Below, one piece after another: positions 1 to 64,000 of a stretch of 64,000 nt of DNA. The first letter of the stretch is position 1. Every line of letters starts with the position of its first letter. The notes beneath the pieces were generated by a model, which saw nothing but the letters and a program-made list of their open reading frames with translations, was not told where the DNA came from and did no database searches. This stretch comes from Ciborinia camelliae (taxonomy: Eukaryota > Ascomycota > Leotiomycetes > Helotiales > Sclerotiniaceae). The position numbers were made by a program, and so were the translations under genes. The stretch lies in the NCBI GenBank assembly GCA_025890175.1, contig JANPYM010000024.1:1-64000 (forward strand), in the 5' to 3' direction.

Positions 1-240
1 TAACCCTAACCCTAACCCTAACCCTAACCCTAACCCTAACCCTAACCCTAACCCTAACCCTAACCCTAACCCTAACCCTAACCCTAACCCTAACTAACCC
101 TAACCCTAACCCTAACTAACCCTAACCCTAACTAACCCTAACCCTAATACTAATACTAACCCTAACCCTAATACTAATCCTAACCCTAACCCTAATACTA
201 ATCCTAATACTAATCCTAATACTAATCCTAATACTAATCC
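1..240. repeat. Telomere repeat tract (CCCTAA)n
   Basis: The window starts inside a run of CCCTAA units, the C-rich strand of the TTAGGG telomere found in most filamentous fungi. The array is regular to about position 92. It then shows dropped units (TAACTAACCC) and from about 146 mixed ATACTAAT variants. This orientation marks the left end of a chromosome. Confidence 0.98.
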
Positions 241-395
241 TAATACTAATACTAATACTAATACTAATACTAATACTAATACTAAATAAAATACTAAATA
301 AAATACTAAATAAAATACTAAATAAAATACTAAATAAAATACTAAATAAAATACTAAATAAAATACTAAATAAAATACTAAATAAAATAAAATCA
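241..395. repeat. Degenerate inner telomere edge, 6-bp then 12-bp repeats
   Basis: The telomere unit decays into ACTAAT repeats (about 241-285) and then into roughly nine copies of a 12-bp unit, ATACTAAATAAA (about 283-391). The C residues of the telomere unit are progressively replaced by A or T moving inward. Open frames across this tract are low-complexity artefacts. Confidence 0.9.
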
Positions 396-404
396 CCCAA
401 ACCC

Positions 405-900
405 ATATAAAACTACAATACCTACGCTACCGCCACTCTACCTCCGCTAACGCGATTTTAAAAATATAATATAAAAATAAAATTATAAATAATATAAATA
501 TTATACTAATACTAATATTAATAAAATAATATAAAACTATAATACCTTTGCTACCGCCATTCTACCTCCGCTACCGCCATTTTCAAAATATAATTTAATA
601 AATCTATAAATTGAAATTTATAAAATTAAAAATAAAATAAAATCTAAAAGAAAATAAAATTATATAAAACTAAAATACCTACGCTACCGCCACTCTATAT
701 CCGCTACCGCCATTTTAAAAATATAATTTAATAAATTAAAATTCAAATTAAAATTTCATTTAATAAAAATAAAAATAATATCAATATTAATATTAATAAA
801 ATTATATAAAACTATAATATTTTTTTTTGCTACCGCTACTCTATCTCCGCTACTGCCATTTTCAAAATATAATTCAAAATATAATTTAATAAATCTATAA
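405..900. repeat. Subtelomeric repeat, four copies with GCTACCGCC core
   Basis: Four copies of a unit of about 130 bp begin near 405, 530, 665 and 806. Each carries a GC-bearing core (CTACGCTACCGCCACTCTA or variants, then CCGCTACCGCCATTTT) followed by a very AT-rich spacer ending near AATTTAATAAATCTATAAA. Copies differ mostly by C/T and G/A exchanges. No coding capacity is visible. Confidence 0.8.
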
Positions 901-1085
901 AATTAAATTAAAATTTATTTTTTTCAAAATTATAATAAAGTTATAATAAAACTATTCTAATAAAAATAAATATTAAAATAAAATTTATAATTAAAATATA
1001 AATAATAATAAAGTATATAAAATTATAATAAAGTATATAAAATTATAATAAAGTATATAAAATTATAATATTTTTATTTTTATTA

Positions 1086-1128
<43 letters not shown>

Positions 1129-1296
1129 TTTATTATTTTTATTATCACTATTTTAAAAATAAACATTATTATAATAAATTTATAAATTTCAATTTTAATA
1201 TTTCAAAAAAATATATGAAAATTAAAATTAAAATAATTATAATATTAATAATTTTTTTTTTGCAGACTAATGTTATTTCACATTTTATTTAATCCT
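901..1296. other. AT-rich subtelomeric spacer with TTA microsatellite
   Basis: This stretch is extremely AT-rich. It holds a short tandem repeat of a 20-bp AAAATTATAATAAAGTATAT-like unit (about 1007-1070) and a TTA microsatellite (about 1081-1135). I see no gene in it. Confidence 0.7.
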
Positions 1297-1462
1297 ATTA
1301 ATCGTATATCCTGGGATGACCAGTAATACGATAGGAAGGAAGTACTAGGGTAGAATTATAGTAGATTGATTAGACTAAGGAGTATATATTTGGTGGCAGC
1401 CCAGCTGCCCTTATATGCTACTCCCCTATAGCCTATGCGGTATAGCTTACCACGTGATCCCT
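1297..1462 (+). repeat. Left terminal inverted repeat (less mutated copy)
   Basis: This is the GC-richer partner of the inverted pair. It retains GGTGGCAGCCCAGCTGCCC and CCACGTGATCCC, where the right copy has A/T transitions at many of the same positions. Confidence 0.8.
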
Positions 1463-2149
1463 GATCATGTGACCGGAAACCATGTGACCTGATTCCCCAA
1501 TAAATCCCAACATTTTGCAACTTTTTTAAAATTAATATTAATTAATTAATATTATAGATAATCTAAATTTGATTTTATATATTAATTTATTAGTTTAAAT
1601 ATGTTGCAAGTTCGAATTTTAGGCATATACAGGGGGTATATGCCGATGGTGCAAAATATCTAATTGGTTAATACGCAGGTTTTACTATAAATAGATTAAA
1701 TTTTAAGAGATAGTAATAGTTATATTATATATTTATATACAATATATGAAATAGTATTTTTGCGATATAGAAATTAAAAATCAGAATCGAAATTAAAATG
1801 CTTCATTATATTGCTTTTTCTAATTAAAATTCGAACAAAAAATTAATCTTTCCTAATGCGGCGTTTCGAATCCTGAAAGAACCCTGTACAATTCGAATGA
1901 TCGTATTAGGCACGTGTTCGCGTAATGTTCGCGTAGTTCGTACTACCATACCGTACATTTAATTATACCCTGTATAATTAAATAAATATATAATTTATTA
2001 ATTATTTAATTAATTAATTAATATATTAATATATTTAATTAAATAAATAAATTATATAATTAATTAAGAGATAGGTATTATATATTTTAATTAAAATATA
2101 ACAAAATATTATATAATTAACTTTTAAATCTTTTGAAAATATAAATGTT

Positions 2150-2317
2150 GCGATACCAGTGAATCTGCAGGGCAGATTCACCGGGGGCGCGGCCGCGTGC
2201 GGCCGATATGCCCGCGCTCCGCGGGCATATAAGCTCGCAGATCGAACGTAGATCGATATGTATGCTTTTTATAATATACTATTTTGTACCATTGAGATAT
2301 CAAAACCACCGAGGTGA
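2150..2317 (+). repeat. Multi-hairpin element, copy 1
   Basis: Within AT-rich sequence sits a compact run of perfect hairpins: GTGAATCTGC/GCAGATTCAC with 3-nt loop (2159-2181), GGCCGC/GCGGCC with 2-nt loop (2191-2204), and ATATGCCCGCG/CGCGGGCATAT with 3-nt loop (2206-2230). A degraded stem around GCAGATCGA follows (2235-2262), and a CACC/GGTG stem lies near the right edge (about 2302-2311). A second copy lies inverted at 32693-32833. There is no coding content. The stems keep their pairing and GC content although surrounding DNA is RIP-eroded. Confidence 0.75.
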
Positions 2318-2322
2318 TTCGA

Positions 2323-3030
2323 TAATAAATATTTTAATAAATTTGATTTATTAATCTATAATGACTTTTTTTTGTAAATTAATACCCCTTTACAAAAAAA
2401 AGTTATTAAAGATATTAACTTACAAAAAAATCTGTAAAATAATAATTAAAATTAATACTACCCCACATTTTATTCAACCCTAATATTTTGTAATCTTTTT
2501 AAAACTTATACCAATCGAATAATAATATAAATAATTTAATTTTGATTTTATATATTAATTTATTAATTTAAATATTATATAATTAGTTTTTAAATTATTC
2601 GAAAATATTAATATTTCGATAAATTTGATCCATTAACCTACAATAACTTTTTTTTGCAGGTCAATACCCCCCTACAAAAAAGGGTTATTGGGGGCATTAA
2701 CCCACGAAAAAATCTGTAGAATAATAATTAGGGCCAATACTCAAATACTACCCTACATACTATTCAACCCCAACACTTTTCATTATTTTTTCAACTTTTT
2801 TCAAACTAGTATCAATCAAGCAATATAATAAATAATTTAGATCTGATTTCATATATTAATTCATTAATTTAAATACAATCTAATTAGCTTTTAACTCTTT
2901 CAAAAAAATCAATATTTCGTCGAATTTGATCCATTAGCCTATAGTGATTTTTTTCACAGACCAATGCCCCCCTGCAAAAAAGGGTTAGTGGGGGCACTGG
3001 CCCGCAAAAAAGTTTGTGGAATAATAGTTA
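2323..3030. repeat. Internal 280-300 bp tandem repeats, three copies
   Basis: Copies start near 2323, 2604 and 2906 (the last truncated by the right inverted repeat). The shared core runs from AATTTGATCCATTAACCTA through a TTTTTTTGCAG segment and an AAAAAAGGGTTATTGGGGGC segment to GTGGAATAATAGTT. The first copy is the most AT-rich and the last the least, so RIP-type change falls off from left to right. A partial second half of the unit is also present at about 1490-1600, and a fragment at 3440-3500 lies outside the element. Confidence 0.7.
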
Positions 3031-3196
3031 AGAATCATATAATAAGCTATACTGTATAAAATATAAGGGAATAACATATAAAAACAGCTGGGCTACTATT
3101 AAATATATATTTTTTAATCAAATCAATCTATTATAATTCTACCCTAGTACTTTCTTTCTATCGTATTACTGGTCATTTCAGATATATACGATTAAT
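3031..3196 (-). repeat. Right terminal inverted repeat (RIP-mutated copy)
   Basis: Read on the minus strand, it matches the left repeat base for base apart from transitions. For example GGAG became AAAA, CTACTCCCC became TTATTCCCT, and CCACGTGATCCC became TTATATGATTCT. Confidence 0.8.
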
Positions 3197-3645
3197 ATTA
3201 ATATTAAAAAACTATTGTAATATTACGCTATATTATATAATAAAAATGGCAGGTAATTTATTTCGATTTAAAAAAAAAATATATAAAATATAGTAATTTT
3301 ATATAATATAGCTTTTAATCTTCAAATTAGTTAATTAAATATCGAAAAGGGTATAGTGTTTAGTTTCATAATTTTATTGATGGGAGCAAATTAGTGCCAT
3401 TTTAAACGCTTCTAAATAAAATCATTACTTATCGCCAACGATTAATGTCCCCATTCTTGGCCTATAAAAAAGTCCGTGGAATAATAGTTAGACCAAGTGC
3501 TCGATTTACTATATGCCGAAGCATATGCTATAACAATTATATACTTCGTGTTTGTATAGAAGCATCGTATTAATAAGTCTCTTCTCGCGAGAGCATATTA
3601 AACTAGTATTAAACTTATTAAGAAGTGAATCAATGTAATATAGTA
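3197..3645. other. AT-rich spacer, no gene
   Basis: No open frame of interest. It contains a fragment of the internal tandem repeat (about 3440-3500, sharing GTGGAATAATAGTTA) and the first copy of a direct repeat of about 37 bp (about 3604-3642) that recurs on the far side of the MITE. Confidence 0.6.
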
Positions 3646-4029
3646 GAACCCGCTTATACCGGCCACGTTTATACCGAAATCTCGCCTATACCGGCCATTT
3701 TCTTCAACCACTTCATTTTTTAGGTGTATATACCGGAAATCCGGTATTTTTGCCTATACCGATAGGAATTTGAAAAATCCGGTATAAAAATTGCAGGGAA
3801 ATGTCTCGTGCGTAGGTTTAAATGGCCCGAGCGTAGGCTTATCACATGATTTTTTTATAAAATTTTGAAAAATTCTGAAAAATTTTGAAAGCCTGATTTT
3901 TCATAAGGCTGAAATTTTGAAGTTCATACAAAAAATTGTTGATGCCTTATTGCCTAACCCGCATATACCGGAATCCCGTTTATACCAGATTTAATTAATC
4001 GAATTTTCTTGGCCGGTATAGACGGGTTC
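3646..4029. mobile_element. Pogo/Tc1-type MITE with 20-bp inverted ends
   Basis: The left end GAACCCGCTTATACCGGCC and the inverse of the right end GAACCCGTCTATACCGGCC match except at two positions, and both are bordered by TA. The element is 384 bp with no transposase. The repeated internal motif (TATACCGG...) is typical of pogo/Fot-like elements of fungi, which duplicate TA on insertion. Class assignment rests on ends and TA borders only. Confidence 0.75.
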
Positions 4030-4703
4030 TATTGTAATATTAAACTTATTAGGAAGTGAATCAATATAATATTGCCATCGGTTATCTCTTCTCCGAAATT
4101 TAGCCAGTAAGTTCTATACCTAGTTCTACTTCGAATCTATCTAATTCCTTTTGTCACCCGCGGCATATTAAATCATATCGATAGAAACGTAGATATACAA
4201 CCTGATAGAACTATACTGAAAACAAAAGGATCCTATTTAAGAGATTACCAGCTAATATAGAGTGTGATCATGTGACTAGCTGCATAGCATTCCCCCTTAT
4301 ACCAGTTGTGTAAGAATATCTATCTATTAACAACTTCAACTTCATTTACTAGACTTCATCTATCAAAGATTGTAACCGTAATCCTTTAAAAATCATTTAG
4401 TTGGATCGTCGGCTGGCATATTATTATTAGGGACATTAATGTAGATCGTTATATCGGTGAACATTATAATCAAGGATTCGAATATCAAAAACTCTTAACT
4501 TTCATCAATAAACTTTCCGATAAAGTAAAAGAAGAAGTACTTTATAATTATAAAAAGCATATCGATATATCTATCTATTTATCTAGAAAACTTAGAGAAT
4601 ATAAGAACCAACAAATATCACTTCTTATTAAGATCAACAACTTTCATTTTGTTACATTCTTATCAAAACCAAACCATCAACTACACCCTTCTCAAATTTC
4701 AAC
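4030..4703. other. Upstream region of the first secreted-protein gene
   Basis: It begins with the second copy of the 37-bp direct repeat (4036-4073). The remainder is AT-rich, without an open frame I can support. The last few hundred bases should hold the promoter and 5' leader of the gene at 4704; no specific site is recognised. Confidence 0.5.
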
Positions 4704-5038
4704 ATGGTTAAATTCTCCTCCATCGCTCTCTTCCTTATCGCTGCTGTCAGTGTACAAGCTTGCACTTATTGCCAATGTTTATTATCAAACGACAGACATT
4801 GTTGTTTATATGAGGTAAATAATTTTTATATCTTAAAATAGATTGACGCTTAATAAAACAAAGTGAATGCTAATCTGATTTCATTTCATAGAACTCTCTT
4901 ATGGGCAACATGGACTGTACTGCTATGTGCAAACAAGCGGTTCGAAAAGATGGCTCTACTTGTGAAGCTCAAGGATCATACAAATGTGCGACTGTTTTTG
5001 AAAAAGACTATCGTAAGAAATGTCGAAACACTTATTAG
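4704..5038 (+). CDS. Small secreted ten-cysteine protein (paralogue 1)
   Basis: Two exons, 4704-4814 and 4892-5038, joined by a 77-bp phase-0 intron with donor GTAAAT, a CTAAT branch-like motif and acceptor CATAG, encode 85 residues. Residues 1-19 (MVKFSSIALFLIAAVSVQA) form a clear signal peptide. The mature part carries ten cysteines: CxxCxC, then CC, CxxxC and three more single Cys, which predicts five disulfides. It has no lysine-rich or enzymatic motif that I know. Its relative at 5808-6288 on the opposite strand has the same signal peptide, cysteine order and intron phase. The family is not recognised. Size, secretion and cysteine content fit an apoplastic effector or antimicrobial peptide, but that role is inference. 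It lies in a RIP-eroded subtelomere, where effector-like genes often sit. Confidence 0.85.
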
Positions 5039-5807
5039 GGTCGCTTAGTAGACTAGTACTAGTACATATGTCTACTTCTTAAGACATTGAAGTTACTTAC
5101 TAGACTGCGAGAGCTGGGAAGTTTATACGGAGATTGGATAACTGTACTGCTTCTTGAATCAATCGAACGTTCTTCTTCCTCGTTCAATATTATAATTGTT
5201 TTGCTTGGTGATTATAGCCTTACCTATAATTTATGTTTAATTGAAGATGTCTATAATACGAACAAAATATAATAAGCTTCTTATCTGAAGTTTCAATTAT
5301 AGATAAATATAAAAATATATAAATTTTATAATAATAATATTATTATACGCGTTACATTAGCATAGAAGAGATCCCGCCGCGAAAGCAGTCGCATATTATG
5401 GCCTCATCCCCAACTTGAAGCCCATCACTACTGCCTCTACCGCATTTAACGATTCTGTCGCCAACATCTGCAAGAACGAACCTCTCACACAAACTACACC
5501 TTGGTTTCCAATAATCCCCGATCCAAAGCCCCCCGCAACCTTGATAGAATAGGTGATTACCCCCACAACCTTGATAGAATAGGTGATTCACAACCTTGAT
5601 AGAATTAGTGATCACGTGAGTAACTACATAGTATTTCACTAGGCAAGGGCCTAGCCATGACAAAACTCAAATTAAACTCAAACTCAAACTCAAACTCAAA
5701 TTGAATAAGCCTCATTCCATTTTTATGAAAAAAAAGGAATATTAAACCCTGACCTGACATCCTTCTCTCCATTCCTCTCCATATCCTTCACTCAACTCAA
5801 CTCAACA
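5039..5807. other. Intergenic region between the convergent ten-Cys genes
   Basis: It contains three direct copies of CAACCTTGATAGAATAGGTG (5536-5612) and an ACTCAA microsatellite (about 5662-5705). A short coding-like stretch on the plus strand (about 5370-5570, reading IPNLKPITT... to PDPKPP) ends at a stop and may be a gene fragment. No complete gene is visible. Confidence 0.5.
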
Positions 5808-6288
5808 CTACTTAGGCATAGGACTCGGACCAGGGAGACTAACAGTCTTAATAGCATCCACACATTTAACCCTCATCTCCATTTGCAGCTGATTAACACA
5901 TTGAAAATTGCCTCCTCCATTGCAACGCGTACCATGATCAGTCACTTGACCTTCCACCCATTCTGTGCCATCATCACGACGGGCATCGGCACAAGCGGCG
6001 CGACAGTCGATGTTGTTGTCGGTTGAGGTCTGTGAAGGGGGTTTAGTTTGTGTTTTGGGTAAGATGGGTTTTTTTCATGAGATGGATTGATAGATGAAGA
6101 TGAAGGGGAGAGGTATAATTTATCAGGGGGGATAAGATATGCAGGATAGAGGACATATAACGAACCTGAGTCGGTGTAACACAACAATCTTGACCACCAC
6201 GAAATTTACACTGACAATAAGTGCAAGCAGCTTGTACACTAACCACGCTGGCGATAATGAATAAGGCGATGGAGGAGAATTTAACCAT
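5808..6288 (-). CDS. Small secreted ten-cysteine protein (paralogue 2)
   Basis: On the minus strand, exon 1 (6288-6166) and exon 2 (6029-5808) are joined by a 136-bp phase-0 intron and encode 114 residues. The donor is GTTCGT, which is unusual, and the acceptor is CACAG. Reading through the donor runs into intron-like sequence and loses the cysteines. The signal peptide (MVKFSSIALFIIASVVSVQA) is nearly identical to that of paralogue 1. Ten cysteines follow in the same order: CxxCxC, CC, CxxxC and three single ones. Loops between the last cysteines are longer, and a proline-rich tail (SLPGPSPMPK) is added. Outside signal and cysteines the two proteins have diverged strongly. The function is unknown; a secreted effector-like or antimicrobial role is inferred only. 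Confidence 0.82.
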
Positions 6289-7489
6289 TTTGAAACCCCC
6301 GAGTAGGTGACCGTTAGAATTTAAGACGAGAGTGTAGTTGATGGGTTTGATGAAGTTCAAGTTATATCGAAATAGAAGTAATAGTGAGGTCAGTAATACA
6401 AGTGAGTAAAGTAATGAAAGCTGTTCTTTTATAGGTATCTTGAGTTTTTCAAGATAGATATATACTTTTCATACAGAGTACGTTTTATTCTAATTAGATA
6501 GAACGTTTATCGATGGAAATTACAAGGTACCTAGGTAGCTAGCTCCTTCAATTCTAATCTTTGTAAATAGATGTAAATGAAGTAGAAACATCGAATAATT
6601 TGAATTGAACCTGTACAGTGTTCACCTATATGATGATATCTATGTAAACGACGCAATCAAAATCTGGTCAATTGTCAAATCACACGAATGGCATCAATAC
6701 AAAATTTCGCAACTCCAGGAACCTTGAACAAAAGACACAATGTCACTGGCGATATACTAACGCAAACACTTCCTTGTTCACATATCAGATAATCACAAAG
6801 TGTAAAGATTACTAGCAAGCTCATGAAAGATCCGAGTTCTATTTCTACTACAAATCTGCCTATCAAAATACGAAAATCCATATTGTTTTTCCTCCGAGAC
6901 AAAGCTTTCTCGGGTGCGGGGTCGGGGCCGTCTCCTTCGTCACCCGCAATCATTGACATCACCAACCAACTGACATGATTTTCGACCGTGATAGTGAGAA
7001 ATGTGTAATAAAATTCAAAAATGTAAATTATAGTATAGGTGCGAGTAAGTACTGTATCCGTTAAACTATACGAGAAAATCATTTTTAGTATTAATAATAT
7101 TCATTCCAAGCATCATCATTCGTCTGAGTCCCTAGGTGACCTTACATTTTTCATTGTGGTGTGCGCAAGCCCATACTAATGTAATTTTGGATTGATTGTT
7201 CGGATTCATAATATATTATTGCTTGGGATGCGAATATATCTTTTCTATAAAGAACTTTTTCAATTTAATAAATAGATTGTAAATATAAGGATTTTCTTTG
7301 TAAAAAGATTAGAAGTATTGTAATAATAGACTAACTCTAACTTAATTTCATTTAAATATAATAAAAATATTTTGAAATATTTTATATAAATAAAAAATAT
7401 TATTTTTTGAAAGGTCGAAATTTTTAATATAAATCTTTTAACTTTATTGATAATTTAAAAAAATTAATATTAACTTAAATAATTTTAAA
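6289..7489. other. Intergenic, AT-rich, one weak ORF
   Basis: The first few hundred bases should contain the promoter of the minus-strand secreted-protein gene. A minus-strand ATG frame at 7082-6675 (135 codons) has no recognisable domain, a skewed Ile/Phe/Tyr N-terminus and no supporting signals, so I do not call it a gene. From about 7260 the sequence becomes strongly AT-rich. Confidence 0.45.
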
Positions 7490-7590
7490 TTTAATTATAA
7501 CTCTACTCCTTAGTCTAATCAATGTATTATAATTCTACCCCTATACTTTCTTTCTACCGTATTGACTAGTCATCCCAGGTGTATATTATT
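7490..7590 (-). repeat. Solo terminal repeat related to the 1.9-kb element
   Basis: This block (CTTAGTCTAATCAATGTATT, then ATTCTACCCCTATACTTTCTTTCTACCGT, CATCCCAGG) is a third copy of the inverted-repeat terminus at 1297-1380 and 3110-3196, in the orientation of the right end. No partner end was found nearby, so it is probably a solo remnant of another insertion. Confidence 0.7.
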
Positions 7591-7868
7591 ATAAATATCG
7601 AATAAAGATAATTTCAAAGCAGCTATTTATAAACAAACTGATAACGTGTAGCCTTTTATACTATAACCTTGAATATAAAACTCAAGTCTGACTAGTGAAT
7701 CTCAAATCTAAGATCTGAAATGATGTAATGTTCTGGATATATGGATATTTATTATGGATTTCTGGTTCTGTGTCACGATGCTAACGCATCGAGGGTGAAA
7801 TATAATGTATTGCTTGAAGAGCCTTATACCTATAAAGCGCGAAGCCCTTTATATGCGTAAGGTAGATA

Positions 7869-7888
7869 GTACAGCCGTACGGCTGTAC
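7869..7888. other. Perfect 20-bp palindrome
   Basis: GTACAGCCGT followed immediately by ACGGCTGTAC is its own reverse complement with no spacer. It could be a binding site for a dimeric zinc-cluster-type factor or a remnant of a mobile-element end. No neighbouring gene start explains it. Confidence 0.6.
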
Positions 7889-8169
7889 GATCTAGCGAGG
7901 ATAGATGCCTGAGATATCAGGCACTCTTCTAGATCTACCGTAGCATTCTGGTTTGGTTTGAGCTGAAGTTTGAGGTTCTACGTTCAGTATTACTCTATAA
8001 TTAATTATAAACAAGTAGGGAGGTATGTAGATAGGCAGGTAGTGAGTGTAGTGTAGTTTGAAAGGGGAATAAATAAGATACCTAACAACTAAACCATCTC
8101 CAATATCCCTACCTATTCCCCTTCCGTATTTCCCATCGTCATCCCGTTTCCTCAACCCCTCCCCCAAGA

Positions 8170-9170
8170 CTCCTCGTCATGTCCCATCTCCTATCTCCTT
8201 ATCTCCTCATTCAAATTCTTATTTTTATTTTCATTTTCCATTTCAATAAAACCCTACGAGCGAGCATACTATCTATCTAACGAACTAGAAGGTATCTTAC
8301 TAGATGGGTAGGTAGGTATACAAAATTCCTCCCCCCTCCCTTCCTTCCCCCTTCCTCTCTTTTTCATCAACCGCCCTTATCAATCATATCCCCCATCTTC
8401 CCCATCCACCCCTCCATCCCATACATCATCCATCTCATCCTTTTACTATCTTCCCCTCTCCCCCTACACATCATCCCATCCCCTCATCCCCCTCTTTCCG
8501 CTCCCTTTCCCTCTTTTCCATTTACTCTTTATCAATTATATCCCCTATCTTCTATTATCTTTTCATTTCTCTTTTTCCCCCTCATCAAGCATACCCCCCA
8601 TCCTTCCTTCATCATCCGCCTTTCCCTTTCCCTTTGCTCCTCCCCTCCTTCCTCTTATCTCACCTCCACCTTATCAATCATATGCCCTTATTCCCTTATC
8701 CCCTTATCCCATTCCCTCAACCATCCCTCTCTTCTTCATTCTTCCTCTTATCTTTATCTCCCATCTCTCTTCCCCCCTTCCACCCCCACATCCCATTATC
8801 CCCCTAACCCCCCTTTCGCCTTCTCATCCCCCCCTTCACCCTCATCATCCCCAAAAAATCGAATCCTCCCCCCCCCCCCAAAAATACCAAAAAAAACACT
8901 CACGTCAGCTAACTACAGCTAGCTCCTGCGTGCTCTGCTGTGCTGTCCTGTGCTGTATTGTTCAAATGAAGTTGAGTTGAGTTGTTGATAGCTCGCTCGC
9001 TTGTTCGCTTATTCGCTTGTTAGATATCCCTCCCTCCCCTTTATTCTTATTTATCATCATCCATCCTCCTCCATCCTCATTCTCCCTTCTGGATCATCCC
9101 CATCTCATTCCCATCTCGCATCTCGCATCTACTTCTCCAATCGCCCCTCCCTATAATAACCTCAAATCTC
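8170..9170 (+). repeat. C/T-rich low-complexity tract
   Basis: About 1 kb of nearly pure pyrimidine on the plus strand, interrupted only briefly (8900-9010). Fungal promoters often have CT-rich blocks of tens of bases just upstream of transcription starts; this one is far longer and no gene start follows it. Confidence 0.6.
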
Positions 9171-9653
9171 AAACATGAAACATGAAACATCAAACCTCAA
9201 ACCTCAAGGATCTAAATACCAAGATAAGATAGACAAGACATGATAGAACGGATAATAAAAACATTGAGATTTCTCTTCTTTCCTTTGAAATCTACCAGAT
9301 GGCAGGTGACCTGAATCAAGTACGTACATACATACTAAGTACATACATACTAAAGTAAATAGGCAAAGAAAATTACATATAACTTTATCCCTAGCGGCCT
9401 CGCCTGTTTGATTCTGATTCTGATACTCCTTCCTTCCACCAAGGTAATATACGATGATAATATTCCATACATACCTACTCTATACACATACACAATCCAT
9501 CCATGCATCACCAAGCCTCCTAGCATCTAATATCCACTTACAATCTCTTCCCAAAATATTCGTTCCTTCCCCACGCAAACCCCATCCACATCCACAACCA
9601 CCCCACTCCAACGCCCCCCATCCCCATCCCCATACACCTATCCTTTCACCCAT

Positions 9654-11564
9654 CTACCCAGCATGTTCAACAATTTCCGTCCTAACTTTCCCGTTTTCAA
9701 TCCAAGTCCTCAATTGTTCAGGTAAAGGAACTTCCTTATAATCCCCACCACCCTCACTCTCTTCAGATTCCAAATCCGGTAAGAGTATATTAACACTGCT
9801 ACATTTAGCCGTGAAAACCTCCGTATTCAAACTATCCTTCCCAAGATAAATTTGTGCCCCATCAACTTGATCCATCATAATAGTTGGAAGAACTCCCAAA
9901 ACTTGTAATGCGAAGTTTGGTGCTTTGATAACATCGATAGATGAAACGAGGGATTCAACAATGAGGGAAAGACGAGGACAATTATCGATAGAGATTGCGT
10001 TTGCTTTGCCTTTGATCATGATTGTTGTTTTGGAGCATCGGGAAATGAGGATAGAGTGAGAGATTGAAGCTTCAATTTCGATTGGGGTGGATTCATTTTC
10101 GTAGTTTTCCTATTCACAGAAATTAGTATCAACCATGTACCCCTACTAAATTGCCAAAAAACTTACAATAAACCACTTATTTCCCTCCAACTTCTTAACA
10201 GGAGGTTTCTTAGTTCTCATACTCTCTGGCTTGGGTTTCTTACCAGGAGCAGGACTCTTTCCACGATTTGAATTAAGACTAGATTGACTATCACTTCTAG
10301 TTGGAACAGTTGCACCTGCTCTTAAAGAAGGATTCTTATGTGTCATTTGTTCAGCATTAACTTTGCGCAATCCCTTTGTAACATCTGCTCCCTTGTTCAA
10401 TTCCGAGAAAACAGCTCCTAATCCAGCACTAGCATCTGCTTGCTTTGGCGCCGGTTTGGATGGGATATCATCGAAAACTGGTGGAGGAGGAGGTGGAGGT
10501 GGTGGTGGTGGAGCAGCCCCTCCTGTTGGAGCGTTTGGATGAGGGGCAGGAGGAGATGAAGCCTTTTGATCTACATCCTTAGAAGCAGCTTCCAAATCTA
10601 ATCCCTTAGGATTCCATGGTATACCATTTGGGAAATTATCCTTAACATATTCGCTGAGATCTTTGAAGACTTGATAAAATGATTGAATCCATTCGACCTG
10701 TTTTGGATCCCTGTAAAAAGAAATTAGTGATGATCGATTTTATCCCAAGAAAAATATCCTACTTCTCCTTAAAGTCCTTCAATACTCTATTACCATAGTA
10801 TTGAGCAGATCCCAATGATTCATCAACATGTTTGTGTGGCTTATTATCCATCGTAACCCAAGCAAGTACCCCAATACTTTCCGAAACAGCGCTGAGATGA
10901 TTGAAGTAAGGTGATGCACGATTGGCCTTTCGAATCTCATCAACAGCAGTAAATGAATCCTGAAGAGGTTTGATGAGTTTTTGATATGGTTCATCTTGCA
11001 TACTAGGTTTCTTCGACTTCGTTGTAATCAAAATATATCTTCGTTGTCCGACATATGCCTTCAATACACTGGATGCCTATGAGGTAGATGTTAGCTTCTA
11101 TTTCTGACCATCTTGCTGCATACCAATAATTAATTGAATGACGCTTCGCTGACCCTCCGGGGGCCACTGCCGTGGAGGCAGACTATTTGGAAGGGAAATA
11201 TAATATGCGAATTGCTCACCTGTTGAGAGACGACTCCTCCAATTTCATCACTAAGATTGACATATTTCTTAACAGCTCCTTGAATGAAACTATCGAATTC
11301 TGCGACGGTTGCGGGAGTAGGATCTTCGATAATTTTCTTAATAGATGGAACTTGAACGGTTGGAGGTGGTGGTGGTGGAGGAGTTGAGATAGCTGGATGG
11401 GTAGGAGAATCGATACCATTCGTTTTTGGAGTATCGGTTTGTGGTGGTGGTGGTGGTGGAATTGTAGATGAAGCAATATCTTCCAATCTTGATGTAGCAG
11501 CTTCGAGCCTTGAAATAATTGATGTTAGTTCATTGCTGGTTATTCTTGATTCTAATGAAGCCAT
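9654..11564 (-). CDS. SRV2: Adenylyl cyclase-associated protein (CAP/Srv2)
   Basis: Four exons on the minus strand, 11564-11220, 11076-10763, 10710-10167 and 10109-9654, encode 552 residues. Introns are 143, 52 and 57 bp and phases match. The N-terminus carries the RLEAATSRLE coiled segment that binds adenylyl cyclase in this family. A first proline run follows (residues 36-41 and 62-68), then the helical CAP-N domain. A long PPPPPPPPPPP stretch in exon 3 resembles a profilin or SH3 ligand. The C-terminal beta-helix CAP-C/CARP domain (LEGNKWFIENYEN onward) binds ADP-actin. CAP recycles cofilin-bound actin monomers in the cytosol and links them to Ras-cAMP signalling. Length matches the family. 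The first intron is longer than the others and unusually GC-rich near its middle. Confidence 0.95.
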
Positions 11565-12867
11565 GATTATTCTTTGAGGGGAAGGATGGATGTGGTGTGT
11601 AAGATGTGTGAGGTGCGGATGAAGTGATGTAGATGTCAAGAATTGAGGTGGTGGTTGAAATGATGGTTGAAATGATTGGTACAAAGAGGACAGAAATATG
11701 AAGGAATGTGAAGAAAGATATGATTACCGTTTTATGAGGGTAGTTAAGTTATGCATATGATTTGTAGCCATATTGAACTGAACTGAGCTGAACTGCAGAC
11801 TGCAGGGACCTTTGTAACTAAGGTATGTAAAAGAATTGAACCAGATGAGAAGGAATGATTGAATAGGAGGTGGAGGTGGAGGTTGAGGTGGAGGTGTGGT
11901 GTGGTGGTGTGTAAAATGGAGAATGGAGAATGGAGCTATCTGATGCGTGCGATATCTGGTACTGTAGCTGTAGCTCTAATGCATGCAATGCAAGGGAGAG
12001 GAGAGGAGAGGAAATGTAGAATTACTCGAATAAATCAATCATGTACCGGTCATATGAAATGGAAATTGAAGAATTTATGAAAAGAGAGAAATGAAGAATC
12101 TCTTATCAATTTACAATATATGTAAGGAGGGAGGTAGGTATTATGGAGCGACAATATGAAGGCTCTTATACAATTAAGCAAAGAATATAGAGAGAGTGGG
12201 ATAGAGTAGGATGGGATGGATGAGATTGAGAGTAAATGGATGGAATAAAAGGGAAGAGGAGGATATGAACGTCTTTCTGTGATGACCTCGATGTTATTAA
12301 TGTAAAATGATCTGATCTATCCAAGTGGGTTCTTAATCATAATCCATCCAAATCCATCCACCGACCATCCATCATCCATCATCCACCATCCAATGAATCT
12401 GCCTTCCAATGCCAAGCTCCTTGAATTTCGGTGCCTTGCTATTATTGATGCTACCTTCGGTATGACCCTCGCCTCACATGCCCACCTCAGCACTCCAGGA
12501 CCAATACCCAGGTGAGCTTCCTTCCCTTCTCGGTAACGCGGCTGTTTCAACCTTTGCTCTATATTGCTTGATTACATAATTCACGATCGAATAGCACAAG
12601 GCTGCCACTAACCCGTTATGTTGTGACACCTGGTACGCAGGTGGACTTGGGCGTGTCATCAAAATAAAATAAATCTTCTTAAACATTTGAACTTCCTCTT
12701 CTCAGCCTTATTTTATTTATCTATTTATTTATTTCACTCACAGTCGGTCATTCATTCAATTTAATTCAATTCAATTTCATCTCAACCTTCAACCTCACCT
12801 ATTCAAAAACTAATCGACTTATTATTCAATTCACGTACCTTACCACTCCTTCAATACATCTCAAAAT
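11565..12867. other. Divergent intergenic region between CAP and MAK32-like gene
   Basis: It should contain the promoters of both flanking genes. There are CCATCC-type short repeats at about 12345-12395 and CT-rich blocks before 12868. Short ORFs on the minus strand (12317-12686) overlap each other, have no recognisable features and are not supported. Confidence 0.5.
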
Positions 12868-14721
12868 ATGAATCAAGATGATCAAATCCCTTCTGATCAA
12901 GAGATTGACTTTTGTACTCTGGGAATGTTCATAATTGGTATGTACCATAATGTTCATGTATATGTATCTTATGTACAGATTCACTTAGGGAGGGGGGTGT
13001 ATAAAAAAGCCAAAACCCTGAGAAGTCTCAGAGGATGGACCATCTTAAGATCCTAAGAACGACATGTCAAAACCAACCAATATATTCATCATTTGATATT
13101 TAATTCTTCATCATCTCTCATATCTAGTGATAATGAGCTGCTCTTCATTTTTTTTGACATTGGGAGTGATAATTGTTGGCAAGATTCGTGAAACGGTTGA
13201 GATGTTGATGTTGTTCATGCATGAGGTACATACATTGATCGCGTCTCACCAATTTTAAGGGTCAACCACAACATTGGTCTATCTGAACACTTCATGGAGT
13301 TATGAAATCTCTTTTGGAATGATGTATACCTTGGAAACCTCATTGTTTACAAAAATGTGTATCACGTTTTTTTACTCCGATTTTACCCGGCATTTTAACT
13401 TCATGTTCAAGGATGATGTATGTAATATCGTGACTGCATTTCATGTCTCGAATTTTTATATTCTCCATGATCTACTAGGTAGCCACATCTACTATTGATA
13501 TAATTATTAACAATCCACCCAGATGAAATACATTACCTCCCACCAACACCCTCAGTATATAATGTTCTCGGTGGTGCTGGTTCCTATTCCGCCCTGGGAG
13601 CGCGTCTCTTCTCTCCACCACCCCTCTCCAAAAGCATATCTTGGATAGTGGACAAAGGATCCGACTTTCCCCCATCCATCTCCCACCAAATCACCACATG
13701 GCAAACCTCATGTCTAACCCGTACTGATGTCACCCGTCTCACAACCCGAGGCTGGAATGGCTATGACTCAAATGACGTGCGATCTTTCAAATACACCACC
13801 CCCAAACTTCGACTCGACGAAACTTCCCTATCCGATCATCCACCACTTTTATTTGCAAAATCCTTTCATCTGATTTGTTCTCCAACTCGCTGCATAGACC
13901 TCATAACCCGGATTCTCTCACTCCGCAAATCCCATTCACCAAACCATCCCAAGCCCCTCTTTATATGGGAACCAGTACCAGACCTCTGCACCCCCACTCA
14001 ACTTCTCAATTGTACCAACGTCCTCCCCTACATCGATGTCCTTTCACCCAACCACTCAGAGCTAGCCGGATTCATGGGCGATCCAGAACTCGGGCTCACA
14101 GCATCGGGAGAAATCTCTACCGAAGCCGTTGAAAGATCCTGCGAACAATTACTCGCATCCATGCCCCTCCAATCCTACTCTATCGTCGTCCGTTGCGGAG
14201 CCCTAGGATGTTACGTGGCGAAAAACGGAGGAAGAAGTCGACGCGCAAGCAAGAGTCGTCGAAAACGTCCAGCCATCCGTTCGCGTGGCGGTCTCACCCT
14301 AGATATGAATATGGAAGATCTCTTCGCGGGCTTGTTATCGGATAAAGGGGAATTCGAATTCGAACGTAATGATTATCCACCTGTGGATCCGGGCATCGAA
14401 AAATGGTTCCCGGCTTTCCATCAACCAAGTTTGCACTCGGATGGGAATGGAAATCCAAAAGTCGTAGATCCAACGGGTGGCGGTAATGCATTTTTAGGTG
14501 GGTTGGCTATTGCACTTGCGAGGGGAAAGAGTATTTTAGAAGCCAGTTGTTGGGGTGCGGTGGCGGCTAGTTTTGCTATCGAACAAGTGGGCGTTCCGGT
14601 GTTGGGTGTTGGAGAGGCTGAAGGAGAAGAGGAAACTTGGAACGGAGTGCTAGTTGAAGAGAGATTGAGGGACTTTATGAGCAGGGTGGGAGTGGGTCCT
14701 GCTGAACCTGTTTCTAGATGA
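12868..14721 (+). CDS. MAK32: MAK32-like PfkB-family protein
   Basis: Exon 1 (12868-12937) and exon 2 (13523-14721) encode 422 residues. The intron is 585 bp, large for this genome; donor GTATGT, acceptor CCCAG, phase 1. The join restores TLGMFII-DEIHYLPP, as expected of the family. The protein has the PfkB sugar-kinase fold: a GGAGSYSALGAR segment near the N-terminus and DPTGGGNAFLGG near the C-terminus. In active PfkB kinases the latter reads GAGD and its Asp is the catalytic base; here residue 345 is Asn. Yeast Mak32 is needed for structural stability of the L-A killer virus particle, and the fungal family lacks a proven sugar substrate. A basic linker (RRASKSRRKRP) is inserted mid-protein. 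Function here may be non-catalytic. Confidence 0.88.
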
Positions 14722-16878
14722 ATTTCTTTTCGGGTAAAGGGATACAGATGGAGAAAGAAAAGAGACGAAGGAAAAAACTTGAAGAGATAGATACCACTAA
14801 CAAAAAGAAGAACGAAAAACGAAGGATGGACAATGAAGAACGAAAAAAGCAGAATGAAAAATGAGAAAAAGTCGAGGAAGTTCAGAACTTATATATATAG
14901 ACGAATAAATAGATATGAGAATTCACGTTGCATTACATTGCGTATTACTGGTAAATTAAATTCTTTCCAATGTTCTTCGTTTCCAGGCCGTGTTGTGGAG
15001 TGCAGTGCAGGAAAGTGCAGGAAAGTGAAGTCACGGCCCCCGTTTGATAGATCCAATTTATTAGGAGAGAGGAGAGGAATAGGATGAGAGTTGGGTTACA
15101 GGGGAAAAACGCGCGATGGATGGATGGATGAGGAAGGAAAGTCATTTATTTATTTGTTTATTTTGAGAAGGTTTTTATAGTGGTTACCGTGCTTCTATGT
15201 AGAGTGTTGTAGGGAGGTGTGGATGTTATTGGACTTTGGATTGGATTGGACTTTGGATTGGATTGGACTTTGGATTGGATTGGACTTTGGATTGGATTGG
15301 ACTTTGGATTGGATTGGACTTTGGATTGGATTGGACTTTGGATTGGATTGGACTTTGGATTGGATTGGACTTTGGATTGGATTGGAACAGAAATGCATCT
15401 AGATAGGATTTAGTTTGTGAATTTGTAGAATCGGGGGGGGAGAGGAAATGAGAGAGGAAATGAAAATGAGAGAAAAAGGCGAGCGAGCAGGATGTCACAG
15501 TGCGGTGTACTTAATTAGTTGATTAAGGAATTAAAATTTTATTGAAATTAAATTATTTATTAAGCCGATTCTTTAATATTAATATATGAATATGCTAATA
15601 TATCTAGGGTGAAGAGGGGGGGGGGGGGTAGGCATTTGGATATATATGTAGATGTGTATAATTATTCTATAAATATTTTAATTCCAAAGAGGAAGACTAA
15701 AGAATTCGAAATTTTCTCATGGAGAACTTGAAGTTGGAGTTAAATTAACAAAATATCTTAGTAGACAGGTACTTTATACTTATGTATTTAGATATAAAGA
15801 GGAAATCGAACTTAAACCGGAGTGTAAACTTATAAAATGGTCAGGACATTTTACTTTAAGTATCCATGTCACGGTGAATAGAATACTCTCTCCCCTCCTC
15901 TGGGATAGAATAGATGATTTAGATTAAGGCTTAAATGTCGGATTTATTTTTTAAATAGAATATAACGAACGGTATGGTTTTTATTATGGCTTCGAGTCTG
16001 ATCGTTTTGGACTTTGGAAACTTGAATTGCGGGGAAAATGAGGGGAAGGGATTGGAAGTTGAACTTGAAGGGACTTTGCTTGGAAGGACTTGGTTTTTTT
16101 TGGATGAGGGACAGTGTGTAATGTGTAGTGTGAAGGTGGATTTATGGTGGGTGGATTTGGATTGAGATTGAGATTGGGATTGGGATTTTTGTTTTGGGGG
16201 AAGGGAGGAAGGGGGAGAGAAAAGAGAGAGAGCGAGAGGGGAAGAGGATGAACGACGGATAAACAGATAAATATTTATGTTTTATGGATATTTTTGATAC
16301 GTTCCGGGTCTTTTTGTTGGGGGGGGGGTGGAGATAGAGATGGCGATGGATAGTTAAATCAATAGGTATTTAAATATGTAGATATTTGTGTTAATTTTGA
16401 TGAGGTTAGTGATAGCGATGACGATGGCCATGGGGATGGGAATACGGAGATTATAAGGGTTGGATTTCGCGTTGCGTTATCATATTATAGGTATTGTATA
16501 TTGCAAGGAAGAGAACTTAGTGATAATTGTAATGAGTGGATGTAGGAGACAGGAATGATAGTTGCATTGTATTAATTATCACACCTAAATATCAAGACAA
16601 GATCACACAGAACGAATATTTAATACAGTAGACCGCAACGATGTGATGAATTCTTTTTATTGACTCAAAGAAGAACATCTATTTATGTTATGGTAAAATC
16701 ACGATTTGCATTCCTTTAATTGTCTCCCACCATTCTTAGTCTAATTGTCACTCATAAACTGAGAGACAAGAAAACCGTTGAATGTCACGTAGCTCTTATA
16801 GCTCATTCCAAAATTCCAAAATCCCACCCGTGTTATCCTCTCCATAGATTATCCCTAGTGCCCGTTTAATTCTATAAC
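14722..16878. other. Intergenic region with minisatellite and G-runs
   Basis: Between the MAK32-like gene and the minus-strand gene ending at 16879. It has a purine-rich 3' flank, the 17-bp minisatellite at 15231-15386, poly-G tracts near 15434, 15616 and 16319, and an AT-rich patch at 15500-15780. I see no supported gene. Confidence 0.5.
15231..15386. repeat. 17-bp minisatellite, nine copies
   Basis: Nine nearly perfect head-to-tail copies of GGACTTTGGATTGGATT. Because 17 is not divisible by three, all frames stay open across it and produce false ORFs on both strands. Confidence 0.95.
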
Positions 16879-17457
16879 TTATGCATTCAATCCTCCTGCT
16901 TCCTCTCCCTCCACAGCAGGGTTTAAATAAATCCTCTTCCAGTTTTGATCCCACCCCAGCCCCATGAACGCCTCAAACTCCCGATATAAATCATCATTTT
17001 CTTCCAACTCATTCAACTCCAAGTTCTTCTTTCCTGCAAACAACTTCTTCCCACGATCAGAAATATCGGCTTTCAATTTACTCCAACGACCCAGTAAATC
17101 GGACTTCGACCACACTTTCCGGTAAATATCAACAAACGCCTGGTATCCTTCATGATCTCTGATATTCTTCCTTTCCTTATCGATTCCCCAAGCTACTTCC
17201 CTCGATTTATTCGCTACGAAATTGAGATCTTGGCGTTGGGATTTGGAAGCACTGTCCCATGCTTTTTCGAGTTCTTCAAGTCTTTGGAAGACGGATGCCA
17301 TGCGCGATAGGAATTCCTGTACATCGTGGATTTCGTTGTTGAAATCTTGAAGGCATTGTTGAAGAGAGGTGGAGGTCGAAGGGGTTGTGAGGGCAAAGGT
17401 GAAGGGGGGGAAGTTCAACCTGAGGGTTGATGGAGAGGGATTTTGATTATCAGTCAT
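16879..17457 (-). CDS. Hypothetical coiled-coil protein, array-family relative
   Basis: A single exon of 192 residues starts MTDNQNPSPSTLRLNF. No known domain is recognised. After a Ser/Thr/Pro-rich N-terminus (1-30) it is highly charged and helical, with heptad-like segments (MASVFQRLEELEKAW and DLNFVANKSREVAW). The EELEKAWDSAS stretch matches the loose L-x-x-x-W motif seen in the small proteins of the 24.6-31.9 kb array. Its upstream DNA also contains an array-like leader piece (TCATCAAAACGAAATACCTCAAC). I infer it is a dispersed member of that family. It is divergently arranged with the gene at 18240. No signal peptide or membrane segment is present, so it is probably cytosolic or nuclear. 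Confidence 0.65.
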   Translation of the reverse strand: MTDNQNPSPSTLRLNFPPFTFALTTPSTSTSLQQCLQDFNNEIHDVQEFLSRMASVFQRLEELEKAWDSASKSQRQDLNFVANKSREVAWGIDKERKNIRDHEGYQAFVDIYRKVWSKSDLLGRWSKLKADISDRGKKLFAGKKNLELNELEENDDLYREFEAFMGLGWDQNWKRIYLNPAVEGEEAGGLNA

Positions 17458-18239
17458 GATTTATTTTCGATACCTGTAGTTGATAAAGTAAAGTAAAGTG
17501 AAGTTTCGCCTCGATTTAAGTGATAGGAAGTTTAAAGTTCGCGGTACAGTATCAAACTGCCTGATCTGTTGAGGTATTTCGTTTTGATGAGAGACGATGA
17601 TGACGTGATTTGAAGACTGTTCGGCGGTTGTGATGTGATGTTAAGAGAATGTATTCCAGTCCTAGGATTGAACTCCGAGAAGAACAGAAAGTATAATGCG
17701 AGGTGATGTGAAGCGATGTGATGTGAATCATAGACTAAATTATGTAAGAATCCTAGCTCGTGATCTGTGGATGATGATTTGTGCATAATAATATACCAGG
17801 AACTTTTCTGCAAGGATTTTGAACACCTAGCTTGTTCGATACCCTTGGTGTATTGCGATGACACATGTGACAAAGTAGTTGATGCGTAGTTGGGTTTAGG
17901 TGCTTTCCTGTTGTGCTTTACTTTTCAACAATACTCCATCTGCAGATCGACATATCAAATACATCAACATCTCTCAAAACTTCAAGATAAATCGAAAAAA
18001 CACACATCAAAAACTCACAACCCTCACAACCCTCACAACCCTCACAACCCTCACAACCCTCACACACATCCATCCATCTACTCCTCAGACAATCAGTCAA
18101 GTCTGATACCACTAATATCGACCTACACATTATCAAAACGATACACGTTGCTACCTAGGTCGATTGCACGGCATTATATCACATCATATTACACCATATT
18201 TCCTCGCATCAACAGCTTTTAAAGTCACAAAACTGAATC
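17458..18239. promoter_or_regulatory. Shared divergent promoter region
   Basis: This 782-bp region separates two head-to-head small genes and should hold both promoters and leaders. It includes six to seven CACAACCCT 9-mers (about 18013-18062) in the leader of the plus-strand gene. No specific binding site is recognised. Confidence 0.5.
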
Positions 18240-18794
18240 ATGGATGAAATCCTTTCCAAAATGATATCCGACAACCCATCCGACAACCCATCCGACAACC
18301 CATCCGACAACCCATCCGACAACCCATCCGACAACCCATCCGACAACCCATCCGACGACAAATCCGACAACAAATCCGACAACACATCCGATGTCAACGC
18401 CAACGTCAAAGTCCCATCCGAGAACGAATCCGAAATCGACAAACTCAAAACAACAATCAACGCCATTTCATCCATGTGGGATAGCCGCCCTAAAGACAAG
18501 GATAGGGTAGAGTTTTTAAGTAAACTGCTTTCGTCCCAGGTGGAAAAGCCCGCCATAGAACTTGATGCATCACAAAGATGGCATGGTTGTTCTACACGCA
18601 CCACTCTGGGTTTAGTTTATGTGTTTAATATGATGTATATATTGCGGGAAAAGATTGACTGCGAGGAAAAGAAGATAAGGGAAATGGAGGAGGTGAGGAA
18701 GAAGGAAGAAGAGATTGGGAAGAAAAAAGAGGAAATGGAGGAAGGGGAAATGGAGGAAGGGGAAATGGAAGAGTGTGGAGGATATTTTGTTTAG
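18240..18794 (+). CDS. Hypothetical charged coiled-coil protein with DNPS repeats
   Basis: A single exon of 184 residues. The ATG sits in an AATCATGGATGA context resembling the starts in the 24.6-31.9 kb array. Residues about 10-50 are tandem SDNP/SDNK tetrapeptides encoded by a 12-bp minisatellite (GACAACCCATCC). The middle (EIDKLKTTINAISSMWDSRPKDK) carries the helix-then-Trp motif common to the array proteins. The C-terminal third is a Lys/Glu-rich coiled coil with repeated GEMEE units and ends CGGYFV. There is no signal peptide. The repeat number should vary between strains. Function unknown; family membership is inferred from the motif and start context. Confidence 0.6.
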   Translation: MDEILSKMISDNPSDNPSDNPSDNPSDNPSDNPSDNPSDDKSDNKSDNTSDVNANVKVPSENESEIDKLKTTINAISSMWDSRPKDKDRVEFLSKLLSSQVEKPAIELDASQRWHGCSTRTTLGLVYVFNMMYILREKIDCEEKKIREMEEVRKKEEEIGKKKEEMEEGEMEEGEMEECGGYFV

Positions 18795-19404
18795 TGATGG
18801 GAGGAAACGTGCGTGATATCACGAATGGATAGTCTATGAAGTTGGAACAAGATCAGAATCGTACGAGGTATTTGACGGAAAGGGAATTGAGAAAGTAATG
18901 CGTGATTTTCATCTACATAGATAGATGGCCTTTAATAAATCAATACAAGCTTCAAGCGCTTGTATTACTTTGACTCGAATATTGGGATGGACACCTGGAG
19001 TGATTATCATTGCAAGGTATAAGAATATTGACTGTCAGAAAGTTTTCGCCAACTCAAGCGCGATTATCATCGCACCGGAGAGAATTTAAGATTGATCTGG
19101 ACTGATCTCCTATAACTGCCGATACCTACATACTATCAGAAACTATCAGCAGACATTGCACCCCTGTAGAATATGGCGTGACAACGTATATGAATTCTGA
19201 TCAGCAAGAACATGACGCGACTAAATGCATATAACCATAACACCCCAATATCAAGGCGAACTCGAAAGTATACAAACCACGAAAAACTTCCCTTCTGACC
19301 CTATGACTTTACAAGACAAGCCACGGTGATATGTACCGGCAGAGAGCTGGTATCCTGAGGAGGATTATCGCACAAATGGCTCTAGCACCGTTATCCAAAA
19401 ACAA
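18795..19404. other. Intergenic, nothing recognised
   Basis: Ordinary composition with no supported gene. It probably contains the 3' UTR of the 18240 gene. Confidence 0.5.
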
Positions 19405-20716
19405 TTGAATGCCAAGACTTGCCGATTTTCAGAGGATGAAAATACTCAGAGTGATGGTAGAATGGACATGGAACAAAAACTTCGATCTCAAGAAGTAGAG
19501 AAATTTTATTGGGGTTATGAGGTGCAGAGCAAGATTATCCATGCAGATAAGGGAAAGGAGCAACTACAATGTGATGTCGATATCAAATCTGTTACTAGAT
19601 GTGGGCAAAAAAAGAGAAAGAAATTCATCAGGACTTTCAACTAGTTCTCGAAAAAAGGGATAAATACTTATCGAAGGGAACAAAAATATTATAGTTCAAC
19701 ATCTGGGGAAACTTTTCAAGCTTGAAAAGCCCCCGGAAAGCCGAATCGTCAGACATATATTTTGTGTTCTAGTACTTTGGTTTGACACCGCTTGGCAGGC
19801 CATGCAGAAAGCAATGCATATCGATATTGAGAGAGCTTCATTTCGCTCCGCGGCAGACATGTTCCTTTTACAAGGACCGGAAGTGGCGGCGTTGTTTAGG
19901 ATCAGCCCACCCAACGACACAGTAGATTTGAGTGAGGAAGCTGATGCTCGATACACCAGATTCACCGAAATTTTCAGGAGAGTGAGACCTTTGTCCTACC
20001 GGATGTTGTCTAAAGATGGCAAACGATGCCGGTTTGGTTGCAAAGGTGAGTAAACTATGAATGAGCCTATGAGGACTCAAGCTGACCAGCAGATAGTAAG
20101 ATTGATAGAAATTTTCGAGCTCCCCTTCACTTTAACGACATCTCCGCAACCAACTACGATCAATTATGCTACGGCCCATTACAACTTTCCACGATCCTAC
20201 AACAAATGAAACATCCAAATTTGGTGCATGGGTTGTTGAAAGTTTGATTTATCAAGCAACAACAGTGAATCTGCAATGGCGCACAGGGCACTCTCAGTGG
20301 CCATGGATAAAGATAATGAGCTCGGACGAATAGGTTTGTACAGCTATGGATTTCAATTCCAGGATACATTCGACATCGTCAATATCCGTCAACACAAAGA
20401 GCCGAAGATAAATGTTGATAAGAAGGACGATGTAGAGTATGACGAGATTATCTTATGGGAGATAGAAGAAGATCTGTCGATTTTAGATCGTGCAACAGGG
20501 CCACCAACACACTTGATTAGGGCGAAATACTATTGGGATCGAAAGATTATGAAATTGGCAAATTTTCGCTATTTCCCGATAGTAAAAGAGAGTTCATTTG
20601 AAAGCAGACCCTTTATACCCCAGGATCGAGTAATGGGTCGAATTATGAACTCACACACCCGAAGAATAAAGGTTGGTAGCTTGTGTTTCAAAAGGAGGAG
20701 TGGCGGGACCTATTGA
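19405..20716 (+). pseudogene. Decayed gene of unknown family
   Basis: Coding-like sequence continues across three frames on the plus strand. A charged segment occupies 19405-19644. A long open stretch without its own ATG follows from about 19670 to 20050 (reading through LEKPPESRIVRHIF, LWFDTAWQAMQKA, QGPEVAALFRISPPND) and ends near a GTGAGT donor. Further pieces are at 20098-20240 (NYDQLCYGPLQL, then AWVVESLIYQATT in another frame) and 20276-20716 (charged, 146 codons). Simple introns do not reconcile the frame changes, so I read it as a pseudogene, though a gene with several short introns is not excluded. The family is not recognised. Confidence 0.4.
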
Positions 20717-21395
20717 AATGAACCTGATTGACTTGGTAAGATCTGAAGAAGACTAAGAAAAGCAACAAGAAGGTAAGACGTATCGGAATTGATTGTACGA
20801 TCACCATGAAAGTACAAGGGATGAACCTGTATGTAGAGGGTCAAGTCAATGGTGAAACAAGAGCAGAGATGATAGTTAAATACGCAGCAATGTAAATCCG
20901 GATATGATATAGACCATTGGATCCTTATAAGAAAAGGTGACCGCAGTTCAAGTCCATTGTTTGGGTGCTCCAGGTACATTCTCAAAAGTTACACGGGGGG
21001 TTCGAATCTTCATTGAGCATAACTGTATGCAATGCGAAGTTTGATTCGGAACACAGCCATTATCTGAGGTATGTACTCAGAGAATTTCTTGATAATTTGT
21101 CTTCCGAAAGAAACACCTGTACCCAGGTGGCATTAACGCGGTGCCGAAGTTGCGAAACGAGGATGGGGACAAAATACGTAGTAAATAAATTGTCTATATC
21201 ACGTGAACAAGGAAAACCACTCTACGCGCTTTGAGCGCGTTTCTACGCGACTTCACCTTTTGAATCGAAATTTCGCGATTGTCAACACCACAGCAACCCC
21301 ATACCGCCGCCCCTCATTACTTCAACAACAAACCATAATACCTTCAGGTTTGATCTCAACACCATACCTAAGGATAATCGAAACCACTCTTTATA
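20717..21395. promoter_or_regulatory. MCM3 upstream region
   Basis: No gene is supported. The segment nearest MCM3 carries the G1/S-type sites described separately. Confidence 0.5.
21222..21278. promoter_or_regulatory. Cluster of MCB/E2F-like sites upstream of MCM3
   Basis: Within 57 bp there are ACGCGC (21224), GCGCGT (21235), ACGCGA (21245) and TTTCGCGA (21271), all variants of the ACGCGT/TTTCGCG core bound by MBF/SBF and E2F factors. They end about 120 bp before the MCM3 ATG. Cell-cycle control of MCM genes by such sites is well established in yeast; their use here is inference. Confidence 0.55.
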
Positions 21396-24145
<2,750 letters not shown>

Positions 24146-24640
24146 ACTTTGGAGAAAGGAAATGATGATGGGGCGAGTGGGAAAATGGTTTTTGGTATGC
24201 GCACATAAAAGATCTTGGGGAAAATGGATCGTGTGTTGGTTTCTGAGTGTGAAGGATAGGCGGAGACAGGAGCGATGAATGTATTCATGTATGCGAGGAG
24301 TTGAGGTTCTAACAATCTCCGAATTAGTTTATGAAATGTTTTAATCAAATTTGTTTCATGTTCTCGCCTTTCGGTTACTTGGGCTACCTAACAATGGTCC
24401 ATGTCTATTGAAAGAAACCGGGGAGGGGGAAGGATGGGTTATTTTGACTCCAGTGAGTCTAGTACATTTTCATATTGTATGGGGAGATAGTATTACTCCA
24501 TGCCGAAATAACACGTTTCCAAATCCAAATTCACATGCGATTCGTCTTGATGCTCCGAGTTCGGAGCCTTGAAGACTCATCTATTCTAGAAGATTTGTGA
24601 TGTGTATCCGGAAATAATGTTTCTCGGCAAGAATTTTCTA
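24146..24640. other. MCM3 3' flank
   Basis: 3' UTR and spacer before the modular array. Short frames here have no features. Confidence 0.5.
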
Positions 24641-24858
24641 GGTTTGATTATTGGGACGTTTTTGAGTCGATGAAACATATTATGGGAGTTGTGAGCTATA
24701 CTCTGGGGTTCGCCTTTGATTTTCGTTTTTCTTTCCTTTTTACCTTGTTTTTCTTTATGTCAACTTTTGATATTCGATATATCAACGCATCGAAGCATCA
24801 ATATCTACATCGAACATCCTTTTGATTAAACCATCTTCAGAAACGTCTTATATTACCC

Positions 24859-25879
24859 GATTGATTTTAACTCGCAAGCACGGAATCCCGTGGAGTCGAT
24901 TCATGCTTCGGATACCGGTTCTTGGGGCGAATGGAAATGGCGTTGGGATCCCGAGCGTCTCGAAAACAGCCTTTCGGAGAGAATTCGAGGCGGCCGCATG
25001 ATGGGATATCAAGACGGACCAAACGAAACTATAGAATGCCAGCGAAACGGCCGTTGGATGAGATGTTGAGACGGTTCAAACGGAACATTGGAATGCCAGC
25101 TTTCTATCAACCTTGGAGATATACCAGCAGAAGGAGCTTATTCACAACTACTGCCACATTGGGGCGAATGGGAATCGGATCCCAAAGACGGCCGTCGGAA
25201 GAGATTTCGAAAAGGTCGAGCCGGAGTGATGGAGATTGAATATGACATTCCTGATACAATGTCAGTGGAAGGAATTAATCCTATACAGGCATTGCTATCT
25301 TGGGACGAATGGGAGTGGAATACCGACAATTGCCAATGGGAGAGATTTCGATTTCAAAACGATCCAAGGAGAGTAATCGGGTTCCAGTATTTTACTAGCC
25401 CTGATAAAGTATCGGCGGAAGGAGCTTCTATTAATCCACAACAGTTATCGCTATCTTGGAGCAAATGGGAGACTACCTACCCCCACCATTGGAAGAGATT
25501 TCGAGATGGACCAAATGGAATGCTTGAGATGCAGTATTTTGTCGCTAGTCATGTTGAAATGGTAGCGAAAGAAGCTATTAATCATTCAAGGCCATCATCA
25601 TCTTGGAATTTGAATACCAACAACCACCGTTTGGAGAGATTTCGAAAGGGTCCAAATGGAATGATACAGCTTCAGTATTCTAGTCCCGCTGGTTAATCCA
25701 ACATCAAGGGAACCAGCTTATATTAATGCACAAAGCAACCCTGCTATAATCTCACAAGTTTGGGGGCATAATTAAGTATACCTCCGCAACCACCAACACT
25801 TCATTCGCAACTTCCACCAGAATATCAACAATATCATCATCGGCAACCTCGGCAAAATTAGCACACATGGTTTGAAGGC
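24859..25879 (+). pseudogene. Relic with Trp-rich WxEW...RFRxGPNG repeats
   Basis: The frame ending at 25696 shows four to five copies of a unit of about 45-50 residues: SWxEWEW, a short linker, W(E/K)RFRKGPNG, (M/I)xxxQY, then SAEGA...LS. The frame extends upstream through SWGEWKWRWDPERL to about 24859 without any ATG. It is cut by a TGA at about 25066 at a position where other copies have CGA (Arg). After the TAA at 25694, more coding-like sequence rich in Pro and Gln (PPQPPTLHSQLPPEYQQ) runs to about 25879. The leader and tail match the array although the protein is unrelated to its neighbours. The family is not identified. I call it a pseudogene because no start is available. Confidence 0.55.
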
Positions 25880-26696
25880 TAAAGGGGGCGATGGTGCATC
25901 GAGGCGCGGATAGGGATGGAAGGGGGTGAGTGAGTGCCGGGAGGTATTCGATGGAAAGGAAGGGAATACGTGATTTTACAGTTTGATGGAAAGAAAGTAC
26001 TATACGTGATTTTACAACTTGATGTAAAGAAAAAGAATGCTTGATTTTGTACTACAGTAAATGCTTTTTCACATTATAGAAATAAAATGTTGTAGTAGTT
26101 TGGGTAAACTTACAAATCTAGTATATGACACATATTGTGGTTGATGTAAGGTATCCTCAAGGGCTCTCCTTTGCTCTCTCTCTCTGTCGTTCTTTTTCTT
26201 TTGCATCGACATTCGATATTTGATATTCGATATTCTACGTTCAACGCATCAACCTCAACATCAATATTCGATATTCTACATTCAACGCATCAACCTCAAT
26301 CAACCTTTCGATTAAACCATCGTCAAAAACCTCTCAACGGAACAGATACCTCACATCCATCTCTTCATTTCGTAATCAGTCTTACCCTAGTTTCATACCA
26401 CCTTCACATTCTTCTTTTTATCATCGAAATCAAAATTTCCGATCTTATCCATCACCTGCCAACGAATCGATATCCAACATCCTTTCGATTAAATCATTAT
26501 CGGAAAGCTCTTCTCGAAACAGATACCTCACATCCATCTCTTCACTCCGCAACCAGTCTTACCCTAGTTTCATACCACCTTCACATTCTTCTCTTCATCA
26601 TCGAAATCAAATTTTCATATCGCATCCATCACTTGCCAACGAATCGACCACTCAACCAACCAATAACACACCTCCTAAACCCAAAAATCAAGAATC

Positions 26697-26990
26697 ATGG
26701 CCGACATTTCATTTCGCATCAGCTCTCTCGAACAAGAGCAGCAGGACTTAAAAGCGGAATGGGACAATAAAATCAAAACATCTGATGAATGGATCACAAT
26801 AAATACTTTTCGGGAAAAAGTCTGGAAGTGCTACTTAGAGGCAACATACTTAGAATCCATAGCGGCAGATACTGAAAATGAAAACACGGCAAGAAATCTC
26901 GCGTCAAAGATCCACGAATTGCATGCTTTGGCTCTGACTCTTTTGAAAACGGTGCTCCATCAGCCGTTCGATACGTTCCTAGAAGATTAG
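26697..26990 (+). CDS. Array gene A: 97-residue helical protein
   Basis: A single exon starts MADISFRISSLEQEQQDL. The start is supported by the AAGAATCATGGCCGA context shared with the other array genes. It is predicted helical, with QQDLKAEWDNK carrying the family Trp after a leucine-spaced helix, and the C-terminus ends FDTFLED. There is no signal peptide, membrane segment or known domain. The leader (26170-26690) is open in another frame for 200 codons, but that is repetitive UTR. The tail at 27060-27180 has the common TTTGGATATT and GTGATTTTACAACTTGATGG elements. Function unknown. Confidence 0.6.
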   Translation: MADISFRISSLEQEQQDLKAEWDNKIKTSDEWITINTFREKVWKCYLEATYLESIAADTENENTARNLASKIHELHALALTLLKTVLHQPFDTFLED

Positions 26991-27932
26991 GATGAAGGTG
27001 CATAACCTTTGTAGTGGAGGAGAAGGGGGCACGACGAATACGATGATGGTAGGATAAAAATAATAATAAGTGTGCAATTTTGTAATGAGATATGAGAGAT
27101 ATGGGAGAGATTTGGATATTAATTGGAAGGAAAGGGATGGGTGATTTTACAACTTGATGGAAAGGAAAGGAAAGCAATGCCTGTTTTCTTACTACAGTAC
27201 AACCTTCTCTATCACTTGATAGAAATTAAATATTGCTGTAGTTTACCCAAAGTTGAAAATATTGAAGTAAATTATATGTGATTCATATGGCGATTACTTG
27301 ATGTGATTCTTACTTTTGAGCTCTGCTTTGCTCTCACCCTCTCTTCTTTTCGTTCTGCTTTTCTTTTGTACATCGACTTTCAATACCTATATCAACACAT
27401 CAACATCAACATCGAAAAGCCTTTGATTAAATCGTCATCAGAAGCTTCCCCTTGAAACCAAATACTCTGTACCTTAACTCAACTAGATCCTTCTATTCTT
27501 TAAGAAACCTCCCATTGAAACAAATACGACATACTTCAACCACATTCATCTTTTCGTTCAGAAACCTTCTATCGAAACAAACTACGCAATACTCGACTCA
27601 ACCACACCTACCTCTTCATTCAGAACACTCCCATCAAAATAAAAAACGAAGTTTCCATCAACTAGATCCGTCTCCTTATTCAGAAACCTATCATCGAAAC
27701 AAATACAAAGTACCTCAACTCAGACACATCCATTTCTTCGTTTAGAAACCTCCCATCGAAACCAAATACTCTGTACCTCAACTATATCCGCCTATTTGGT
27801 CAGCAACCAGCCTCTCCGTAGTGTTATATCACGGATCTGCCAGTAAACCTTCATATTCTTCTCTTCATCATCGAAGTAGAGTTTCCCATCACCTGCCAAC
27901 GATCCATCTGCCTATAACAAAAATAAAAAATC

Positions 27933-28409
27933 ATGACCGATACCGATGCCGATGCCGATGCCCAAATATCCATCAATGCTCAAAGACGCCTTGACGAGAT
28001 CTTCGTTCGAATTGAGACGATCCAAAAGAAATACGATCAATTCCGAACCCAAATCAAACAAAAATTTAAAGACAAAGTTACTGCTTTCGAACAGGATTTG
28101 ATTTCTCTTGAGGAAGAAACGAAGGCTCTGCAAAGTTTATGGGCCACCCCTGAATCCGATCGAACTTCCCAATTTTATATTGAATTTAAAGTTGAATTGT
28201 CGGCGGTGGAGGATATGTCATGTTTCTTGCTTGATGCCTCAGTACATGGGGCTGAGAGTGAGGGTGAGGTTGAGGTTGAGGTTGAGGCTGAGGCTGAGGC
28301 TGAGCCCATTTTAAATGAGATGAGGGTTTTTTCTGGATGCCTGAGGGAGGGAGTGAGCTGCGTAATGGAGGAGATGGGGGGCAAGGGAGATAGGAGGATA
28401 AGAGGATAG
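27933..28409 (+). CDS. Array gene B: 158-residue acidic coiled-coil protein
   Basis: A single exon starts MTDTDADADAQISINAQRRL in the common AAATCATGACCGA context. An Asp/Ala dipeptide repeat at the N-terminus and an EVEVEAEAEA repeat (residues about 110-128) come from 6-bp expansions. Between them lies a coiled coil (RIETIQKKYDQFRTQIKQKF) followed by KALQSLWATPESDRTSQFY, the best example of the array motif. The frame continues a few codons into the purine-rich tail (GGKGDRRIRG), so the true end may have been eroded. Unknown function; probably intracellular. Confidence 0.6.
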   Translation: MTDTDADADAQISINAQRRLDEIFVRIETIQKKYDQFRTQIKQKFKDKVTAFEQDLISLEEETKALQSLWATPESDRTSQFYIEFKVELSAVEDMSCFLLDASVHGAESEGEVEVEVEAEAEAEPILNEMRVFSGCLREGVSCVMEEMGGKGDRRIRG

Positions 28410-28978
28410 AAGAATAGAAGGACAGAAGGACAGAAGGATAAAAGGATGATAAAAGTGTAATTCTGGGTATGCATGAGATATGGAAGGAATTTGGATATTT
28501 GGAGGAAAGAAAAGAAATGTGTGATTTTACAGTATAGTTTGATGGAAAGGATGGAAAAGCGTGATTTTATATTACCGTCGATGTTTTTCTATAATTTGGA
28601 AATAAAATACTATTGTAACACATAAACCTTGATTGATCAAATATACTTTAGGGTTGCTTTGCTTTTCTTTCTGCTTTTCTTTTCTACACCAACATCCCTG
28701 GGTACCTATCAATACATCAATCCATCGACATCGATGCATAAACATTAATACTACACAACCTTCCAATGAAACCATCGTCAAAAACTTCTCGAGACAAAAT
28801 AGGTATTTGAAATACCACAACTGTATCGGTCTATCAATTGAGCAATCAACCCTAGCCTATCACCATATCACGAACCTAGGTGTTCATTTTTAAAATCCAT
28901 ACAATCTTCACTTCATCATCGAAGTTGAATTCTATTATCGGATTACATGTATCTCCCCATACCGAAAAATCAAAAATC

Positions 28979-29230
28979 ATGGCCGATGCCCAAACAAGCC
29001 TCGATGCCAAAGCAGAAGCACGCCTCAAGTTGATCATAGAAAGATATCAGAAACTCCAAACTCATTCACAAAATCAAACATCAAAATACACTGTGACTAC
29101 TATCAAAAAAGCATGACTTCTCTCCATAAAAGCGTACAGGATCTCTAATCGATATGGAACAAGACCTTGGAATTCGATCCAACTCCCGACTTTTATCATT
29201 GGTTTGAAGATAAAATATCTCGGGGATGAA
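28979..29230 (+). pseudogene. Array gene C: broken copy
   Basis: It begins normally with MADAQTSLDAKAEARLKLI in the AAATCATGGCCGA context but stops after 45 codons (TGA at 29114). In another frame directly downstream the family motif continues as KSVQDL, a TAA, then SIWNKTLEFDPTPDFYHWF, which parallels KALQSLWATPESDRTSQFY of gene B. One frameshift and one nonsense codon therefore separate it from an intact relative. Its leader and tail are still recognisable. Confidence 0.65.
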
Positions 29231-29689
29231 TGAATTAAAACATATGTATATGGGATCTTCCTGCTTAATGGTGAGAATGATGGGGTGGATGATGGTGACT
29301 TGTTGCCCATTTTACATCAGGAGTTTTTCTTTATAGATGAGGGAGATAGGAGGATAGAAGGATAGGAGGGTAAGCGGGTAAGAAGGTAAGAGAATAAGGG
29401 GATAGGAGAATGATAAAAGTGCAATTCGGATTTGAATATGAGAGATATGAAAGTAGTTTGGATATTTGATGAATAGGATGAAAAAGGGTCATTTTATATC
29501 ACAGTAGATGTATCTCTATAACTTGCAAATAACCCTGATTAATCAAATGACTCTAATATATGACACTTAATGATCAACATGAAGTGTACTTTCGGACTTT
29601 CCCTTGCTTTCCTTTCATTTTGTTTCTCCTCTTCCTTTCTACATCAACACATCGATCCCTCAACATATCCATCCATCTACCCATCAACA

Positions 29690-29830
29690 CATCTACCCAT
29701 CAACACATCTACCCATCAACACATCTACCCATCAACACATCTACCCATCAACACATCTACCCATCAACACATCTACCCATCAACACATCTACCCATCAAC
29801 ACATCTACCCATCAACACATCTACTCATCA
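29690..29830. repeat. 16-bp minisatellite in the leader of array gene D
   Basis: About nine copies of CCATCAACACATCTAC. It is an expansion of the CATCAACA motif present in all array leaders. All three forward frames are open across it, which creates false ORFs of 99-132 codons. Confidence 0.9.
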
Positions 29831-30085
29831 ACATCAATATCAAACAACCTTCCCATTAAACAGTCACCCAAAACCTTCCATCGAAACAAAATACCTCGAC
29901 TGCATTCATCCATCCATTCAAAACGCACTCCAAACCTACTACCAGACCAGCAACCTTCCCATTTTTAAAACCCGTAAACTCTTCAAAGGTTAGCTTCATC
30001 ATCGATGTCACGTTTTCACATCGCATCATTCGCTAACAAAACAAGTAACCTATCACAGATCTCCTAAACCCAAGAATCACAAGTC

Positions 30086-30613
30086 ATGGATGATACTCAA
30101 ATCATGGATGATACTCAAATCATGGATGATACCCAAATCCAAAAATCTGTCGAGATCATTCAACACCGAATGGAGGGAGTCCATCGATACCTCGCTTGCA
30201 GCCCTGATTCCAAGGAACAAAATCAAACACTTATAGCCATCAACTATATCAAAGGATGCGTCATTTTCCTCGACGTAAAGAATTTGGAACTCCAAAACAC
30301 ATGGATTCACACCTTTGAGCCCAACAAACGAATTAAAGCAACGAGAATGATCATCGATATTAAGAAAAAGATGATCCCCCTCATTCGAAAGTTGGACGAA
30401 TTGGTTCAATACGATACCCCAGTAGGCGACCGAAATATCCCTGATTCATTGCGGAAATATAACTGTGTATTGGTAGAAATGGAGCTGTGGAAACGTGAGT
30501 TGGACAGGTTGATGGATAAGAGTGAGGGTAATGGTCAGGGTAACGGTGAAAATAAGGATGAGGGTAATAGTCAGGGTAATGATGAAATTGAGGATAGGGG
30601 TGAGAGTGCGTAA
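30086..30613 (+). CDS. Array gene D: 175-residue protein with triplicated start
   Basis: A single exon opens with three tandem copies of an 18-bp unit encoding MDDTQI, so three in-frame ATGs are available; the first is taken. The helical body contains KNLELQNTWIHTFEPNKR, aligning with the family Leu/Trp motif, and further charged helices (MIIDIKKKMIPLIRKLDELV). The C-terminus is a low-complexity Gly/Asn/Glu tail (GNGQGNGENKDEGNSQGN) from a trinucleotide-phase repeat. No signal peptide or known domain. Tail elements lie at 30677-30880. Function unknown. Confidence 0.6.
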   Translation: MDDTQIMDDTQIMDDTQIQKSVEIIQHRMEGVHRYLACSPDSKEQNQTLIAINYIKGCVIFLDVKNLELQNTWIHTFEPNKRIKATRMIIDIKKKMIPLIRKLDELVQYDTPVGDRNIPDSLRKYNCVLVEMELWKRELDRLMDKSEGNGQGNGENKDEGNSQGNDEIEDRGESA

Positions 30614-31286
30614 GCTGTTTGACGGAGAATGTATGGGGAAAGTGGGATAGGAGGATATAAGGATCAGAGGATAGGGGTATGAAAGTGGAATTTCGGATTA
30701 GGATATGAGAGAGATGTGGGAGGACCCGGAGGAATTTGGATATTTGATTGAAAGGGAAGGAAAGGAAAGGAATGTCTGATTTTTCTACCATTTAATAAAG
30801 GCAATGCGTGATTTTCCATTATTTGATGAAAAGAACAAAACCGAGTGATTTTCTATTATAATAATCATGTCTTCACTATTCAACGAAACCAAATGTTGTT
30901 ATCGTTTCTTCAAATATATAAATCTTAGTAAAATGATATATAAAACATTAAATGAGTAATGTGAGGTATATTTCTGAACTTTGCTCCTCTATCTACTTTT
31001 AATTACTACATCAACATATCAACATATCAACATCGACATATCAATATCGACATCGAAACCAAACATTCTCCCCATTAATCCTTCCATCTTCAGAAACCCT
31101 CTATTGAAACAAAGTACGCATTATCTTAACCATATCTGTTTCTTAATTCCGCAACTAATGTTACCCAACCTAGTATCATATCACGAATCTGCCCATTCTC
31201 CAAACCTTCACATTCTTGTCTTCACATCGCATCGCCTATCAAAGAATCGTTCTACCAATCAACCATATCTCCCAAACCGAAAAGTC

Positions 31287-31655
31287 ATGACCGATATCCA
31301 GGAACGCATCCTCTGCACCGAAGTGAAAATTCAGGAACTCGAGGGGGAATTCAATTACATGCCTGAATCTGACGACGATATAAACATACTTCCTGTTTTC
31401 CTAAACAGATTGTACGATGATATTGTAAATCCGGTAAACCATATTATCGAGTCCGAAGGATTCCAGGCGCTGGATGAAGAATCTAAAGAGAGGGTTTCGA
31501 CTGTGGTGGCAAGGATTAAAAGGTTGCACGGTTTGATTCAAGAACGTCAGAAGGACTTGTCAAAGCAAGTCTTATTGACGCTAGGGTTGTTGGGGGCGAC
31601 GATAGCGACGATAGCTGCTCTTTTGAATGGAGTTGTGCGGGCATATGCTACGTAA
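31287..31655 (+). CDS. Array gene E: 122-residue protein with C-terminal membrane segment
   Basis: A single exon starts MTDIQERILCTEVKIQELEG in the AAAGTCATGACCGA context. The upstream part of the open frame (from 30981) is leader sequence. A coiled-coil body carries a diverged family motif (KIQELEGEFNYMPESDDD; the Trp is replaced by Phe). Residues about 97-120 (LLTLGLLGATIATIAALLNG) form a hydrophobic helix followed by a short polar tail, which would make it a tail-anchored membrane protein, unlike its soluble neighbours. The tail elements are at 31709-31900. Function unknown. Confidence 0.6.
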   Translation: MTDIQERILCTEVKIQELEGEFNYMPESDDDINILPVFLNRLYDDIVNPVNHIIESEGFQALDEESKERVSTVVARIKRLHGLIQERQKDLSKQVLLTLGLLGATIATIAALLNGVVRAYAT

Positions 31656-31905
31656 TGGAGGGGAGAGGAGGCAATGAGGATGGGAGGATGGGAAGATGAT
31701 ACATGATGAATGATAAACGTGGAATTTTAAGGGTTGAAGTTTCAGGGTGGTCTTTTGGATTGGGATATAAAAGACATATGGGACTCGGAGGAATCTGGAT
31801 ATTGGATTGAAAAGTCAATGCGTGATTTTTACACCACAGGAGATGCTTCTCCACAACTTAATAAAACGTAAGAAGTCACTACAGTTTACCCTAACGTTGA
31901 AGTTC

Positions 31906-32692
31906 AAGTCTTGATTTATCAAATAAAATGTGACAATCATACGATGTCACGCTGCAGATGCGACGCCTCTTTTTGTGGCCTGACTTCTCAGAGAGTGCTA
32001 ATGGAGTTCTCCGAGTTGAATGTTTACAACAATATTGAAGAAAAGATACGGTTACCATGTAACATATGTAGAGCACATTGTAGAGCCTCTCTTCGTACCT
32101 TAATCTAAATAGTTCAATCCAACCTATTGCTTCCCACCATTCCCTGAAGAGTCATACTCTTAACACGTACATTAGAAATCAAACATTATCTCAAAACTAT
32201 AAACTATAATATAAATATGGTTGTAACATTCTTAACCTTCAGATGTTCTTTGAAAAGTTATAAATACTTAAAAATCACCGTTTTTTATGTGAATAGTAGT
32301 CAGAGAGAGGGCCTGAAAATTCGATAGGAGACTTAGAGGACCAATCAAGCCATTAGCCGCCTAAGCTGTAGCACCAGTCGGAGTCAGATGTAGATATTGG
32401 ATTGTACTGGATGAACTTTGGGCGAAAACCCAACGACAGTTTCAAGAAGCAGCAACCGACCTATCATGTAGCTCTCAATTTCACGACCCGCCATTTTCCA
32501 AACGGGCCTCTCGATCTCGGCACGATTGTCAAAGATATCAAACAATACTGTCCGATCAATCAACGCATTACCAAAGAATGTCCCATAGAAAGAGAAGGTC
32601 GAGTTTAGATGATTCCTCGGTTGTTTTGATCAGACAATCTGGGGCTTTGTTAACAGGCAATCAGTGTATTCAGGGAAAGGACAATAGCTGTC
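31906..32692. other. Array edge and unassigned spacer
   Basis: It begins with CTTGATTTATCAAAT, resembling the junction sequences at 28625 and 29532 in the array, and may be the start of a seventh, lost module. A short plus-strand frame at 32402-32608 (containing FTTRHFPNGPLDLGTIVKDI) looks like a gene fragment but is too short to name. No complete gene. Confidence 0.4.
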
Positions 32693-32833
32693 GGATCACC
32701 TCGGTGGTATTATTGTTTTTCAATAATGTAAAATAGTATATTATAAAAAGCATGCAGATCGATCTACGATCGATCTGCGAGCTTATATGCCCGCGCCCCG
32801 ATGAATCTGCCCTGCAGATTCACTGGTATCACA
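32693..32833 (-). repeat. Multi-hairpin element, copy 2 (inverted)
   Basis: The reverse complement matches copy 1 at 2150-2317 from GATACCAGTGAATCTGCAGG through GCATATAAGCTCGCAGATCG and CATGCTTTTTATAATATAC to CCACCGAGGTGAT. It keeps perfect stems GCAGATCGATC/GATCGATCTGC (32754-32778) and TGAATCTGC/GCAGATTCA (32802-32822). It lacks a segment of about 30 bp, including half of the ATATGCCCGCG hairpin. It abuts the truncated end of the URC4 relic. Confidence 0.75.
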
Positions 32834-32837
32834 ACAA

Positions 32838-33640
32838 TAGCCTTACAATAGCCTTACCAACGAGATGACCTGGATGGCCTTCGGTGCCAAACACATCTGG
32901 ATGAACAAGCAATGACCGTCCTAGACTCTTGAGGAGTGCTACATGAGAATCGATACCTAACATAGCATTATCATCGGACACTTGGAAACCCTCCGCGAGT
33001 ACATTTGGCTCCAGTCGCTCCAAACCCTTCCTGCGCGCCATGTGCATTAGTAAGTACATAGATGTGAATTATCGTAGCGATTACCGTCGACCATTGGGGC
33101 AGTTCCAATCTTGGGGGCCGTAAAAGCCAAGGATTTAAACATATGTGGACTAGCTCCCTCAATGTCTTCACTCCGCCCCCAGATTTGACCAGTTTTGGGC
33201 TCAGAGTATCGTCAATGATCACCCACGCCGGTATCCAAGAGGACGGAGATGAAGAAGAGATAAATGAGACGACGAGTCAGGTCTGTTATATCACATCCCT
33301 CGTTCTTCTACTCATCCATCATATTGGTAATTCGCGGCTACCAGCGCCCATGAGGTGGGATCATGTGGAATTTATCAGTACCAAAATCACGATGGCAGAA
33401 GATCTGTTAGTCTATACAAATGCCATAAGAGAATCTTGAGCCCCAACTTTGATGATAGAAGCCTCGAGGTCGACAACATCATCTAGTTTATCTTCTCGGA
33501 GCTCGAAATGGCTCAAGTTTCCGGATTTGGTGGCATTCCCCACAATATTGGCACGCTCTCGGATTGCGCGTAGAGAAATTAGATACTTGATCTGCCAATT
33601 CATCTTGAATGCTCTGATTGTTGAAACAGTCTAGGGAACA
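32838..33640 (-). pseudogene. URC4: URC4 / DUF1688 relic (uracil catabolism)
   Basis: Minus-strand pieces follow the order of a DUF1688 protein: YLISLRAIRERANIVG, KLDDVVDLEASIIK, IPPHGRW (then TAG), LIYLFFISVLLDTGVGDH (then TGA), KLVKSGGG and MFKSLAF, then after a probable intron KGLERLEPNVLAEGFQVSDD and FGTEGHPGHLVG. They lie in at least three frames with several stop codons, and the C-terminal quarter is missing where the hairpin element begins. DUF1688 is Urc4/Urg3, a protein of unknown chemistry required for the oxidative uracil-degradation (URC) route of yeasts and moulds. The assignment comes from motif order recalled from the family. The gene is non-functional. Confidence 0.7.
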
Positions 33641-34067
33641 GCCCAAAAAGTGATACCATGGAAATCGTATGTTGTATCGTATTCATTAATGATCTGTGCG
33701 ATAAAGCCAGTAGAAAGCAAAATTATGACCTCATAACTGAGGCCTCATACACTCACCTACCAACCTAGTAATATACACTTCCCTTCTAGGTACCTTGGCG
33801 TTATAGTTTAGGTAGGTAGTATTTACTTGTAACTCACTTACGGAGCTTCAACGTTTGATTGGATATTTAAGCGAGCTCCTGTCGACACCTTATCACATGA
33901 CGTAGAGTGGGTCCTATGTGATCACTAGACTTGGGGCTGTTTTTGTGCACTGATCTCTAGCTGCTATTTGATTTTATATTCTCGCCATTTGTCATAACTA
34001 TCATTATCCTGGAATCTATCCATACAATCTCCCATCCTGGCCTAAATGCTCGTTAACCATTGTAAGT
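33641..34067. other. Spacer between URC4 and ribokinase relics
   Basis: No coding content recognised. TACCTACC/GGTAGGTA short repeats occur around 33755-33815. Confidence 0.5.
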
Positions 34068-35098
34068 TCAGGCCTCCCCGGCAATGCCGGCGATTGAGCT
34101 TGAGCGTATGACACTGAAAACTTTTTGGAGGGCATCGAAATTATGGACATCTGCCCAAGGAATTCTGTCCTGGGCTCCCACACTTTGAGTCATGATTGCA
34201 GCGGCTTTGTACGCTCGGATAACCGCGCTCCTGATGTCCCAAACCCCCTTTTTCTTCTTCTGGAGGTATTCAGAGGCATATGCCCACGTGAAAGTATCTC
34301 TAATCAAGTTAACATGTGCATCTAGAAATGAGTAACAAAACCAGAACTCACCCTGCACCTGTAGTACCCTTGCCCTTGACATTAAATGTGGGACAGTGAA
34401 CAATTCCAGTTGTGTTGGCATAAAACGCGCCTTTAGAGCCCAGTGTGATAACAACGTTTTTAACACCGCGGCTCAAAAGCTCCCGACAGATTACCATCCA
34501 AGTATCTTCGTTAACCTCATCCCTATCGCGGCCAGACATGATAGCTGCTTCTGACTCGTTGACCAGCAAATGAGTAAGATGCTTGTAGAAAAGTTTACCA
34601 ATAGGGGCTGCAGGGGACGCATTTAGACATAATTCAATGTTAGCCTTTCCAGCAGTTTCGATCATCGTCTCAACCACCTCCTTTTCGATTTCAATTTGAA
34701 CCAAATCTAAGTCAGGTCGGATACCGCCTCCGAGCTGCTCGGCGTCAATGAAGTCCTCTTTCTTCCAGGTTGCCGTTGCACCCAGCGTGAATAGGCACCG
34801 GTTCTCGCGTGTCAATTCCTCAAGTATGACGAAGCAGATGCTCGAGCGTGTGTTTGGGACTGTCACAATTCCGGAAGCATCAACGCCATTCTCATTCAAT
34901 TCGACGATAAACATCTCTCCGTAACGATCGTTGCCAGCCGCGCCAATCATCTTGACTTGGATGTTGCTTTCGTCTGAGCAGTCAATAATGGGACCATCCA
35001 GTGTTGGCTTCTCCGGTCCCATGGTCGGGGATACGATTTGCAATCATGATCAGATCAGCATCCAGCCCCCCGATAACTGCGATAGTTTGCAGCATCAT
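34068..35098 (-). pseudogene. Ribokinase-like PfkB gene with internal deletion
   Basis: The C-terminal two thirds are well preserved in two exons (35043-34352 and 34299-34068) joined by a 52-bp intron with donor GTGAGT. The catalytic TTGAGDTF motif spans the junction. An N-terminal start lies at 35098 (MMLQTIAVIGGLDADLIMIA), typical of ribokinases, but this frame stops at TGA after about 38 codons. The GGKGAN substrate-binding segment that should follow is absent. A deletion of about 90-120 bp with a frameshift explains this; no plausible intron does. The substrate would have been D-ribose, giving ribose 5-phosphate in the cytosol. A shorter protein starting at 35043 could still be translated but should be inactive. 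Confidence 0.75.
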
Positions 35099-35159
35099 TG
35101 TTTATTCTTTGTAACCCGAATAATAAATCAAATAAGCCACATAACTTTCTTTTGTTGGT

Positions 35160-36450
35160 CACCTAAGCCATAGAGATGTTCTATGGTATCCTCGATAGCT
35201 TTTTCGGCCTCTCGTTCCGTTCCTGTATCTTGCCAATCCTTCCACAAACGTAGAGGGTGAAGAAAGTCATAACCATCCCTCATCTCTCCTATCTTTCCAA
35301 AGATTACCTGCAGAAGTTCCTCATTTCCGATGTAGAATTTTCAGCTTCATTGGCCTGAGATTGGTACATCTGTACTTTGCAAACTCCAAGATGCCTGCAG
35401 CAAAACCCACCGCAATGGGCACTGCAAAGGAGGTTCCCCACTTCCAAACCTCGTTGCCTTTCCATTTGGAGGGCACCGAAATGCCGAGCGTGGCGAAGAT
35501 GTCCCCGTTGGCCATAGGTGAAGGGTTCATACCGCCTTTGTTGCCCTTCCCATCTGTAGCATGAATGCGGATTACGCCATCTTGATGCGCAGGCCTGGCC
35601 CGTCCAGAGAGTCCGCCGTTATTTAAGGCTGCGGCGATTATGAGCTTACCAGCGTCAATGGCGTTTTCAAGTGCCGCATCAATCAATTCTTTATCATCTT
35701 CAAACTCAAAAGACATGGAAGGAATACGGGCATCGAATTCATTAACTGCCCAATCTATCGCCTGCGCAGCAACATGTCAGCATTTACGTGGCGTATAATA
35801 ATGAGTTAGATAAACCCACTTTTGCAATTCCAGGCATAAATTCATCGTTGATAACTTTACCGTTGCAAATCTTGCCAATGTAAATTTCGGCCGGCGATGG
35901 GTGCTGTCTTCAAGATGGGTCGAGTTACTTGAGTTCCGTGCCCGTGGATATCCTGTTGCCACTCGTCCGGGCGACCAACGGAACTCTTACTCATCTTGGT
36001 GGTAATGCGTCCGATTTTGATGGCAGGCCGAATCACCTAGTCACCATCATCTACTCCAGAGTTTAGGATACAAATTCCTATCTTCTCGTTGACATATGGG
36101 ATAAAATTACTGCTCAAATTGCTTTGGAAAAGAATCATCATCGTCAACCAATATCCGCTGTGCAGTGGCAATTAGCTTTACTCCGTGTGAACACGACAGA
36201 AATCCAGTCCGTGTCCCGGCACTTGCCAATACCCATCTTCAGTTGGTCTTTCTTGAAGCCGGAAAGATGAAGCTTTGATTGATGTGGTGTCCCGCATTTG
36301 CAGTACACCATCTGGGAAAACAGCGACTTGCATGTAGATGCAAAGCCATGGGCATGTTGGATCACCTCCACACCTTGAGGTATATAGTCCTGCATCTGGG
36401 ACTCCACCACCCAGGTGATGTTTCTACCACCTCCAATAGCCAAAAACATT
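35160..36450 (-). pseudogene. Subtilase (peptidase S8) relic
   Basis: The minus strand shows the three S8 catalytic blocks in order: GICILNSGVDDGD (normally DSGVD, so the catalytic Asp is now Asn), HGHGTQVT with its His, and GTSFAVPIAVGFAAG with its Ser. An intron with acceptor GCAG lies before AIDWAVNEFDARI. Frames change at several places and there is an in-frame TAG after the Asp block. The upstream piece (36449-36144) resembles the region that precedes the protease domain in large fungal intracellular subtilases, but the long N-terminal part is missing. The C-terminal piece LLQVIFGKIGEMRDGYDF survives in another frame down to about 35165. These proteins are thought to be NLR-like in architecture; that is general knowledge and not testable here. 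Confidence 0.75.
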
Positions 36451-36489
36451 CTACTTGCGACTTTTTGGGTCTCCGTAATAGCTTTTTGT

Positions 36490-38885
36490 TTAGGATTGAC
36501 TATACTAGAGCGTTGTCATTGATGACCTCATCCCTAGACGCAAGACTACGAGACTTGGCAGACATCTCAGGTATCGTGATCGAGTTATTGGAAATGATTC
36601 TTCGAAACTTAGATCACAGTGAGTTTTATTTCATTAATCTAGGCATGATCCTTTTACAAATGGGCTGCTTACGGCTATGGGTCTCCCTCATTAGTTGACT
36701 GCAAGCTCGGGGACCCTTCCACCTTTTCCTCTGATCCAACGATGTCAGATCTAGTAGAACTAAAGACCTTTCTCTCGAAATGGGCCAATTGCTGCCAGGC
36801 TGTTAACTCGACGCTGGATCTATTGCATTTCGTAGCCGTGGCAATTAGGAAAGCATCTGCAAAAAATATCGATGACATGGTCGCAACTTTACTCACCGAG
36901 GAAGACATTGTTTTTCGCAGGGATATTGTGTATTTGGTCCGCTACAGATTTCCAACTGCCAGCGACATGAAAAAGGCTTCTCGCCCAGAACCCCAGGCTC
37001 CGGCACTTAGGTCTCTTCACTATCCAAAGCAACGGGCTCTTACAACAGGAATTAGCACTATTTCACTTCTTTACAGAAGGACTATTTTGAGTACCCACCA
37101 GCACCAAAAGCGACCGATGGGGAAACATGGATTCAATGTCCTTTTTGTTATAAACCACTAGAGCGTAGGAGGTTTTGTAAACAGGGATTCAATCACTGGA
37201 AACATCACGTCGATAAGTATCTTAAAACTTATATTTTTTTATTCCCTGAATACACCAAATTTCTAGTATTCTTTGCCCACCATATTAAATGGAAGACTCA
37301 TATGGAATGTGTTCATTCAAAAGACTGACTGCGTAAGACTTACACTACAATTTGGTATTATAATAGGAACCATAATTTCCATAAAACTTTTGAGACTGAA
37401 TTGCAACGGAGGAAGCACATGCAGGACCATAACTTCCATCCAAAGCGAAATTTGTCGCACCAAATCAAGCTCAGTTTGATGCCCTATCTCGCAGGAGACA
37501 ACGAGTTGCCTTGCGCGAAAAATTCGTATGGCCCCTCTGCGAACGAATTCCTGAGAAGATGCGACCTCTTGTGGAGAAGGGAATGGGAGAACCAACGGAA
37601 ATGTACAGTTTTGTGGGTGATCATGTCGCGAACCACATGAAATCACTATCATTAATGGCGGTGCCATCATTTGAAAATGCTACTCCCGAAATTGATGGCC
37701 CATCCAGAGAGTCGGTGCTCATGATGGATGACACCTTCAACCGACAGATGAATGAGAAGTCCATTCCCCACCCACCGAGTGGAAAAGAGTACATTGATGG
37801 AACTTCTCTTCCTCCCGAGGCATGACCTTTCTTAACTCGCGACCACATTGCATCTCTCACAATTTCCGGTCAAGGCTCGTCGTCCTGGGACAAGGAATAT
37901 TTTGACTACACGCACCCAGAGGATCTTCCAGAGCTATCAGAACAACAATGGGTTGAATGTTGGAAATCATGGGAGAGCGAGAATGATCCCTTCTCCCATC
38001 TTGAAAGAGATCCACTCCTGGAGCATCTTAGCAAGGCCACAATAAGTGGTTCCGTACAAGTATCTGGCCAACAAATGTCTTCGAATGGGTTCGACATCAA
38101 CTTCAAAGATGATGCTGGTCGAACTCGGTTGTCATTCGCGGCTGAGATGGGCGACTTGGTGACTGCTCAGCTGCTCTTGGAAAAGGGTGCACACCTCGAG
38201 GTAGCTGACGAGGATGGCCAGACACCATTGCTATGGGCAGCTGACAGTGGAAATGAGGCAATTGTTCGATTGTTGATCGATAAGGGCGCACTTATCGAGG
38301 CAGCTAACCAGATATATGGCCGAACGCCGTTGTCATGGGCATCTTCGAAAGGCCATCTGGCTGTCGTACAGCTGCTCCTCGACCGAGGCGCAGATGTCGA
38401 TGCAGCAGATAATTCACGCCGAGCACCACTCTCTTGAGGAGCTTCGAGAGGGCACAAAGATACCGTACGGTTGCTTATGAACCATGGTGCATACATTGAG
38501 TTATCCGACCCCAAGTATGGCAGAACGCCCCTGTCGTGGGCGGTCGTGAGAGGCCACAATGCTGTAGTGAAGCTGCTCCTTGACTATGGTGCAAATGTCA
38601 ACACTTCCGATCTAGAACACGGCCACACGCCACTATCGTGGGCTGCTGAGAACGGACACAAGGATATATTGCAATTGCTCCTTTTGCGGGGCGTAGATAT
38701 CGAGGCGGTTGATCGGGAATCTAAGCAGACTCCGCTATCATTTGCCGTTGAGAATGGACATGAGGAGATTGTGAGGATACTCCCATTACATGGGGCAGAC
38801 CTTAAGGCAACCGACCTAGAAGGCCGTACATCGCTGTCGTGAGCAACAGAGAATCGCCACGATAGTGTCGTTCGATGATTAAATT
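36490..38885 (+). pseudogene. Zinc-finger/ankyrin-repeat gene broken by TGA codons
   Basis: An N-terminal helical region (SSLDARLRDLADISG and FLSKWANCCQAVNS) is followed in another frame by a C2H2-like block (WIQCPFCYKPLERRRFCKQG with CPFC and H...H). From 37511 to 38885 a single frame runs through EKFVWPLCERIPEKMRP and then at least seven ankyrin repeats (TPLSWAAENGHKDILQLLL type). That frame is interrupted only by TGA at 37823, 38435, 38840 and 38876. The two ankyrin-motif stops fall where sister repeats have TGG in LSWA. TGG-to-TGA is the change RIP would produce. Such proteins usually act as intracellular interaction or NLR-like scaffolds. Divergent with the subtilase relic. Confidence 0.8.
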
Positions 38886-39992
38886 CAATTACATCTCGGT
38901 CAAATTCATGAACTATTTTATATGTAGTTTATTTTTAGTATAAATATAAGAAAATTTTATATATTAAGCCTGGAGGGCCTCGAGGAATCGAGTTATCCCA
39001 TTAGAAAGATCCAAGTACTGATACTATCAAGACATTAGATTAATATCAACAAAAATATTAAATTGTTGAATTCACTGTATTTAAAAAGAAAGAATGAAGT
39101 TGGATACTGAAACTTGATTAAGTATCTAATTTCTGGTTGCTATATATAGCTGATTTTCAGTTTCGAAAACATTTGATTCTTACCCTGTGGTACAGCGGAT
39201 TTCCACTTGCTTTTTGCGGCCGCGAAATTCAAAAGGGGGAGGAGGGGTAATGTCAGGGTTGCTGCTAAGGTTGATGCGTAAGGTAAAAAGCTAAAATGGG
39301 AATCCATCATGGAGAAAGTATTTAAGCAAACCCCTTCTCGCAATCTTTTCTCTTTATAGTTTATTATAATACTATTCGGATGCTTAAGATTCAAGATTTC
39401 CTTTCCCTTCAATCCGTGGCACTATTTGCTAGTAATGGTAGGAAAAACGTGGTTTCCGTTACAGTTAGCTCTGATATTATAAGAATATATGATGTAGAAG
39501 GTTCATTTTCAAAGATTATTAAATAATAAAAGCTCTTCTAACTCAAAAGATTATAAGTGATTGCGAAACCTTCTGATTAGTCGATGAGAGAACTGCGGCG
39601 TATTCTATGAATACCTATACGAATAGCACCACGAACTCATTGTATGGTTTTACTAATGATTTGTGTTGTATAAATCCAAGAGCCAACGAATAATTTAGGA
39701 CCGAAGGGAATTCCCTCGATATGTACTGCCTAGAGTACTAAATGCAGGCATGATTGCTAAGGTAGAATGACGTTGATGCAAGCAATAACGAGATCATACA
39801 TTACCCCAAGTACAATTGGCCGCGCGATTTGACACCTCAAGTACGACCTCTTTTGTATATATCTCCCCAAAATATCACAGGGAGCATTGAACTTCCATTC
39901 AGCATGTTCAAGAATGCAGCTAGTATTCTCGAAGTTGCCCATTCATTTTATGACGACCCAAAATATGTACAATTCCTCCACCTTTCTTGGCT
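38886..39992. other. Spacer between relic island and housekeeping island
   Basis: It is moderately AT-rich just after the ankyrin relic (38890-39120). Short frames (39140-39412, 39757-39942, both minus) have no recognisable features. I see no gene. Confidence 0.5.
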
Positions 39993-40558
39993 TTAGTTTC
40001 CACTAACCTTCTCTACCACGCGGTCGGCAATGCTCTTCTTCTTCTCTGCCTCGTGTTCTTTGATTTGTTTACTCCAGCTATAATATCGTTAGTATCTTCT
40101 CTTCTGGCCCCTTCTTTTGTACCCCTCCTCCCAAACATTATCCCCCCTTCAAAACACCTCGCTATCTCTTCCTTCGTCCCCCTAATCACAAAAACTAGAC
40201 CAACTTACTATCTGCTTGGGAAAAATCTACCCTCTTCCGGGAACTTTGTCCTGTACTCTCTATCCGCACTCAATTTCCACATTCCCGCCGTAATCCCCAC
40301 AATCATCGTCATCATAATCGCAGTATTCGTCTTCCAGTTACCAGGCTGTGAGTACCAACCTCCGGCTGGAGACCAGACGTGCTTGGGGTATCTGCCATGA
40401 AGAATTACGGTCAGGCTCGATCTTTGCGCGGATTGCTACTTGGAGAATGAGGTTTCGTTGAGAGAACTTACGCAATTTTGCCGCCGCCGCCCTGGAAATT
40501 GGTTAGTATTGTTTGTGGGGAATATTGTGATAAATACGATCAGGAAGAAACATACCAT
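39993..40558 (-). CDS. Conserved small single-pass membrane protein (YPKHVWSPAGGWY)
   Basis: Four exons on the minus strand: 40558-40556 (the ATG alone), 40491-40472, 40391-40209 and 40077-39993, with introns of 64, 80 and 131 bp. All have GT-AG ends and consistent phase and give 96 residues. The product starts MGGGGKIAYPKHVWSPAGG, has one hydrophobic helix (TAIMMTMIVGITAGMW), then SADREYRT and FFPSRYWSKQ and a charged tail. This layout is familiar from a short protein conserved across ascomycetes that I believe is mitochondrial, perhaps an accessory inner-membrane subunit; the exact name is not certain. The plus-strand frame at 39987-40400 is its shadow. It is divergent from mL44 across a 270-bp promoter. 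Confidence 0.8.
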
Positions 40559-40828
40559 TTTGAATCAATTGCGAAATGTACGAGGGATTTCTTGAGGTTC
40601 TTGGTTCGAGTCAATTTTCGAGGTGTCGTTCCTCGTTCACCAGATATCCAATCAGGCTAACCATATACGCACTAGCGCAATAAATATAGCATCACACACG
40701 AGCTTGGGCGAGAAATTTTGGAATTTGTTATCGAAATCGCAAAACTGATTCCCGTCCGCCACATTTACTCGATCACTTTGAATCCTACACGCGAATTGGA
40801 AGGTTGGCCTAGGGAGCAATAGGAAAAG

Positions 40829-42010
40829 ATGAAGAGGTTACATTTGGAACGATGGAGCGGCCAATTGCTTTCCCCCAAAACTAGAACATATTGCCCGAGG
40901 CGGCATACTCAAAACCTCCTCCCAAGGACGGCGACTTCAATACCTGCATGTGTGCGCATGCAATCGACGACTGCCCATGCCGAAACCCCAAAAAATTTAG
41001 TCTATGAAGATGGCGAACCACCACTCGAACCAGAAAACAAGAAAAGACCCCTCCCACCCCCATCCGCCAAAGTCGCCGCCCTCCACGCCCGTCTTTCTCT
41101 CTCCTCCAAATTACCCCTCGAAACCCTCGCTCGAACCCTCGTTACCCCATCCGCAGACTCAAACCCTGCTTTTAATAATGGAGCCTTGGCTCGTATCGGA
41201 AGTGATCTATTAAATTACCACGTCTCCGAACATCTCATCTGTACCTATCCACGATTGCCCATGGCCGTTTTCTACGCCTGTATATTCGCATACGCAGGCC
41301 CCGACACTCTGCATCTCGTAGGACGAGACTGGGGTGTGCAACCAGCATACGCTCCTGGTCGTGGAGTCGACGTCGGCTTGCTTCAATACCAGCACTTAGA
41401 TGCCAATGCGGAATCCACTTCAGCCGGCAAAACAACCAGAAACGAAGCACCATATTTCAGAAGAGGAATGGCTAGTAGAGTAGTCTACGATGACGAGTTT
41501 GGAGACACAATCAAGAAATCAAATCTAGTAACCGATCCCCAACCAATGAACAATGCGTACGCCTCCTTCGTCACAGCCCTGATTGGCGCCGTCTACCTCC
41601 ACGGTGGTCGCGCCGCCGCCAAGACCTTCATCCAACAACACATCCTCTCCCGACACCTGGACCTCTCCACACTTTTCGAATTCTCGCGACCCGTACGCGA
41701 TTTAGCGCGGCTATGCGCCCGCGAAGATTTCGAACCCCCCGTAGCCAGAATATTAAGTGAGACGGGGCGACACAGCAGGAGTCCCGTATTCGTCGTGGGA
41801 ATATACAGCGGAAGGGAGAAGCTCGGAGAGGCTCCTGGTGCAAGTCTCAACGAGGGGAAGATTAGAGCTAGCGTGGCAGCTTTGAAGGCGTGGTATCTCT
41901 ATAGTCCAGGACAAGTAACATTGCCGAGTGATATGGAAGTTGGTGTAAGGGAAGGTGCAAAGAGGGAATGGGAGCCAATACATGTTGATCTTGGAGAAAT
42001 CGTTGCATAA
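40829..42010 (+). CDS. MRPL3: Mitochondrial ribosomal protein mL44 (Mrpl3)
   Basis: A single exon of 393 residues. The basic, Arg-rich N-terminus (MKRLHLERWSGQLLSPKTRT) is a mitochondrial presequence. An RNase III-like fold follows (LARIGSDLLNYHVSEHLICTYPRLP), without the acidic catalytic cluster, as is normal for mL44. A double-stranded RNA-binding region makes the C-terminal half (YASFVTALIGAVYLHGG and the FVVGIYSGREKLGEAPG segment). The protein belongs to the large subunit of the mitoribosome and contacts rRNA. It shares a short promoter region with the minus-strand gene ending at 40558. A second in-frame ATG occurs at residue 45; the first is preferred because it supplies the targeting signal. 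Confidence 0.92.
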   Translation: MKRLHLERWSGQLLSPKTRTYCPRRHTQNLLPRTATSIPACVRMQSTTAHAETPKNLVYEDGEPPLEPENKKRPLPPPSAKVAALHARLSLSSKLPLETLARTLVTPSADSNPAFNNGALARIGSDLLNYHVSEHLICTYPRLPMAVFYACIFAYAGPDTLHLVGRDWGVQPAYAPGRGVDVGLLQYQHLDANAESTSAGKTTRNEAPYFRRGMASRVVYDDEFGDTIKKSNLVTDPQPMNNAYASFVTALIGAVYLHGGRAAAKTFIQQHILSRHLDLSTLFEFSRPVRDLARLCAREDFEPPVARILSETGRHSRSPVFVVGIYSGREKLGEAPGASLNEGKIRASVAALKAWYLYSPGQVTLPSDMEVGVREGAKREWEPIHVDLGEIVA

Positions 42011-43023
42011 ATCTTCCATTTTGATATGTATACGACGAGATATCAGACAAGATGAGTGAGCATAGCGAGAGAGCAAGATGAGGGATGTGATTGGAGAATG
42101 GGAGAGAGAGTTGACGAAAAGCTTCAATGAGACTCCTGCACTGCGGTCATATCATGTCATGAACAAACGAGGAAAATATGATCAAGGAACAACTCGATCT
42201 ATTGTGTATTACATTAACTATGCAGATGCAGATGCAGCATCAAAAGGGGAGTTGGCTTTCTACAAAGGGGGGATTACAAAAGCCAAAAGTCATCATCCAA
42301 TGGTAGGATCCTTCACTTAAAGTGAAGGAAGAAGGATCCGAGAAAGTACATTAAATTTATATGGATGTGTTTGATACCTGTAGAATATACGATAAGAAAA
42401 GAAAAAGAATGGAAAACATGTCCACCTCTCTGTACAGAAATGAAAAAAACCATTCATCTTCAGCCTGCCAATATTGCAACTGGGATATTTGCGCTTGTGT
42501 ATGGATGCTGCCTCTCTTAGAAATTTGAACCAATAAGTGTCCTGCATACACACGCGCAAGCACATCCTATTTCACCATCGCACACGGAAAAAAATATAAT
42601 CAAGGAATCGTTAAGTATATTTCTTCTCAATTTCTGTAGTAGAAGTAAGTTCTCGATCACGTTGATATCCTCTCTTTTCTCGCTCGATTTCTATTTACAA
42701 GATCTCCCATTCCAGAGATCCTTAAGCAAGCCCAAGCTCTCGCTAAACCCCTTTAATAAATGGCAATTTTGTGTTTTATTTCCCCGATGCATTTGCACTC
42801 ACTCCATACCAACGTCAGTCTGTTAGATGAAATCCCCATTTTCTACAGGGCTCAAAAAAATCACCGCCCGTGTATGCAATGACCATCAATCAAATCCGTG
42901 ATACAAATGCAGATTCCCCCGACCGAAAATATTAAACTCGTAAAAACGCCCTTGGAAAAGAACCGTGTCATCATGACAATGCCGTAAACCGATTGCATAG
43001 ATTAATGTTGGACTGGGTATTAT
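42011..43023. other. Convergent 3' region of mL44 and La
   Basis: It should hold both 3' UTRs. A near-perfect palindrome CCTTCACTT-A-AAGTGAAGG lies at 42310-42328 within a larger GGATCC...GGATCC bracket (42306-42339). The 80-codon frame at 42078-42320 has no recognisable features and is not called. Confidence 0.5.
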
Positions 43024-44531
43024 TTAGGCCTCAGCGGCGACTTCAGGCTTGACATCAACCTTCTTGATTTGACGCTCTGCAGCTCCTCCATCATCTTCTC
43101 TGGCTCTCTTCTTGTCATTTGTTTGGGGTTCGGCGGCGGATTCTGTGGATTTCTCACTAGTTATCTGTTAGTATAGGATACAGGAAAGGAAAGAAGTACA
43201 ACATACCCGTTCTTCTCATTGCGCTCCTTGTTGCGATCATTGTTTCTTGGACCACGGTCATTACGTCCACCATTTCTATCATTTTGTCTGCGGTCTCCTC
43301 TTCCACGACCACCACGGCCACGTCCACCCTTGAACCCATTCTCTCTGTCGTTTTCGCGTCTCTTCTTCCAATCGTTTGGATCACGGTCTCCATTGCCATC
43401 CTCATCACGCTTTCTCTTGAAATCTCCACCTCCACGGCCACCGCGTCCACGACCCTTGAACCCTCCACGTCCTCTGTGTTGACCAGGGACTAAGGTGCCA
43501 TTTCGGATTTCTTCGTTCTTCTCTTCCATGTATTGAGTCTTGGATTTAATTTCCAAAACGTGCTTTCCCTTCCATTGTGGCTTTGGGTCAAGAGCGAGGA
43601 ACTTTTGGGCAGTCTCCTCATCTCCAAACTCGATGAAAACAGATCCCTTGAAAAGCTTCTCCTCGGTACGACGAAGGCGAACAGAGTTAACTTCACCGTA
43701 TGGGGCAACGAAAGCTTCGATATCGAATTGAGAGCTTGGCTCCTCGTCTCCAAATCCCTTGATGTAAACTGATCTTGCCTCGAGCTTGGCCTTTGGCGAC
43801 TTTGCAGATGGGTCGAAAGCCTTCTTGCGCCTGACGGTCTCCTTTCCTTCCTCTCCCTCGACTACAAGGAATTTGCTTTGCTTGAGCGCATCGACAACCA
43901 AGGAGTATGGCTGGAATCGTTGCATGCGCTTGAAACTGTGGATAGTTGCGATCGAGACAGGATTGTTCTCTCCGCCACCGGTTTCCTTCATCAGGAAAGC
44001 GTCGGTTGGCAAATTGGAATCACCAAAATAGAATTCGACCTTAAGACAAACAGTTAGTAAAAAAGTTCCCCAACATGAAAGTGATCCTCATACTTGTCGG
44101 CGAATCAATCCTGAATCCTCAGATGGAGGAAGAACTGAAGCATCATATTTGCTATTGTTCTTACCGAAGACTTCGTTGGCGTTTGTCTTCAAAACTCCGT
44201 TGTCGTAAAATCTTGGCTCGTCATAGTTGAATTTCTTATCCTTGGATTTCTTCTCATCTTCCTCCTCCTTCTTGACATCACCGTTGGTGGCCTCTACTTT
44301 CTCGTCCTTAATTTCTGCCTTGATATCGGAGTCGGTCTTCTCTTCCTTCACTTCAGTTTTGACCTCAACATCATCGGTCTTCTCTTCCTTGACCTCGGGC
44401 TCGGTAGCTGGTGTAGCATCTTGCTCAATTGTTGCAGGTGCGGCGACTTCAGGTTCGATCTTTACTTGGTCGTTGGTAATAGCTGGAGCTGCAGCGACTG
44501 GCTCTTGGCCTTCAATCTTGATATCGGACAT
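43024..44531 (-). CDS. LHP1: La-type RNA-binding protein (Lhp1)
   Basis: Three exons, 44531-44094, 44039-43207 and 43156-43024, with introns of 54 and 50 bp, give 467 residues. A Glu/Lys/Val-rich leader (1-100) precedes the La motif (GLIRRQVEFYFGDSNLPTDAF, spanning the first intron at residue 146). A canonical RRM (SVYIKGFGDEEPSSQFDIE to GSVFIEFGDEETAQKFL, about 245-325) comes next, then a long Arg/Gly-rich tail (GRGGFKGRGRGGRGGG) with Asn/Asp/Arg repeats, and a bipartite-like basic end (DKKRAREDDGG). La proteins bind the UUU-OH 3' end of nascent RNA polymerase III transcripts and help fold tRNA precursors in the nucleus. A GTATGT at about 44640 on the coding strand suggests a 5'-UTR intron. 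Divergent from uS4m. Confidence 0.93.
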
Positions 44532-45147
44532 GATTGGGATTGTTTGCGATAAATTGTGCGACTGATCGATTTTGCAATAGAGATGTAGCTAAATGAATCA
44601 AATGAGTAATTGCGACAACGATTTATCAATCCGTACATACCGTAAAAGGACTTTGAGAATGGCAACGGGTGAATTCTTCAATTGACTCGATAAGGCGAGC
44701 AAGGCGGGGTGAAGAGTCAGATAAAAAAAAGGATGCGCGAACCCTTGAAGAGGAGGTTGGCGATCTTTTAAAAGATGATATAATATCTTACTTTTGAAAA
44801 TAAAAGATTTGACGGTAGGAATTTGAGTGAAGTGTATGGTAGCTGAAGTTGGCAGAGAATTTGAAAATCGTTGTAGAATTAAAAAAGGATTGGATTTTCT
44901 TATTGCGAAAGAAATTTGGTAGTTTTATTGTACCAAGGTTAAAGTACTTGGCTGGATTTGAATTTTGTGGGAGAAGCTACAAAAACTAAAAATCGTATGG
45001 TCAATTTTTTTTCCGCCCCGGTGGAAAACTAAGGTCACGCTAGTGTGGTTAGCGTACTTTTGATTTCGAGAGTTGGGGGAATTTGCACATCATTGTCGTT
45101 ATTGAAAGCTGATATTTTGAGCGACGACCACCTCATATATTTTAATC
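44532..45147. promoter_or_regulatory. Divergent promoter region of La and uS4m
   Basis: 616 bp between two start codons. It contains a possible 5'-UTR intron of the La gene (44580-44640). No specific factor site is recognised. Confidence 0.5.
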
Positions 45148-46585
45148 ATGAGGCCAAGATTTCATCAATTGAAGAAAGTGGTACGTGAGAGATTTTCCAA
45201 TTGAAATTGGCCTTTCTTCCATTCCATCTGCAACTCACTTCATACCAATCCAGGAACATGGTGGGCTAATCTTTATTCTCCTCATAGAAAGTTCGCCAAA
45301 CATGGAATAAAATCAATTTATACAACCTCTCCAGATTCAAGCCAAGGGTGGAAAATGGCACATTCTTCCAGCAAAAATGGAAAGCGAAGTCGATCAGTCG
45401 AGCATACCACGGAGAGCAAATTCGGGAGGGGCAATGGACAAAAATGTTTAGGCCGAGAGCGAAAGCTGTGATTCCTATGGATCATAGGTATTTAGCTGAA
45501 CATGATGGTTCCGAGTTGGCTGCTGGAAGAGGATCTGGGTTGGAGGCACCACCATTACCCCCCAATAAAATATCTTTCAACAGGAATCAGATACCTTATA
45601 TGTCCATGGTATACGCCCCGATTGAACGACGACTGGACACGGCCATATTCAGAGCGTTATTTGCAAGCAGTACGAGACAGGCAAGGCAATTTGTGGTGCA
45701 CGGAAAGGTTAAGGTCAATGGGAAGAAGGTATGGAATGATGGGATTCTACTCCGGTTAGGATCTGCTATTTACTCACACGATATCAGATGCCATACCCAG
45801 GATACCTTTTAAACCCAGGCGACATGTTCCAAGTAGACATAGAAAGAGTGCTCTTTGCAACCGGTGCACCCAAAACGATAGATCAAATCAAGAGTGGACG
45901 AGGACTGAGAAAATCCCTCCGCGCAATGAATGATCAAAAGACCAAAAACGCCGCCGCCAAAAGAGAAAAGGAAAAGGAAGCAGCCGCTGCAGAAGGAGGA
46001 GAAACCGCAACCATCAAAGAAACCCCCGAATCCAAAGAAAAGGAGCAGAAGGAAAAACTGCGCATGGAATTCCGCACCCTCCAAGAACACGCCGACGTTC
46101 TCCTAACCGATAGCAAAAATGCCCCCTCGGGCAAGCGCAAGATGGCACTCCGCAAACTGAAGCGCGAGGTCCGCGCCACGCTCTCGCAACTAAACCGCAA
46201 ACCCACCTCGGAACTCAGCAAGCTCCTGGAAGCCTACACGATGAAGCTAGCCAAGAGCGAAGACTTGGAAACCATCGCCTCGCAATCCCCCGCGCTCATC
46301 AACGCCGAAGATACACCCGATTACCAACGAAAATTAAAGCTGGCCATTCAACGCGCCCGCGAAAATCCCATCGATGAATCCAAACCCTACATGACCCCTT
46401 GGCAACCAAGACCTTACATGAGCGCCTTTGCTTTCATCCCCAGATACTTGGAAGTCAACCAGAAAATCTGTAGTGCGGTTTACCTTCGACATCCGGTGGC
46501 GAGACCGGGCTTGAGTGAGGTGCCCAGTCCTTTCCCTATGGATGTCTTACAATTGGCGCATAATTGGTATTTGAGGAGGAGGTAG
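45148..46585 (+). CDS. NAM9: Mitochondrial ribosomal protein uS4m (Nam9)
   Basis: Exons 45148-45180, 45288-45728 and 45788-46585 encode 423 residues, with introns of 107 and 59 bp, both phase 0. The first exon has 11 codons ([11 protein letters not shown]); the second continues with [17 protein letters not shown], as in other fungal Nam9 proteins. The S4 RNA-binding domain spans the second intron: [33 protein letters not shown], then [17 protein letters not shown] long Lys/Glu/Ala-rich insertion ([13 protein letters not shown] region, about 220-270) follows, and the conserved C-terminus [19 protein letters not shown] closes the protein. It binds 15S rRNA in the small mitoribosomal subunit and is an early assembly protein. 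Confidence 0.93.
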
Positions 46586-47364
46586 ATGGATAGTAGAGGG
46601 TAGAGGGTAGAGATAGACGTTTGGGGGGATCGGGATCTGGATCTGGATCTAGATCCGGAGTACGACTACTGTATTGTATACTGGGCTGGGCTAGGCTGAG
46701 ATGAGAGGGGAGGGGATGGAAAAAAAATGAATCATGTGTATCATATCATGCGTGTCATGTCCGTACGTACCTACCTATATATGAAGACTTTGTATTATAC
46801 ATCCTATCCTATCCTATCCTATCCGATCCGATCTGGTCCGATCTGAAAGTATGAATGAATGAGATGAAATTGAAGGAATGCATACATTCTTCGTATCAAT
46901 ATATCAATATATCAATATCAATATCAACATTAAGATGAGACTCTTTCTAAATGTATATATTTTGTTTCCTTTCATTCGAATACCTATTGAGTTATCTTCT
47001 ATCTATCTGTCTATCTGTCCACGTGCCTCTGTCTATCTGTCTGTCTACGGTCAACTTCTGATCTCATCTCATCTCATCTCATCTAATCATCTAATCATCT
47101 AATTTGCTATATCATATATACACAAGCACAATCAGGACCACAAGCAACCACCACCCACCCACCCACCCATCCATCCATGCCCCTATCCATGCCCCTATCC
47201 ATACCGCTCACTACCTACATATATTTTTATCTCTTTTATATCTTTATCTTTATCTTTTCAATTCTACTCCCAACTCCCCTCTCTAAAACAATCCTACACC
47301 CACATACACACCTTCCCAACTCCCCTCCCACATCCTACATCCTCCACCCTCCCAACTCCCAACT
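46586..47364. other. Convergent 3' region with short tandem repeats
   Basis: Between uS4m and the carnitine acetyltransferase. TATCC repeats (46804-46826), TCATC/ATCTC repeats (47064-47102) and CCAC/CCATCC runs (47148-47190) dominate. No gene is supported; ORFs here are repeat-derived. Confidence 0.55.
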
Positions 47365-49576
47365 CTACAACTTAGCCTTCGCTCCATCCAGGGTAGGAAC
47401 CAACAAATCTCTAAGATCACCCGCCGCCTCATTAAGATAGAAGCTCATTCGTTCCGAGCCGAGACCCTTGGATACGATATTGAATTGAAGACTATGGATT
47501 ATTGCGGACCGCGTTAGTTTATTTTCTCTATTAGAGGTGGATGAATGAACGGATGAATGAATGAAGAGTGCCCCTCCACACTCCCCCTTTACCACCCTCC
47601 CGGAAGGGAAAAGGAAAACGAAAGAAAAAGAGAAAAAAAGGGATGGGTAGAGAAAGTAACATACCTATTCTCATTAATCATATAAGCGATTCCCCACCCA
47701 TCATCCACCACCTGACTCCATCCATACCCATTAAAATATTCCGAGCTCAATTGAGAACTCGAGATGAACCATTTGCTACTATACCCATACGTAGGATCTT
47801 TATAGATAGCAGGGAGCTCTTCCCCTGGCTCCAACAATCTCTTCAATCCAAACAAATGTCTATCGACACCTTTGCCATCACTCGCAGCTGAGATGTACTC
47901 AACGTGCGAGTTAATAGCCGCGCGGAATGCAGCAATGGCCTTAGCAGGTTCGACTGTGTGATCAGAGATCGCTTTGCAGAAGGCGACCGAGTCGTCGGAT
48001 ACGGATCGACATGTTTCGGTTCGACCTTGTTGGAAACGACGTGTTGCGGCACTTTCGTACGTGGGACGGTTCTTGCCGTACATTTTGAAATAGGCGAGTT
48101 GGATGATCATTTGTACGTAGGCGTCAGGTGAACATTTGAATTTCTTGATGAGACCCTTGCCATAACCTTGGTAGGCTTGGACGCGGAGTTCATGGGCGGC
48201 GATGACTTCAGTGAAATCTTTTGTGGCGCGCTCAATTTCAGATTGGACTTCTTTTGTGATGTGAAATTTGAGGGGTGTTGGTTCGGGGAGGTTCGAGCGG
48301 ATGGAGGGGTTGGAGAAATCGAGTTTGTTGTTGAAAATTACTTCATTTACGTAGTCATTCAAACGATGAGTAGGGGTTCCATCCATCATGGAGTGCTCAC
48401 CCATGAAACCGGATGTACCATTGTTGTTGATGATGAATTGAAGGGGTTTGTCAAACCAGCGGTTTGCCCCATCACCGTGCCAGTATTGATGAGCTCGCTC
48501 TTCTAGGGTGACTGGAGCAGCGTCATCTAAACAGACAACAAATGAAGCGGATTCAATGTCTTTGAGAATCTTGGCATTTGATGGGTTCGCCTTGAGAAGA
48601 ACTTCCCGGGCATCGGTCCAGATATCGCGGTTCTCGGATGTGAGAGTTCCGACTGCTGGTGTATTCTCTGCTTTCTCGTAAATGCGCTTGAATTGTTGTT
48701 CCAACTCAGAAGTGTTCAATTGTTGTCCATCCACTTCATGCATAACCTTGAAGAATTGATTCTTGCGAATAACCAAAATATGTTTGTTCTCCTCTGCAGA
48801 ATACTTGACTGGGTGATCTGCTGGCTTTGAGGGAACTCGACAGGCGTTGAACATCCATTGATAACTTTCCATGGAAATTGGTAGTTTCTTCATATATTCT
48901 GGTTCCAAAGTTCCACCATCCACTTGTTTCTTGAATTCCAAAACTGCAGTACTGATAGCAGCAGCTCTCTTTGATGGATCGCGCCGCCTTCTATCATCTC
49001 GGTGGGAGTAAAAGTAGCTGACATATGGGACAACTGGATCTCTGTAACTCAAATATGCAACATCATTCCACCATTCATAAATCCAATTCTTGTGCTTGGG
49101 ATCTTCTCGACGAGCGATTAACTTCTCTTGAAGTTTGCTACCAACTCCACCTGGCTTTATGAATTCTTGAACAGCTTTTGTGGTGTTTTGTAACTCGGAG
49201 GAGGTAAGCAAGGGATGCACTGATTTGAGGTATCGAACAGCTGTCTCTTCTAAGGTAGGAACTGGAAGTTTTGGGAGTGATTCTTCAAATCGTAGCATAG
49301 GACCCTTAGATAAATCTTCTACATAACCTGCCATCCAATATTGTCAATCATAAAGCTTTTGGTAACGGGGCATAAAGAAGAATGTATCTGTACCTTTTGG
49401 GAGAGAGCTATTGCTCCGCGCATTTGCTGGTGCCATACCTAGAGTCTGCGAAATCTTGTAAGCTTTCATAAACCTCATATAAGATCGTACAAACATACTC
49501 TTGAAACTCTTGTAGATGTAAAGCTATTTCTGAGCAGCGGAGATTGAATACGACCTTTCGCCAACAACTTCAACAT
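47365..49576 (-). CDS. CAT2: Carnitine O-acetyltransferase, mitochondrial and peroxisomal
   Basis: Four exons on the minus strand, 49576-49499, 49445-49394, 49327-47665 and 47491-47365, give 639 residues with consistent phases (introns 53, 66 and 173 bp). The enzyme exchanges acetyl groups between CoA and carnitine so that acetyl units made in peroxisomes or cytosol can enter mitochondria. The choline/carnitine acyltransferase signature is clear; catalytic His 355 lies in GFMGEHSMMDGTP. The first two exons encode a basic presequence (MLKLLAKGRIQSPLLRNSF), and the last three residues are AKL, a type 1 peroxisomal signal. Downstream starts at MAPANARSNSS or MAG could give a form without presequence. 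Dual targeting from one gene is known for fungal Cat2/AcuJ. CCTCGG sites lie upstream. Confidence 0.95.
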
Positions 49577-49793
49577 ACCAACGACGTTTCCTTGAAAGAC
49601 GGAGGAAGAGGAGAGTTTTATTGAGGGGTGAAATTAAAGAGAGACTCTTTTGTGAAAGTAGCAGGGAATTGGTAGATTATGGCTTCTTTTAGATAAAAGT
49701 GTTATGGTTGGTTGCCAATTATACATTACTTCTAAGGTTGGTTGTACTTGCTTGGTCCCTTCGGTAAACCTCCCGTCCGTCTCTTTCATTATA

Positions 49794-49799
49794 CCGAGG
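49794..49799 (-). promoter_or_regulatory. CCTCGG fatty-acid response site 1
   Basis: CCTCGG on the coding strand, about 218 bp before the ATG at 49576. This hexamer is the core bound by FarA/FarB-type zinc-cluster activators of fatty-acid and acetyl-unit metabolism in Aspergillus. A carnitine acetyltransferase is an expected target; binding is inferred. Confidence 0.5.
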
Positions 49800-50072
49800 C
49801 ATCTTTGGGAGAATGAATGAATGAAGCTTGGACCAACCCCACAATGTCGCCGCTTCAACCTCCAGGAATACCGCAAACACGCAAACACGCAAACACGCAC
49901 TGCACCCCACACCTGCAATATCACATTGAGCTTCCTCTATGGATAAATTTCGGACAATATCTCAGCCAAATCAGTTTGTTCGTAACCTCCGAATGGATAA
50001 AAAGAGATTTCCACCATTATCCGTCTTCGGTAATACCGTGATGGCTATGCATTTTCTATTTTCTATCTATAT

Positions 50073-50078
50073 CCTCGG
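50073..50078 (+). promoter_or_regulatory. CCTCGG fatty-acid response site 2
   Basis: A second CCTCGG, in opposite orientation, about 500 bp before the carnitine acetyltransferase ATG. Confidence 0.4.
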
Positions 50079-50392
50079 TCGTCCGGAAAGGAACGTTGGC
50101 ATTATCAGAATGTATCATTTGACCTTCAAGAAAACAAACATGGTCAAACAGACAACGTGGTCATGATAATATCGCCTATTGTCGGATTTTCCTTTTTCTT
50201 TTTTTCTCCCTTCAAAAGCTCGCTTATGGAAGGAGCTAAGATTTGCATGTGATCGGTCTCAGATCATCTTGTCAGCTCTAGCGGCGTTGACCTTTTGCTG
50301 CTAGCTTCCAGTGAGCAGAGCGGAAGTCAGTTCTCAGTTGTCAGTTCTCCTTATCAAATTATCAAATTTTCTACTAGACCCAATGTCACTAC

Positions 50393-50833
50393 TTGTATAC
50401 CACCCTAAGTTGTAATCAATCAAATCTACCAGACATTAATAGCTTCCCCGGCTTGGCTGAAGAAGATAAAGCTATCGCTCATTCCGGGGATTTCAGGAAA
50501 CCAAGTTTCTTGAGTTATACATTGTTTGTATTAGAATGCGTGAAGAACATATCGGTTGATAAACCGAGAGCTATTAAATTTACAATCTCGGCATGGCCAG
50601 TGTTTACTGTATCGATCATTCATCCACCTCAAACGTTCATACATCTGTCATGGCAAAATCTCGATGCCCGGAAGGTTCTCCAAGATTTCGAAGACTTCGA
50701 ATACCGAGTGATTCACGTAACGCAGAGTTCGCGTTGGCCATTCTGTTTTGTTCCTTTTGGTGCACTCAAGATGGCACTAAGACCTCGACTACCAATACTG
50801 TCCGAGGAAGAAGTTATTCGATTGTTTGGCTGA
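50393..50833 (+). other. Possible gene fragment, 146 codons, no ATG
   Basis: The frame has coding-like composition (GLAEEDKAIAHSGDFRKPSF, RPRLPILSEEEVIRLFG) but opens at TTG. The nearest upstream ATG (50382) is out of frame by one base with no credible intron between. No domain is recognised. It may be the 3' exon of a lost gene. Confidence 0.3.
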
Positions 50834-53800
50834 ACTATACTGGCAACATGATTTGATTCCGGATTAGATTTTTGAGCGACATACCTCATCAACGGATTAT
50901 TATTGTTTCATCCTTTCCAAAGATTATACCTTATTTCCCTTGAAGGGAAGAGTATAAGAAGGCTTAAGCTTATTCTCACATGCCCCTCGCCCAAAACAGT
51001 CAACCCGTTGAAAAAAAACTGCCACCATGGCTGTCTGTTGTAATTGGTGATATTACGGTGCAGATTCCGATTCGCAAGTCGTGGAAGTTTACCTGGAAAC
51101 TTGGTGATTAGGTGCGAGTGCATGACGCTAAAAGAATTCGAGACAGCAGCATTTGTATCAACATACGATTTAGGATTCTAAGGTGATAACATTAGGGTAA
51201 TTGACAATGAAAAAGCTGACAAATGTGACCAACCGAGCAAAACCTGACGACCCATCTTTTTCTCGACAGTCTTCCTCTCTCTGATGGGACTTTAATCCCA
51301 CTGCCCTTCGATTGCACTTCATACTCTTCCTCAAAACACCCGCAATGAATAATGCAGGGTTCTCTTGAATTAGAATCGCAGCTCTAAAAGCTCCCAGCCT
51401 ATCCGATTCTATATTCATCGGATGTATATCAAGCAAGTACATGCTACATATGCTTGGAAAGTCCAATCTTCTATTGTCAAGAATCCGATTCAAATACACC
51501 AAGACGAAGAACTCTATCTTTTTTTGACACGACCTTTCCGTGACAAGCGCTCAGGTAACTTTTACTAATAATATAATTGACCCCACCGCTGTCACATTCC
51601 TAACAATATAATAGTTACAAAAGTACGCAAATATTCGTGTACTTAAGGAACTACCTCCTGCTCCCTCGGGGGCGGAGTTGGGTTTGTCCTTCCCACAGGC
51701 AACATCTCAGTCCTCAGATCGTCTTCATTGAAGGATTTCCGCTAAGATATGTAGTCATTTGTACTGGGTTCTCAGCTTCTTTATATACCTACGCACCTAC
51801 CTACCTATAGGATAGGAAGTCCAAATATCACATGGAAATATGATATGGTCCATCTAAAAGATATAGACAGAACAGCGGTGAATCATCAATCACATCACCT
51901 CTATATGCTCCACCAATAATGATACCAAGAATCAGTCACGCCCAACTACGTCTTGCCCAGCAGAATTGGTGAATCCGGGAAAGAAACGTGCGTATAAAAA
52001 GAACTCATGTTTCCCCCCGAAGTTTTTTTTATATATGGATAATGTTTCCTTAATTATTCTTATTCTATGGCTTCGAAACTTTGGTCATCGTCAAGTCTTC
52101 TAGCTCTTCTTCGTAACGTGGGAACGTTTTTAGAATAAACTCCTTTTTGATTTACCTATATACCATAACCATCAGCAAACTCTCGCTGCTCACCTCAGGC
52201 TCGCAACACTGTCATCTAAATACTTAGCCATCGATTCGGTAGTTATTATTGATTTTGTTAATGCTGTCAATTCTCCCTCGCATACACATGCATACAAAAA
52301 TTTCATCCTTCTCAAATAGTTGCCTGTGAGTCAAATATCCATAAAAGAAGACTTCATCTTTCACATCCCCAACAGGTAATCTCAAAACCCGACATATCTT
52401 TTCAGTAAGGCAACCCTCATGTTTTCTAGATAATGAAGAAAGAATATCTATCATGGGCTTTTATAGTTGAGGAGAATATTACCGGTCCTATTTAATCATC
52501 ACACAATACTATGTAGTAGATTTTGTTGCGTGATAATGTGGGACTAGGTTGGGTGAGGAGAAAGTATAAATAAACATCTCCTCTATTGGTTCGAGTTCCT
52601 ATTAAACTCGGGAAATAATGGATCGATATGCTCGTTTTGGTATGGCATCTTTGGATGTTGATTTAGAGGTCTTTATCTTAGCTTCTGCCTCCTGGTATCA
52701 TTGATGAGGTAACTGTCAGTTTGAGTAATATATATATGTATATATCCCATCTCCTATATTTATGATCTGAAACCTACATTCTTACCATTCTTGCTATCTC
52801 TAGCGTCAAAACAGAGTTAACAATTACCCACCGAATAAAACAATCATTGCCATTCTGATGTGGTGTTATATAAAATAAAAACGCGGATATAGATAGATTC
52901 ATAAATCTAAAAGTTAACCAAGAAAATATACTCCCCGGAAATCAAAGAGTATCCCCCAAAGTTCTAAGCGCGGCATGCATCTTGAATATATAAATACTTT
53001 GATTAACAGGATGATATATCCGTGACTTATATATTCGATATTCCTTTATGCCGAATGGACTCTTGAGTTACACAGAACTCGGCCGTGCTGAGGTCGGCCC
53101 TACATTCTAGCCCATGACGCTTTTTCAAATCAGAAGGTCCCGATGGGATATATAATATACAAGAGGTATTTCTTTCCAGCTCAGGAATCGCATACTGCTG
53201 AAGGTTATACATTGACGATGCCGGGAATCTAAGAGCGCCAAAGATTTTATGTAGTGTTGTGTTGTGAATGGAAAGGATTCTAATGCCTAGCGGTCTTCGA
53301 ATCCAAGTGATTATGATGAATATTTGTTTCTTAGTGCTATATCTCTGCGTTGTGAAGTTTACTTTCGTCAACTTATCAGTCTCTTTGTCATTAGATTGTG
53401 GATTTTCATTGTCGGTGTTTTATTAACTGTTGTTTATGATAACATTCAATGAGACTTCAATTTCCAAATTCTTTATACTATACCAATAGGCAGAATAAAC
53501 CTGTTAGTTTATTGTTCCGACATGATCGCGATTTTGAATGGGACTCCTGTGAAGCTTTTGTGGAGTATTTTACTGATACCTCTATGGTGACGAGGTAGTC
53601 GAGGTTGCCTCTTATATACCTTACCGCAACATCCTGTTTGTGTAAACACTTCTTGCGATTAAGAAGATAATCCTTTACTAAGCTCGAAGTAAAACTTGGG
53701 AGTGGACTATAAATTCACCGCACAAGATCCCAATTTACACCTCCATTAAACTTTATTTTATGCTCCTTCATCCGTATTATAGGAATGGTTTCGTCGCTTT

Positions 53801-55920
53801 GTCTGGTGCCCGGGATTTGGTATTGATGTTTCTTCTTGTTGGGAAGGGGTGGAATATAATATTAGCTTCCTGTTTATGTAATTGCGTTCTTCACTGTCAT
53901 TTTATTAGCCTTATCGACAATAGTTTGGTTATTTTGGTACTGTTAACACTTATTTAAAGATTGTACCTAAATACTATAAGAAACTTGAGTCTTCAGAAGA
54001 GCTTTGAAGATCGCTATTCTAGCATCTTAAAGGTTTATTAGTTAATACGCTTCTCAATGTCTAGAACTTGGCATTTAATTATCTTGGAATTTTAGCTGAT
54101 TGTTTTCAATCTCTAAACCTATCTAGGTTCATATGGATATCTCGTCATCTTGTTTTCCACACTTCCACAACCATCTATCCCCAATGTCTTGCTGTATGAA
54201 TCTTATTCTCCCTCTGGATGGGAATGCCTGTTGCCTCGCAGCCCTATATTGTCAAAGCTCTTTCTCTATAGTGTTCAACATTCAAAATTTATTCGCATCA
54301 AGAGAGCTATAAGTCTTCGGTCAAGGATAATGTGAAAATTGGCTCAGTAATACCATCTAGTCGATCCTATCAATCCCACTCCCCGAATGTCATGTAGATG
54401 GTATAAAAGTTCCCGAATTTTGTATATGTAATCAAATATGTTTATGAGAATAGGGATATTGATACCATCCGAGAATTTAATGCCACCAAGCTTCGTTGTT
54501 AAAAATTCAGGACTTCAAGCTTCTGAGATACTCGTAGGAAGTTTTCCAACGGTAGTATTATGCTTATATTAAATCTTTGTCAACACTGCTTTTTACTATC
54601 AATATATAGAAAAATACATATTTAGCAAGGCTATTACTGTTGTCATATATCTTATAGCGGCTTAAATTCTATCTTTAGTGTGGATGGTATAGATATTCCA
54701 CCTTTCAACATCAGAATATCAAAGATGTATGTATTAGGGCAAACACACAGTTTGTTAGCTGATGCATACCACTCCTGTGATGGCATGGTTAATCATCCTT
54801 ATTGATTTGACGATTTGAAACATGCCACTGTACATTCTTATATAGAAGAGGGAGCAACTTAGAGATACTGAGTGTAGCGTAGTGGTCTCTCGCTTAATTT
54901 TGAGCATTAGCCCCGCTATATGCATCTTTTAGGTCCATCTTTGTAATCGAGAAACACAGGGCAGAGATGGAACAAATATATAAAAGAATTTCATCCATGC
55001 ATATTGAATGGATAATTATGAAGTGGTATCAATTAATAAGAAAAAGGATTGCTGATTAGTTGGCAGACCTTTTACAATACTCAAGGTCTATCTTTTTTCT
55101 TCTTTTTACAAGTTTCGTATGTTTGATTCAGATCATCAGGGAGCCAGCAAAGTATTTAATCGTTGTTATTCCCAGTCTCATCAATATATGGAATCATTTT
55201 TCTCTGTCGAAATACTGTTGTTATGAATTCATCTTCTACTCCATTATCATACAAAAATATGTTGACTTTCATATCACTGCGAGTATGAAATCATCACCAC
55301 AACGCTATGCAAAAAGATATCACATTGAACTTTTCTCTTTAGCCCAGATATTGTTTGATCTTTTTCCTTGAGTTATCTTTGAATATTGGTTTTCTACCAA
55401 TACTCGATCTCAAGGTATATGAAAGTTCATCTTCTTATATATCATTGTTTGTAGACCAAAAGTGTAGAGGTTTCCAAGGAAATTATTTACTCCGCAAGTT
55501 AAGAAACGTGATCGTATTATCAAAACTCGTTAATTACTTGGAATTCAACTTACTGTTGCTCAAAACGAGAGGATGGATGTACCGTCCAAATTTTTGTACT
55601 TATTTTCAACGGGCCCTAAAACTTTTGATTCCCTATTGTGATTGTTCGCTGTCAATTTGGCATTCCGCAACTGTCAAATATTAGCTATAACCCTTGAACA
55701 CACTAACCCAAGGTTCATTGTTAAGTTCAATAAGGAAATGAAATTGCAAATATGCCAAGCTCGGGTCCATTTCTATGAGCAAAGAATGGGATTACTCCAC
55801 CTTATGGCAAACTCCATTTGAATATAATGATGTATTTGTTTGATGCTTTGTGGTGGTCAGATTTCCTTTTATAGTTCAAGAGGGATTCCCGCCCTTTCCA
55901 ATGATTAGAGAGAAGGGCAT

Positions 55921-56283
55921 TCAAAAGTCACCATCCTCATCATAGGCTATAGTTGGTGAATTTTGGGATCGGTATAAACAGTGTAAATATTGCTCCTTGA
56001 GTCCATAAATTTTATCAGCGGGAATGATAAATGAACAAATGGGTATTGAAATTACATGCCCATTGCTATCTCTCTTTCGAAACCTCGGTCCAAAATTTGC
56101 ATGTCTAAAGTCTCTCAAATTTATATCCACAAGGAAAAGATCAGTCATTTCATTATCTTGATTATCACCACCACTTTCACCTTCTGCTACCGGAATAATG
56201 ATTGTACTCTTGGCAATACTGTGTCTGTCAAAATCCTCTCTCACTATCAGAATATTGATGTCAAATACAAAAGCCCAATTCAA
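55921..56283 (-). other. Open frame of 120 codons, possible coding relic
   Basis: The frame opens at TTG, not ATG. Its middle (EGESGGDNQDNEMTDLFLVD, then FRHANFGPRFRKRDSNGH) has the charged, varied composition of a real protein, unlike surrounding frames. No family is recognised and no splice context is evident. Confidence 0.25.
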
Positions 56284-59200
56284 GGAGTTGTGATTTCCAT
56301 ATCAAGTTGTAATTTTAAGATGTTAAACCAAGGGGGAGCCCCCATTCACCCTGTAGTTGTTGCTTCCTCACACTGTTTCCTCTTTATTTTCAATCTTCAG
56401 CCTGATGAGATAGGTAATGAATTTTTTTCTTTTATCAATCACTTGCTTAAAACGCATTTGGTACTGATTTTACCATGTACGCAATTCATTCAAGCTGAAA
56501 TTCCATAATTGTGGGTTGAACTAGCCCTGGAATAAGCGTGACGTAAAATGTGACGTAACTTGGGATTTTCAATTGAATTCGGCTTCCAATCAAACCGCTA
56601 TAGACATGAGATTTTTAGTATAATCACATCTTGCTGAGAGTTAATCCAGCATATACAACATGAACCTGGGCGTAAGGAAGCAGCAGGACAAGAAGCTTGA
56701 AACACTTCGCAGTTGCCGCCCCCCTGGACTTAGCGGTGCACTCGAATCTTAGGGAAAAGTGATATCATATGCGTATTGCTCGGATGTTGTCTGACTGCTG
56801 TTGTTTCTTGTCATAGTTGTTATTAATAGTAAATTCTCCACATCAATAACAGAGCTTTATGACCATCCTCATCACTTTAAATTTCTACTACATATTCCAC
56901 TCTCAAATATGCTAGAGAATATCTCGTATCATAAAATACACACCGTACTTCCGCGATGAAACTGGATCACATAACTCATGGCCTTCAGGTGAGATTTCTC
57001 GTTTGACCTGAAACAGGAAAAATTGAATTATTTATATGGGCAATGTCAAATTCCAAGTCGGAGCGCCTCCTACAAGCGTGGGTTATCTGATAATTCAGTG
57101 ACCCAAATCTCTTCGTATATTGTTTCCAGATAGATTATAAAAGAAGCTAGTTCTTGTCTATTGAAGAGCTATTCGATAATTCTGAGCTGTTCTTCTTCGA
57201 TTAACTCCAGGATCTCAGCTTCGCGATCTCGAGCTACACTTCATCGATTCAATTTATTATATGTTTGCGCCGGGAACCCAATGGTGTTTAATAATATCCA
57301 AGTATTGCCATGTTTCCCATTATTATTGCCATTTATTCTGAATGCTGTCATTATGTCGTATTGTCTCCATCCATTTCCCTGGCATTTCGATACATCTTGT
57401 CAAACTCATCTTCTTTGTCTCGAAGAAAACATAATTACTTGGTTCTCCTTGACTTGCAAAATAGTATGATTTGACTTTCAGTTTGATAAATATTTACCTT
57501 TTTGTGTATTCTAGTTTTTATATAGAGATTGGGGCGAGACTCGAAGGTAGATACCGAATAATGCTAGCCGTGACAAGATAGTTTGTTCCACTTTTCTTTG
57601 GACATGTTTGGTAGATTGATCTCTGGGTATTAAGGTGGCGAATTTCGGGCCAATTTGAATATACATTAAAATAGGTTATATTGTAAACATTAAAGTCTCT
57701 CGGGGTTCTGGTATAAATACCTAGTGAAATATTATTTTCATTCTAAACAATTCCTGGAGAGACTCTTAGCTTTGGTGGGGAAAGAGACTTACTTCATTGT
57801 GATTAATCGCTTGCTACTATCAAGAATTTAGACAGTATCGTTGCCAGATATTCGTTTTCACACAGATATTTATATATTACCTGTCTGTAGTGCCTGGCGA
57901 CTTCAAAAGGAAAGCAAAGCTAGGAGATATCATATCTTTCAAACTTCGTCTCTGCGACATCGAGGCTTTCCTAGAGACTATTGTACAGAGAATAGTAATT
58001 TGATTATTTCTATACCGAAACTAAAAACGAGGGATTATATACCACAAAGGCTTGAATATGATGGGCCGAGTAACATCACTTATCAACGCTGCCTTACAGC
58101 TTTGAAAGTTTCTACTCATGCCCATTAGCGTATAAAACATCCCCGGAGGGTATTGATCTGCTAGAAATTGTTATTATCTAATACATTGGGAAACTTATTC
58201 TTTATTTGATAGATTACTTCTATCCATGAACACTCGGGGGGTATTCCTTTGCCTGATTTATTTTCCTGTAGCTTCAAATGAATACCAGGAACTTTCTGTC
58301 ACTCTTTTGGTTTTCGGCGAATATGCGAACTTCTCAAGACTTGAGTATAAATTCTACTGAAATTTCATTATCAAAATATAATCCTATATCTAAGCCTTCA
58401 CGTAAAAGTCACATGTGAAACTTGCTTTCAGTCAAGAGACAAATGGATTACTGCAAGTCGAATTTGGAAGTAATATGATTTCAGATTTTGTTTTTAAGAA
58501 GGCCATTACTCTATGATTGCGTGTTATCTGACTATCATCATCTCTCAAATTTATTGCCAATTATACTTTAGTATTTCGTCATTGCCAGCTCTGAGGGGGA
58601 AGTTTCCTTTCATCGCGTGACCGTGACAGAATCAGCGAGGGAAATCGTCATTCTCTATTTGACCTTACCGGAGATTTCCTTGCAGAGTATTCCCATGAAA
58701 AATTGTGATTTCACAGCCCATTCATGTATCTCTGGAAGTTGAAGTCTCACCTTCTTTGATCGAAGGATTCAGAATCTTGTGGTGCGATTCAAATAGCCTA
58801 TTTAGTAGAATATCTAACGGTAGGTCTCTCCCAGGGAATTGAATCCTCCCCTGAAAGTCACTGTATTATTGGTAACACTAGCAAGAGACTCAGTTCATAC
58901 TTTTATTCGTTCAGTTTCACTTTCCCAGACCCTCTATAAGTGCCATACCAATGATTCTCATTATTGTTCTGTCAACCAAATGCACAAAGAAGCGGCCTAC
59001 GTCGAAACAAGGCTCAACATCAAGGTTTACAAGCCCAGGAGGAGTATGAAGGCTGGTCAGCAAGCTTGATAATTGCATCAATTTCTTCAAATGTGGGAAC
59101 ATATATAGAAGGAACAAACTTTTAGCGTCAATTTATTTTTCTCGTCAATTTTACTTATTTTAGACGTTTGCTCTCTTATGACAGAGAATATGTACACACA

Positions 59201-61546
59201 GTCCTTATCATAATCGAACAGAATAACCTACTCTTTGGGACTTACACTAAATATATCTGCATTCTAAATATACGATGCAGATCTGAGCTCCATAATGGTC
59301 TTTTTGTGCGATGTGGGAGTATCAATATACCGCCTCAATCCTTTACAGGAGACGCTCTTTATACCCCACCGGATAAAGTGGCCCGATACTAGTAAAGATC
59401 ATAATTATATTCCTCAAATCCTTTGCTCTACTTAGATGGTGACATCATCGTAACTGATCGAATTGAAAATATTTCATTTGGATATAAAACCATACCCCCT
59501 CTACAGAGCAGTCTCTCTATAACAGATATTCACAAAGATTAAGCAACTCTAACAAGGGCTTGGTGTTTTGATACTAAATAGGCAGTTGACCTTGGGAAGG
59601 CTGAGAGACTGGAATCTTTCTTTTTGTGTTTTCCTGGGTTTAAGTAAAACCAACCTCTATATTATTGTCAAAAAACTGATTTTTATCTAGATTTCATAAG
59701 TACTTACTGTCAAGGTAATTCAGAGAGTAATGATTTGCATATATAAATCGGAATTCTCTCGTTACAGTAAAATGGATCACGGTTTCATACTGAGAATGGC
59801 CAGATTATCTCGATGGATCAACGGCACCAATTAGGAGTAGGGAGATACTTTTAATGAAGGTGGAGAACTCTTGTATTTATAAGTATTTTGGTCAAGTTGA
59901 ATCTGACGTTAGATTAAAGGACTACCACTTAATATGTACTGTTTGATCTTGATTCTTATTTATGAAACTATTTTCTAAACAGTGGGGTATAAAAGAAGGT
60001 ATTTCCCATCTCAAACCACTTTTTGGGGAGTATTAACAAGGATGTCCTCTTCTGTTCTCCTTATAAGGGTTGTCGAAGATTGAGTTCGGTGTTCTAAAAA
60101 GAAGGCTGTCAACAAGGTGAAAGCTGGTGATTAATTACCATGAGAAGGCCTTCCTGCGAAGGATCATTGAGTTATTTTGTTTCACACTGTCGATTTTTCA
60201 AGTAGAGCGTTTGATTTCTCCCGCCGTCAATATAAACTGGGCCTCATCCCAACCTAGTCCAGACTCGTCAACCTTGGCAGCCCCTCATTTGAAAACAATA
60301 GGATTGAGAAACTGTATATCTCTTCTTCCAAAGTTCCTGATATGTAAATTTCTAAGTACAGCCTTGGACTCAGGAACTTCCTCGTTTGTAAATAAAATTC
60401 AAAGGGACCAGAATAGGAAGCTAACAAGTATTTATACTTCATGAATCCCTCGGTGAGATTTCAAGATAATAAAACATGCAAAACCTTATGTGATAATGGA
60501 TACAAGTTGATGGCAAGGAGATTTAGAAATATAGTAATTAACTGCATTCTATTTTAAACCAAACGAAAGCCATAGTCAACTTGAACAAAAGGTCTCAAAT
60601 CTATTATCTATAGGAAGCTATAAAAACTGAGCTTTGTAACAAGGATACTTTTCCTTCTAAGAGGTATACGTGCTGGTTTCCAAAACTTTGTGGGGCCAAA
60701 GTACTGAATTATTTATATATTGAGACACAATAGGAGAAATGTTACAATTTCAAGGAAGATAATATCCAATAATTGTATTAGATTATAAGAGTTGTATTTA
60801 TCGTCATTTTTATAGCTTCCAGATTTTCTGTTGTTATAGTGAGGGATCCTCTTTGAAGTATAAGTATAAACGTGTATATTGACAATATTGGGAAGTCATT
60901 TGGTTATGGGTATGGAAAAGTCAACGGAAAAGACTTCCTGAATCATATTGTATCCTTCAGATCTCACTATTACCATACAATCTTCAAAATATCTAAAAGA
61001 TATGTAAGGATCTCGGGATTGAATGAATGGAAAAAACAATGTGTGCTCTGGAAGAGTATGCATATTGGTAGTATTGATTTGATTTGATACGAAAACATTA
61101 TAGATACGGCTTTTATATCTCAAAATGAAAACCCCCGGATTCCGGGATCAATGGCTGCATGCTTCAAGCATGGCAGCTCAAGTAGACTGAATACTGGAAT
61201 AAATGAGGTCTATGGGATTCAAGAAATACCATTGTCGAAAGTCTTAGTGGGGTATAAAGCCGTTATTTACCTCCCTAGATAATCCTTCTACAAATTCGCA
61301 TATTGCATTGCTCTCATCCGCATCATAAGGTTCATCCCGACCCTATAGTATACACAAAGTAGAAGAAAACATTGTGTGAAAATTTTATTTAAATGCCATC
61401 AAATTTACACGCTGGCACGGAAGATCTCCAGGAACATTAACTGTCAAAATCTTGATCTCATTCTTAATAGAATAGAATGTTTATTGTCACAAAATAGGAG
61501 CAGAGTAGGCATATGATTTTATTCCACTATTATACACTTAAAGGTT

Positions 61547-61942
61547 ATGATACCTAGAACAGATTTAGATCAAATAAGTAAGTGGGTATTTCATCTGTAC
61601 CCGAGACCATGGTGGGTTGAAGATCTGTATATGCCGTATAGGGACATGAAATACCATTGGAGGTGGATCTTTTATAAAACTAACTATTATTTGACTCTGC
61701 TTTGCGATGGGACCTATCTTTCTTTTTCAACCAGTATCGTTACAAGTACAAGGATCGCTAGTTGGCCAGTTCAATTAACCAATAAAGTGTTCTCATGTTT
61801 AACCTGTAATGTACTACAAGCCATGCTCCAAACAAAACTGCGCGATACGGACATATGTTGTCACGAATGGGATTCATTGTCAGTTCATAATATTCCATTG
61901 CTGATGTGCCAATATCGCTGCCAAATAATGCCAAAAATGTGA
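61547..61942 (+). other. Open frame of 131 codons with ATG, unsupported
   Basis: The longest ATG frame of the gene-poor region. It is rich in Trp, Tyr and Cys without repeating pattern, has no signal peptide and no known motif, and ends QIMPKM. The composition looks like chance translation of AT-rich DNA. Confidence 0.15.
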
Positions 61943-64000
61943 GATGAAGTGCTCAGCCAGCAGAATATCTTTGATAGTACTCTGTAACTAGACAGTGAGA
62001 TCGGGAATAGAATTCTCCCTGCATGCAATTTAAGTAATTGGCTTGACACCACCCATTTCGACGATCCTCGAACTGGTTAGAATTCTTACGCAGTAAATGG
62101 CTAGAGTATTCCATGATTTTATATACTCTTCGGAAGAAATTTTAACTTTTAATGGGTGTGAAGTAGCTCGCCAACCTTGCCGCCAGGTGAATTCTTCAAG
62201 CTAATATCGAGTTTCCGGGAGCTCTTTTCTAAAGAAAAACATATAAGAAATATAAAAACGACATAAAGAAAATTGTGATAGTTCGACAACTAAGCAATTC
62301 AACAACCATTCGCCGATCTAGGCTGGCTGGCTGGCTTTGCTTCCAAGTATATGTTTATAAAAGTCACATTGTAATGATTGTAAGCCAATGCTTTGATTCA
62401 GTGTAGCGCCTCGTTCAAGTTGATCTCATATGCAACATATGCGATTATACTCCTAAAATAGCATTCGACAACGAACGTACAATTATATTGTTAAACCCAA
62501 ACTTTGATCGCTGTCATACCCCTCGCTTATTTTAGCACTGCCGAGAATTAGACATCTAATATTCGAACACGATACAAAACTTGCTTGAAACAACTTCAAG
62601 AGTGAAGCTACTAGAGAGGATAAAGGTATCCCGTATTGACAGTAGCAATTTAAAAAGCTCAATCATTGCCATGTAATTTGGAATAAAAATTGGATTTTGA
62701 AGAGAGAATAACTTTTTCTCAAGTTAGAAAGAGATTTTTATATCTGCTAAGATGCATCCAAAATTTGGGCCACGATGTTGGGAAGCCGTTGAAATGAGAA
62801 ATGGACTATCTTGTATTCTGAGAAAGACTAATCGCCGACTGGATCTTCTGAACCGCATGTTTATCTCTTTTCGTTGCGATGAGTAAAATATGTTGGGTAA
62901 CCGATGGTTTATATACTTGGTCGAGAGAAAAGAAATGAATAATCAGCGCACCTAGACTATTCCATCAACATTCCGTATCATCCATATACAATAAGAATAT
63001 TTAAGTATAGGTACGTACCTACATGATAACTCAATCTAAACAGTTCATTCTCGATTTCAGCCCCAATAAACGGAATAAAAAAGCGCGCTCGTGCTTCATG
63101 CTAGCTATTCTCTAATAAAGAATTTGAAATAGACCAGTCCACCTTGGGATGATGCATTGATTGGAGAGAATGAAGAGTAGCGACATTTTTTCAATAGTTT
63201 TACAATATCGGACTAGGTTCCAAAAAATCGATATTAATATTTTCAGGTATGCGAAAGAATGAAAGATTATCACGATGGCAACAATGAGCTTTCATCGCCA
63301 CATAGATAGGCATCTCACCACCATTATTATCAAATATATTTATCATTTAGCTGCGCAGATCAGTTTTTGAAGGCGGGCATCATGCAACTATACCGCACAT
63401 CACTCAGGACAGATATAAATGGATATTTTAAATGCTTTGCACCTTGGTGATGTTTGGTTGTATTTTTGTTGATTTTTGATGGGAGAAAACTTGATGAGAT
63501 CCGTGGTCTTTTATACCTGATATTAGCGTATGATGATGGTGCTAATGGTGATGAGAAGTACATGGATGGTAGTATAACTCTAACTCATCAGAAGACCACA
63601 TTCACTCATCCCTTCACCTTTCAAATTTCTCCATCCAGCGCCGAACCCGCTGAGATTCATCAACACCTAATACCCCTAGCTAAGTATAAAAGAGCATGTA
63701 ATAGGCTAAAGATTCTTCTATTGAGCATAGTGAAGCATTAAAGATAAAGATAACAGGAAAATGGTGATCACATTGTTGAAAATAAAAACATCACGAAGAT
63801 AACTTTTGTTATAGGAGAGAGAGATATCTCCTTCGTTCCTCGCAACTTTGCACATATAACAGCAACTGTAGAATGGGGTTGGATGTCAGGAGCAATGTCG
63901 ATGAGAACGAGGTATGGATTCTCATCATCAAAAAATCTGACTTCTCACCCTGTTAAATTCTAGCATAAACAAATATAACAATCACCTAATTATGATTTAA

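Follow-up and report, generated by a model that had tools for sequence, protein, structure and literature searches.

Six units (M0-M5), arranged head-to-tail over 7.3 kb of the + strand of the window (a 64,000-nt stretch of Ciborinia camelliae contig JANPYM010000024.1), have flanks that are conserved above the coding parts they enclose. The units occupy 24.6-31.9 kb of a compact locus that also contains MCM3 and, on the far side of MCM3 from the array, two probable older relatives, N1 and N2. We interpret the locus, with moderate confidence, as a cluster restricted to its lineage and evolving by birth and death, whose genes lie around MCM3 and encode small, helix-rich and probably intracellular proteins. 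Its features are as follows.

16879..17457, - strand: N2, 192 aa (M1+M5 profile to N2, P 0.002 / 0 of 1000)
18240..18794, + strand: N1, 184 aa, with (ATCCGACAACCC)n (nearest M2, P 0.005 / 0.024)
24640..24850, + strand: M0 promoter / transcription-start-like region (z 8.1-12.7 against five other promoters)
24.64-26.14 kb, + strand: M0 extent, with array-type promoter and tail
24890..25696, + strand: M0 body, a Trp-repeat frame with an in-frame stop at 25067 that reopens to 25693
25920..26158, + strand: M0 tail (R2 match; AATAAA at 26081)
26125..26696, + strand: M1 promoter and leader (177-nt internal duplication, 26283-26470/26460-26647)
26697..26990, + strand: M1 coding frame, 97 aa (ORF-length P 0.001), relative of M5
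27059..27311, + strand: M1 tail (tail alignments and R2 model)
27290..27932, + strand: M2 promoter and leader (about five repeats of ~60 nt at 27440-27808)
27933..28409, + strand: M2 coding frame, 158 aa (ORF length reached in 0/5000 shuffles; hexanucleotide run 28250-28304)
28442..28647, + strand: M2 tail (tail alignments and R2 model)
28630..28978, + strand: M3 promoter and leader (leader/promoter alignments)
28979..29226, + strand: M3 disrupted coding part; the frame from the conserved ATG stops after 45 codons
29406..29592, + strand: M3 tail (tail alignments and R2 model)
29560..30085, + strand: M4 promoter and leader (16-nt repeat x10 at 29674-29833)
30086..30613, + strand: M4 coding frame, 175 aa (ORF length reached in 0/5000 shuffles; start codon spanned by an 18-nt repeat x3)
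30673..30973, + strand: M4 tail (rare 13-mer at 30803)
30945..31286, + strand: M5 promoter and leader (leader/promoter alignments)
31287..31655, + strand: M5 coding frame, 122 aa (ORF-length P 0.0004; hydrophobic stretch from residue 95)
31708..31930, + strand: M5 tail (rare 13-mer at 31817)

The order within a unit is that of a full gene, namely promoter, long G-poor leader, coding body and tail. An earlier note on this DNA described six modules sharing both leaders and tails; the tails are indeed common to all six (AATAAA being present in four), and the common ATG-proximal leader is restricted to M1-M5, with M0 sharing its promoter and tail only. The M0 tail was among the sequences used to build the R2 tail model. 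ATGs are depleted from the leaders (5 seen versus 11.8 expected, P = 0.0095), including ATG-free stretches of 491 nt in M1 (26206-26696) and 563 nt in M2 (27370-27932). Slippage tracts were found in M2, M4, N1 and several leaders.

Units were compared pairwise by local alignment, with z calculated against 100 dinucleotide shuffles. Values ranged from 3.9 to 18.1 for promoter/TSS regions (mean ~11, 15 pairs), from 2.8 to 17.5 for the 230-nt leaders (mean ~10, 10 pairs) and from 3.0 to 25.6 for tails (mean ~12.5, 15 pairs), as against a mean of ~0.5 for the first 300 nt of the CDS (10 pairs), in which only M2-M3 was clearly above chance (4.9) and M3-M4 reached 2.1. Upstream regions of five other genes in the window, compared with the five leaders as a control, gave a mean z of 0.03 (25 comparisons, maximum 2.3). 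Identity of the flanks was ~70% in gap-permitting alignments versus ~62% in shuffles. Leader similarity stops at the start codon, gap-free pair identity being 0.72 at positions -12..-1, 0.65 at 0..14 and 0.31 at 15..29. The checks proposed in the earlier note agree: in a self dot-plot of 22-34 kb the modules match one another off the diagonal many times in promoters, leaders and tails but hardly ever in coding parts, and when leaders, coding parts and tails are aligned separately, coding starts stay near chance level and flanks well above it. The proposed inversion is confirmed. Tail likeness also tracks gene order, with four of 720 orders fitting equally well, including the true order and its mirror; the corresponding fraction was 0.028 for promoters and 0.42, indicating no tracking, for leaders.

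The tails are C-poor on this strand. The 3' flanks of five other genes also contain 13-22% C, and since the C-poverty is partly ordinary no inference was drawn from tail strand bias.

In M1, M2, M4 and M5 the frame that opens at the conserved ATG runs much further than chance would allow, and M3 has a P of 0.033 against shuffles. Codon usage is weakly gene-like, M2 and M4 scoring best in frame +1 and M1 and M5 scoring about 0. M3 had been taken for an intact module, but the cited 'QDL-SIWNKT' is read from a separate frame that a stop interrupts, and further likeness to M2, seen by eye, falls in a different frame with stops. The helix motif ending in Trp, put forward as the one common protein feature, is weak evidence alone: by eye M5 has Phe at that position, and M4 has no significant protein similarity to the rest. 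Between M2 and M3, identity is 0.79 at third and 0.68 at first codon positions (position 1 versus 3, P = 0.056; 1+2 versus 3, P = 0.16), a proxy for diversifying selection that is at most suggestive. The same codon is used at 11 of 19 shared residues in M1-M5 (8.3 expected, P 0.16), at 6/9 in M2-M3 (P 0.06) and at 6/18 in M1-M2; synonymous sites do not separate accelerated bodies from homogenised flanks. Coding divergence in excess of flank divergence would plausibly fit diversifying selection.

M1 and M5 are remotely related as proteins (z 6.2 and 8.0), and so are M2 and M3. Comparisons for which N1, M2 and M4 had been trimmed of their low-complexity ends add the remote links M1-N2, M5-N2 and M2-N1. 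Best matches form the sets {M1, M5, N2} and {M2, M3, N1}, a grouping that appears soft given cross-links (M5-M3, P 0.0075; N1+M2 to N2, P 0.004 / 0.014) and P-values uncorrected for the number of comparisons. No significant similarity was detected between M4 and any other member, and the M0 body has no visible relation to other array bodies. M1 and M5 are closer to N2, and M2 to N1, than to most array neighbours; flanks that match closely occur only inside the array. The N1 leader (18058-18251) is the top match of the R1 leader model outside the array (17.3 bits), and the rare 13-mer recurs downstream of N1 at 18897. Mean tail z was 2.67 for N1 and 2.4 for N2 (N1-N2, 5.1), with tail-profile scores of 11.5 and 10.5 bits that barely exceed the background of 9.6 bits; N1 and N2 leaders are at background pairwise, and their flanks fall below array-level conservation. 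These similarities suggest that N1 and N2 (the latter being the longest member once those with long simple repeats are set aside) are probable older relatives of the array genes.

Protein database searches with M5, a four-member profile and M0 returned no homologue outside the locus. Within it, M2 is identical to database protein P0002, a 145-aa piece of the M0 body to P0003 from the same window, and M5 matches NHQ30_011668 at 100%. No Pfam curated cut-off was passed by M0, M1, M2, the M3-start frame, M4, M5, N1 or N2, the nearest being N2 to PAH (19.9 vs 21.3) and N1 to PT repeat (24.5 vs 26.2). Two low-scoring NCBIfam matches among seven proteins were taken as chance, and the single PDB sequence match of N2 (E 0.33) is a designed protein. 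The M5 model has a generic three-helix arrangement with which many unrelated bundles tie (spectrin-repeat / BAG-type comparison), and the M4 model (pLDDT 51) was set aside. Cysteine counts are 0-3 per protein. A hydrophobic N-terminus is missing from all eight (M0-M5, M3 being represented by its fragment, plus N1 and N2; top 9-residue hydropathy within the first 35 residues, 1.04), which makes an intracellular location probable.

Profile searches of the rest of the contig identified no copies of the shared flank segments. Genome-wide DNA searches likewise found none, but were insensitive: because they missed most copies in the array itself, which are 68-82% alike, their result speaks to close copies only, and a leader pattern search of the genome met only three array leaders. 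No clear donor was found in the genome for the bodies of M0, M1, M2, M4, M5 and N2, a few weak matches (best E 0.06) lying in larger proteins. The M2 matches on C5 (E 0.06) and C23 (E 0.67) lie in frames of 308 and 705 residues, by eye larger coiled-coil-rich proteins. The rare 13-mer occurs at two further places in the genome (L024 on C24, L025 on C25); these and a weak N2 match (L026 on C27, E 0.144) were rejected as members on low profile scores, the best among the three being 10.8 bits for the leader model (L024) and 9.4 bits for the tail model (L026). A small search paired a frame of L026 with N2 (E 0.00063); this frame contains ankyrin repeats and a trace of SPX, and the match was accordingly taken as likeness of helix composition. 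Rfam yielded no family at gathering scores across 16-33 kb, and leader or tail folding and leader-tail pairing in five modules (z -1.6 to 1.5) did not indicate a structured-RNA role.

Under the favoured birth-and-death reading, units would multiply by tandem duplication, and unequal crossing-over or short gene conversion would keep the array flanks alike. Bodies would outpace flanks through substitutions, indels, frame changes, repeat slippage and perhaps exchange; M3 would represent gene death, and M0 at least one body with a separate origin, enclosed by a shared promoter and tail. The likely benefit, speculatively, would be a pool of small-scaffold proteins that are expressed together and keep changing, as a conflict or recognition system would use.

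Cassette exchange, also raised in the earlier note, would have recombination in the flanks carry unrelated or long-separated bodies from one set of fixed expression signals to another. M0, an unrelated Trp-repeat body inside an array-type promoter and tail, and M4, with no detectable relative, would fit body exchange, and best protein matches do not track flank similarity. Cassette exchange is nonetheless judged unlikely: bodies are related in M1-M5 and M2-M3, no clear donor copy of the M0, M1, M2, M4, M5 or N2 body was found elsewhere in the genome, and M0 lacks the ATG-proximal leader. Relaxed, decaying and functionless ORFs inside constrained or merely conserved flanks would account for the disrupted M3, the in-frame stop of M0, third codon positions that agree between M2 and M3 no less than first positions do, and weak codon usage. 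Four frames far exceed the length that shuffles allow, however, and neutral decay alone would not push bodies below flank similarity unless the flanks are constrained, for which neither Rfam nor the folding and pairing tests offer a structured-RNA role; the flanks of N1 and N2 are not at array-level conservation either, and we regard decay as quite improbable. That the shared segments are a mobile or satellite repeat inserted between unrelated genes is very improbable indeed. One matching stretch can cover a tail together with the next promoter (26006-26218 against 27141-27385 in the self-comparison), yet the leaders cease to resemble one another at the start codon, the array opens with a promoter side and closes with a tail side, as expected from gene duplication, and no copies were found in the rest of the contig or in the (insensitive) genome searches.

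Cone-snail toxins and nematode hypervariable effectors have conserved parts around hypervariable coding parts, and are secreted and disulfide-rich or domain-flanked. Their likeness to the array is one of pattern. The earlier note knew of no described family with these features; the pattern is not undescribed, since SSSGP genes of the Hessian fly, a plant-feeding gall midge, show it (PMC2955719). In SSSGP-1, six of the seven small genes that share 15 kb stand in tandem; promoter and 5' and 3' UTRs are conserved and mature coding parts have diversified to near-random similarity, with similarity scores that average 84-94 for 5' UTRs and 52-92 for 3' UTRs (PMC2955719). In that text the groups are typically species-specific, a signal peptide is conserved, most groups have an intron, positive selection with concerted homogenisation is proposed, and cone-snail venom peptides are mentioned (PMC2955719). 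The array resembles SSSGP-1 in its tandem genes (six units in 7.3 kb) within one short region and in noncoding flanks more conserved than coding parts. It differs in belonging to a fungus, in having no established intron, in two probable older relatives outside the array, in proteins without the hydrophobic N-terminus where SSSGPs are secreted, and in its ~70% flank identity, a measure different from the SSSGP scores. The CCL-SSP family, also of C. camelliae, likewise consists of small-protein genes that are clustered and have expanded in the lineage, but is characterised by a signal peptide and ten cysteines (PMC7060139), in contrast to the array proteins. Searches of the open-licence PMC literature listed no fungal case of flanks conserved over coding parts.

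That the proteins serve in conflict or recognition is a speculative guess. We tentatively suggest that the locus may possibly act as a fungal diversity generator, in which recombination between shared flanks would hold the expression frame constant and shuffle or renew intracellular helical protein bodies that change rapidly and are co-regulated, to be used in recognising self and non-self, in genetic conflict or in interaction with a host without classical secretion. The four-member profile search returned neither M1 nor M4 from the database, although both are in the profile, which suggests why annotation can miss such genes. Within a compact ~15 kb, the locus bears on how flanks stay alike while bodies run away, and it poses the question of the driver: host, rival genome or self-recognition.

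Six units (M0 to M5) are arranged head to tail directly beyond the end of the MCM3 frame (position 24145), each with an upstream region, a body (the coding frame) and a tail, and in every unit the upstream region has CATCAA-rich sequence after a CT-rich tract. An earlier note had described six modules with shared leaders and tails, which is borne out in all six for the upstream region and tail, but the ATG-adjacent leader is common to M1 to M5 alone. The body of M0 and two probable relatives of the array genes, N1 and N2, were located as follows:

24890-25696, M0 Trp-repeat frame (SWxEWE...ERFRxGPNG...QY) flanked by a promoter and a tail of array type and interrupted by an in-frame stop at 25067
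16879-17457, minus strand, N2, joins M1 and M5 (P = 0.002 by full shuffle, 0/1000 by block shuffle)
18240-18794, plus strand, N1, joins M2 (P = 0.005 and 0.024)

The first 64 kb of this 111,845-base contig were analysed, from a genome of 46.2 Mb. Frames of pfkB-type carbohydrate kinases flank the cluster on opposite strands (13648-14721, plus; 34348-35043, minus), a 17-nt minisatellite, (TTGGATTGGATTGGACT)n, lies at 15220-15390, and an inverted pair of segments with 72% identity (32691-32836 and 2146-2322) possibly represents mobile-element remnants.

Leaders of M1 to M5 contain 5-10% G and are depleted in ATG (5 observed versus 11.8 expected from dinucleotide shuffles, P = 0.0095), with none in M1 (491 nt) or M2 (563 nt); M3, which is broken, accounts for three of the five. 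Array tails contain 7-17% C, a low value that is partly ordinary here since the 3' flanks of five other genes have 13-22%; AATAAA is present in four of the six (M0, M2, M4 and M5). A genome search located the 13-mer AATGCGTGATTTT at five places, of which three fall in tails (N1, M4 and M5). One way in which the cluster changes is slippage, shown by tracts in bodies (a 12-nt unit in N1, 6-nt in M2 and 18-nt spanning the M4 start) and in leaders (units of 16, about 60 and 177 nt).

From the conserved ATG, frames extend for 97 (M1), 158 (M2), 45 (M3), 175 (M4) and 122 (M5) codons, compared to averages of 13-16 codons in shuffled sequence (P = 0.001, 0/5000, 0.033, 0/5000 and 0.0004, respectively). 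Codon preference speaks for the frame in M2 and M4, and neither for nor against it in M1 and M5. With 100% identity across 122 residues, the M5 frame matches a Ciborinia camelliae (Sclerotiniaceae) entry in a protein database, NHQ30_011668, which is annotated as a hypothetical protein and likely derives from another assembly or strain; the first two residues of its 161-aa model are non-contiguous in the window, a start tentatively explained by a predicted exon upstream. Also among the database entries are the M2 protein and a 145-aa stretch of M0, both encoded in the window; the M1 and M4 proteins were not returned by the search.

Pairwise local alignment, with both partners shuffled (100 dinucleotide shuffles), gave mean z-scores of 10.9 for promoters (15 pairs), 9.8-10.3 for leaders (10 pairs) and 12.5 for tails (15 pairs), against about 0.5 for coding starts (0.54 with final coordinates; 10 pairs). 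Global identity is about 70% in flanks and 58% in bodies, with shuffles at about 60-65%. Aligning leaders, coding parts and tails separately, as the earlier note had proposed, upholds its view of flanks more conserved than coding sequence. Gap-free identity is 0.53 at -24 to -13, 0.72 at -12 to -1 and 0.65 in the first 15 bases after the ATG, then falls to a near-random 0.29-0.31, with indels adding to the drop. Leader likeness was not found upstream of five other genes (mean z 0.03, highest 2.3 among 25 comparisons). Simulated divergence of one coding segment lowered z to 4-8 only near 40-45% substitutions with indels, and bodies, with z near 0, are therefore more diverged than flanks, with z near 10. 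Where bodies share residues, synonymous codon choice favoured neither accelerated bodies nor homogenised flanks.

Protein likeness is clearest between M1 and M5 (20/78 residues identical; z 6.2 with BLOSUM62 and 8.0 with BLOSUM45, 0/500 shuffles with each), followed by M2 and M3 over the first 45 residues (z 4.6, P = 0.002; other runs 0.005-0.015), while M1-M2 is marginal (P = 0.016-0.035) and every comparison of M4 with other members gave P of at least 0.09. Six of 21 pairs had uncorrected P ≤ 0.0075 (M1-M5, M1-N2, M5-N2, M2-M3, M2-N1 and M5-M3) and two more 0.03-0.035. These values suggest the groups {M1, M5, N2} and {M2, M3, N1}, which are soft because M5-M3 and the likeness of N1 and M2 to N2 (P = 0.004 and 0.014) cross them and the P-values are uncorrected.

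On sequence grounds, N1 and N2, one of them inverted, are probably older members of the array gene family and lie across MCM3 from the array. Their tails resemble those of the array (mean z 2.67 and 2.4, respectively; top of 40 random windows 2.16) and each other (z 5.1), with tail-profile scores of 11.5 and 10.5 bits, slightly above background elsewhere (9.6 bits). Their leaders are at pairwise background against the array (0.88 and 0.72; random maximum 1.28), and the N1 leader is the best leader-profile match outside the array (17.3 bits; next 10.8).

Tail similarity tracks gene order (4/720 orders as good, including the true order and its mirror), as do promoters less closely (fraction 0.028), and leaders do not follow it (0.42). 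Since close flanks are confined to the array, N1 and N2 flanks being less alike, and bodies are about equally distant from one another and from N1 and N2, with tails in gene order, the simplest account is that flanks would have been renewed by local duplication or conversion inside the array while bodies retain an older, faster divergence. Room should be left for exchange of bodies between units, as the M0 body is unrelated to the others and M4 is without a detectable protein relative. The contrast of flanks and bodies has a precedent in the Hessian fly, where tandem small secreted salivary gland protein (SSSGP) genes show the same inversion, with flanks more conserved than coding parts (PMC2955719); the authors of that study proposed positive selection and concerted homogenisation. 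The earlier note, which knew of no described family with such features, thus does not stand on this point at the level of pattern. As the locus fits the SSSGP pattern save for signal peptide, intron and degree of flank likeness, it is classed as a variant of a pattern already known.

Searches of Pfam (cluster proteins, above cut-off) and Rfam (cluster) returned no families, and a protein database search, which depends on shared 5-residue words, found no homologues outside the locus for M5, a four-member profile or M0. Own-genome searches with M0, M1, M2, M4, M5 and N2 gave self-matches only, plus weak matches in larger proteins. Cluster proteins have 0-3 cysteines and no hydrophobic N-terminus, which argues against ordinary secreted effectors; a hydrophobic stretch in M5 starts at residue 95. 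The predicted M5 structure comprises three helices (pLDDT 79), and fold comparison of this model gave no telling match. From the evolutionary pattern, we infer that the cluster may have a role in conflict or recognition.
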